In this document: positions 1-64,000 of the stretch, one piece after another
Position numbering within the stretch: the stretch's first letter is position 1
How the letters are laid out: the number at the start of each line of letters is the position of its first letter
Origin: Acidimicrobiaceae bacterium
GTDB lineage: Bacteria; Actinomycetota; Acidimicrobiia; Acidimicrobiales; Aldehydirespiratoraceae
Assembly: GCA_026706815.1 (NCBI GenBank)
Contig: JAPOYA010000026.1
Location: 1 to 64,000 of the forward strand
Direction of reading: 5' to 3'
DNA: 64,000 nucleotides
Notes under the pieces: model-generated
Databases searched by the model: none
The model's input: only the letters and a program-made list of their open reading frames with translations
Told to the model about the DNA's origin: nothing
Position numbers and translations under genes: made by a program

Positions 1-54
1 CCCATCACCGAACCCCCGGTCGAAATTCCCTCGCGGTCTGGACACAGCCCCTCC

Positions 55-796
55 TCATAGAGCATGCCTCCACAAAAAGGGGGGAACCTCAGTGCGGCCT
101 GGGACCATGCCGGGCGACTGGCCTGACGCGGCGCCGGCGATGCCCGCCGGCCAGGCCTTGGCCCGATAGCGGCCCCGGCGCGCGAACAGGGTCTCGTCAA
201 GCCCCAACGCGGTCACCGCCGAGACCCGAGAAGTGCCCGCCTCCAGCAGCGCACGGCCCCAGCGCTGCACAGACGCGTTGACAGCGCGCCACCCGCACCC
301 CAGCGCCGAAGCGACGTCTCCCACAGCGCGGCCCCGGCCGGCTTGACGCGTCGCCCACCGGCCAGCGCGTGCCGTCAACCCCTCCCCGCAAGCAGCGACC
401 CCGCAACTCTGCCCGGTCACAGACCCTGCACCACAACCCCGCTGCGGGCACCTCCAGCGGCGTTTGCGCCACACCAGCCGCACCGGCCCGCCGAACACCG
501 GCAGGCCCACCAGCACCACAACCCGCCCGCCAAGCGACCACAACAGCCCACCGCACAGCCCACACGGCGGCCTCAGCGCCCGGCAGCGCACACGCACCCC
601 CAACGGCTCGCCCTCCTCGCCGCCCACGCCGACTTCGCCGAGCCCCACCAACAACCCGCACACGCGCACAGGGTCGCCCTCCACGGGAATCCCCCAGTTT
701 TCGGCTGCTGTGCCAGCACCGATCCCGGAGGACCCCCCGCACCCAACCACGGACACCCCACAACCATCACACCACCCCAAAACGCGAAGAGCCGGT
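55..796 (-). mobile_element. ISL3-family transposase, partial/degenerate
   Basis: Minus-strand ORF contains RVRCRALRPPCGLCGGLLWS...RPVRLVWRKRRWRCPQRGC (Zn-finger N-terminus) and ALGLDETLFARRGRYRAKAW (DDE start), then ends early. GGCTCTTCGCGTTTTGGGG-like terminus read on minus strand near 796. Confidence 0.7.
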
Positions 797-922
797 TTAG
801 TTGGAATTGGAGCTGCCTCGGCTGTGGGCACTGGCGGAGTCGGTGCTCCTGCAGCAGGGGCGATTGGCGTAGGAGCTGGCGCAGCGTGCGGCGTTATAGC
901 GGGTACGGTGTTGCCATCATGA
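797..922 (+). pseudogene. C-terminal remnant of a Gly/Ala-rich hydrophobic protein, truncated at the ISL3 end
   Basis: Frame reads GLVGIGAASAVGTGGVGAPAAGAIGVGAGAACGVIAGTVLPS*, stop overlaps next ATG (ATGA). Confidence 0.45.
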
Positions 923-1158
923 GTGAACAACAGAACCCAAAAGCTTATCGCAGCAAGCGCGAGTTATGGGCATTCTTCGGTCTGTTAGTCGCGATGATGA
1001 CCGTCCCGGTGATCGTGGGTCTCTTCACGGAGGTGACAGTCAACATGAGGATCGTCCTCTACATGATCGGAGCGATCCCGGTGATTATTTGGTGCAACGT
1101 TTGGCTCCGGTGGGGGCGTCGGCGGTTCCCGTTGCGGGCCAGTTCCCAACGCACCTGA
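919..1158 (+). CDS. Small two-TM membrane protein
   Basis: ATG at 919, MSEQQNPKAYRSKRELWAFFGLLVAMMTVPVIVGLF...NMRIVLYMIGAIPVIIWCNVWLRW; two hydrophobic segments; overlaps flanking ORFs. Confidence 0.65.
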   Translation: MSEQQNPKAYRSKRELWAFFGLLVAMMTVPVIVGLFTEVTVNMRIVLYMIGAIPVIIWCNVWLRWGRRRFPLRASSQRT

Positions 1159-1418
1159 TGTGGATCCGTCTGGTCGGCTCCGTCGTTGTGACGGCGGTAC
1201 TTGTGACAGGCTGCTCGTCGTCTTCATCGGCCGAGGCCTGTCGAGAAGCGGCTGAACAACAAGCGTTCGCTGAACAGCGGTGGGGCGAGGAGATTGAGCG
1301 GCACGGCGTGACGCACGAATTGGGCGACGCTGTGCATGGCGAATCAGCCGGAGAGGTTCTCGGCGCTCGTGTCGAGATGATTCTGGCCGAAGCGGAAACT
1401 AGGCGTAGTTGTAGCTGA
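1158..1418 (+). CDS. Small lipoprotein, similar to the one at 53517-53795
   Basis: MWIRLVGSVVVTAVLVTGCSSSSSAEACREAAEQQAFAEQRWGEE...AEAETRRSCS; lipobox VTGC; shares C..(A)E.QA.AE..W.E....H...AEAE.RR.C with the 53.5 kb lipoprotein. Confidence 0.65.
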   Translation: MWIRLVGSVVVTAVLVTGCSSSSSAEACREAAEQQAFAEQRWGEEIERHGVTHELGDAVHGESAGEVLGARVEMILAEAETRRSCS

Positions 1419-1468
1419 TCCTCACAAAATCGCCACACCGTGATGGTGGCTAATGGTGGTACCCCAAT

Positions 1469-1725
1469 CGGGCTGCCTCTCGGGTTCGTGCTCCTGGAGG
1501 CAGCCCGCTGGCGTGTGGAGCAGGCGTTGATGCCGGGCGAACAGTTCGCAGCGCCGGATATTTTGCGCGGAGGGCCAATGAACTGCCTACACCCTGTGGC
1601 GACCGACATCCTGACGCCGAGGTGTGTAACCCTCGGACGATCTTCTGGTCCAAGAAACAAGAAGTGTCGCCTCCCTCCAGGGGTGTACGCGGCGCCCGCC
1701 TCATTGAGCGGGCGCCGCTTTTGTT
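1469..1725 (+). ncRNA. Candidate structured RNA
   Basis: Nested helices: 11-bp 1469-1479/1497-1507; long-range 1588-1595/1679-1687 and 1598-1603/1666-1671 enclosing hairpins 1617-1621/1632-1636 and 1642-1646/1660-1664; ends in intrinsic terminator; no convincing ORF. Confidence 0.45.
1689..1725 (+). terminator. Intrinsic terminator
   Basis: Perfect 11-bp stem GCGGCGCCCGC-ctcattga-GCGGGCGCCGC followed by TTTTGTTTTG on plus strand. Confidence 0.85.
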
Positions 1726-2171
1726 TTGGCACCGTGTCGGCGGTCTGCTGCGGTTGTTGCTGCGAGTGCCTCGTCGAGTCCGACTCCGAGCAAGCGAAGT
1801 TCAAAGATGAAGCGGTCAGCCGCGGCGGCCACCCTCTCGCGGCGTTCTTGGAGCGGTTCGCTGTGGGGAGGCTCGTCCACCACGAAGGTTCCGCGACGAC
1901 CGCGGCCTTCCACGATTCCGTCGTTTTCGAGTTCTCGGTAGGCGCGGGCCACAGTGCCGGGAGCCAGGTCCAGCGCGGCCGCGAGCTCGCGTACCGTGGG
2001 CAGTTTGCTTTGGGGCTCGAGGCGTCCAACCGCGGCCATCACCGATAGTTGAGCACGGAGTTGTTCGAAAGCCGGGATGTTGGTTCCTGTCTCGAGCCTG
2101 ATTATGAGCCGTCTCTCGACCCCGCGGTGGTCGCGGTAGGTGACGATTGGTGCGCTTTCAGATTCAGCCAT
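1701..2171 (-). CDS. GntR-family (YtrA-like) transcriptional regulator
   Basis: IPAFEQLRAQLSVMAAVGRLEPQSKLPTVRELAAALDLAPGTVARAYRELENDGIVEGRGRRGTFV; short C-terminal domain. Confidence 0.9.
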   Translation of the reverse strand: MAESESAPIVTYRDHRGVERRLIIRLETGTNIPAFEQLRAQLSVMAAVGRLEPQSKLPTVRELAAALDLAPGTVARAYRELENDGIVEGRGRRGTFVVDEPPHSEPLQERRERVAAAADRFIFELRLLGVGLDEALAATTAADRRHGAKTKAAPAQ

Positions 2172-2176
2172 CTGAT

Positions 2177-2194
2177 TATTGTATCAATACAATA
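2177..2194. promoter_or_regulatory. Probable GntR/YtrA operator
   Basis: Perfect inverted repeat TATTGTAT-CA-ATACAATA 6 bp upstream of the gntR start codon. Confidence 0.6.
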
Positions 2195-2205
2195 CTATTA
2201 TTCGG

Positions 2206-2227
2206 TCTATATTTCTAGAAATATAGA
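2206..2227. promoter_or_regulatory. 22-bp perfect palindrome upstream of the PII gene
   Basis: TCTATATTTCTAGAAATATAGA is its own reverse complement. Confidence 0.6.
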
Positions 2228-2274
2228 GCTATAAATTGGCAATTTACTGTCCTCAGCATTGATACATAGTATGA

Positions 2275-2646
<372 letters not shown>

Positions 2647-2763
2647 GAGCCAGCCGGACTCACTTTGTTGGACCTGGATCGCCGAAATCGCCTGAGACCT
2701 CCCGGAATCGCTGAATTCGCCTCCGTTGGAGGCGCGAGTAATATCTGATCGCGCCGCGTCAAC

Positions 2764-4371
2764 TTGAGCGGCGATAGGAGAGCGGCGATGGGAGGCGAAG
2801 TGAGCGAACAGATTCTCGATGCCACGACGTTCTGGGAGCTGCTCGAACGCCGGACTGCGCTCTCGCCCGACCGGCTGTTCCTGATCGACGACGCCGGTCG
2901 ACAACTCACCTACCGCGAGTTCCGCGACAAGGCTGAGAAAGTTGCGGCAGGTCTGCACGGCTTGGGAATAACCGAGGGCACCCCGGTCACCTGGGAGTTG
3001 CCCACACGGATAGAGACGATCGTCTTGAGTTTCGCTCTGTCGCGGCTCGGCGCTGTCCAGAACCCGATCATTCACATCTACCGCCACCGAGAGGTCGGAT
3101 TCTGCATCGCTCAAACCGGAGCGCGCTTCGTCTTCACCCCGGGGGTCTGGGACGATTTCGACTACCGCGCGATGGCAACCGAAGCAAGCCGAGATCTCCA
3201 CCCCCGTCCGCAGATCCTCGACGGATACGCGAACCTTCCCGAGGGCGACCCACAGGAGTTGCCGCCGGCGCCGACCGATGGCGACGCCGTGCGCTGGATC
3301 TACTACACGTCTGGCACCACATCGGATCCGAAAGGAGTCAAGCACTCCGACAAGACCCTGATGGCGGCGGGAACCGGGCTCGCTCTGGCGCTGGAAACCA
3401 ACGCCGACGACATGGGCACCATCGCCTTCCCGTACGCCCATATCGGCGGCCCCGATTTCATCGTGATGCTGTTGGCCGACGGTTTCGGGGCGATCCTGAT
3501 CGAGAAGTTCACCCCCGCGGGGGCGGTGGCGGCATACGCCGAACACGGCGCGACGATCGTCGGCGGGTCGACTGCCTTCTACCAGATGTTCCTGGCCCAA
3601 GATCAACAACTCGGCGGCGGGTCCATGCCGCGGCTGCGAGCAATGGCTGGCGGCGGTGCACCCAAACCGCCGGAGATCTTCTTTGAAGTCAAAGAGAAGA
3701 TGGGCATACCCATCGCGCACGGCTACGGCATGACCGAATGCCCGATGATCAGCCAGGGTTCGCCCTCAGACACCGACGAACAGCTCGCCCACACCGAGGG
3801 CGCCCCGATCAGAGGATGCGAGGTGACCATCGTGACCGCTGACGGCGCCGTCGCAGCGCCCGGGGTCGAAGGCGAGGTTCGTGTCTTTGGACCAATGTTG
3901 TTCAAGGGTTATACCGACACGGGTCTCAACGCCGAGGCGTTCGACGAGCAGGGCCGGTTCTGCACCGGCGACCTCGGAGTCGAACACGCCGATGGCCATG
4001 TGACGCTGACCGGGCGTGTCAAGGACGTCATCATCCGCAAAGGCGAGAACATCTCGGCCAAGGAAGTCGAGGATGTGCTCTACTCGCTGCCGTCGGTGGA
4101 GAACGCGGCCGTGATCGGACTGCCCGACTCCGAGCGCGGCGAGCGCGTCTGCGCGGTCATCGAGACCGCCGCGGGACACTCCGATCTGACCTTTGCGGAG
4201 ATGTCAGCGGCCTGCAGAGAGGCTGGGCTCATGGTGCAGAAGACTCCCGAGCAACTGGAGATCTACAACGGACCTCTGCCCCGCAATGCCACTATGAAGA
4301 TCCTCAAATACGAGCTTCGCGATCAATACAAAGACAAACAATGGCAATCCAAGGACAAACAATGGCCCTGA
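2764..4371 (+). CDS. AMP-dependent acyl-CoA synthetase/ligase
   Basis: YYTSGTTSDPKGVKHS, YGMTECPMISQG, GRVKDVIIRKGENISAKEVE motifs. Confidence 0.93.
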   Translation: MSGDRRAAMGGEVSEQILDATTFWELLERRTALSPDRLFLIDDAGRQLTYREFRDKAEKVAAGLHGLGITEGTPVTWELPTRIETIVLSFALSRLGAVQNPIIHIYRHREVGFCIAQTGARFVFTPGVWDDFDYRAMATEASRDLHPRPQILDGYANLPEGDPQELPPAPTDGDAVRWIYYTSGTTSDPKGVKHSDKTLMAAGTGLALALETNADDMGTIAFPYAHIGGPDFIVMLLADGFGAILIEKFTPAGAVAAYAEHGATIVGGSTAFYQMFLAQDQQLGGGSMPRLRAMAGGGAPKPPEIFFEVKEKMGIPIAHGYGMTECPMISQGSPSDTDEQLAHTEGAPIRGCEVTIVTADGAVAAPGVEGEVRVFGPMLFKGYTDTGLNAEAFDEQGRFCTGDLGVEHADGHVTLTGRVKDVIIRKGENISAKEVEDVLYSLPSVENAAVIGLPDSERGERVCAVIETAAGHSDLTFAEMSAACREAGLMVQKTPEQLEIYNGPLPRNATMKILKYELRDQYKDKQWQSKDKQWP

Positions 4372-4745
4372 CCATCTACCACAACCAGCATTGAAACTCT
4401 TCAAGCAACGCCGTGGCGGTCGCCACGGAGATGGGAGTCGACTTCACCGAGGTCCGCTACATGAAGGACTTCCCCGACGAACAGACCCTGCGGAATCTGA
4501 TTGCCAAGCTTGAGGAACCAGTCGAGAACCTGGTGCGCAAGGACGCCCAGTTCGCCAAACTCGGCCTCAACGAAGACGACTACGTCGGCAACGTGGACGC
4601 TGTGGTGGAGGTGCTCGACAAGTACCACCGACTGCTTCAGCGACCGATCCTCGTCGGACCCGACAAAGCCATAATCGGGCGCCCCTTCGACGGCGTGATG
4701 GCCAAGACTCGAGTGGCTGAGATGCTCAGTTCAAACGCGGACTGA
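4362..4745 (+). CDS. ArsC/Spx-like thiol reductase, predicted selenoprotein (in-frame TGA at 4392-4394 = Sec)
   Basis: ATG GCC CTG ACC ATC TAC CAC AAC CAG CAT TGA AAC... = MALTIYHNQH(U)NSSSNAVAVATEMGVDFTEVRYMKDFPDEQTLRNLIAKLEEPV...ILVGPDKAIIGRPFD; TGA sits where ArsC has catalytic Cys (IYHNPxCS); hairpin 4411-4428 downstream. Confidence 0.85.
4411..4428 (+). promoter_or_regulatory. Candidate bSECIS hairpin of the ArsC-like gene
   Basis: CCGTGGCG-GT-CGCCACGG, about 16 nt after the TGA, G in apical loop. Confidence 0.7.
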
Positions 4746-4752
4746 GTCGGCG

Positions 4753-5192
4753 ATGGCGATCAGCGCTCCCGACGTCCACACCAACGATGCGCCCGTTGGC
4801 GAGACCGGCGAGACCATCGTCTCGGTCGGTCGAGTGGGCAAACCCGTGCAGGTCGACGCCGGTCGGTACACCGAGGTGGCTTGGGCCGAATCGAAGAGGA
4901 GAGACTCTGGCCGACCACGTGGCAACTGGCGTGTACGCTCGACCATGTCTCCGAGCCGGGGGATGTGCATGTGCATGACGTCGGTCTGCTCTCGAAGCCC
5001 GGTTCCTACAGCTTTGGTCTCGTCCTGGACCAGGACGAGACCAACTTGGCGCGCGCCCAGCGCGGGCTTCACGCACCGGGTTTGACCCATCTCACACTGT
5101 CGGGTGAGGAATGGCGGATAATCAACCTGCACCGCAACCTCGACCGGGTGACCGGCTGCGATTCAGGCCTCGAACTCTCCTACGTCGACTGA
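4753..5192 (+). pseudogene. Rieske aromatic-ring-hydroxylating oxygenase alpha subunit, internally deleted and frameshifted
   Basis: Frame 1 VGKPVQVDAGRYTEVAWAE then shifted frame IEEERLWPTTWQLACTLDHVSEPGDV joined directly to a C-terminal-like LVLDQDETNLARAQRGLHAPGLTHLTLSGEEWRIINLHRNLDR; Rieske CxH/CxxH centre missing. Confidence 0.7.
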
Positions 5193-6235
5193 GTGGCCTG
5201 AATGGCTCGCATCTCCTGAACCATCGCGGCGAGGGCCTCGTTCTTTGAAGTAGTTGCTGATGTGGAGGTTGATGTGGAGGCTGGCGTGGAGACGGTCAGC
5301 GAAAGACGGTCGGTGTGGTCTCCGTATTCTTCGGTCAGCCGCTTGGCGCAATCGGCAGGTGTCCCTCGCACAGCCAACAGATCGACGACATCATCGTCGA
5401 CAAGTTCGCCCAGCGTCGCCCAGTCGCCGGTCTTGGTTGTCTCACGCAGCCGCGGTTGCAGATCGCCGAGTCCGTGGTGGTCGAGCACCACTCGGTAGGC
5501 GGGCGTGGAACCATAGAAGGCGAGGTTGAATCGGATTGCTGTGGTTGCCCGTTCGTACTGCTCGTCGGTGAGGCACGGGGCCGCTATACAACCGACGTTG
5601 AGCACCAGCGATGACCGCTCCCGGCCACTCTCGGCAAGGCCCGTCTCGATCATCGGCATCGTCTTGTCGGCCAAGAACGCACCGGTGTTGAACGGATGGA
5701 TGATGATGCCGTCGGCATGCGCGGCCATCGCCTGTGTCATGCGGGGTCCGAGTGCTCCGACCCAGATTTCCGGAGTCGGATGCCCGAGCGGTGCCGGTAC
5801 GAAGATCGGGGTCATCAGGTCCGCTCGGTAGAACTCGCCGTGGTGGTTGAGCGGTGTTTGATCACTCCAGTTGGCGTAGATCGCTCGCAATACGGTGATC
5901 AACTCGATCATGCGGTCAACAGGACGGCTCCATTGCGACGAGAAGCGCCGTTCGATGTGGGGCTTGATCTGAGTACCCAGTCCGAGCGCGAACCGACCGC
6001 CGCAGGCCCGCTGCAGATCCCATGACGAATAGGCGAGGTGCATTGGTGAACGCGGGAAGGCAATCGCCACGTTGGTATAGAGGTCCACGTCGAGTTCGGT
6101 TGCGTGGATCAGCGGAAAGAAGACATCGCTGTTCCCCTCGAAGGTGAACAGACCGTCTATCCCGGTCGCCGCAAGCTCGCTGGCGCCTTCGGCAGCTCCG
6201 GACAGGTCGCTGGTCACAGAAACGTCGATCAGCAT
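5180..6235 (-). CDS. LLM-class F420-dependent oxidoreductase
   Basis: Luciferase-like fold sequence: GRFALGLGTQIKPHIERRF, PEIWVGALGPRMTQAMAAHADG. Confidence 0.88.
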   Translation of the reverse strand: MLIDVSVTSDLSGAAEGASELAATGIDGLFTFEGNSDVFFPLIHATELDVDLYTNVAIAFPRSPMHLAYSSWDLQRACGGRFALGLGTQIKPHIERRFSSQWSRPVDRMIELITVLRAIYANWSDQTPLNHHGEFYRADLMTPIFVPAPLGHPTPEIWVGALGPRMTQAMAAHADGIIIHPFNTGAFLADKTMPMIETGLAESGRERSSLVLNVGCIAAPCLTDEQYERATTAIRFNLAFYGSTPAYRVVLDHHGLGDLQPRLRETTKTGDWATLGELVDDDVVDLLAVRGTPADCAKRLTEEYGDHTDRLSLTVSTPASTSTSTSATTSKNEALAAMVQEMRAIQATQST

Positions 6236-6331
6236 GTGTTGACGCTATTCCAGAAGGCGCATTCTCCAGAAGTCGGCACTCTCCGCGTCGTCGAATTCTG
6301 GTGCGCAAGGGTGCTTCGCTAGCATCTCGGC

Positions 6332-6961
6332 GTGCGTTCAGAGCGAACCCTTACCCAAAGACAGGCACAGCGCCGCCAGCGAGTGCTGCGTACGGCGCTG
6401 GAACTCGCCGGCGAAGGAGGCTATGAGGGAGTGCAGATGCGCGAGGTGGCCGAACGAGCCGACGTCGCATTGGGCACCGTCTACCACTACTTCACGTCGA
6501 AAGACCATCTGCTGGCCGAGACGCTGGCGGAATGGCTCCGGGGGCTCGAGGCAAACGTGGCCCGCAATCCTGCACGCGGCGAGACGACGCTTGAGCGGGT
6601 GCTCGACCTGTTGCGGCGAACAACGCGGGCCATGCAAAGCAATCAGAAGGTCAGCGCCGCTCTCATCGGCGGGTTGGTGGCCGAGGGGGAGCAGGTAGCG
6701 GCCTGTCAGCAGGAGATGCACGAGATGTTCAGCGCGATGCTCGGAACCGCGTTTCCCGCCGGTTATCCGCGTGATCGCCGCGACAAGATCATTCGTTCCC
6801 TAGAGCACATCTGGTTCTCAGAACTGATCGGCTGGAAGAACGGCTGGAACCCTTTCGAGCAGGGCGTACGCGAGTTGGAGGACGCCGCCGAGCTCTTCCT
6901 CGCCAACGATCCCCAACCTGGTTCGGGCACCCCACAAGCGATTCGATACCGCACAATATAG
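6332..6961 (+). CDS. TetR/AcrR-family transcriptional regulator
   Basis: N-terminal HTH: RVLRTALELAGEGGYEGVQMREVAERADVALGTVYHYFTSKDHLLAE. Confidence 0.92.
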   Translation: MRSERTLTQRQAQRRQRVLRTALELAGEGGYEGVQMREVAERADVALGTVYHYFTSKDHLLAETLAEWLRGLEANVARNPARGETTLERVLDLLRRTTRAMQSNQKVSAALIGGLVAEGEQVAACQQEMHEMFSAMLGTAFPAGYPRDRRDKIIRSLEHIWFSELIGWKNGWNPFEQGVRELEDAAELFLANDPQPGSGTPQAIRYRTI

Positions 6962-7027
6962 AGGTGTCAACCCGCAGATTGTTGGATTTGCAACCCACAG
7001 ATTGGGATGCCGTGTCGCCAACGATGC

Positions 7028-7756
7028 TCAACGCTGGTCAGGAGCCGGGACCAGTACGACGGTCTCGGATCCGGCATCGATTCCGTAGCTGGCACACGGC
7101 CGCTCGTCGGTCGCTGCGGTTGTAGCGGCGACGGTCCAGTCCTCAAGGCCAGTGGCGCGGAGAATCTCGGTTGTCTGGAGGTTCGCGTCGTCGAGTCCCA
7201 GGCATGGGGCTTCGGCGAACAGACGGTTGAGCCTGTTGTTCATGTCCACGAGAAGTTGCTCAGTGGTCGAGGATTTGTGGCGCGGGAGGTTGAGGTCACG
7301 ACACACGTCGCTATTGTCTGAGGCCGGGAAGATGACAAGGACCCCGTGAGGATTCACGCAGGCGACGAGCTGCGGTGCCGCACCCCGCTCGACTGCGGGA
7401 TTCTGCAGTACCCCTTCAGCCCACAGCGGGGCACAAAGCGACGCGTCCAAGGGGGCTGCTGCGACGACGCCCGTTGATTCCAGCGACGCTTCCTCGTAGC
7501 AGACCACCCCGCTGGGATCAGATGCCTCTCGGGTGATGATCCATGTCGCCGCCGTGGCGAGCGCGGCGACCACCAGAGCTATGAGCACACGCACGACCAG
7601 ACGTCGGTTGTTGCGTGGTCGCTCGGCGATCATTTCCTCTGCGACCCGAGCACGGATCGAGCGGCCCAACGGAGACATCGAAGTTGGCATGCTGTCACGT
7701 GGTGCCGGATCGGCCTGTCGGATCAATTCGAGGGGGTCGTTCTCATGGATGTTCAT
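7028..7756 (-). CDS. Single-TM protein, anti-sigma-like position
   Basis: Cytosolic N-terminus, TM VVRVLIALVVAALATAATWII, extracytoplasmic Cys-containing domain; overlaps the sigma region-4 ORF by 4 nt. Confidence 0.6.
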   Translation of the reverse strand: MNIHENDPLELIRQADPAPRDSMPTSMSPLGRSIRARVAEEMIAERPRNNRRLVVRVLIALVVAALATAATWIITREASDPSGVVCYEEASLESTGVVAAAPLDASLCAPLWAEGVLQNPAVERGAAPQLVACVNPHGVLVIFPASDNSDVCRDLNLPRHKSSTTEQLLVDMNNRLNRLFAEAPCLGLDDANLQTTEILRATGLEDWTVAATTAATDERPCASYGIDAGSETVVLVPAPDQR

Positions 7757-7950
7757 GGCGTTCTCCGCTGTTCAGAGCCTCGAGGCGGAGTCGGATTCTT
7801 GTTGTTGCTTGCCGTGTGGCCGGGATTGTCCAAGTCGTGTCTGAGTTGTTTTCTGGCACGGTAGAGCCTGCTCTTCACGGTCGTAATGCGTTTGTTCACG
7901 ACCATGCCGATCTCCTCGTAGTTGAGTCTCTCGAACGCGGCTAGCGCCAC
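7753..7950 (-). pseudogene. ECF sigma factor remnant (region 4 only)
   Basis: LNYEEIGMVVNKRITTVKSRLYRARKQLR is sigma region 4; upstream in-frame TGA and no region 2 sequence. Confidence 0.6.
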
Positions 7951-8026
7951 GATCTCTTGGTCGAGCGGTTCACTCCGTCGCGCGATCGAACTCGAGCCTC
8001 ATGTGGTTCTTTGCAGTCGACGGAGA

Positions 8027-16663: not shown

Positions 16664-18031
16664 TCACCTTGTTCGGTGGTGCCGCGCTGGTCGGCTACGG
16701 AGGGATGTTGTTAGCAGTGTCGGCGGTGGACGGCAGGTGATGGTGATGGCACCGAGATCGGTGAAGGGTGTGTTGGGAGGGGATTTTGGGTTGAGGTTCG
16801 GTTGGTTGGCCGGGGTTGGGGTCGGGCTTGGTCTAGTGGCGGGGGGTTTGAGATGGTATTTGCCTGTGTCGGGGTTTCGGTGGACTTGCCAGCCGTGGTC
16901 GTGGATTTTGTGATGGCAGTCGTCGCATACCAGCACCAGGTTGTCTAAGTCGGTTGTTCCGCCGTCACGCCACCAGATGATGTGATGGGCTCGGCACCAC
17001 AGCGGGTTGGCTTCACAGCCGATGCAGTGTTGATCCCTGGCGATCAAAGCGATCCGTTGAGCCTCGCTGGCAGTTCGCAGTCTGCGCCCGAGCCGCATTT
17101 GTTGAGCTTTGGCATCGAAGATTGAGGGCAGCAGGTTGGCCTCAAGGGCTAGGCGGTGCAGTTCGGTGACCGGTATCGCTGAACCGTCCGCGAGTCGGGG
17201 ATTGCCGAGTTGTTGGGTGAGCACGTCGTAGTCGGCGATCACCAAGAGATCAGTGCCCTGGGACTTGTCGTCGCCGGCGGGCTGCAGAATCAACTCGGCT
17301 AGAGCGTCAGCCATTCGCTGTTGGGGTGTGCGTCGGGCTTTCGGGTCTTCTTGGTGCCACAGCTTTCGCTCCTTGGCGGTCAACGCGGTGGCGATGCGCG
17401 CCCCGGTGATCTGGTCGAACTCTCCGGTCAGCACGAACATGCCCGACTCGGGACTCTCGAAGATTCGCGCTTTGCGATTCTTGCGTTGCCTATCCAACAA
17501 AGACTGTCCGTCGTCGTCGGCAACTTCTTGTTGATGACGTTTCACCGTTCGGGCGAACTCATCGAAGCTCTGGTCACTCGCTGCCTCCACCAAGTGTGCT
17601 TCGTCAATCGGGCTTTCGCCCGAAGCACGCGCGATCAGCCGGGCATGACTCACAGGAACCTTGCCAGAATCCAACGCCTCGCTCGTGGCGGGCAGCTCCG
17701 CGAGCTGCACGGCCGATTCAACATCGCGTTTGGCCTCCCGAACAGGAGCCCGCAGTTCGTCGCGAACGAAACGCTGCGCATCGCCTCTACTGTGACGGCG
17801 ACTCAGTTCAGCCAATGCACGGGACTTCATCGCGGCGATAGTCGACTCGGCACGACCCAATTCCCCCAACCGCGAGCGCAGAGCCTCATCTGACAGCGCC
17901 ACCTCATCAACCCGTTCAACAAAAAGCGACCCGGCAGCAGCACGACTGTCGCCATCGGCACTGCCCGAACGGTCGAGTAAGGGAGTTAATTCCATAGATG
18001 TAACTCTATTGACCCCCTGTGACAACAACAC
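16664..18031 (-). CDS. DUF222/13E12-type HNH endonuclease-domain protein
   Basis: CIGCEANPLWCRAHHIIWWRDGGTTDLDNLVLVCDDCHHKIHDHGW. Confidence 0.9.
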   Translation of the reverse strand: MLLSQGVNRVTSMELTPLLDRSGSADGDSRAAAGSLFVERVDEVALSDEALRSRLGELGRAESTIAAMKSRALAELSRRHSRGDAQRFVRDELRAPVREAKRDVESAVQLAELPATSEALDSGKVPVSHARLIARASGESPIDEAHLVEAASDQSFDEFARTVKRHQQEVADDDGQSLLDRQRKNRKARIFESPESGMFVLTGEFDQITGARIATALTAKERKLWHQEDPKARRTPQQRMADALAELILQPAGDDKSQGTDLLVIADYDVLTQQLGNPRLADGSAIPVTELHRLALEANLLPSIFDAKAQQMRLGRRLRTASEAQRIALIARDQHCIGCEANPLWCRAHHIIWWRDGGTTDLDNLVLVCDDCHHKIHDHGWQVHRNPDTGKYHLKPPATRPSPTPTPANQPNLNPKSPPNTPFTDLGAITITCRPPPTLLTTSLRSRPARHHRTR

Positions 18032-18305
18032 CTATAAATCATAGAAATATCATAAAAAATAATTTAAACAACGTTCGGTACGGTCCACGCGCCTGCCTGA
18101 ACAACCGGTATCTCTGACAGGTGAGCATTTTGGGAAATGCCAAGGTCGGATGCGCAGGCGACTTTCTGAGAATCTGGGGTCTCACCGTTGGGAGCGAGCG
18201 CCTGACTGGCAGCGACTCAAACTGAACCGTAGGAATTTCCATCGATGGTCTATCGGTCTTGCTAGCTGTAGTGGACATAGAGGTTGGCAGCACGTTGGGG
18301 CTCGT

Positions 18306-18425
18306 ATGTCGCATGTTGATGCAAGGTTCACGCCCGCCGGGCGGTTGTTGACGGCCCGGCGGGTAGAGGCGGGAATGCCCAGGCTCATGTGGCGGCTCAG
18401 ATGGGGGTGTCGCACACGCCACACC
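18306..18425 (+). pseudogene. IS481-family transposase N-terminal fragment
   Basis: MSHVDARFTPAGRLLTARRVEAGMP then a shifted frame QAHVAAQMGVSH; no DDE domain follows. Confidence 0.6.
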
Positions 18426-18549
18426 GCCATGCGCCTCGCCGTCACCATCGTCATCGTCACCGCCAAACTCATCGACTGGAAAAACCGATGAACCCCCACA
18501 CAACCCGCCTAACCGCGCAGCCCCTTAGAAAAGACCTAGCGTTATAGGC

Positions 18550-20019
18550 ATGGATCGGGACTTGAGCGATGAGCCTGGGAATTCTGTGAAGCACTCTGAT
18601 CGCCGTGTCGGTGCAGACGGTTTCTTGGCGGCGCCGAAAACCAATTCGGTCCCGCCGCCTCCACCCCCTCCGCCGTCTCCACCCCGTCGGGTGCCGTCCC
18701 CGCCGCCGCCTCCTGCGGAGGTGCCGCAGCGATCGACGCCTCCTGGTTCCTCAGGGGCAACTCCGCCGAATCGGGTGCCGCCCCCTCCAGCGCCCCCCGG
18801 TTCGCCTCAGTCGGCGGCCTCGCAGCCGGTGGCCGCGCCGCACACCAAGCTGCCCGTAGCCTCACCGCCCGCTCAGAAGCGTTGGGATGCTTCAGCTTGG
18901 CTCAGGGGCATGTCTGTATTCGTGACGGTATGCCTGCTGCTCGGTGCAGGTTTTGTTGTCGGACAGATGTGGTCCGACGACAACTCGTCCGTGTCTCGCT
19001 TAGCTACCGGGAACGCCGGTTCGGAGGATTCAGTAGACGACCGCGAGATTTCTTCTGCCAACTCAGAGCCAGCCGCTGAGACTGTGGATTCTCTTTTTGA
19101 ACCAAAGACCAGCCTGCCGTGCCGAGAAGCTTCTCCAGAGCCGGTGGCCGAAGTCGCGAACGCAGTCAGCCCCTCAATAGTTGTGATCAAAACGGAGGAT
19201 CGTCAAGGCTCTGGTGTTGTGTGGGACGCTGAGAACGGATACATCGTTACCAACAACCATGTGGTTGAGCTCAGCACCAACGTCGATGTTGAGTTCCCCG
19301 ATGGACAGACAGTCGTTGGAACTGTTATTGGTGGCGATTCCTTTCGTGATGTGGCGGTGGTAGGCGTTGATCCCGGCGAGGTCAATTCCCTGGTACAAGC
19401 TGTATTTGCTCCTACTTCGGAAGTCCGAGTGGGGCAGTTGGCAGTTGTAATCGGGAGCCCCTTCGGACTTGAGCAGAGCGTCACCGCAGGCGTAGTGAGC
19501 GCGATCGACCGAGTTGCCGAGGGAGGCTCAGACCGAGAGAATTCTGGTCCGGTAGAGATGATCCAGACTGATGCGCCTATCAACACGGGTAACTCCGGTG
19601 GCGCTCTCGCCGATCGTGAGTGTCGGGTTATTGGCATCAACACGCAGATAGTGACTTCGGGGCCGTCAGGCGGCAACATCGGTGTGGGATTCGCAATTCC
19701 GTCGGACACCATCGTGTTGATCGCTCGTCGGATCGTAAGCGGCGAGTCTCTTGATGTGGGCTTTCTCGGCATTCAGGGAATCACCCCGACAGATGGCTCC
19801 GCGGGTGCCCTGGTGACATCAGTCGTCGACGGTTCACCCGCCGACGACAGCGGGATAAAGGCTGGCGACCTCATAATCGCGATCAATGGCGACGGGGTCA
19901 CTTCGATGGCCAATCTGGCCGCCGAGATCAAACTCTTCCGCCCGGGCGAAGCGGTCGACGTCCTGGTGCTTCGCGACGGGACGCGGATGACTGTCCGAGC
20001 GATTCTTGCAGCCGCCTGA
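18550..20019 (+). CDS. S1C (HtrA/DegP-like) serine protease with Pro-rich N-terminus, TM and PDZ
   Basis: NNHVVELS, FRDVAVVGVD, INTGNSGGALAD, PDZ DSGIKAGDLIIAINGDGV. Confidence 0.93.
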   Translation: MDRDLSDEPGNSVKHSDRRVGADGFLAAPKTNSVPPPPPPPPSPPRRVPSPPPPPAEVPQRSTPPGSSGATPPNRVPPPPAPPGSPQSAASQPVAAPHTKLPVASPPAQKRWDASAWLRGMSVFVTVCLLLGAGFVVGQMWSDDNSSVSRLATGNAGSEDSVDDREISSANSEPAAETVDSLFEPKTSLPCREASPEPVAEVANAVSPSIVVIKTEDRQGSGVVWDAENGYIVTNNHVVELSTNVDVEFPDGQTVVGTVIGGDSFRDVAVVGVDPGEVNSLVQAVFAPTSEVRVGQLAVVIGSPFGLEQSVTAGVVSAIDRVAEGGSDRENSGPVEMIQTDAPINTGNSGGALADRECRVIGINTQIVTSGPSGGNIGVGFAIPSDTIVLIARRIVSGESLDVGFLGIQGITPTDGSAGALVTSVVDGSPADDSGIKAGDLIIAINGDGVTSMANLAAEIKLFRPGEAVDVLVLRDGTRMTVRAILAAA

Positions 20020-20052
20020 GCTGATCGGCGGAGCAGGTAGAATCCAGCGGCA

Positions 20053-21132
20053 ATGTTCCTCGTCGTAGTCGTCGCTGTCGCGGCGCTGATTCTCATCGGG
20101 TTCTCCTGGTATTTTCTCGCTCGAGACCGCCGCCTCGAGCGACCCGACAGCCCGCCGCTCGAAGCAGCGGACCGGGAGTCAACCGCGGCCGTGTCTGCGG
20201 CCGAGACTATTGGCGCGGCGCCCGCGTTCAGGGACCGCCTCGGCACCGCGCGTTCTGCCCTCGGCGCCTATCTCGGTTCAGTATTCGGCCGTGGAGCCAT
20301 CAGCGAACAGACCTGGAGCAACCTTGAGGAAGCGTTGATCCGGGCCGATGTCGGCGTCGGCACGGCGGCTGGGATCATCTCGGTGGTACGTGCCAAAGCA
20401 GCCGACGAAGGCCTCGACGATGCGTCGGAACTCGCTGATCTGGTGAAGGGCGAGATCGTCTCCCGCCTGACGGGATTCGACCGATCCTTGAGTGTCGACC
20501 TTGTGGACGCGCGAGGAGAGCCCGGACCTGCGGTATGGCTGTTCGTCGGCGTCAACGGCGTTGGCAAAACGACCACCATCGGCAAATTGGCGCAGCGTCA
20601 GTCGGTCGCGGGTCGTTCCGTCGTGCTCGCTGCGGGCGATACGTTCCGCGCCGCTGCCGTCGAGCAGCTTGCGGTCTGGTCCGAGCGCAGCAATGTCGAG
20701 ATCGTGCGGGGGTCGAAAGGAGCGGATCCTTCGTCGGTCGTGTTCGACGCGATCGAACACGCGGCCGCGCGTTCGGTCCGGTTGGTCATGGCCGATACCG
20801 CCGGTCGACTCCAAACAAGAACAAACCTGATGGAGGAGTTGCGCAAGGTGCGTCGGGTGGCCGAGAAAGGATCCGGAACTGTCACCGAGACCCTCCTGGT
20901 GATCGATGCAACAACCGGCCAGAACGGGCTGTCGCAGGCAAGGCAGTTCACCGAGGCCGTGGACGTTACCGGTGTGGTTCTCACCAAACTCGACGGTTCA
21001 GCCAAAGGGGGGATCGTGGTCGCGATCCACTCAGAACTGGGTATTCCGGTCAAACTCGCAGGTCTCGGCGAGGGCATTGACGACCTTGTCGACTTCGATC
21101 CCGTCGAGTTCGTCGACGCCCTCTTCGAGTAG
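20053..21132 (+). CDS. ftsY: Signal recognition particle receptor FtsY
   Basis: GVNGVGKTTTIGKLA, DTAGRLQTRTNLMEEL, TKLDGSAKGG. Confidence 0.96.
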   Translation: MFLVVVVAVAALILIGFSWYFLARDRRLERPDSPPLEAADRESTAAVSAAETIGAAPAFRDRLGTARSALGAYLGSVFGRGAISEQTWSNLEEALIRADVGVGTAAGIISVVRAKAADEGLDDASELADLVKGEIVSRLTGFDRSLSVDLVDARGEPGPAVWLFVGVNGVGKTTTIGKLAQRQSVAGRSVVLAAGDTFRAAAVEQLAVWSERSNVEIVRGSKGADPSSVVFDAIEHAAARSVRLVMADTAGRLQTRTNLMEELRKVRRVAEKGSGTVTETLLVIDATTGQNGLSQARQFTEAVDVTGVVLTKLDGSAKGGIVVAIHSELGIPVKLAGLGEGIDDLVDFDPVEFVDALFE

Positions 21133-21192
21133 CGCTGCCGGCTGGTTTCCTCCGCTCTGAGAATGCTCCAGTGCCGCTAGTCTGAACGAACC

Positions 21193-22622
<1,430 letters not shown>

Positions 22623-22623
<1 letters not shown>

Positions 22624-22757
22624 TGGACAGGTTTTCGGACACTTCTGTGTTGTCGGCTCGCAAGGTTGGAATTGATGCGGGTACGGAGATTGAATTGAGC
22701 GGTCGCTCGGCTGACGCCGCGCCCGCTGATTCAGCAGTCAACGACGATAAGTCCTAA
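22623..22757 (+). CDS. Possible 44-aa small ORF between ffh and rpsP
   Basis: GTG overlapping ffh stop: [44 protein letters not shown]; no homology evidence. Confidence 0.2.
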
Positions 22758-22774
22758 AGAGAAACAGAGAACAA

Positions 22775-23152
22775 ATGGCCGTCAAGCTCCGCCTCATGCG
22801 GATGGGCAAGAAGAAGCAGCCCACTTATCGCGTTGTCGCCGCCGACTCGCGTTCGCCCCGCGATGGGCGCTTCATTGAGATCATCGGGACCTACGAACCC
22901 CGTCAGGATCCTTCGGTGATCAAGATCGACAATGACCGCGCACTCCACTGGCTCCGTCACGGTGCTCAACCGACGGATCGGGTTGAGAAGCTGCTGAAAA
23001 TCTCCGGCGCTTGGGAACTGCACACGGGAGATCCCGATCCCGCCGCTCGACCAGTTGCCGCGTCCGTGGCGGCCAAGCCGGCAGCATCTCCGAGCACCGC
23101 TGATGCCGAGGACTCTGAAGCGGACAGCTCCGAAGCCGATGGAGGTGATTAA
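22775..23152 (+). CDS. rpsP: 30S ribosomal protein S16
   Basis: [42 protein letters not shown]. Confidence 0.97.
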
Positions 23153-23154
23153 CG

Positions 23155-23400
23155 ATGTCGGCAGAATCAGCCCAGGCAGTTTGTGAGTACGTCGTCAAGC
23201 AGATGGTCGACGACCCGGACGCGGTTTGTGTGGAGGCTTCGAGATATGACGGCACGCTTCGCCTCGACGTGACCGTCGGTGAAGGTGACATGGGCCGCGT
23301 GATCGGTAGGCGCGGTCGTGTGGCCGGAGCGATCCGGACTGTTGTCCGCGCCGCGGGCTATGAAGAAGGCACCTCCATCGAGGTCGAGTTCGTCGACTAG
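23155..23400 (+). CDS. KH-domain RNA-binding protein (KhpA-like)
   Basis: VGEGDMGRVIGRRGRVAGAIRTVVRAA; position between rpsP and rimM. Confidence 0.92.
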   Translation: MSAESAQAVCEYVVKQMVDDPDAVCVEASRYDGTLRLDVTVGEGDMGRVIGRRGRVAGAIRTVVRAAGYEEGTSIEVEFVD

Positions 23401-23412
23401 CGTGCGCGGGCT

Positions 23413-23928
23413 TTGATGCTGGAGGTCGGACGCATCACCCGCCCGCACGGTGTACGAGGCGACGTCCTGGTCTCGTTGACAACCAACCGCGCGGAGCGTC
23501 TGAGAACTGGTGCCATCCTGGCTTCGGGGGGCCGCGAGTTCGTGGTCCTTCACAGCAGGTCGCACAAAGGCGGTTGGATCGTTGCCTTCGAGGGTGTGAG
23601 CGATCGAAATGCTGCCGAGGCGGTCAGCGGCGCCGTTCTATATGCTGAACCCATCAACGATCCCGACGAGTTGTGGGTTCACGAGTTGATCGGTGCGGTG
23701 GTGGTCGACCAGCACGAGATTTCGAGGGGCGCCGTCGTCAGAGTGGTCGAAAACCCTGCCAGTGACCTCTTGGAACTGGAAAGCGGAGCGCTTGTGCCGG
23801 TCAGATTCGTGACCGACCTGCTGCCGGCGGAGCGAGTCACCGTGGATGTGCCTGACGGTATTTTCGACCTGGCGGGTGACGCGGGCGATGCCGAGTCCCA
23901 CCACCACGGGTCTGGAGGGCCATTGTGA
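23413..23928 (+). CDS. rimM: Ribosome maturation factor RimM
   Basis: EVGRITRPHGVRGDVLVS..., DELWVHELIGAVV; position upstream of trmD. Confidence 0.92.
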   Translation: MMLEVGRITRPHGVRGDVLVSLTTNRAERLRTGAILASGGREFVVLHSRSHKGGWIVAFEGVSDRNAAEAVSGAVLYAEPINDPDELWVHELIGAVVVDQHEISRGAVVRVVENPASDLLELESGALVPVRFVTDLLPAERVTVDVPDGIFDLAGDAGDAESHHHGSGGPL

Positions 23929-24692
23929 GCGGGTTTCGGATCGACGTCTTCACGATCTTCCCGAAGATGCTCGACTCGGCCGTCGATGAATCGGTGATCG
24001 GCAGAGGGCGCCGCGGCGGTCAACTTGATGTGCGCATCCATGACCTGCGCGCCCACGCCACTGGGGTGCATCAGTCCGTTGATGGTGCCCCGTTCGGGGG
24101 AGGAGCCGGGATGGTCATGTCACCAGCCCCGCTTTTCGCTGCAGTCGAGGCGATCGAGCCGGCACGGCCCCTGTTGTGCCTGTCTCCCGCGGGGCGGTGC
24201 TTCGACCAGTCGATGGCCCGGGAATTAGCCGACTCCGGGGGGTTCTCCCTCTTGTGCGGCCGTTACGAGGGGATTGATGAGCGGGTTCGGCAGCATCTCG
24301 TGGACGGCGAGGTCTCGGTGGGCGACGTCGTGCTCGCCGGCGGTGAAGTTCCTGCGCTGCTCATAGTTGAGGCTGTGGGCCGTCTGGTGCCGGGAGTTCT
24401 CGGCAACGCTGCCAGCACCACCGAAGAATCGTTTTCCGACGGGCTGCTCGAGTATCCCCACTACACGCGGCCCGCACAGTTCAGAGACTGGACTGTGCCC
24501 GAAGTGCTGCGCTCGGGTGATCACGGTCGGGTGGAGCGCTGGCGAAAGGCCCAATCACTGCGACGAACCATTGACCGCCGCCCCGATTTGATCGCTCAAC
24601 GCGGGGGTCTGAGCGAAGCCGACTCGGAACTGTTGGCAGAATTCGGACTTCTGAACCCCGCCGAGGGTGTTGCTCGGAGAAGTCCCCTCTAG
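23925..24692 (+). CDS. trmD: tRNA (guanine-N1)-methyltransferase
   Basis: [48 protein letters not shown]-like [13 protein letters not shown]. Confidence 0.96.
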
Positions 24693-24760
24693 GCTTGCTT
24701 CTCGGTCCGTTCGGTGTTCGAGCGGTCAGTTCTCCTGTTCTCACCGCCGCGGAGCTTGCG

Positions 24761-25108
24761 ATGCAGCCCACAGACGTTATCGACAACCTTATTGAAACCG
24801 AGGACATCCCGGATTTCGCTCCTGGTGACACACTCAAGGTCCATGTTCGAGTCATGGAGGGCAACCGTGCCCGTACCCAGGTTTTTGAGGGCGTTGTCAT
24901 CCGGCGTCAGGGAAGCGGCATTCGCGAGACCTACACGGTGCGCAAGTTGAGCTTCGGCGTCGGCGTTGAACGGACATTTCCGTTGCACACCCCGATCGTG
25001 GAGCGAATTGAGCGAGTGACTCGTGGAGATGTTCGGCGCGCCAAGCTCTACTACCTCCGCGACCGGATCGGCAAGGCTGCGCGGGTCAAGGAGAAGCGCG
25101 ACGGCTGA
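24761..25108 (+). CDS. rplS: 50S ribosomal protein L19
   Basis: [67 protein letters not shown]. Confidence 0.96.
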
Positions 25109-25177
25109 ACCCCACGGCGGCGGTCTGTGGTGAATCAGTCTTGAAGCGCTGTCACAGCGCGTCTCTATTGTCCGTGG

Positions 25178-25519
25178 ATGGATAAATCACGGGTAGCTTT
25201 GGGGCGTTGGGGTGAAGAACTTGTTGCCAGATCGTACGAAGCCGCAGGCTACAAAGTGCTTGACCGCAACTGGAAGATCAAGGGCGGCGAGCTTGATCTC
25301 GTGCTCGGCCGTCGAGGTGAGACAGTCTTCTGCGAGGTGAAGACTCGCTCGTCGGACCGCTTCGGGAGCGCGGTTGAGGCGGTCGGGCCGCGCAAGCAAC
25401 AGCTTCTGCGTCGCACCGCTTTGTCGTGGCTTCAACAGCACGGGTCCGGAGGTCGGATGCGGTTTGACGTCGCCTCGGTCGTCGCCGGCCGAGTCGATAT
25501 CATCACCTCGGCATTCTGA
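25178..25519 (+). CDS. YraN/UPF0102 family protein
   Basis: GRWGEELVARSYEAAGYKVLDRNWKIKGGELDLVLGRRGETVFCEVKTR. Confidence 0.93.
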   Translation: MDKSRVALGRWGEELVARSYEAAGYKVLDRNWKIKGGELDLVLGRRGETVFCEVKTRSSDRFGSAVEAVGPRKQQLLRRTALSWLQQHGSGGRMRFDVASVVAGRVDIITSAF

Positions 25520-25556
25520 GGGGCTCGCGAGGGGCCCGTGAGCGGAGCGCGTCTCG

Positions 25557-25766
25557 CTAGCGGCGTTGGGAGCGGGTCTTTCGGCCCATCCAGCAGCCGC
25601 GGTGCCAGTGCCTTCTCAAATCGGGCGTGTCAACGGGAACCACAACGTAGTGGCCGGTCCCAGCGGGGATCTCGCGGTTGCAGTTCGGGCAGAGATAGAT
25701 TTTGCTCGCTTGGTATGGCTGCAAGAACTTGACGTCGACCTCGCCGTATGCCTCCGGGTCGTCCAT
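25557..25766 (-). CDS. Small Zn-ribbon-like protein
   Basis: YLCPNCNREIPAGTGHYVVVPVDTPDLRRHWHRGCW; overlaps stop of upstream small ORF. Confidence 0.7.
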   Translation of the reverse strand: MDDPEAYGEVDVKFLQPYQASKIYLCPNCNREIPAGTGHYVVVPVDTPDLRRHWHRGCWMGRKTRSQRR

Positions 25767-25876
25767 CAGCCGAAGATCGCCCAGAGAACCAGCAGCGCGG
25801 CGACCATGAGCCCAGCGCCCACGTACAGGTAGTCCGTCGGTCGGCGACGGTGTGGGCGAGTGGGGTCCATACCCAT
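25766..25876 (-). CDS. 36-aa single-TM small protein
   Basis: MGMDPTRPHRRRPTDYLYVGAGLMVAALLVLWAIFG*, TGATGG coupling to next ORF. Confidence 0.4.
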   Translation of the reverse strand: MGMDPTRPHRRRPTDYLYVGAGLMVAALLVLWAIFG

Positions 25877-25923
25877 CTTGTCAGTATGGTCTGTCGAGCT
25901 GCTTTTACCCTGTTGGAGTCGCG

Positions 25924-26268
25924 GTGCGTCGCAACCTGTTCACATTGCTGGCAGTCGGCATTCTCGTCGTCTCCTGCGCGGGGGACCCCCCGGAAGTGCC
26001 GCTGGGACCCGATGGGCAGCCGGACCCGGTCCTGGTCCAGGGTCGGGCTGTCTATGCCGAGCACTGTGCGTCGTGTCATGGTCGAAGCGGCGGCGGTGGA
26101 CAGGGACCGAAGCTGAACGACGGGGCGGTTCTCGAGACCTATCAGAGCATCGAAGAGCAAGTTGCGGTGGTGTCTGACGGCAAGGGTTCGATGCCCTCTT
26201 TCTCCAAGCGGTTGACTCAAGCGCAGATCGAGTCGGTTGCCCGATATACAAGAGAGGTGCTGGGCTGA
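25924..26268 (+). CDS. c-type cytochrome, probable lipoprotein
   Basis: VRRNLFTLLAVGILVVSCAG; heme motif CASCH; GSMPSFSKRLTQAQIESVARY. Confidence 0.88.
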   Translation: MRRNLFTLLAVGILVVSCAGDPPEVPLGPDGQPDPVLVQGRAVYAEHCASCHGRSGGGGQGPKLNDGAVLETYQSIEEQVAVVSDGKGSMPSFSKRLTQAQIESVARYTREVLG

Positions 26269-26353
26269 GCGCTGTCACACGCTCTGCCTAGTGTTCTTCA
26301 GACGCTCGCTGTGTGCGAAAGACAGCCTTCATTTCTCTCTCAAAGGTTGTCTC

Positions 26354-27862
26354 ATGCTTGCTTCTGTTCGCTCTTCCACACTCGACGGGATTGATGGCGC
26401 TGTCGTCGATGTGGAGGTTCATGTCACCAACGGACTCCCGGCCTTCACGATCGTGGGGCTGCCCGATGCGTCGTGCCGCGAGGCTCGAGACCGTGTGCGC
26501 GCGGCCATCGAGTCCAGCGATCTGTCCTGGCCGATGCAGCGGATCACGGTCAACCTGGCCCCGACCTGTGTACGCAAGGTCGGGGCGGGTCTGGATGTGC
26601 CCATCGGACTCGGAATCTTGGCTGCTTCTGAGCAGATCCCGCTGGAATCGCTCGCAGACATTTCTGCGGTGGGGGAGTTGGGGCTCGATGGTTCGCTGCG
26701 CCCGGTTCCTGGAATCCTGCCGATGGTTGATGTTCTGGAGACCGGCCGGGTGATCGTCGCGGCGGCCGACGCTGGGGTCGCAGCGCTCGGAGCGGGAGAC
26801 CGAGTTCGTCCTGTCCGGCGTCTGCGCGACATCGTTGATGTGGTCTCAGACGGGTTGCCATGGCCCCACGTAGAACCGCCGCTGCACGACGACGAAATAA
26901 TCGACGAACCGGACTTGGCTGATGTCCGGGGGCAAGCGAGCGCACGCTGGGGTCTTGAGATCGCTGCGGCGGGAGGCCATCACCTGTTGCTGATCGGGCC
27001 GCCGGGAGGTGGCAAGACGATGTTGGCGCGTCGGCTTCCGGGGTTGTTGCCTGATCTTTCGCCAGAAGCGGCGCGTCTGGTCACCAGGGTTCACAGTGCT
27101 GCGGCGATTCGTCTTCCCGGGACTGGCCTGGTTCGTCGTCCTCCCTTTCGCGCACCCCATCACTCGGCGTCTATGGCGGCCCTGGTGGGCGGAGGGTCGG
27201 GGCGCGTGCTGCCAGGCGAGATAAGCGTCGCCACCGAGGGTGTCCTGTTCCTTGACGAACTCGGGGAGTTCGCGCCGAGTGTTCTCGATGGGCTGCGCCA
27301 ACCGCTCGAGGAGGGTGTGGTGCGAGTGGCCCGCAGCGGCGTTATGCGCGAACATCCGGCAAACGTGTTGCTCGTCGCGGCGATGAATCCGTGCCCCTGT
27401 GGAGAGGGCGGCTCTGTGAGCTGCCGTTGCGGGCCGTCATCTCGCTTGCGCTATTCACGGCGCATCTCGGGTCCGGTGCTGGATCGGCTTGATGTGATGG
27501 TGCATGTCGACCGCCCGTCGCCGACCGCACTTTTGGACCGCGAGCCGGGGGAGCCTTCCAGTGTGGTGGCAGAGCGCGTGGCGCGCGTACGCGAGCTCGC
27601 AGCGAGCCGCGGGGCACGCACCAATGCAGCACTGAATCGTGAGCAGCTCGAAGACGCCGCGCCGCTGGATTCCGAAGCGACAGACGTGCTCCACCAAGCG
27701 CTGGTGGACGGCCGTTTGAGTGCCCGTGGGGCGATGAGAGTCCGTGCCGTCGCCCGGACAATTCGCGATCTCGACGACGCGGGACCCGCGATCAGAGCCC
27801 GCGACATTTACTCGGCCATCGGCTTTCGCGTCCGTCCTCCGCTGGGGGGTTGCGATGCGTGA
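26354..27862 (+). CDS. ComM/YifB-family Mg-chelatase-like AAA ATPase
   Basis: MLASVRSSTLDGIDGAVVDVEVHVTNGLPAFTIVGLPDASCREARDRVRAAI; GPPGGGKTMLARRLPGLLP. Confidence 0.95.
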   Translation: MLASVRSSTLDGIDGAVVDVEVHVTNGLPAFTIVGLPDASCREARDRVRAAIESSDLSWPMQRITVNLAPTCVRKVGAGLDVPIGLGILAASEQIPLESLADISAVGELGLDGSLRPVPGILPMVDVLETGRVIVAAADAGVAALGAGDRVRPVRRLRDIVDVVSDGLPWPHVEPPLHDDEIIDEPDLADVRGQASARWGLEIAAAGGHHLLLIGPPGGGKTMLARRLPGLLPDLSPEAARLVTRVHSAAAIRLPGTGLVRRPPFRAPHHSASMAALVGGGSGRVLPGEISVATEGVLFLDELGEFAPSVLDGLRQPLEEGVVRVARSGVMREHPANVLLVAAMNPCPCGEGGSVSCRCGPSSRLRYSRRISGPVLDRLDVMVHVDRPSPTALLDREPGEPSSVVAERVARVRELAASRGARTNAALNREQLEDAAPLDSEATDVLHQALVDGRLSARGAMRVRAVARTIRDLDDAGPAIRARDIYSAIGFRVRPPLGGCDA

Positions 27863-29015
27863 GGACGCGTGCGCTGCGGTTTTAAGCGGTTTGACCGGCG
27901 CTACGCCCCTGCGCCTTCATAATCTGCTTCAGGAGAGGTCGGCGCGCGAGGCCCTTCGGGCGATCGAGTCTGCTTCTATAGGCACCGAGGTTGCGCCGAC
28001 AGATGTTCTCGCCGAGTGGCAGCGGGAGATCAACCGAGTTGACATGACGGCTGAATCTGCCCGCCTCGATGAACTCGACGCGCATGTCAGCACCCTGCAC
28101 GATCCGGTCCATCCGCCCCAGCTCATCAGCGACATTGATCCGGCTCCTCTGCTCTTTCGTCGTGGAACGTTGCCGGACCCGTCGCTGGTTCACGTTGCGG
28201 TGGTCGGCACTCGGCGTGCATCCTCGATTGGCCGAGAGGTCGCGCGGGAACTTGGCTTGGGCCTGGCCGAAGCGGGGTTCGTGGTGGTCTCAGGTTTGGC
28301 TTTGGGCATCGACGGCGAAGCGCACCGTGGCGCGTTGCTCGCAGATGCGGTGCCGCCGTTGGCGGTGGTGGGCAGCGGGGTTGATGTGGTCTACCCGAAG
28401 CGACACCGCGATCTCTGGGAGGAGGTGGCCACGGTTGGCGCCCTGGTCAGCGAAGCACCGCTGGGAGGGCGGCCGGAGCCTTGGCGCTTTCCTGCGCGCA
28501 ATCGGCTCATTGCGGCGTTTTCGGACCTGTTGGTGGTTGTCGAATCGCGCCACTCCGGTGGTTCGCTTTTGACTGTCGAACAGGCGCTTCGCAGAGATCT
28601 TCAAGTGATGGCAGTGCCCGGCTCGGTGCGCAACAGAGCCGCGGACGGCACCAACCAGTTGCTGGTCGACGGTTGCGCGCCGGCCCGCGACGTAACCGAT
28701 GTGCTGGTTGCCCTGGGTCTATCGGAGGTTGCGGTCGCAACACGCCGCAACGAGCCCGAGGTTGGTGTTCCCGAACCGGAGGCGGTTGGAACCGGGGCTT
28801 CGCCAATGCACAGTGCAGCGGGAATCGGGGACAGTGCCGCAGTGGTCGGGCGCACTGCGGTGGTGCTCGATGCGGTCGACGACGGACCCACGTCGTTGGA
28901 CGAGGTGGTTGATCGGAGCGGACTGGGCGTGATCGAGGTATACGCACATGTGGAAGAACTGGTAGCCGCGGGCCTGGTCGTACACGATGGTTCCCGAGTG
29001 CGGCGACAGTACTGA
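27855..29015 (+). CDS. dprA: DNA-processing protein DprA
   Basis: VAVVGTRRASSIGREVARELG, VVSGLALGIDGEAHRGAL, FPARNRLIAAFSDLLVVVESRHSGGSL. Confidence 0.93.
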   Translation: MREDACAAVLSGLTGATPLRLHNLLQERSAREALRAIESASIGTEVAPTDVLAEWQREINRVDMTAESARLDELDAHVSTLHDPVHPPQLISDIDPAPLLFRRGTLPDPSLVHVAVVGTRRASSIGREVARELGLGLAEAGFVVVSGLALGIDGEAHRGALLADAVPPLAVVGSGVDVVYPKRHRDLWEEVATVGALVSEAPLGGRPEPWRFPARNRLIAAFSDLLVVVESRHSGGSLLTVEQALRRDLQVMAVPGSVRNRAADGTNQLLVDGCAPARDVTDVLVALGLSEVAVATRRNEPEVGVPEPEAVGTGASPMHSAAGIGDSAAVVGRTAVVLDAVDDGPTSLDEVVDRSGLGVIEVYAHVEELVAAGLVVHDGSRVRRQY

Positions 29016-29085
29016 TGACTGCTTCGAGTCGGAGACGCGCTCGGGTGGCGCTGTCGGCTGGTGGTTGCCGAGTAGGGTAGACGGC

Positions 29086-29976
29086 GTGGACGCTTGGAGC
29101 CTTGAGGTTTGGCTTGACTCCCTCACTCGCGTCGCTCCGTCGACAAGAGCGGTCTATGAACGCGACATGCGAGCGGTTGTGAAATGGTTCGAGGCCATCG
29201 GAGTGTCCACACCGGAGACGGTCACTCGCCGTGGTCTCCGCAGTTATCTTTCAGAACTGCACGGCTCCGGATATGCGCGAAGAACAACGGCCCGCAAGGC
29301 GTCGGTTATCCGTAGATATTTCAGTTGGGCGTGTCGTGCCGATCGCCTCGCCACAGACCCCAGCGCCGCTTTGTCTGCGCCCCGCGGGGAAGCCGCCTTG
29401 CCGAAGGTGCTCAACGCCTATGAGCTGGACGGCTTGTTCGAAGGCTCAGCTGCAGCTGCCGCGGTCGCCGCAGCTGAACCGGAGATTGAGCTGCGCGACC
29501 GGGCCATTGTCGAATTGCTCTACGGCAGCGGCTTGCGGGTCAGCGAGCTGTGTGGGCTTCGTCATGAGGACCTGGCCGGTCCGAGCGACTCCATAGCCGT
29601 TTGGGGCAAAGGCTCAAAGCAGAGACGCGTGCCGATTTCTGAACCGGCTGCAGCTGCGCTGAGCGCGTGGATAGAACGTGGGCGTCCGGAGATGGTGACC
29701 GAGTCGTCCCCCGATGACCGAGTGTTTCTGAACCGCCGGGGCAGAGCGCTCTCACCGCGAGACGTCAGACGAGTGCTCGACCGGAGGTCGCTGTCGCCCA
29801 CGCACCCCCACGCTCTGCGCCACACCTTTGCCACGCACCTACTCGACGGGGGTGCGGATTTGCGCAGCGTGCAGGAGCTCTTGGGTCACGCGGACCTCGC
29901 CACAACTCAGATCTACACGCGAGTCAGCAGAGAGCGAATGCGCGAAGTTCACCGCACCACGCACCCGCGGGCCTAG
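29086..29976 (+). CDS. xerC: Tyrosine recombinase (XerC-like)
   Basis: ELLYGSGLRVSELCGLRHEDL, HPHALRHTFATHLLDGGADLRSVQELLGHADLATTQIYTRVS. Confidence 0.93.
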   Translation: MDAWSLEVWLDSLTRVAPSTRAVYERDMRAVVKWFEAIGVSTPETVTRRGLRSYLSELHGSGYARRTTARKASVIRRYFSWACRADRLATDPSAALSAPRGEAALPKVLNAYELDGLFEGSAAAAAVAAAEPEIELRDRAIVELLYGSGLRVSELCGLRHEDLAGPSDSIAVWGKGSKQRRVPISEPAAAALSAWIERGRPEMVTESSPDDRVFLNRRGRALSPRDVRRVLDRRSLSPTHPHALRHTFATHLLDGGADLRSVQELLGHADLATTQIYTRVSRERMREVHRTTHPRA

Positions 29977-30030
29977 AGTCAAAGGACGTCACTTCCCCCG
30001 AAAATCTCAACTTTCGGGAAACGGCCTGTT

Positions 30031-30555
30031 GTGTCGAATCTGACAGCCAGCCTCAAGCGGCGAATCAGCGTTGTCGCTGTGGCGAGCGTCGCGCTGCTGG
30101 GCCTCAGCGGTGTGCTGCCTCCAGCGGGGGCGGCGGATCTGCTCTTCCGGCGCCCGGCCTCGGCACCAGTTCTTGATCCTTTTCGCCTACCCGACGGAAA
30201 GTACGGCGCAGGAAACCGCGGCATCGAATACGACACGGGCGAATTCGATCGTATTGTGGCCGCAGCACGCGGAACTGTCGTATTCGCCGGACCGGTTGCG
30301 CGTTCGCTGTTCGTGACAGTCGACCACGGCAACGGTTTGGAATCGTCCTACGGCTTTGTCGGCCACATCCTCGTCCGAGAGGGAGAAGAAGTTGTCGGCG
30401 GCGACTTAGTCGCTCTGGCCGATGGGCCGTTTCACTTCAGCGTGCGACTCCATGGCGAATATGTCGATCCCGAACCGCTCTTCGGGTCACGGCGCGTTGT
30501 GGTGCGATTGGTGCCGCACCCCGTTCAAGTTCGCAGAGGCGTGGGCCTGCGTTGA
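30031..30555 (+). CDS. M23-like peptidoglycan peptidase-domain protein
   Basis: Signal peptide; [61 protein letters not shown]. Confidence 0.8.
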
Positions 30556-30689
30556 GCGCCGCTACACTACCACGCGGCTCAACGAGCCTCGGACGGCATC
30601 AGATCGATGTCGACGAACGAGCATCCGCCCGTGTCACTCCCGGTCGCTTCGGCGCCGGCATGGGCTCCAACCGGGAAGAAGGAACAAAC

Positions 30690-31712
30690 ATGGCTGTAAT
30701 TTCCATGAAGCAACTGTTGGAGGCCGGCCTCCACTTCGGACATCAGACTCGCCGCTGGAATCCGAAGATGAAACGTTTCATCCACGGTGAGCGCTCCGGG
30801 ATCCACATCGTGGATCTGCATCAGACACTGAGTCATCTTGAGCAGTCCTATATCTTCGTCCGCGACCTCGTGGCAGACGGCGGAACTGTGCTGTTCATCG
30901 GGACCAAGAAGCAGGCTCAGGATTCAATCCAGTCCTACGCCGAGCGCTGCAACATGCCTTATATCAACGAACGCTGGTTGGGCGGCATGCTCACCAATTT
31001 CCAGACGATCTCGAAACGCGTCGGCAAGATGAAGGAATACCAGCGAATGCGCGACTCGGGCGAGTTTGAAGCAATGCCCAAGAAGGAAGCACTGCTCATC
31101 ACCCGTGAGCTGGCGAAACTCGAGCGCAATCTCGGGGGAATCCGCGACATGGGGAGTCTGCCCGAGGCGATCTTCGTTCTTGACACCAAAAAGGAGCACA
31201 TCGCGGTCACGGAGGCGCGCAAGGTCGGAGTGCCGATTGTTGCTGTGGTCGACACGAACTGTGACCCCGACCTCATTGACTACGCCATCCCCGGCAACGA
31301 CGACGCCATTCGCGCGGGTCAGTTGATGTGTCGAGTGATCTCAGACGCGGTCCAAGAAGGCCGTTTCATTCGATCCAAGCGTGTTGAAGTCGACGGCGCA
31401 GTTCCCAAGCGCAATGCGTTGGAGGAGGCTGAGGTCGCCGTGCAACAAGAGAAGGCTCGTAGCGAGGCCGCCGCCCAAGCCGCCATCAGGGAAGCCCGCC
31501 TCGGACAAGCGCAACCAGGCCAAGTCGACGAGCCGATTCAAGACGCGATTCAAGACGAGGCAGCAGGTGAGGACGGGCCCGCAATTCAAGACGAGGCGGG
31601 CGAGGACGTCAGCCCGGTCCAAGAACTCGACGAAGCAACCGGAGCGAGCGGTGCAGCCGAACCGGACGAAGAGCCAGACACGTCGACCGACCAGGTTGGA
31701 ACCCCGCAATAG
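30690..31712 (+). CDS. rpsB: 30S ribosomal protein S2 with long acidic C-terminal extension
   Basis: [46 protein letters not shown]. Confidence 0.97.
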
Positions 31713-31734
31713 ATTCATCGGAGAGAACAGAAAG

Positions 31735-32523
31735 ATGTCGATTTCGGCTAAGGACGTAAAGGCACTACGCGACGCCACTGGCGCCGGCATGATGGATGCC
31801 AAGAAGGCGCTCGTGGAGTGCGACGGCGATATGGACGCCGCGACTCAACTCCTTCGCGAGAAGGGGTTGGCCAAAGCCGCAGCTCGCAGTGACCGTGACA
31901 ACGACGAGGGCACGATCGCGCTGGCTGCGTCCGACAATGCGGCGGCGATAGTCCAAATCAAGACCGAGACCGACTTCTCGGCCAAGAGCGACGCGGTCAC
32001 ATCGCTGGCTTCTGCGATAGCCGATGATGTGTTGGACAGGGGTCCGGGTGCTGCGGACGAACACACAGCAGCCATTGAAGATCTGCGTGTCAAGATCAAG
32101 GAGAATGTCGAACTCGGAGCCGTTGAACGGATCGAGGGCGCTCAAGGCAATACCATCGATACGTACCTGCACAGTCAGGACGGCCGTGGAGTGAATGCTG
32201 TTGTCGTTGAGGGTTCTGGGGTGAGCCGGGACGACCTGCACCAGGTCGCATTGCATATCGCTTTTGCGAAGCCCTCTTATCTGTCCAGCGACGAGGTGCC
32301 GGCCGCCGAGGCCGACAAGGAGCGCGCGTCGCTGCTCGAGATCACCAAGGCCGAGGGGAAACCCGAGCAGGCATGGGACAAGATCGTGGACGGCAGAATG
32401 CGCGGCTGGTACGCCGAGCGCGTCCTGCTCGAGCAGGGGCTGCATGGCGACAAGACCCCGGTGAAGAGCAGTCTGGGCGGTGGTTCGATTGCCCGCTTCG
32501 TGCAGGTTGTGATCGGGACGTAG
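31735..32523 (+). CDS. tsf: Elongation factor Ts
   Basis: MSISAKDVKALRDATGAGMMDAKKALVECDGDMDAATQLLREKGLAKAA. Confidence 0.97.
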   Translation: MSISAKDVKALRDATGAGMMDAKKALVECDGDMDAATQLLREKGLAKAAARSDRDNDEGTIALAASDNAAAIVQIKTETDFSAKSDAVTSLASAIADDVLDRGPGAADEHTAAIEDLRVKIKENVELGAVERIEGAQGNTIDTYLHSQDGRGVNAVVVEGSGVSRDDLHQVALHIAFAKPSYLSSDEVPAAEADKERASLLEITKAEGKPEQAWDKIVDGRMRGWYAERVLLEQGLHGDKTPVKSSLGGGSIARFVQVVIGT

Positions 32524-32525
32524 CC

Positions 32526-33296
32526 GTGAGTCACGCCACCGAAGCTCTCCGAGGACCGAACCTCCCCAGATGGAACCGGGTCCTGTTGAAGCTTTCGGGT
32601 CAGGCGTTTTCGGGTCCGCTGGAACACGGTATCCACGGCGAGACGGTCGGCAGGATCGCCGAGGACATCGTTGCGGCAAAGAAGCACTTCGACATCGATA
32701 TTGCCGTCGTCGTCGGCGGCGGCAACATCTGGCGGGGCATTCAGGGCGCGGGCGAGGGCATGGATCCCGCTCAGGCGGACTACATGGGCATGTTGTCAAC
32801 GGTCATGAACAGCCTCGCCCTCCAAGACACATTGGAACGCCTCGGGGCAGCCACGCGGGTTCAAAGCGCAGTCCACATGGCTCAGATTGCCGAGCCGTAC
32901 ATCAGGCGTCGAGCGATCCGCCACTTGGAGAAGGGTCGGATCGTGATTCTGGCGAGCGGAACCGGCAACCCGGGCTTCACCACCGACACCGCGGCGAGCC
33001 TGCGGGCCGTTGAGATTGAGGCAAAGGCCGTTTTGAAAGGGACTCATGGCGCCGTTGACGGCATCTACACCGGCGATCCGAGCGTCGACGGCGCGGTCGC
33101 GAAACTCGACCACGTGACCTACCTCGATGTGCTCAACCGGGGTCTGAAAGTGATGGACGCAACCGCTATCACCTTGTGCATGGACAACGACATGCCGATC
33201 GTAGTGTTCGACCTGATGGGTCCCGGAAACCTACGATCTCTACTTGAAGGAGAGGTGGTCGGCACGCTCGTCGACGCCGGCAAGGGGAATCTGTGA
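32526..33296 (+). CDS. pyrH: UMP kinase
   Basis: NRVLLKLSGQAFSG, VVVGGGNIWRG, ASGTGNPGFTTDTAA. Confidence 0.96.
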   Translation: MSHATEALRGPNLPRWNRVLLKLSGQAFSGPLEHGIHGETVGRIAEDIVAAKKHFDIDIAVVVGGGNIWRGIQGAGEGMDPAQADYMGMLSTVMNSLALQDTLERLGAATRVQSAVHMAQIAEPYIRRRAIRHLEKGRIVILASGTGNPGFTTDTAASLRAVEIEAKAVLKGTHGAVDGIYTGDPSVDGAVAKLDHVTYLDVLNRGLKVMDATAITLCMDNDMPIVVFDLMGPGNLRSLLEGEVVGTLVDAGKGNL

Positions 33297-33859
33297 ACGA
33301 GATGATTGAACTGGTCGTCGAGGACGCCGGTGAGAGTATGCAGAGTGCTGTGGATCACACTCGCAGAGAATTCTCGAGCGTGCGCACGGGCCGTGCTTCT
33401 TCGAGTCTGTTGGAGCGTCTCACCGTGGAGGCTTACGGCGTCGAGATGCGAATCCGGGAGTTGGCGAGCTTCTCGGTTCCAGAAGCTCGTCTGCTCATCG
33501 TCACCCCTCATGACGCTGGGAACCTCAACGCGATCGAGAAGGCCATCGCCAACAGCAATATGGGGCTGACCCCCAGCAACGACGGTCGCGTGATCCGCCT
33601 GGGGTTTCCACCTCTGACAGAGGAACGACGCCGTGAACTCTCCAAGGTTGTGGGCGCTATGGGCGAAGACGGCAAACAGAGAGTCAACGCCGTGCGCAGG
33701 GCGGCGCGCAAGAACCTCGACGAACTCGACGGCGACGGGGGAGTGTCCAAAGACGAGATCCAGCGCGCGGAAGGAAGGCTTGACACGCTCAAGAATGCGC
33801 ATGTCGCTATGATTGATCAGGCGCAGGCCAACAAGCAGCAGGAGTTGATGGAGGTCTGA
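33293..33859 (+). CDS. frr: Ribosome recycling factor
   Basis: TRREFSSVRTGRASSSLLERLTVEAYG, LTEERRRELSKVV. Confidence 0.96.
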   Translation: MNEMIELVVEDAGESMQSAVDHTRREFSSVRTGRASSSLLERLTVEAYGVEMRIRELASFSVPEARLLIVTPHDAGNLNAIEKAIANSNMGLTPSNDGRVIRLGFPPLTEERRRELSKVVGAMGEDGKQRVNAVRRAARKNLDELDGDGGVSKDEIQRAEGRLDTLKNAHVAMIDQAQANKQQELMEV

Positions 33860-33891
33860 CCGCCGGTCACTACCCCCAAGAGAGCGATGCC

Positions 33892-35151
33892 ATGAGCAAC
33901 GAACAAGACAACGAGGGGTTTCGCATTCAGCGCACCGACCCGATCGATGACGATGTCGCCCCCGGTAGGTCAGTGTTCGGTGACGATGAGATCTCCTTCG
34001 AGGACGACGATGCGGCTGTTCCGCACTGGAGCCAGCCGCCCACTGGATCGGTGCCGAAGGTCGGTGCGCCCGCTGAGAGCGTGACCTTCAACCCTCAAGC
34101 TGAGCCTGAGAGGTCCGAGACTGGTGCTGAGGATCATTCCAGATGGGCGGCCGAATCGCCGGGGCCGACTTGGTCCGGCGAGGGTCAGGCCCGACCGCCC
34201 GCACCACCGACTCGCTCCGCCGATATGGACGCGGACGCCTTTTTCGCCCATGATGACGATGAACCTCCGCCACCCTCCGCAGCGCCCCCGTCTTCGTTGA
34301 GTTCGGCTTTGGGCGTGTCGGGCGCCGACCGGAACTTCTTCACCGCGACAGTTGTCGGAGTCGGATTGGCGGTGCTGATTCTCGCCGCGATGGCATACCG
34401 CGAATGGGTTGCGGTTGCGGTGGTGACAGCGGTTCTGGCGGTTGCAGCGGTCGAGTTCTTCAACGCCGTTCGGGTTGCCGGTCTTCAGCCTGCTGTGCTG
34501 CTCGGACTCGCGAGCGTTGTGTCGATGCCGCTTGCTGTCTACTGGCGAGGCGAATCGGCGGCAGGGCTGGTTCTGGTGTTGTCGGTCGTCTTCGGGGCCC
34601 TGTGGTATCTGCTCGTCGCGCCGAGCGATTCACCGGTGCGCGGCCTGGGATCCACCATGCTCGGAATACTTCACGTTGGCTTGTTGGGGTCTTACGCGGC
34701 TCTGATGCTCTCGATTCCGGAACACGGCACAGGATTGCTGACCGCGGCGATCATTGTGACGGTCGCCTACGATACGGGTGGACTGGTGGTCGGACGGACC
34801 ATGGGCCGGTCACCGCTGTCAGCAGCGAGTCCCAACAAGACGCTGGAGGGGCTGGTCGGAGGTGTCGTCGCGGCGATTGGAGCGGCGTTCGTGATGGGGT
34901 TCCTGTCCCAGCCTTCGCCTTTGGCGGACGTTTCCACCGGTGGAGGATTCACCGACATCCTGATCCTCGGGATCGCAGCGGCGATCGCAGCCCCGGCCGG
35001 CGATCTTGCAGAGTCCCAGATCAAACGCGACTTGGGCGTCAAGGACATGGGTTCGATCCTGCCCAGTCACGGCGGAGTTCTTGATCGATTCGACAGCCTG
35101 CTTTTCGTGCTGCCGACGACGTTCTACGTGTCGCGTTTCGTTCTGCCCTAG
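33892..35151 (+). CDS. cdsA: Phosphatidate cytidylyltransferase
   Basis: GDLAESQIKRDLGVKDMGSILPSHGGVLDRFDSLLF. Confidence 0.94.
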   Translation: MSNEQDNEGFRIQRTDPIDDDVAPGRSVFGDDEISFEDDDAAVPHWSQPPTGSVPKVGAPAESVTFNPQAEPERSETGAEDHSRWAAESPGPTWSGEGQARPPAPPTRSADMDADAFFAHDDDEPPPPSAAPPSSLSSALGVSGADRNFFTATVVGVGLAVLILAAMAYREWVAVAVVTAVLAVAAVEFFNAVRVAGLQPAVLLGLASVVSMPLAVYWRGESAAGLVLVLSVVFGALWYLLVAPSDSPVRGLGSTMLGILHVGLLGSYAALMLSIPEHGTGLLTAAIIVTVAYDTGGLVVGRTMGRSPLSAASPNKTLEGLVGGVVAAIGAAFVMGFLSQPSPLADVSTGGGFTDILILGIAAAIAAPAGDLAESQIKRDLGVKDMGSILPSHGGVLDRFDSLLFVLPTTFYVSRFVLP

Positions 35152-35197
35152 TTCGGTTGCTGTTCGCGGACAGGTCGCGACGGGTAGCGTCTCAGAT

Positions 35198-36376
35198 GTG
35201 ACCAGATCTGTTGCCGTTCTCGGTTCGACTGGTTCGATCGGGACTCAGACGCTCGACGTCATTCGGGCTGAGCCGGATCGTTATCATGTGGCCGCGCTCG
35301 GTGTCGCCACATCGGCCGCCGCGGTTTTGGAACAAGCCGGGGAGTTCCGGCCCGACGTTGTGGCGGTCGCCGACGAAGCTTGCGCCACCGAGATCCGCAG
35401 CTGCCTCCCGTCCGGTACGGAACTGTTGGTCGGTCCCGACGCGATGGCCGCGGCGGCGACGTGCGCTGAGACGGTCATCAACGGTGTGGTCGGGTTTGCG
35501 GGGTTGCCGGTCACGCTGGCAACGCTCGAGGCGGGGAAACGGCTGGGTTTGGCCAACAAGGAGTCGCTGATCGCAGCAGGCCCGGTGGTGCAGCGGGCCT
35601 GGTCTACCGAGGGCGCGGAGCTGATACCGGTTGACAGTGAACACTGCGCGGTCCACCAGTGCCTTCGCGCCAATGATGTCGCTGGGAAGGTCGAGGCGAC
35701 CGACCGCGTGGCCCAAGTGGTGTTGACGGCCAGCGGCGGCCCGTTTCGGGGTCGAACCCGAGAAGAACTGGCCGGCGTCGACATTGAAGACGCGCTCTCG
35801 CATCCGACCTGGTCGATGGGGCCGAAAATCACAGTCGATTCGAGCACTCTGATGAACAAGGGCCTCGAGGTCATCGAAGCCCATGAGTTGTTCGGCGTCG
35901 ATTATGGACAGATCGAGGTCGTGATTCATCCGCAGTCGATCGTCCATTCGATGGTCAGCTACACCGATGGCGCGACCATGGCTCAGCTCTCGCTGCCAGA
36001 CATGCGGTTGTGCATCGGTTATGCCTTGGCGTACCCGGATCGACTGGCGGTGCCCTACGGTGCCATTGATTGGGCCGATTCGCCGCAACTGGACTTTCAT
36101 CCACCGGATTTGGACGCGTTCAGGTGTTTGGGCTTGGCCTATGAAGCAGGACGGGCATCAGAGACTGCCCCTGCGTGGTTGAGCGCAGCCAACGAGGTCG
36201 CGGTCGATGCGTTTCTTGGTGGGTTGATCCCCTGGACCGGTATTGCAGAAGTAGTTGAAGCAGCGATGCAGCAGTGGCCGGGAACGGCCGCTGCCGATGT
36301 CGATGTTGTGCTCGATGCCGACCGCAAGGCCCGCGAGGTCGCTCGCGGGGTGATCAATAGAACTGCCGATGACTGA
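35198..36376 (+). CDS. dxr: 1-deoxy-D-xylulose-5-phosphate reductoisomerase
   Basis: VAVLGSTGSIGTQTLDVI, LANKESLIAAG, PVDSEHCAVHQCL, HPQSIVHSMVSYTDGA. Confidence 0.96.
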   Translation: MTRSVAVLGSTGSIGTQTLDVIRAEPDRYHVAALGVATSAAAVLEQAGEFRPDVVAVADEACATEIRSCLPSGTELLVGPDAMAAAATCAETVINGVVGFAGLPVTLATLEAGKRLGLANKESLIAAGPVVQRAWSTEGAELIPVDSEHCAVHQCLRANDVAGKVEATDRVAQVVLTASGGPFRGRTREELAGVDIEDALSHPTWSMGPKITVDSSTLMNKGLEVIEAHELFGVDYGQIEVVIHPQSIVHSMVSYTDGATMAQLSLPDMRLCIGYALAYPDRLAVPYGAIDWADSPQLDFHPPDLDAFRCLGLAYEAGRASETAPAWLSAANEVAVDAFLGGLIPWTGIAEVVEAAMQQWPGTAAADVDVVLDADRKAREVARGVINRTADD

Positions 36377-37916
36377 TCGACCGTCCCCTGCTCGTCGGTT
36401 GCCTCTGCTTGCACGCGGCCGAGCAGTGCCCGAAGGCTCAGGTGTGCCCCCCGAACTCGAAGCTTCAACTGATTTCATCGGGTTGGCGATGCTGCTCGCG
36501 GCGTTGGTTGCCCTCGGGGTTTTCGTGAGCTGGAGCTGGGTGTTCATTGTGGGGTTCATCGTGTTCATGATCTTCATGCACGAGATGGGGCACTACGTGA
36601 CGGCGCGCTGGACCGGCATGAAAGTCGTCGAGTTCTTCATTGGATTCGGTCCCCGGCTGTGGTCGATGCGCAGAGGCGAGACTACTTTCGGCGTGAAGGC
36701 GATTCCAGGGGGCGCCTATATCCGCATCATCGGGATGAACAATCTGGACCTTGTCGCGCCCGAGGATGAGCATCGCACCTATCGCGTCAAGTCGTTTCCG
36801 AGAAGACTGCTGGTGGTCAGTGCCGGTTCGGCCATGCACTTTCTATTGGCAATAGCTTTGTTGTTCCTGGTTCTGTTGTTCTACGGCCTGCCCACCGACG
36901 ATGCTCGTTGGTCGGTTTCAGCCGTCAGCGATCGCAGTGCCGCGGCCGAGTTGGGGATCGAACTCGGAGATGAGATTGTCTCGGTCGACGGCGTCGGGAT
37001 CACCGACTTCGCCCAGTTCGGAGAGGTCGTGACAGCTCGCGGCGGCCAGGAGGTCGACGTTGTGTACCAACGTGGCGGAGAGACCTTGACCGGGACGGTC
37101 GTGCTGGGTTCTCGGCTGAGCGATGCCGGCGCGAACGGGATCGAAGGCCTCGTGCCGCGAGATCGAATCCTGGCCGTCGACGGGATCGAAGTGTTCGGCT
37201 GGGACGAGGTCACAGCAGCGGTCGGCGATCGTATCGGCGAGCCGCTGCAGTTCATCGTCGATCCTGCCGGGGGTTCTGAGTTGCTTGTCGTCGACGAGGC
37301 GGTGGTGCTGGAGCTGCCCCCGGCGGACGTGGCTGCCTCGGGTTTCTTCGGCGTCGGTCCCCAGCGCTACCGGGAACCGACGGGGTTGATGAACAGCGCT
37401 GCCGAGGCCGTCAGTGGGTTCAGCTCCTACACCAAGCTCATTGTGGTGGGAATGGGGGAGTTGGTTGCGGGCGGAGGTCTTCAGGACTTTGTTTCTGACA
37501 CTCTGACAGGCGAGGTTGATGGTCCTGCCGAACAGGCGTCGTCCAACGTCGCCGCCGAACGTGAGGCGGCAATCCGGTCTCTGGACGCGCGGGACCCGGA
37601 TGAGCAGCGAATCATCTCGATCTATGGCGCCGCCCGTTTGGGCACGCAGTTGACCGACGACGGATTCGACTCCGTGCTGCTCTTTTTGGCAGGACTCAAC
37701 ATCTCCATCGGCCTGATCAACTTGATTCCGCTTCCCCCGTTCGATGGCGGCCATGTGGCCGTGGCGATCTATGAGCGGATTCGCTCAATCGGCGGGCGTC
37801 GCTACCAGGTCGACTATGCCAAGCTGCTGCCGGTCGCCTACGGCGTGGTCGTGTTGCTTCTGGGCGTCGGTCTGCTCGCCGTGTTCCGCGACATCATCGA
37901 CCCGATCAACATTTAG
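36369..37916 (+). CDS. rseP: M50 site-2 protease RseP-like
   Basis: HEMGHYVTARWTGMKVVEFFIGFGPRLWS (HExxH), PDZ, NLIPLPPFDGGHV. Confidence 0.93.
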   Translation: MTDRPSPARRLPLLARGRAVPEGSGVPPELEASTDFIGLAMLLAALVALGVFVSWSWVFIVGFIVFMIFMHEMGHYVTARWTGMKVVEFFIGFGPRLWSMRRGETTFGVKAIPGGAYIRIIGMNNLDLVAPEDEHRTYRVKSFPRRLLVVSAGSAMHFLLAIALLFLVLLFYGLPTDDARWSVSAVSDRSAAAELGIELGDEIVSVDGVGITDFAQFGEVVTARGGQEVDVVYQRGGETLTGTVVLGSRLSDAGANGIEGLVPRDRILAVDGIEVFGWDEVTAAVGDRIGEPLQFIVDPAGGSELLVVDEAVVLELPPADVAASGFFGVGPQRYREPTGLMNSAAEAVSGFSSYTKLIVVGMGELVAGGGLQDFVSDTLTGEVDGPAEQASSNVAAEREAAIRSLDARDPDEQRIISIYGAARLGTQLTDDGFDSVLLFLAGLNISIGLINLIPLPPFDGGHVAVAIYERIRSIGGRRYQVDYAKLLPVAYGVVVLLLGVGLLAVFRDIIDPINI

Positions 37917-37985
37917 GGCGCCGCCATTTCGGGAGCTGCTATTTCGGGTGCCGCCATTTAGAGCGCCGCCATTTCGGGCGCCGCC
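37911..37985. repeat. 15-bp tandem repeat at the rseP stop codon
   Basis: Five consecutive 15-bp units of ATTTCGGGCGCCGCC (minor variants), first unit containing the TAG stop. Confidence 0.85.
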
Positions 37986-39344
37986 CTACGGCATTGCCAG
38001 TGCTGATTCGATGCGCTCCCGCAGGGCTGCGACATGGCGGTCGGTGGTCCAGGTCGAACCGATCGACACTCTGATGAATGCCCGCCCGTTGACAGACGAG
38101 CCCAGCACGTAGACACTCGGGTCGGAGTTGAGCGAGTCGAGCAGCCTCTGGGTTGCCTCATCGCCGTCGACATGGGCGAAACAGACCAAGGCGAACGGGG
38201 TTGGAGCGATCAGGGTCAACTCTTGTTGTCGCTGAATCCACTCGGCCAGCCCGCGAGCCTGTCTCACGTTGGCGCGGATTCGCTCGCGCAGGCCCTCGAC
38301 TCCGAAACTGCGGAGCACCCACCACAGTTTGAGGGCCCGAAAGCGCCTTCCGAGGGGCACGTGCCAATCTCGATAGTCGATCACCTCGCCGGCATCGGAA
38401 GCGGCATTGGCCAGATATGGGGGTGTGATTGCGAGGGTGTCGATCAACGGCTTGCGGTCAGCCACCCAGAAAACCGAGCAGTCGAAGTTCGTTGCCAGCC
38501 ATTTATGTGGATTGAACGTGTAGCTGTCGGCCAGTTCGAGTCCGTCCTGATGGTGGCGGAACTCTTCGCAGATCATTGCGGCGCCGGCGTAGGCGGCATC
38601 GACATGGAACCACAGATTGTGCTGGGCGGCTATCTCCCCGATGGCCCGAATCGGGTCGACTGCGGTGGTTGCCGTGGTGCCGACCGAGGCTCCCACGAAT
38701 GCAGGCGCCGACCCTGCGGCGAGGTCGTCGGTGATTGCTTGGGCCAGTGCTTCGGGGCGCAGGGCGAAGCAATCGTCGACGTCAATGAGACGCACCCGGC
38801 CGACGCCCGCCACCCGTGCGCCCTTCTCTATTGAAGAGTGAGCCTGAGCCGACGTGTAAGCGACCATCTGCTCGGCCGCCGCTCCCGTTCGGCTGCGGCA
38901 GACCTCGCGGGCCACGACCAGGGCGGTGTGGGTCGAGTCCGAAGCGCTCATCTGGATGACGCCTCCACCCGGGCCGGTCGTCTTCCAATCTTGCGGCGCG
39001 CCGGTCAGGTCGACGAGCCAGTCCAGAACGTGGGATTCGATCTCGGTGGTGGCGGGAGCGGTGACCCACATCATCCCTTGCGGCCCCAATGCGGCGGACG
39101 CCATCTCCCCAAGAATCGACGGCGGTGACGACTGGGCCGGGAAGTAAGTGAACCATCCGGGATGCTGCCATTGGGCCAGTCCCGGCACAACCACTTCGTC
39201 GAGATCGCGCAGCAATGCCTCGAACGGCTCGGCTGACTCGGGAGCCGAGCCTGGGAGCATGGCCCTCACCTCGCCTGGTGAGACCTGGGCCTGCACTGGA
39301 CGCTCCTCGATACTTGCGAGGTAGTCGGTGATCCAGTCGACCAA
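37986..39344 (-). CDS. PLP-dependent group II (aromatic-amino-acid-type) decarboxylase
   Basis: HPGWFTYFPAQSSPPSILGEMASAAL, WFHVDAAYAGAAMICEEFRH, SYTFNPHKWLATNFDCSVFW; true start may lie slightly upstream. Confidence 0.92.
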   Translation of the reverse strand: MVDWITDYLASIEERPVQAQVSPGEVRAMLPGSAPESAEPFEALLRDLDEVVVPGLAQWQHPGWFTYFPAQSSPPSILGEMASAALGPQGMMWVTAPATTEIESHVLDWLVDLTGAPQDWKTTGPGGGVIQMSASDSTHTALVVAREVCRSRTGAAAEQMVAYTSAQAHSSIEKGARVAGVGRVRLIDVDDCFALRPEALAQAITDDLAAGSAPAFVGASVGTTATTAVDPIRAIGEIAAQHNLWFHVDAAYAGAAMICEEFRHHQDGLELADSYTFNPHKWLATNFDCSVFWVADRKPLIDTLAITPPYLANAASDAGEVIDYRDWHVPLGRRFRALKLWWVLRSFGVEGLRERIRANVRQARGLAEWIQRQQELTLIAPTPFALVCFAHVDGDEATQRLLDSLNSDPSVYVLGSSVNGRAFIRVSIGSTWTTDRHVAALRERIESALAMP

Positions 39345-39396
39345 CGCGTGCCCGTTGGCGCGGAACTCCTCGAGGTCGAGCGGGTCTGGAATCGTC

Positions 39397-39663
39397 TCAG
39401 CCCTGACCGTAGCGGCTGACGTCGCCTACTTTTTGCTCGAAGAGGCCGAGAACCTCTCCGGGTTCGTCGTGGCGCCCGGTTTGGTCCTTGGAGTAGATGA
39501 GATCGCCGTCCACCGTGACGTCGAAAATTCCTTGGGATCCAGTGGTCAGGGTCAGCCGTTCGATGACGTGCTGATAGTTCGAGAGAAGATCCTTTGCTGC
39601 GCTCACGGCGTAGCTCGAATAGTCTCAAGGAACGCAATATTTGATGTCAACGATATGTCCCAT
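39397..39663 (-). CDS. SelW/Rdx-family redox protein, predicted selenoprotein (in-frame TGA at 39627-39625 = Sec)
   Basis: ATG at 39663: MGHIVDIKYCVP(U)DYSSYAVSAAKDLLSNYQHVIERLTLTTGSQGIFDVTVDGDLIYSKDQTGRHDEPGEVLGLFEQKVGDVSRYGQG*; CxxU at family redox site; imperfect 7-bp hairpin after TGA. Confidence 0.83.
39596..39614 (-). promoter_or_regulatory. Candidate bSECIS hairpin of SelW-like gene
   Basis: GCTACGC-CGTGA-GCGCAGC (one mismatch), loop begins 18 nt after TGA, G at loop position 2. Confidence 0.6.
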
Positions 39664-39798
39664 GGCATGGAGGTTATCGGACTGTGTTGTGGTCGGGCGT
39701 AGCCGGAGCCGCGGTGGCGCGGAGTGGCGGATGTGTCTGTATCGGCCGTAGGCTCGCAGTTGCACTTCTCGTGCGAGTCTCGAAATGGAGAAGATTCA

Positions 39799-40299
39799 AT
39801 GGCTGAAATCACTCTTGGCGGCAACCTGATCAACACCGTCGGCGCTCTGCCTGCCGTGGGCAGCGCGGCGCCTTCGTTTGTCCTCACCGGGGCCGATTTC
39901 GGCTCGGTTTCATTGTCGGACTTTGCTGGGCAGAGAATCGTGCTCAACATCTTTCCCTCGATCGATACGCGTGTCTGCGCCACCAGTGTTCGAACCTTCA
40001 ATGAGCGAGCCGCGGGTCTCGACAACGCCACTGTGCTCTGTGTGTCCGCCGACCTTCCGCCAGCGGCGGGTCGTTTCTGCGGAGCGGAGGGCATTGAAGA
40101 CGTGAAGACTGGATCGACCTTCAAGAATCCTGAGGTGCTGGACGACTACGGAGTGCGGATTGTCGATGGACTGATGGCGGGTCTTGCCGCCAGAGCGGTG
40201 GTGGTGATCGACGAATCGGGCACCGTTGTCCACTCCGAACTTGTTCCTGAGATCGCGCAAGAACCTGACTACGACGCCGCGTTGGCCGCGTTGGGCTAG
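39799..40299 (+). CDS. tpx: Thiol peroxidase (Tpx-type peroxiredoxin)
   Basis: MAEITLGGNLINTVGALPAVGSAAPSF, NIFPSIDTRVCATSVRTFN, GRFCGAEGI. Confidence 0.93.
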   Translation: MAEITLGGNLINTVGALPAVGSAAPSFVLTGADFGSVSLSDFAGQRIVLNIFPSIDTRVCATSVRTFNERAAGLDNATVLCVSADLPPAAGRFCGAEGIEDVKTGSTFKNPEVLDDYGVRIVDGLMAGLAARAVVVIDESGTVVHSELVPEIAQEPDYDAALAALG

Positions 40300-40490
40300 C
40301 CGGTTATCGGCAAGCTCTCGAGGTCGCCTCGGTTGCGATGATCAACTCAACGCGCCTCGACATCGTCTCGTCGTCTGTGTCTGCGCGACGCAAAGCATGC
40401 CGGAGTTGCTACCGCGTTTCCTCGGGTAGTCAAGCACGCTCGTTTTTTCTCTTTGGAGGCTTCGCGAATGTCTGCCGGGGTTGGCTGGGG

Positions 40491-41528
40491 CTAGAGCTGG
40501 TTGGTGCGGAGGATTTCGTCGGCGATCAGCAGCATTGAGTCCATGGCAAAGCGGGCTTCGCTGTCGGCGGTGCCGTCCTGGTCGCCCATCGCACCGGCCG
40601 CGTAACGCACACGCACGCCTTCGCTGATCGCGGCGAGTCGCCAGAACTGAAAGGCGACATACCAACCGAGATCGGAGAGGTCCCGGTCGGAATTCTGCCC
40701 GTAGCGTGCGAGCATCTCCGAGCGTGAGCCGAACCCGGGGGCCTTGGTGGGGACATCGCCCAGACGCCCGGTGGCTCGAGGGTCGTCACCCCACCACATG
40801 GCCATGCTCGCCACATCTGCGAGCACATCTCCGAGGGTGCAGAGCTCCCAGTCGAGGACCGCGGCGACCGTTCCATCGTGGCCCATCATGGTGTTGTCCA
40901 AGCGATAGTCGCCATGGACGATCCCGGCGCCCTGCTGGGGAGGAATATTTCGGGTCAGCCGCTGGTGCAGGTCATCGAACAGCGGCATCACCCGATCCGA
41001 GCCGTCTTCGACTTGGCGTTTCCAACGCCGCAGCTGACGGGCGCAATAGTCCTCGGTGCGTCCGAGGTCGCCGAGGCCGACCGCCGATGGATCGATGAGG
41101 TGCAATGCTGCAAGCGTGTCGGTGAGCGAGTTCGTCATCACTGGCCGCAGTCCAGGCTCCACGGCGTTGCCGTCGGCCTCGTTGAAGATGATTGCGCCCT
41201 CGACGAAATCCATCACATAGAAGTCGGCGCCGTTGACGGAGTCGTCGGTGCAGAGACCAATTGCGTTCGGGACCGGTACGCCGGTGTCGCGCAGCGCAGA
41301 GATGATGCGGTGCTCGCGGCCCATGTCGTGGGCTCGGGGCAGGATGTGGCCTGTCGGTGGGCGTCGCAGCACCAGCTTCGTGCCCGACCGATCGGTGATT
41401 TTGTACGTGAGATTGGAAGCACCGCCGGTGATCAGCTGAAAATCCAGGGGGGGGAAGATGTCGGGTCGCTCGGCAAGAATCCACTGAGTCACAGCGTCAG
41501 CGTTGATGCCGGTCGGTGCGGATGTCAT
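40491..41528 (-). CDS. Phosphotransferase (APH-like) family protein
   Basis: ITGGASNLTYKITDRSGTKLVLRRPPTG, IVHGDYRLDNTMMGHDGTVAAVLDWELCTLGDVLAD. Confidence 0.92.
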   Translation of the reverse strand: MTSAPTGINADAVTQWILAERPDIFPPLDFQLITGGASNLTYKITDRSGTKLVLRRPPTGHILPRAHDMGREHRIISALRDTGVPVPNAIGLCTDDSVNGADFYVMDFVEGAIIFNEADGNAVEPGLRPVMTNSLTDTLAALHLIDPSAVGLGDLGRTEDYCARQLRRWKRQVEDGSDRVMPLFDDLHQRLTRNIPPQQGAGIVHGDYRLDNTMMGHDGTVAAVLDWELCTLGDVLADVASMAMWWGDDPRATGRLGDVPTKAPGFGSRSEMLARYGQNSDRDLSDLGWYVAFQFWRLAAISEGVRVRYAAGAMGDQDGTADSEARFAMDSMLLIADEILRTNQL

Positions 41529-41538
41529 CAGGCAGGAC

Positions 41539-42429
41539 TCATCGGGCGTTGGGAGCAAGTGCTTCGAGCAGCTTCCAGTCGGGTTCGCCGCGGTTGCCGT
41601 CGGTGGGCACAGCCTGGATGCAGACGTGAGAGGCGCCCGCGTCGTAGTGGGCCTTGATTCGAGTGGCGATGTCGTCCTCGGTTCCCCAGGCCACAACCGC
41701 ATCCACGAAGCGCGGCGCACGGGAGTCGATCTCGTCATCGGTGAAGCCGAGGCGATGCCAGCTGTTGCGATAGTTGGGCAGGGCAGCGTATATCTGCAGT
41801 TGCTCGCCGGCTTTGGCGCGAGCCAGTTCTCGGTCTGTGGTCAGGACGCACTTCTGTTCGACGCACAATAGAGCATCGGGTCCCATGATCTGGCGGGCTT
41901 GGGCAGTGTGGTCGGGCGTGGTCCAGTAGGGGTGAGCGCCGGCGGCCAGCTCAGCCGACAACGCCAGCATTTTGGGACCGAGGGCTGCGAGTACAACGGG
42001 CGGAGGCTCGGTGTTGGGAGCGGGCATGATCAACGCTGATCGCATCGCTTCAAGGTACGTGCGCATCGTGGCGAGGGGTTTGTCGTAGGGCAGGTTGCGG
42101 AGCCCTTCGACCATCGGTGCGTGAGACACCCCGATACCCAGCACGAAGCGGCCGCCCGACAACTCAGCGAGGTCAAGGCCGGCCTGTTGCATTGCCGCGG
42201 GATGGCGCATATGGATACTGGCGATGCCGGTGGCGATGATGAGCCGCTGTGTGCCGAAGAGCAGGGTCGCGGCATTTACGAACGCGTTCTTGCCCATCGC
42301 TTCGCCGATCCATTGAGCGGAGTACCCGAGCGATTCGATTCGGGCGGCAGTTTCCTGGGCTTGCTGGGCTCCGTGGGCATCGGTGAACTGCCATACACCA
42401 GGCACGGCCAACTGTTCTGTGATCGACAT
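41539..42429 (-). CDS. LLM-class F420-dependent oxidoreductase
   Basis: MSITEQLAVPGVWQFTDAHG...RFVLGIGVSHAPMVEGLRNLPYDKPLATMRTYLEAM... Confidence 0.88.
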   Translation of the reverse strand: MSITEQLAVPGVWQFTDAHGAQQAQETAARIESLGYSAQWIGEAMGKNAFVNAATLLFGTQRLIIATGIASIHMRHPAAMQQAGLDLAELSGGRFVLGIGVSHAPMVEGLRNLPYDKPLATMRTYLEAMRSALIMPAPNTEPPPVVLAALGPKMLALSAELAAGAHPYWTTPDHTAQARQIMGPDALLCVEQKCVLTTDRELARAKAGEQLQIYAALPNYRNSWHRLGFTDDEIDSRAPRFVDAVVAWGTEDDIATRIKAHYDAGASHVCIQAVPTDGNRGEPDWKLLEALAPNAR

Positions 42430-42817
42430 GTCCTTACGTTCGCAGGCCGATGCCCCGACCGCCAACCCTGCGACGCTCTTGTCACACCCCGGCGGCATTG
42501 ATTGGTCTGTGGTCAGCAGTGATCGCTCCGTCATCGGCGGATGTATGCAGCTAACGATGGACTTCAGTTGTTTGAGGGGGGTGCGCGACTCCCGGGACGG
42601 AGTGATCTGGCTGGCTGACATGATGTGTTGTGTCGGTACCCGCTCCGCGCGGGTGACTGCCTGATGACGGGTTCTCTCGGTGCGATGGTTCCCATAGCAG
42701 CGGGAGACAGGGTCGCAGCCGACATGGGCCCCCTCGGTGCCGTCTCGACAGTGCTTGCCTAGCTGATCGCCGCTGGCTGACCGCCGAGCGGCGATCCGGT
42801 CAGAGCAGGCGTGTTCT

Positions 42818-44098
42818 CTAGCCGAAGGCGCCGGCGGTTCGCAGTGCGGCGATTTCGGAGGGGGATTTGCCGAGAACTGTGATCATGACATCGTCGTTGT
42901 GCTGCCCGACGGTGGGCGCCATGGTAGGGCACGGCAGTGCTTCACCATCGACGAACACCGGCAGCGGCAACTGCTCGCAGCCGAGGGCCTCGGTCGGGAA
43001 GAAACCCATCCGAGCCTGGAACTGCGGGTCGTCGCCTATGTTGGCCGGGGTGTTCACCGGAGCAATCGTCGTGTTGTGCTCGTTGGCGAAGTCGAGCCAC
43101 TCCTCACTGTTGCGAGTTCGAAAGATCTGTTGGAGCTCGCGCTGCAGTTCGGTGTTGCCGCGAGCGTGGTCGGCATAGGTTGATCCAGGCCAACGCTCGA
43201 ACAGGTCCATACGCTCGACTCCCTCGCAGAAGTTCTTCCAGAATGCCTGTTCAGAAGCCATAAAGAGGACATGGCCGTCGCTAGATTCGTACATCTGGTA
43301 GCGGACCCCCTCCCACATGCCTGCCAGGCCGGCCGGGCGGCGCGCATAGTCGTCGGCTGGATTTCCCGTCACTTCGTCCTCGGGGCGAAGATACGCCCGC
43401 TCGGACTCGATCCGGTACCAGTCCATGTAGGCGGCCGCGTCGGATTGGGCCATCTCCATAGAGCAGCCCTCACCGGACTCGCGCGCAGAGATGATTCCTG
43501 CGAGTATTGCCATGGCAGCCACCATGGGACCGACATTGATCCCCACATTGGGCATCGTCGGCGGTATTCGAGTGAAGCCCTCGTCGTCGATGACCGGCTG
43601 GACAATGCCGGACCAGGTGTCGTATGCGATGCCGTGGCTCGGCATGTCTCGATAGGGGCCGGTCGATCCGTAACCCGAGAGAGTGGCGAAAACTATCTTG
43701 GGATTGACCGTTTTGAGGTCTTCGTAGCCGAGGCCCAGTCGGGCCAGCGTGCCGGGTCGCATCGCCTCCAACACCACGTCGGCAGTGGCCACGAGATCGC
43801 GGTAAAGCTGTCTGCCCTCGTCGGTCTTCAAGTTGAGTGCAACACTTCGCTTGCCGCGGTGCGTATGCAAGTGGAGCAACGACACGCCGTTGATGATCGG
43901 CCAGGTCATCTGCCGGATGTAGTCTCCTGCAGGAGACTCGACTTTGATGACGTCGGCCCCGAGGTCCGCTAGGAAGGTGGCCACATGTCCAGGCCCCAGA
44001 AGGCTCGACTCGATCACACGCACGCCCGACAGCAGTCCTGGTTTGTTAGACCCTGGTTTGTTAGACCCTGGTTTGTTAGACCCTGGTTTGTTCGACAT
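42818..44098 (-). CDS. CaiB/BaiF-family CoA transferase with N-terminal NKPGS repeats
   Basis: GVRVIESSLLGPGHVATFLADLGADVIKVESPAGDYIR; FATLSGYGSTGPYRDMPSHGIAYD. Confidence 0.93.
   Translation of the reverse strand: MSNKPGSNKPGSNKPGSNKPGLLSGVRVIESSLLGPGHVATFLADLGADVIKVESPAGDYIRQMTWPIINGVSLLHLHTHRGKRSVALNLKTDEGRQLYRDLVATADVVLEAMRPGTLARLGLGYEDLKTVNPKIVFATLSGYGSTGPYRDMPSHGIAYDTWSGIVQPVIDDEGFTRIPPTMPNVGINVGPMVAAMAILAGIISARESGEGCSMEMAQSDAAAYMDWYRIESERAYLRPEDEVTGNPADDYARRPAGLAGMWEGVRYQMYESSDGHVLFMASEQAFWKNFCEGVERMDLFERWPGSTYADHARGNTELQRELQQIFRTRNSEEWLDFANEHNTTIAPVNTPANIGDDPQFQARMGFFPTEALGCEQLPLPVFVDGEALPCPTMAPTVGQHNDDVMITVLGKSPSEIAALRTAGAFG
44038..44098. repeat. 15-bp coding minisatellite (GTTTGTTAGACCCTG)
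   Basis: Three perfect copies plus a partial fourth, encoding (SNKPG)n at the CoA-transferase N-terminus. Confidence 0.9.
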
Positions 44099-44232
44099 TC
44101 GGTATCTCTTCCTGTTGGCAAGCGATCAGAAACTATCGTGAAGGTGCTCAAGGGGCATACGCTGGTGCGGGCTGCCGGCACCGAGAGTTTGATGCCGCGA
44201 TAGGGCCACTGTCACGAATTCAAGGGACTGCG

Positions 44233-45609
44233 ATGGACATTCACGATTCAGTGCTTGACTTGGTCGGCAATACCCCGTTGGTCAAGCTTCGACGCATAAG
44301 CGAAAGCCTGCCGTGTCCGGTGGTGGCGAAAATCGAAGCCGTCAACCCGGGAGGCAGTTCCAAGGACAGACCCGCGATCGCCATGATCGATGCCGCCGAG
44401 GAAGCGGGGCTGCTCAAGGTGGGCGGCACCATCGTCGAGCCGACTTCGGGCAACACGGGGATCGGTTTGGCGATCGTCGCGGCCCAGCGCGGGTATCGCT
44501 GTATTTTTGTTGTGACCAGCAAGGTGGGGGCCGAGAAAGTCGATCTGCTCCGTGCCTACGGTGCTGAGGTCGTGGTCTGTCCGGTTGCTGTTGCCCCTGA
44601 AGACCCGGCCTCGTATTACTCGACAGCCGAGCGGTTGGTGAAGGAGATCCCCGGCGCGTTTCGGCCCAACCAGTACCACAATCTCGCCAACCCGCAGGCC
44701 CACTTCGACACGACGGGTCCCGAGTTGTGGAGTCAGACCGAGGGGAGGATCACCCATTTCGTGGCGGGTGCGGGGACCGGCGGCACGCTCACGGGCGTCG
44801 GCAGATACCTGAAGGGCAAGAATCCCGAGGTGCAGATAATCGCCGCGGATCCAGAGGGGTCGGTATATTCGGGAGGCAGCGGCCGGCCGTATCTTGTTGA
44901 GGGGATCGGCGAGGATTTCTTCCCCGACACCTACGACATGTCGATAGTCGACCGCACCATCGCGGTGAGCGACCGGGATTCCTTTCTCACTGCTCGTGAG
45001 GTGACCGAGTCGGAGGGCCTGCTGATCGGAGGGTCTTGCGGCACGGCGGTCAACGCCGCGGTGCAGGCCGCCCGCGAATGCGGGCCCGACGATCTGGTGG
45101 TTGTGCTGCTTCCCGACAACGGTCGACTCTATTTGAGCACGGTCTTCAACGATGAGTGGATGGCCGGTTTCGGGTTCTTGCGAGGCTCGGGGCCGGTGGT
45201 GGCCGATGTGCTCGACTCACGCCGAGGAGACGTCCCGGACTTGCTGTATGTGCAACCCGGCGCAACCGTGCGCGAGGCGGTGCAGATGATGAGCGACCAT
45301 GGAGTGTCACAGTTGCCTGTGGCCAAGGGTGAGATGCCGTTGGCCAACGCGGAGGTCATGGGCTCAGTCAGTGAGTTGCGCATCATGGATCTGGCGTTCG
45401 ACAACGATTCGGTGCTGGACAAGACAGTCGAGGACGTCATGGGTTCCAAGCTGCGCACCGTCGGCTCGGGGCAACCGATCGCTCTGGCGGTCGAAATGCT
45501 GGAGTCGTGCTCGGCCCTGTTGGTGCTCGACGGCGGTCGCCCGCGCGCGGTGGTCTCCTCGAGTGACGTGTTGTCGTTCCTTTCGAAAGGTGCCTCTCTT
45601 GGCCGATGA
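44233..45609 (+). CDS. cbs: Cystathionine beta-synthase (with CBS domain pair)
   Basis: LVGNTPLVKLRR, NPGGSSKDRPAIAMI, EPTSGNTGIGLA, GAGTGGTLTGVGRYLK. Confidence 0.94.
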   Translation: MDIHDSVLDLVGNTPLVKLRRISESLPCPVVAKIEAVNPGGSSKDRPAIAMIDAAEEAGLLKVGGTIVEPTSGNTGIGLAIVAAQRGYRCIFVVTSKVGAEKVDLLRAYGAEVVVCPVAVAPEDPASYYSTAERLVKEIPGAFRPNQYHNLANPQAHFDTTGPELWSQTEGRITHFVAGAGTGGTLTGVGRYLKGKNPEVQIIAADPEGSVYSGGSGRPYLVEGIGEDFFPDTYDMSIVDRTIAVSDRDSFLTAREVTESEGLLIGGSCGTAVNAAVQAARECGPDDLVVVLLPDNGRLYLSTVFNDEWMAGFGFLRGSGPVVADVLDSRRGDVPDLLYVQPGATVREAVQMMSDHGVSQLPVAKGEMPLANAEVMGSVSELRIMDLAFDNDSVLDKTVEDVMGSKLRTVGSGQPIALAVEMLESCSALLVLDGGRPRAVVSSSDVLSFLSKGASLGR

Positions 45610-46765
45610 TATTTTTGCCGACGCGAACGCCTGGGGTTTCGAGACCCGGGCTATCAGGGCAGGGCAGCCCCACGATGTGAGCAGCGGTGCTGTGGTCACC
45701 CCGATCTCGCTGGCCACGACCTTTGTCCAAGAGGAGGTGGGGGTCAATCGGGGCTATTTGTATGCCCGCGTCTCCAATCCGACTCGAACCGCGCTGCAGG
45801 ACTGCCTGGCCTCGCTCGAAGGCGCCAGTCACGGATTGGCTTTCGCTTCTGGAATGGCAGCCGAAGACACCTTCTTGCGCACTTTGGCGCCGGGCGACCA
45901 CATTGTGTTGGGTGACGACGCTTACGGCGGGACGTTCCGTCTGATCGCCCATGTGCTGGCGCCGATGGGCATCACCTGGTCCGCGGTCGATTTGACCGAT
46001 GTGGACGAGCTGCGTGAGGCGATGCCGTCGTCGACGAAGGTGGTGTGGGTGGAGACCCCGACCAATCCCTCGCTTACGGTGATCGACATAGCCGCGGTCG
46101 CTGAGGCTGCCCACAGCGTTGGCGCCCGGCTAGTCGTCGACAACACCTTCGCTACGCCCTATCTGCAACAGCCCCTGAGCCTCGGGGCCGATGTGGTGGT
46201 CCACTCGACCACCAAGTACTGCGGCGGCCACTCAGATGTGGTCGGCGGGTTCTTGGCGTTGAACGACGCCGAGCTCGCCGAAGAACTCGAGTTCTTGCAG
46301 AAGGCGGTGGGCGCGGTCGGCAGCCCGTTCGACAACTACCTCACGTTGCGCGGGCTGAAGACGCTGGCCGTTCGCATGGATCGCCACTGCGACAGCGCCC
46401 GCGCGGTGGCGGAGTTCTTGAACAGCAGGCCTGAAGTGGTTGAGGTGTTCTTCCCGGGCCTTGCGGGGCATCCTGGCCATGAGATCGCGGTCCGCCAGAT
46501 GAAGGACTTCGGCGGGATGGTGTCGTTTCGGGTTGCCGGAGGCGTCGGTCCTGCGATGCGCCTGGCAGCAAGCACTCAGGTGTTCGTCCTGGCCGAGTCG
46601 CTCGGCGCGGTCGAGTCGCTGATCGAGCATCCCGGGGCGATGACCCATGCTTCGGCGGCGGGTTCTCCGCTGGAAGTCTCAGATGACCTGATCAGGCTCA
46701 GCGTCGGCTTGGAAGCCATCGACGACCTGATAGCGGATCTCGCGCAGGCATTCGACCGGCTGTAA
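45599..46765 (+). CDS. Cystathionine gamma-synthase/lyase family PLP enzyme
   Basis: FETRAIRAGQPHDVSSGAVVTPISLATTF, YARVSNPTRTALQ, VVHSTTKYCGGHSDVVGG. Confidence 0.95.
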   Translation: MADDIFADANAWGFETRAIRAGQPHDVSSGAVVTPISLATTFVQEEVGVNRGYLYARVSNPTRTALQDCLASLEGASHGLAFASGMAAEDTFLRTLAPGDHIVLGDDAYGGTFRLIAHVLAPMGITWSAVDLTDVDELREAMPSSTKVVWVETPTNPSLTVIDIAAVAEAAHSVGARLVVDNTFATPYLQQPLSLGADVVVHSTTKYCGGHSDVVGGFLALNDAELAEELEFLQKAVGAVGSPFDNYLTLRGLKTLAVRMDRHCDSARAVAEFLNSRPEVVEVFFPGLAGHPGHEIAVRQMKDFGGMVSFRVAGGVGPAMRLAASTQVFVLAESLGAVESLIEHPGAMTHASAAGSPLEVSDDLIRLSVGLEAIDDLIADLAQAFDRL

Positions 46766-46805
46766 CTCCATCGTTGAAACCGACAGGTACAGCCAAATCC
46801 GCGGG

Positions 46806-47726
46806 TCAGGTCTGCAGCGGCATCGCCAACTGCGCGAGAGCGTCGAGTTCACGGCGCCAATCGGCTGGTTCGGTGAATGGGAACAACACGAATTTCGAGG
46901 CGCCAACGGCGATGTACTCGTTGAGCAACTCCGCTATCCGTTTGTGCGAGGTGGCCACGATTTCGCGCGGGTCGGTGCCTGGCATGCGGCTGGCCACCAG
47001 TTGACTCACAGAATCGGGAATGCCGGTTTCTCCGCGGTTCGGAGGTTCGGGAAGGTAGGGGATCAGGATGCCGTAATGCTCGGGGTCCATCGACCGGCCC
47101 GCGGCCCGGGCTGCTTCTTCGATGACCGTAATCGACTCTGCGGCCAGTTCCGGTGTGGTGAAGGAGCCGAGCCAGCCATCGGCGAGACGACCTGCGCGGC
47201 GAAGTTCCGAGGGCGCTCGGCCGCCGAGCCACACCTCGAATGGCTGCTGGATCGGCTTGGGAAGGACCCGTGCGCCGCGCAGCGAGAAACGCTCGCCGTC
47301 GTGGTCGACTTCGTCTTCGGACCAGAGGCGGCGCATCAGCGGCATTGCCTCGTTCAGCCACGGAGCGCGCTGCATGCGCTCGACGCCGAATGCCTGGTGC
47401 TCGGCGGCGTTGGCGATGCCAAGCCCGAACGCCGGGAGGCAACGCCCACCAGATATCACATCCAGACTGGCCAACATCTTGGCCATCAGCACCGGGTTGC
47501 GGCCCGGAAGCACCGAAACGGCGGGCCCGAACTTCAACCGGGAGCTGCGCCCTGCGACGAATCCCATCGCTGCTATCGGATCGAGTTGTGGACTGTTCAC
47601 ACGCTCCGGAAACCACAGAGAATCGAAGCCGAGCCGATCGAGATCGTCGACCACCGTTGCGAGACCGTCAGCCCGACTCAGCAGCTTTGGCACCGCTCCA
47701 ATGCCGTACCCGATTCGTATTTTCAT
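46806..47726 (-). CDS. LLM-class F420-dependent oxidoreductase
   Basis: FDSLWFPERVNSPQLDPIAAMGFVAGRSSRLKFGPAVSVLPGRNPVLMAKMLASLDVISGGR. Confidence 0.9.
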   Translation of the reverse strand: MKIRIGYGIGAVPKLLSRADGLATVVDDLDRLGFDSLWFPERVNSPQLDPIAAMGFVAGRSSRLKFGPAVSVLPGRNPVLMAKMLASLDVISGGRCLPAFGLGIANAAEHQAFGVERMQRAPWLNEAMPLMRRLWSEDEVDHDGERFSLRGARVLPKPIQQPFEVWLGGRAPSELRRAGRLADGWLGSFTTPELAAESITVIEEAARAAGRSMDPEHYGILIPYLPEPPNRGETGIPDSVSQLVASRMPGTDPREIVATSHKRIAELLNEYIAVGASKFVLFPFTEPADWRRELDALAQLAMPLQT

Positions 47727-48105
47727 CCCCTGAGGTTCGCACGCCCCTTGAGCCGTGGCTAATCGCTGCTTGTGCAGCTCTGGTGGGCGCCGGCTTTGGG
47801 GGCCTCGGTGGAACCGCGCTCCGCTGACTCTCGCGCTCAGGTGAATCTCCGGCGTCCACCTTTGTATTCTCAGCCGACGCTCCCTTGGAAGATGCGTTCT
47901 CGATGCCAGCTCAAGTAGGAGTCGCTCGGAGCCTGCCCCGTTCGTGCAGGTACAACGTGGGATTCAGCGCTGGTCCGAAGTATCGGTCGACACCAGGGTC
48001 GGTGTGCATGCTGGTTACCAACTCCGGTGCCCGATGTACTCTGAGTCCGCCGTTGACTGTGATTAGACCTGTGTCGAAAGCAGCATCATGGGTTGGACAG
48101 GAGCT

Positions 48106-48720
48106 TCATTCGAAAGTTCTCCTGAGCCAATCTGCGAAAATTAGTGCAGGTGGTTGGTTTGCGTCCAAGTCTTGAGTCTTGATGGCTAATCCCATCTGCC
48201 GCGGGTCTTCCCGTGTTGCCAGCCATGCGGCGAGTATCGCCCTCGATCTCTTCTTCTGCTTGAATTTGCGATCCTTCGTTGGTATGTCGTCAATGTAATC
48301 TTTCGCCCTAGGCCAGACAGGGTCTTCATCCGGTACCAAATTTGAGACAAAGTCTTCAAGTTCCCCCTCGGACTGATTGTCGGGCATCAACCAGATTCCG
48401 ACACGGGGAGGGCCTTCGATTATCGTTCCCGCCGCGTCTATTGCGGCTGGAGCGTCTATCCCTGCCGAGTACAATATTCCCGTTATGGAGTCCCATCGTG
48501 CTTCTGGGTTTTCGTTGCCGTCGACCATTATTCCGAGTGCGATGCGTCCTGACACCTTCAATTCGGCTGGGATCGAATCAGCCAATTTGGATATGCTCTC
48601 TTTCTCAGTGATCTCAAATTCGGGAATCTGCTGATGCTGACCGCGAAGGTGGATCACGACGTGTTTGTCGTCTCGGCCTTCTACGAGCAGAAGGCGCGCC
48701 GCCGGTGAGTCTTCGGACAA
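48106..48720 (-). CDS. DUF3226/TOPRIM-like protein
   Basis: ARLLLVEGRDDKHVVIHL...ALGIMVDGNENPEARWDSI...GIWLMPDNQSEGELEDFV; 4-nt gap from upstream ATPase gene. Confidence 0.75.
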   Translation of the reverse strand: MSEDSPAARLLLVEGRDDKHVVIHLRGQHQQIPEFEITEKESISKLADSIPAELKVSGRIALGIMVDGNENPEARWDSITGILYSAGIDAPAAIDAAGTIIEGPPRVGIWLMPDNQSEGELEDFVSNLVPDEDPVWPRAKDYIDDIPTKDRKFKQKKRSRAILAAWLATREDPRQMGLAIKTQDLDANQPPALIFADWLRRTFE

Positions 48721-48724
48721 ACGA

Positions 48725-49876
48725 CTACCGCACTTCGATCCGCTGCTCAGCAGCTACCGCGAGATCGGATTCGGTGTACTCGACTGCTCTGAGACCGTCC
48801 TCATCCTCTTCTAGGCGGACTAGGACGCCTTCAACATCGTCAAGTTCGCACGCCGCCCGCGCGAAACCCGCTACACAATCCCAACTATGGGTGGTTGCTA
48901 GCACCTGAACGTTGTTTCGTTGCGCTGTTCTGAGGAGCAGTCTCCAGAAGTCCCTTTGGGCCGTGTGGTGAATCCCGTTCTCGGCTTCGTCGATCACCAA
49001 GAAGCCGTTTTGACTGTTTGCAAGTGCCAAGGCGACCCCAAAAATGCGAACTGCTCCGTCGCCAAGACTCTTCAACGGGACAGGGCTACCTTGGCCAGCG
49101 AACTTAACGATCACTCGCTGGCTTTGTCTCATCCGTTGAGCCGATCCAACAATTGCAATTCGCTCTATTCCATCCTGGAGGAGCTGTAGAGCTTCTGTCG
49201 CGCGGTCTTCCTCTTCGGTCAAAGCTACGTTACTCCAGAGGCCTGCCAGTTCCTGCGTGTGCATCAACCCGGGCCCCAGAGTCTGGCAGTTGGTTGGTTC
49301 TGGCCAACCTTCCGTTGCCCATCTGTTCCATATTCTCCGAGGCGGTCGTCGTCTTGCCTGAGCGCTCTGGAACTCGTCTATGGCGAGCCAAGGTAGGGTG
49401 CGTTCGCTCTCTCGGAATCTGATCTTGAGCGCCCAGACATCATCATCTGTGTTGAAATCAGGAAACAGCTCAGGTTGCTCTTTGGTCCAGACTGAAGGAG
49501 CGAGCAATTGAATCGTGAGCGCTGCATGTTCATTTCTGGGGCCGATTGAGATTGCTGATCCCTGCTCTGGTTCGCGTCCGTAAAATAGTGCCTTGAAATC
49601 TGGAATGATTTCTGGGTCGTCGTCTTCGTCGAGCGCTCCCACGAATTCCTCACACCGCCACAGCATTTCGTCTAGTAGTCTTGAACGCCCCCTTGCTGCA
49701 TAAACGCGTACGGCCTCAAGCACCGTGGTTTTCCCTACTCCGTTTCGCCCGGTGATGAGGGTGACACGGCCCAACCGGGGAATCGTGAGATCTTCGATCC
49801 CGCGGAAATTGGTGATCGAAAGGTCGGGGAGGTGCAATTGATCGGTTGTGGAGTCGTTGGACATGGCACCTGTCAT
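48725..49876 (-). CDS. AAA_15/OLD-like ATPase
   Basis: LSITNFRGIEDLTIPRLGRVTLITGRNGVGKTTVLEAVR; GFLVIDEAENGIHH; VQVLATTHSWDCVAGF. Confidence 0.88.
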   Translation of the reverse strand: MTGAMSNDSTTDQLHLPDLSITNFRGIEDLTIPRLGRVTLITGRNGVGKTTVLEAVRVYAARGRSRLLDEMLWRCEEFVGALDEDDDPEIIPDFKALFYGREPEQGSAISIGPRNEHAALTIQLLAPSVWTKEQPELFPDFNTDDDVWALKIRFRESERTLPWLAIDEFQSAQARRRPPRRIWNRWATEGWPEPTNCQTLGPGLMHTQELAGLWSNVALTEEEDRATEALQLLQDGIERIAIVGSAQRMRQSQRVIVKFAGQGSPVPLKSLGDGAVRIFGVALALANSQNGFLVIDEAENGIHHTAQRDFWRLLLRTAQRNNVQVLATTHSWDCVAGFARAACELDDVEGVLVRLEEDEDGLRAVEYTESDLAVAAEQRIEVR

Positions 49877-49964
49877 TTAGGGCAACGTGGTGGTGAACGT
49901 GTGCTTTAGTCTTGATTTCGAGAAAACGCTAGCAGGTTCCGCTTCGCTTCTGGCCTCGCCTAAC

Positions 49965-51080
49965 TCAAGGGCGGGGTTCGCGGGGGAGTTTGAGGACTCG
50001 TTCCCCGAGAATATTGCGCATGATGTTCGAGGAGCCGGCCATGATCGTGTAGGCGGGCGCGTATGCGTAGGCCCGGCTGTGATGTGAATCAAGGGTCATC
50101 TCCGGGCCCAGCACCCGAGCCGCGAATTCGGCCACGCGCTGCTGATGCTCGGTGCAGAACGCTTTGGTCGCAGCGCTGAACCCCTGTGGCGCCTGTTTCA
50201 GAACCCCGCGGTAGACAAGCAGACGTCCGAGGCGATAACCGGTCTCGAGCCGGGCGATCTCTTGGCGGACGAGTGGATCGCTGACGTCGGCGATCGACCG
50301 GGCGTGCTCGTACAACGGCCTGTTGGAAACGAGGCGGTCGATTCCTCCTCTCTCATTCTCAAGCTGAGTCATCGTTTGGCGGAAGGCCGCCCCTTCGGCG
50401 CCTACCAGATTCTCGACGGGAACTCGAACGTCGTTGAAGAAGATCTCGCAGAAGTGGGTGTTGCCGACCATGTCGCGGATGGTCCGCACTTCGATGCCGG
50501 GCAGGTCCATCGGCACGATCAACTCGCTGACGCCTTCATGTGGCCGCCCGGTCGAGTCGGTCCGGCAGATCAAATAGCAATAGTCGGCGAGCGCCGCAGC
50601 CGAAGTCCAGATCTTCTGTCCGTTCACCACGAACGTGCCACCTTCTCGTTCAGCCGACGTCTTTATGGCGGCGAGGTCGGAGCCGGCATCGGGTTCGCTC
50701 ATGCCGATCGACCATGTCGCAGCGCCCGAGAGCATGTCGGGAAGATATTCCGCCTGTTGGTCGGGCGTGCCGTAGCGGATGAGCGACGGGCCGAATTGTC
50801 GGTCCGCGAACCAACTGGCGGCGATCGGCGCGCCGACCGAGATCAACTCCTCGGACACGATGATCCGCTCGATGGCGGGGCGGTTGCCGCCACCGTGCTC
50901 GACCGGCCAGGTCATGCCGACCCACCCCTCGGCTGCGATGGTCGCGCTGAACTCTTTTGAGAAGCCGTTGATCCAACTGTCGCTGTACACACCGTGGACT
51001 GCGACCCCGGCGGCAGCCACCGCTCGGGCCTTCTCTCTCAGAGACTCAAGTTCTGGAGTCAGGCGAAAATCAAGGCTCAT
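49965..51080 (-). CDS. Acyl-CoA dehydrogenase family protein
   Basis: IGMSEPDAGSDLAAIKTSAEREGGTFVVNGQKIWTSAA; AYTIMAGSSNIMRNILGERVLKLPR. Confidence 0.94.
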   Translation of the reverse strand: MSLDFRLTPELESLREKARAVAAAGVAVHGVYSDSWINGFSKEFSATIAAEGWVGMTWPVEHGGGNRPAIERIIVSEELISVGAPIAASWFADRQFGPSLIRYGTPDQQAEYLPDMLSGAATWSIGMSEPDAGSDLAAIKTSAEREGGTFVVNGQKIWTSAAALADYCYLICRTDSTGRPHEGVSELIVPMDLPGIEVRTIRDMVGNTHFCEIFFNDVRVPVENLVGAEGAAFRQTMTQLENERGGIDRLVSNRPLYEHARSIADVSDPLVRQEIARLETGYRLGRLLVYRGVLKQAPQGFSAATKAFCTEHQQRVAEFAARVLGPEMTLDSHHSRAYAYAPAYTIMAGSSNIMRNILGERVLKLPREPRP

Positions 51081-51136
51081 GATTGCTGAACTGTCCCTTC
51101 CTGGCGACACGAGGCTTCGACCATGGATTCCTTGCG

Positions 51137-52771
51137 CTAGCGCAGTCTCACGGGTGTGCTGACCTCGGAGTAGAAATCGTTGCCCTTGTCGTCGATGACG
51201 ATGAAGGCGGGGAAGTCCTCGACCTCGATCCTCCAGATCGCCTCCATGCCGAGCTCCGGATACTCGAGGACCTCCACGGCGCGGATTGAGTCTTGGGCCA
51301 GGCGGGCCGCGGCTCCACCGATGGACCCCAGGTAGAAGCCACCGTGGCGAGCACACGCCTCAGTCACTTCTCGGGACCGGTTGCCCTTGGCCAGCATCAC
51401 CATCGAGCCTCCCGCGGCCTGGAATTCGTCGACGTAGGAGTCCATGCGTCCAGCGGTCGTGGGCCCGAAGGAACCCGAGGCGTACCCGGCCGGCGTCTTG
51501 GCCGGTCCCGCATAGTAGATCGCATGGTCGCGGAGGTACTGCGGCATCGACTCGCCCCGGCCGAGCCTTTCGGAGATCTTGGCGTGGGCGATGTCACGGC
51601 CCACCACGAGCGTGCCGTTGAGAGACAGCCGTGTCTTGACCGGATGTCGGCTGAGCTGGTTGCGGATCTGGTCCATTGGCTGGTCGAGGTCGACGGTCAC
51701 GACCTCGCTCGACAGGTCGTCTTCGGCGGCGTCGGGCAGGAAACGGGCCGGATCGGTCTCGAGCTGTTCCAAGAAGATCCCGTCAGCGGTGATCTTGGCT
51801 TTGGCCTGGCGGTCGGCCGAGCAGCTGACCGCGATCCCCACCGGGTTCGAGGCGCCGTGGCGGGGGAGGCGGATCACTCGCACGTCGTGGCAGAAGTACT
51901 TGCCGCCGAACTGGGCGCCGATGCCGAACTCGCGAGTCTGTTGGAGCACCTTGTTCTCCCACTCGATGTCGCGGTAGCCGTGGCCGGTGTCGGCGCTGCC
52001 TGAGGTTGGCAGCGTGTCGAGGTAGTGGGCGGAGGCCAGCTTGGCGGTCTTGAGGTTGAACTCCGCTGAGGTGCCTCCGACGACCAGAGCGAGGTGATAG
52101 GGCGGGCAGGCCGAGGTGCCGACGGCGCGCAGCGACTCGTCGAGGAAGTCCAGCAGCGACTGCTCGTTCAACAGGGCCTTGGTCTTCTGGAACAGGAAGG
52201 ACTTGTTGGCCGACCCTCCGCCCTTGGCCATGAACAGGAACTCGTAGCTGCTTCCGGGCTTGGAGTAGAGCTCGATCTGTGCCGGCAGGTTGTTGCCGGT
52301 GTTCTTCTCTTCGAACATCGACACCGGCGCCAACTGCGAATAGCGCAGGTTGGTTTCGGTGAAAGTGTCGAACACCCCTGCCGAGATCGCCTCGCCGTCG
52401 TCTCCGTAGGTGACGACTTGATCGCCTTTCTTGCCCATCACGATGGCGGTGCCGGTGTCCTGGCACATGGGGAGAACCCCGGCGGCGGCGATGTTGGCGT
52501 TGAGCAGCAGTTCATGTGCCACGAAGACGTCGTTTCCGGAGGCCTCGGGGTCTTCGAGGATGCCGGCCAGCTGTTCGAGGTGCTCGGTGCGCAGGTAATG
52601 GGCGATGTCGTTCATCGCGGCGCGGGTGAGCAGGCGGATTGCCGAAGGCTCGACTTTGACGAACGTGCGCCCGTCGGCTCTGAAGGTGGAGATCCCCTCA
52701 GTTGAGATCAGGCGGTACTCGGTGGCGTCGACTCCGAGCGGCAACAGATCGGAGTAAGCGAACTCGGTCAT
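51137..52771 (-). CDS. Class I (Fe-S) fumarate hydratase
   Basis: [56 protein letters not shown]. Confidence 0.93.
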
Positions 52772-52808
52772 AGCACTACGCTACTACCCCTTCTCAGCTC
52801 AAGAGGCC

Positions 52809-52994
52809 TCACCCACAGAGCCGCGCCAACAGATCAGCGATGCCCGCAAGCCTTTCCACTGAACGAGCAGCCTCGGGAGGAAGATCGGTTGAGATGGAAG
52901 CGTGGAGAGCCTGGCTGCCGATCACGAGAAGCTCGTTTTCGCCTAGGATTGCTCCAGCAGCTCGGACCGCATGGTCGAAAGCTTCGCGATTCAC
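52809..52994 (-). pseudogene. Truncated nucleotidyltransferase-like (DUF6036-like) protein
   Basis: MNREAFDHAVRAAGAILGENELLVIGSQALHAS...DLPPEAARSVE then early termination. Confidence 0.5.
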
Positions 52995-53478
52995 CCTTCG
53001 CCCCTGAACAACCTGTACACGGCGGTGCGCTTTGCCGGAGTGAGGACTCCCGCGAAGGGCGTGACTTGTCGAAGTTCGCGCCCGCGCTCGCCGGGGTCGA
53101 GCATTCGCGCAAGGATTTGCTCAGTTGTCCCTTCAAGGATCCGCTCCCATTCTTCTAGCAGGGGAGCTCCCATTCTTCTAGCAGGGGAGACGCATGAGGG
53201 TTCTGCGCTCGCATCCGGGTGATGTTGCGGCGTCCGATGCCTATGATCTCGCGCTCCCGTTTCCGCCATTCTTGGGAGATCGCGATGTGAAGGGCCATGC
53301 TTCTCGCCTGATCCCGGGTGAAAGGTGTGCCGACCATTGGGCAACATGCCGACCCTGTCGAACCAGCCATCCGCTCGACGGTCTGCCACGTCGGGCTCTT
53401 TGCGGGGCTCTTTGCGGCGGTTTCGCGGGCAGCAATCGTGGGCTGAGAGGTATCTGCCGACTTGGCCGACTCGGTCAT
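52991..53478 (-). pseudogene. Companion gene of the nucleotidyltransferase remnant, frameshifted by a 23-bp tandem duplication
   Basis: N-terminal frame MTESAKSADTSQP...NPHASPLLEEWELPC* and second frame ...LLEEWERILEGTTEQILARMLDPGERGRELRQVTPFAGVLTPAKRTAVYRLFRGEG* join if one 23-bp copy is removed. Confidence 0.65.
53144..53189. repeat. Perfect 23-bp tandem duplication
   Basis: CTCCCATTCTTCTAGCAGGGGAG twice in a row (53144-53166, 53167-53189). Confidence 0.97.
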
Positions 53479-53516
53479 GACTCCAAGCTACTCGCCGGAC
53501 TGCCCCGAGGCGCCCA

Positions 53517-53795
53517 CTAACCGCAAACCCGTCTGACCTCGGCCTCGGCGTTGATGACCCGCACTCTGAGCGCGGTCAACTCGTCGTGCGTGTCGTGATC
53601 GTGTCCTTCGGCATGCGCGGCGTTGTGCGTTTGCAGCGCTTCGGCCCAGTCGCTCTCGGCATTGGCCTGCGCCTCGGCAACGTCAGCGCATTCGGCGGCG
53701 TCTCGCTCGCCGGAGCATGCGCTCAGCAGGACGATTGCCGCCACAGCCGTGCTGATTGCGCTGATGATGCGCGCATGTTTCGTTCGTAGTCTCAT
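53517..53795 (-). CDS. Small lipoprotein, paralogous to 1158-1418
   Basis: AISTAVAAIVLLSACSGERDAAECADVAEAQANAESDWAEALQTHNAAH...AEAEVRRVCG; lipobox LSAC. Confidence 0.7.
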   Translation of the reverse strand: MRLRTKHARIISAISTAVAAIVLLSACSGERDAAECADVAEAQANAESDWAEALQTHNAAHAEGHDHDTHDELTALRVRVINAEAEVRRVCG

Positions 53796-53839
53796 TTTCT
53801 TGCCTCGTTGACTTGTTGTCCATATGTTGGACTTTGGTT

Positions 53840-53891
53840 GTGCGGCAGGGCCGAAAGCAGCTTCCTACGGTTACGGACGGCCCTGCCGCAC
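53840..53891. promoter_or_regulatory. 14-bp perfect inverted repeat in divergent promoter region
   Basis: GTGCGGCAGGGCCG (53840-53853) and CGGCCCTGCCGCAC (53878-53891). Confidence 0.6.
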
Positions 53892-53917
53892 GGCTTTGTG
53901 TGCGCTAGCCTGTGGTC
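53881..53917 (+). repeat. 37-bp direct repeat, copy 1 (copy 2 at 56122-56158)
   Basis: CCCTGCCGCACGGCTTTGTGTGCGCTAGCCTGTGGTC identical upstream of both small membrane protein genes. Confidence 0.95.
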
Positions 53918-53944
53918 TTCCACAAGAGGGGCTAGAGTCAACTC

Positions 53945-54199
53945 ATGAGTGATTCGCGCGGCGACGTGCAAACCCGCCTACAGCGGTTTTGGCTGTCAAA
54001 GACAACTCTTGTGTTGACGAGGCGGGGCGCATTTTTTGATGGGGTTTTTGCGTTTATATTTTGGTTCCATTGGGATAGGCCCCTCGCATCTGTGTTTCTG
54101 CTCGCTGCCTCACTCGTGTCAGCCGGCATGTCGGTCTATTCTTGGCGAGTGCGCCGCGAGGACCGGCTGGCGAGACTGGCTGTTGATGGTCTCGACTAG
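53945..54199 (+). CDS. Small two-TM membrane protein, copy A
   Basis: MSDSRGDVQTRLQRFWLSKTTLVLTRRGAFFDGVFAFIFWFHWDRPLASVFLLAASLVSAGMSVYSWRVRRED. Confidence 0.65.
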   Translation: MSDSRGDVQTRLQRFWLSKTTLVLTRRGAFFDGVFAFIFWFHWDRPLASVFLLAASLVSAGMSVYSWRVRREDRLARLAVDGLD

Positions 54200-54594
54200 T
54201 GGCCCTCTGTGGCCTTGATACCTGTGGCACCGCAGTAAAGGCCGGCAGGGGGGATGACGCGGCCAATGATCCCGCAAGCCCCAAACCAGAGCCACTGATT
54301 GTGGGTGTGGGGGTGTTCGTACCTGGGTCCGCATCGCCTATAGCGTTCGTAGCCCCAAATTGGAACTCCGTACCTGTATTCGCCTTCGCCGTTGCCGAAG
54401 TCGTGCCAATACATATGGTTGGGGTCCCATCGGTAACCGATGATCGTGTAGTTGGTTGATTGCACCCAGGTGCAGTCCTGCGTGTAGGATACATGGGCGG
54501 ACGCTGGGTCGGAGTCTGCGACCGTCACGACGGTCAATGCGCTGGCGAGCACAGCGAGCGCCAAAACCCCAGCAGCAGCTGAACGGATTCTCAT
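54196..54594 (-). CDS. Secreted Trp/Tyr-rich 4-Cys protein, copy A
   Basis: Signal peptide then QDCTWVQSTNYTIIGYRWD...VPIWGYERYRRCGPRYEHPHTHNQWLWFGACGII...LYCGATGI. Confidence 0.7.
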   Translation of the reverse strand: MRIRSAAAGVLALAVLASALTVVTVADSDPASAHVSYTQDCTWVQSTNYTIIGYRWDPNHMYWHDFGNGEGEYRYGVPIWGYERYRRCGPRYEHPHTHNQWLWFGACGIIGRVIPPAGLYCGATGIKATEGH

Positions 54595-54717
54595 AAGGGT
54601 TTTCCTTTTGATATCAGTCAGGAAGCTGCTTTGCGGCGAGCGTAGCTGAATCCGGTTCTAGTCGTAACAGGCGATCGCTTCGGCTGTGACAGGGACCTTG
54701 ATTTGGGTCCGGGTGAT

Positions 54718-55647
54718 TCACCTTGGGTTTTGCACAGGCTGTTTGTTGTGGTTTTTTGTGGTGGTTTGGTTGGTTCTGTCCGCAGTGTAGGCGGTTTCGA
54801 ACTCGTCGGGTGGGAGGTCGTCGAGGTAGCTGTGGATGCGCTGGGTGTTCCACCAGTGCACCCAGCCGAGGGTGGCGAGCTCGACGTCGTCGATTGTGCG
54901 CCACGGTCTGTGGTCGGGGCCGCGGATCAGTTCGGTCTTGAACAGCGCGTTGACCGCTTCGGCGAGGGCGTTGTCATATGAGTCCCCAGCCGATCCGGTC
55001 GACGGCACAGCGCCGATCTCGTCGAGGCGCTCGCCGTAGCGGATGCTGGTGAACTGGCTGCCGGCATCGGTGTGGGCGACGAGCCTTTCGAGGCGGGCGC
55101 CTCGGTTCCAGCGGGCCATCTCCAAAGCGTCGAGGGCCATCTGGGTGCGCATGTTCGACGCGACCCTCCAGCCGACGATGCGGCGGCTGTAAGCGTCGAT
55201 GACGAAGCACACATAGGCGACGCCGGACCAGGTGGCGACATGGGTCAGGTCGGCGACCCACAACCGGTTCGGGGGGTCGGCGGTGAAGTCCCGCTCCACT
55301 AGGTCGGCGGGCCGTGCTGTGTTGGGATCGGGTCGGGTGGTGCGCACACTCTTCGTCCGTTTCACGCCGCCGATCCCGAGTTGGCGCATGAGGCGGGCTA
55401 CTTGGTCGCGTCCGATGTCGTGGCCGGCGCGTCGAGCCGCGATCCACAGCTTGCGCGCTCCATAGACCGAGTAGTTGGCCTGCCACAGCGCCAACAAGAC
55501 CGGCATCATCTGCGCGTCCCGCTTTGACCGAGCCGACGGCGGGCGGCGCTTGGCCGACCAGTACGTGGAGGGGGCCACCTGCAAAGCAACACAGACGGGC
55601 TCGACCCCGAACTCTTCACGGTTGCCGTCGATGAACCGCACGATCAT
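54718..55647 (-). CDS. IS3-family OrfB DDE transposase
   Basis: DFTADPPNRLWVADLTHVATWSGVAYVCFVIDAYSRRIVGW...HTDAGSQFTS...NALAEAVNALFKTELI. Confidence 0.93.
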   Translation of the reverse strand: MIVRFIDGNREEFGVEPVCVALQVAPSTYWSAKRRPPSARSKRDAQMMPVLLALWQANYSVYGARKLWIAARRAGHDIGRDQVARLMRQLGIGGVKRTKSVRTTRPDPNTARPADLVERDFTADPPNRLWVADLTHVATWSGVAYVCFVIDAYSRRIVGWRVASNMRTQMALDALEMARWNRGARLERLVAHTDAGSQFTSIRYGERLDEIGAVPSTGSAGDSYDNALAEAVNALFKTELIRGPDHRPWRTIDDVELATLGWVHWWNTQRIHSYLDDLPPDEFETAYTADRTNQTTTKNHNKQPVQNPR

Positions 55648-56017
55648 CGCTGTCGGCGGTCGAGCTCCGCCCCGAAAAAACCGCTGCACGCTGAAGAATC
55701 TCGTTCGCCCGGCGCAGCTCACGGTTCTCCTGACGCAGCCGCTTGATCCCCGCGCTCTCCGCTGAGCCCACCCCCGCACGGGCACCCGCGTCGATCTCGG
55801 CCTGAGCCACCCAACGGCGCAACGACTCCTCCCCGCAACCGAGCTGACGGGCCACCCGAGCCACCGTGCCCACAGAACTGCCCAACTCCTCACGCAACGC
55901 CAACACCAACCGCACCGCATGCTGTTTCTGCTCAGCCCAATACCTCCTCGAAGTCGGCACCGGCCCCGTTCCTGAACCCATAGAACGCATCATCGCTCCA
56001 ATCCTTGGAGCCTGCAC
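55616..56017 (-). CDS. IS3-family OrfA (HTH)
   Basis: SRRYWAEQKQHAVRLVLALREELGSSVGTVARVARQLGCGEESLRRWVAQAEID...IKRLRQENRELRRANEIL. Confidence 0.9.
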   Translation of the reverse strand: MQAPRIGAMMRSMGSGTGPVPTSRRYWAEQKQHAVRLVLALREELGSSVGTVARVARQLGCGEESLRRWVAQAEIDAGARAGVGSAESAGIKRLRQENRELRRANEILQRAAVFSGRSSTADSDDRAVHRRQP

Positions 56018-56121
56018 AAAACCCAGGGTGAATCATCAAGCCAGGCTCACCCCCGCCGCCCACACTGAACAACACAACCACCAACACCCATAACAACCGG
56101 ACTCACAACGGGTCCCGTCAG

Positions 56122-56158
56122 CCCTGCCGCACGGCTTTGTGTGCGCTAGCCTGTGGTC
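56122..56158 (+). repeat. 37-bp direct repeat, copy 2
   Basis: Identical to 53881-53917. Confidence 0.95.
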
Positions 56159-56186
56159 GCACTTCCGAACGGGTTACACTCGATCC

Positions 56187-56408
56187 ATGACTGACGAGCG
56201 AGGTGTCGAGCTAAAACCGGGTCAGCGGTTTTGGCTGTCTAGGGCAACATTACAACTAACGAGGAGATTGGCAGCATTTCATGGGTTTTTTGCTGCTTAC
56301 TTTTTCTATCTCGACCGGCTGATATCATCAGTGGTGTTGCTTATTGCCACATTTGCGCTTGCCGGTATGTCATTCGTTTCTTGGATTAAGCGTCGGGAGG
56401 TCAGTTAG
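56187..56408 (+). CDS. Small two-TM membrane protein, copy B
   Basis: MTDERGVELKPGQRFWLSRATLQLTRRLAAFHGFFAAYFFYLDRLISSVVLLIATFALAGMSFVSWIKRREVS; parallels copy A. Confidence 0.65.
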   Translation: MTDERGVELKPGQRFWLSRATLQLTRRLAAFHGFFAAYFFYLDRLISSVVLLIATFALAGMSFVSWIKRREVS

Positions 56409-56412
56409 TTGG

Positions 56413-56796
56413 CTAGTGCCCGTGGTGCTGGTACCGGATAAACTCAGCGCTGCATATGAGACCGGGAATTGGTCCTAGTGCTGCATACGCAGCACACACA
56501 TAAAATGCATTCCATGGGTTGTGGGAATGGGGTTGGTTGTACCATGGGCCACAACTTTTGTAACGCTCGTAACCCCAGACCGGCACGAGACGTCCGACCC
56601 TGTATTCACCTTCTCCCGGTTGTTCTGGATCTTCAACCCATACGACATAGTCTGAGTCATAGTCGTATCGAATAATGGTGTAGTTCGTTGACTGCACCCA
56701 AGTGCAGTCTTGCCTCCGGTCTACATGGGCGGACGCGGGGTCGGAGTCTGCGACGGTGACTATGGTCAATGTGCTAGCTAGCACAGCGAGCGCCAA
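56413..56796 (-). CDS. Secreted Trp/Tyr-rich 4-Cys protein, copy B
   Basis: ADSDPASAHVDRRQDCTWVQSTNYTIIRYDYD...VPVWGYERYKSCGPWYNQPHSHNPWNAFYVCAAYAALGPIPGLICSAEF; parallels copy A. Confidence 0.7.
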   Translation of the reverse strand: MALAVLASTLTIVTVADSDPASAHVDRRQDCTWVQSTNYTIIRYDYDSDYVVWVEDPEQPGEGEYRVGRLVPVWGYERYKSCGPWYNQPHSHNPWNAFYVCAAYAALGPIPGLICSAEFIRYQHHGH

Positions 56797-57002
56797 GACC
56801 CCAGCAGCTGAACGGACTCATAAGGGTTTTCCTTTGAATCAGTCAGGAAGCTGCTTGTGCGAGAGAGTAGTTGAATCCGGTTCTAGTTGCAACAAGCGAT
56901 CGCTGCGGCTGCTTCTTTCCGGTTGTTGGAGTCCCGTCCCTCGGCCTTCGGGGACTCGATTCCGTCTTGTCGCACAAGGAAAAAAGGGGCGCGAACCGAT
57001 GT

Positions 57003-64000: not shown

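Follow-up and report, generated by a model that had tools for sequence, protein, structure and literature searches.

Comparative sequence evidence for a SelW/Rdx-family selenoprotein gene in an Acidimicrobiia bacterium

The rdx gene of an Acidimicrobiia bacterium (Actinomycetota), located on the minus strand of the window (i.e., the whole 64,000-nucleotide stretch of DNA that was analysed), is, as judged from sequence, almost certainly a genuine SelW/Rdx-family selenoprotein gene in which UGA codon 13 would specify selenocysteine (Sec). The features on which this assignment draws, namely the reading frame and its conservation, the Sec machinery of the source genome, covariation in a SECIS hairpin and the predicted fold of the product, were observed directly. 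The gene and the two key codons of its CxxU motif are located as follows:

39397 to 39663, minus strand: rdx/selW-like putative selenoprotein gene, 88 amino acids, with Sec as residue 13 and stop codon TGA at 39399-39397 (from translation, PF10262/TIGR02174 matches, the conserved ATG and the fold)
39625 to 39627, minus strand: predicted Sec codon TGA (CVPU); TGA at this codon in homologues from Sec users, TGC or TGT in homologues with no internal stop
39634 to 39636, minus strand: TGC codon of Cys10, the first residue of CxxU, invariant across two homologue alignments

Translation of minus-strand positions 39663-39397 yields a single frame, 88 codons long before its terminal TGA and interrupted by one internal TGA at 39627-39625; the product reads MGHIVDIKYCVP-U-DYSSYAVSAAKDLLSNYQHVIERLTLTTGSQGIFDVTVDGDLIYSKDQTGRHDEPGEVLGLFEQKVGDVSRYGQG-stop. 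These coordinates agree with an initial annotation of the window, which had extended a called ORF (39606-39397) through this TGA to the ATG at 39663 and had placed a CxxU motif at the SelW/Rdx redox site. A profile search matched Pfam Rdx (PF10262) over residues 5-72 with 60.8 bits (cut-off 22.6); as the match starts 5' of the TGA, the domain spans the TGA codon. The protein also scored above the cut-off for TIGR02174, the NCBIfam SelT/SelW/SelH subfamily (47.1 versus 34.2 bits), while its score against the SelTWH_Campy equivalog NF041051 (66.6 bits) stayed below the curated threshold of 88 bits, which keeps the protein out of this narrower group. The CVPU motif places UGA at the second-Cys position of CxxU, the feature by which a SelW-like selenoprotein (PF10262) is recognized. 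AlphaFold2, supplied with a 34-sequence alignment and with Sec modelled as Cys, predicted a thioredoxin-like SelW fold with a pLDDT of 94.5; the top PDB matches of this model in Foldseek were SAV_2001 (3dex), Atu0228 (2fa8) and other SelW-family proteins, followed at lower rank by MIEN1, mouse SelW and thioredoxins. In the model, Cys10 and Sec13 lie in the loop between the first strand (residues 3-9) and the first helix (residues 16-33), the usual redox site, and motif and fold together predict a thiol-redox protein. An interaction with glutathione is noted for the SelW family in an earlier survey (PMC1088965).

Conservation of the TGA codon across relatives bears directly on whether it could have arisen in a Cys-type rdx gene by recent nonsense mutation or through an error of sequencing or assembly, an explanation that might be entertained given that the window represents just one of the assembly's 65 contigs and that Cys-type CxxC relatives exist. 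Rdx was found in 31 of the 51 genomes of the taxonomic family, and each of the 32 matches carried exactly one internal TGA; the start ATG and YCVPU were conserved in 30 loci of relatives. A wider scan of GTDB genome contigs found TGA at the Sec codon in all of the best 80 loci (80/80), nearly all of them from metagenome-assembled genomes (MAGs) labelled Acidimicrobiia or other Actinomycetota, and one labelled Acidobacteria. Among the matches listed, the nearest relatives were the Acidimicrobiaceae MAGs RHO3_bin_4 and SB0670_bin_1, both of which we take, from their isolate names, to be sponge-derived; the source organism is a marine, probably sponge-dwelling actinobacterium. Altogether, every one of the 110 examined loci had TGA at the Sec codon; 87 of them were distinct in sequence around this codon, and the protein was conserved on both sides of it, which refutes an error or nonsense mutation and leaves that explanation with a negligible probability.

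Homologues with no internal stop provide the complementary evidence for Sec at codon 13. In a sample of the phylum Actinomycetota, SelA was detected in 37 of 41 genomes with a TGA-containing Rdx gene versus 5 of 15 genomes with a no-stop Rdx gene (Fisher p 5e-5); most no-stop homologues in this sample thus came from genomes without detected SelA. In the remaining four of the 41 TGA-Rdx genomes, no SelA was found and no SelB scored over the cut-off; two of these four are clearly incomplete (83% and 68%). The no-stop actinobacterial Rdx genes that were read carry TGC or TGT at the Sec codon (CTQC, CASC, CVPC, etc.), and solved Rdx-family structures have CxxC at the motif equivalent to Cys10/Sec13. 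Sec and Cys thus swap at one position, largely tracking the machinery, and this pattern is the classic selenoprotein signature. The initial annotation had made its reading depend on CxxC or CxxU homologues that align 5' of the called GTG, and such homologues were found in all three forms, with TGA in Sec users, TGC or TGT in no-stop genes and CxxC in structures. As a separate observation, two loci (L134 and L136, from genomes G208 and G186) carry Rdx with TGT (CASC) despite the presence of SelA, in a taxonomic family (f15) that also holds genera with TGA; a recent Sec-to-Cys change is the probable origin of these two genes.

The source genome (3.04 Mb in 65 contigs, 95% complete) encodes tRNA-Sec with anticodon TCA (64.7 bits), SelA (328 bits), SelB (278 bits, with a further match at the C-terminus), which directly follows SelA on contig C32, and SelD (361 bits), itself a selenoprotein with an in-frame TGA within GAGUGCK. 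With tRNA-Sec, SelA, SelB and SelD, the set that defines the bacterial Sec-decoding trait, present in one genome, the organism owns the core genes for Sec decoding; the initial annotation had deduced Sec decoding from the window alone and had named an absence of this machinery as the finding that would speak against it. Elsewhere in the taxonomic family, SelA was found in 50 of 51 genomes. One genus-level group of this family (g2, 16 genomes) has SelA in 16/16 genomes and an Rdx match in 0/16; here the Rdx gene has been lost or was never acquired, and Sec decoding is retained. With the case for Sec resting on sequence, it could be asked whether UGA is read in another way, through reassignment to Trp or suppression by a near-cognate tRNA. 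Yet TGA serves as a normal stop codon in this organism, including as the stop codon of rdx itself, relatives have Cys rather than Trp at the position in question, and a full Sec system is present together with a covarying hairpin, so that we regard such decoding as very improbable and Sec as the predicted residue.

A second case in the window of a redox Cys replaced by TGA, also proposed in the initial annotation, likewise held up. An ArsC-like ORF at 4362-4745 on the plus strand, with TGA at 4392-4394 (MALTIYHNQH-U-NSS), matches PF03960 with 38.6 bits and is followed, 23 nt after the TGA, by a 7-bp hairpin with loop GGUC; in the taxonomic family, 48 of the 51 genomes have homologues that likewise contain an internal TGA. 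ArsC selenoproteins of the UxxS type are known from the Global Ocean Sampling (GOS) and Sargasso Sea data. The sole match in an Rfam scan of the window at gathering thresholds was an ALIL pseudoknot at 55570-55685 on the minus strand (73.2 bits, gathering threshold 50), which is unrelated to rdx; ALIL pseudoknots are frameshift-associated elements usually found in IS3-family insertion sequences.

Downstream of the rdx TGA lies a candidate bacterial SECIS (bSECIS) element:

39596 to 39614, minus strand: predicted bSECIS hairpin, 17 nt from UGA to loop (from published criteria, pair counts, loop GTG in 87/87 and minimum free energy, MFE)

Its 5' arm (39614-39608, GCTACGC) and 3' arm (39602-39596, GCGCAGC) form six pairs plus one A.C mismatch around the loop CGTGA (39607-39603), beginning 11 nt after the TGA, in every detail as initially annotated (a 7-bp hairpin with one mismatch). 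A bSECIS prediction, which the initial annotation had named as a check, was made with rules given in PMC13188914 (loop of 3-9 nt, stem of 4-16 bp, G in the first two loop positions, spacing of 16-37 nt, MFE <= -7.5 kcal/mol); the rdx hairpin passes these rules with a 5-nt loop (CGUGA) that has G at position 2, a spacing of 17 nt and an MFE of -8.0 kcal/mol. In the single sequence this MFE of -8.0 kcal/mol is no more stable than that of shuffles (z 0.33; 0.12 and 0.69 for shorter pieces), so that the hairpin alone is no evidence for a SECIS; it is the comparative data that make it evidence.

Among the 87 distinct sequences, columns 56-62 were C-G in every case (87/87); columns 55-63 were G-C in 80, A-U in 5 and G-U in 2; columns 54-64 were C-G in 79, U-A in 4, U-G in 2 and G.G in 2; and columns 53-65 were G-C in 69, A-U in 5 and an A.C mismatch in 13. 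Several compensations combine a synonymous with a non-synonymous change (e.g., an Ala-to-Thr change, GCC to ACC, matched by AGC to AGT in a Ser codon), and mixed changes of this kind are not explained by coding constraint. The loop codon (Val+7) is GTG in 87/87 sequences, whereas all four Val codons occur at the Val that lies two codons ahead of the TGA. In a 29-sequence alignment, 88.7% of cells were paired in the structure versus at most 60.6% when the structure was slid along the alignment. Tree-based sign tests on single pairs had 2-7 independent contrasts each, too few for significance alone; the comparison across the 87 sequences, a purely sequence-level one, is nevertheless decisive for identification of the hairpin as a SECIS element.

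The same hairpin contains the codon at which table-11 gene calling starts the rdx ORF:

39604 to 39606, minus strand: GTG start of the short called ORF, predicted to belong to the SECIS loop and not to be the real start

A gene that truly begins at GTG 39606-39604, with incidental homology upstream and a TGA that is a true stop or non-coding, is what such standard ORF calling produces. This start would, however, leave unaccounted for the upstream I-x-I-x-Y-C-V-P, which the family profile recognizes from position 2 onwards, as well as the conservation of ATG and CVP, and a protein lacking residues 1-19 would have neither the first strand nor the redox loop of the predicted fold; we consider it exceedingly improbable. 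All available comparisons indicate that GTG 39606 is part of the SECIS loop and that the conserved ATG 39663 is the true start. The designation of rdx as a "hidden" selenoprotein gene is accurate insofar as ORF calling truncates the gene, but knowledge of the SelW-like family goes back two decades.

Upstream of the ATG, comparison among relatives pointed to a promoter element:

39671 to 39676, minus strand: TAACCT, probable -10 element, 8-13 nt 5' of the ATG (TANNNT position conserved in relatives)

TANNNT starts 10-14 nt before the start codon, mostly at -13 or -12, in 70 of 87 distinct upstream regions (shuffled mean 2.1), and a Shine-Dalgarno-like motif occurs in just 3 of the 87. A sigma-70 scan, which requires a -35 box, returned no promoter; TANNNT emerged by comparison. 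The placement of TANNNT and the scarcity of Shine-Dalgarno motifs form the pattern expected of a leaderless mRNA and support ATG 39663 as the start; transcription probably begins at or next to this ATG. Among the papers returned by one literature search, none appeared, by title and abstract, to deal with leaderless selenoprotein mRNAs in bacteria.

Directly 3' of rdx is a co-oriented gene:

37986 to 39392, minus strand: PLP-dependent decarboxylase (PF00282, 343.5 bits), probable start ATT 39392-39390

In relatives, the decarboxylase usually starts at a GTG or ATG that overlaps the stop codon of rdx. In the window, the stretch from the in-frame TAG upstream to an internal TTG of the decarboxylase contains no ATG, GTG or TTG. 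The four genomes of the window's genus with the decarboxylase after rdx lack such a codon near the expected start and share a conserved ATT where homologues of other genera start, which suggests that the decarboxylase of this genus begins at a non-canonical ATT and is coupled to termination of rdx. Because the decarboxylase ORF lacks a standard start, entry from rdx by a +1 frameshift was also considered but rejected, as the pre-stop codon in the genus is GGC, GGG or GGT, which would mostly fail to re-pair after slippage, and ATT occupies the start-codon position of homologues. We give about even chances to the joint proposal that most Acidimicrobiia SelW-like mRNAs are leaderless, with Sec 36 nt from the 5' end and the SECIS in the first ~70 nt, and that the decarboxylase of the genus starts at ATT after the rdx stop. 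The abutting of the decarboxylase start and the rdx stop in many relatives also raises the possibility that the in-frame TGA, instead of simply specifying Sec, serves as a switch that responds to selenium, where termination at codon 13 under low selenium could uncouple the decarboxylase; however, the decarboxylase was found next to rdx in just 32 of the 110 loci and nothing else suggests a switch, so that we consider this role unlikely.

In the mechanism that we infer for Sec insertion, and for the redox activity, substrates and physiological role of the product, a probably leaderless mRNA would be translated from ATG 39663, and SelB, docked on the hairpin 17 nt past the UGA, would bring Sec-tRNA-Sec, made by SelA with SelD-derived selenophosphate, to codon 13. 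The product would be an 88-residue thioredoxin-like protein whose strand 1 and helix 1 are joined by a Cys10-x-x-Sec13 loop, in which Cys10 and Sec13 may form a selenenylsulfide and thus a thiol-disulfide or glutathione-linked redox centre.

SelW-like proteins (PF10262, CxxU) are listed among prokaryotic selenoprotein families in Table 1 of PMC13188914; they were the most abundant selenoprotein family in the Sargasso Sea (48 genes; PMC1088965) and the top family in GOS (427 sequences; PMC2398784), and selenoproteins of Actinobacteria were reported in 2006 (12 families; PMC1794560). With these prokaryotic SelW-like selenoproteins rdx shares domain, motif, size, Sec position and bSECIS class, but unlike the metagenomic sequences it is assigned here to a genome and a clade. 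The excerpted texts of PMC13188914, PMC1088965 and PMC2398784 do not name an Acidimicrobiia SelW, although some of the metagenomic sequences may derive from Acidimicrobiia. SAV_2001 (3dex), a Cys-type Rdx of Actinomycetota, has the same fold (Foldseek E 5.6e-8, TM 0.81) and an equal position of the redox pair; Cys-type Actinomycetota proteins differ in having CxxC rather than CxxU and in occurring mostly in genomes without detected SelA. Mouse SelW (2npb) and MIEN1 (2ljk) share the thioredoxin-like fold but are distant (18-24% identity), and eukaryotic Sec insertion, as in mouse SelW, uses a 3'-UTR SECIS, unlike that of bacterial rdx. The gene is hence a well-supported addition to a catalogued family, of low novelty; less ordinary are two side points, namely that a selenoprotein gene is apparently transcribed without a leader and that the decarboxylase of this genus seems to start at ATT.

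For the family, the SelA counts (50 of 51 genomes) indicate near-universal Sec decoding in an uncultured group of Acidimicrobiia in which standard ORF calling shortens the SelW-like gene. Comparison of the 87 distinct genes shows a bacterial SECIS element with unusual clarity, and their apparent leaderless transcription would provide a simple test of Sec insertion on mRNAs without a 5' leader.
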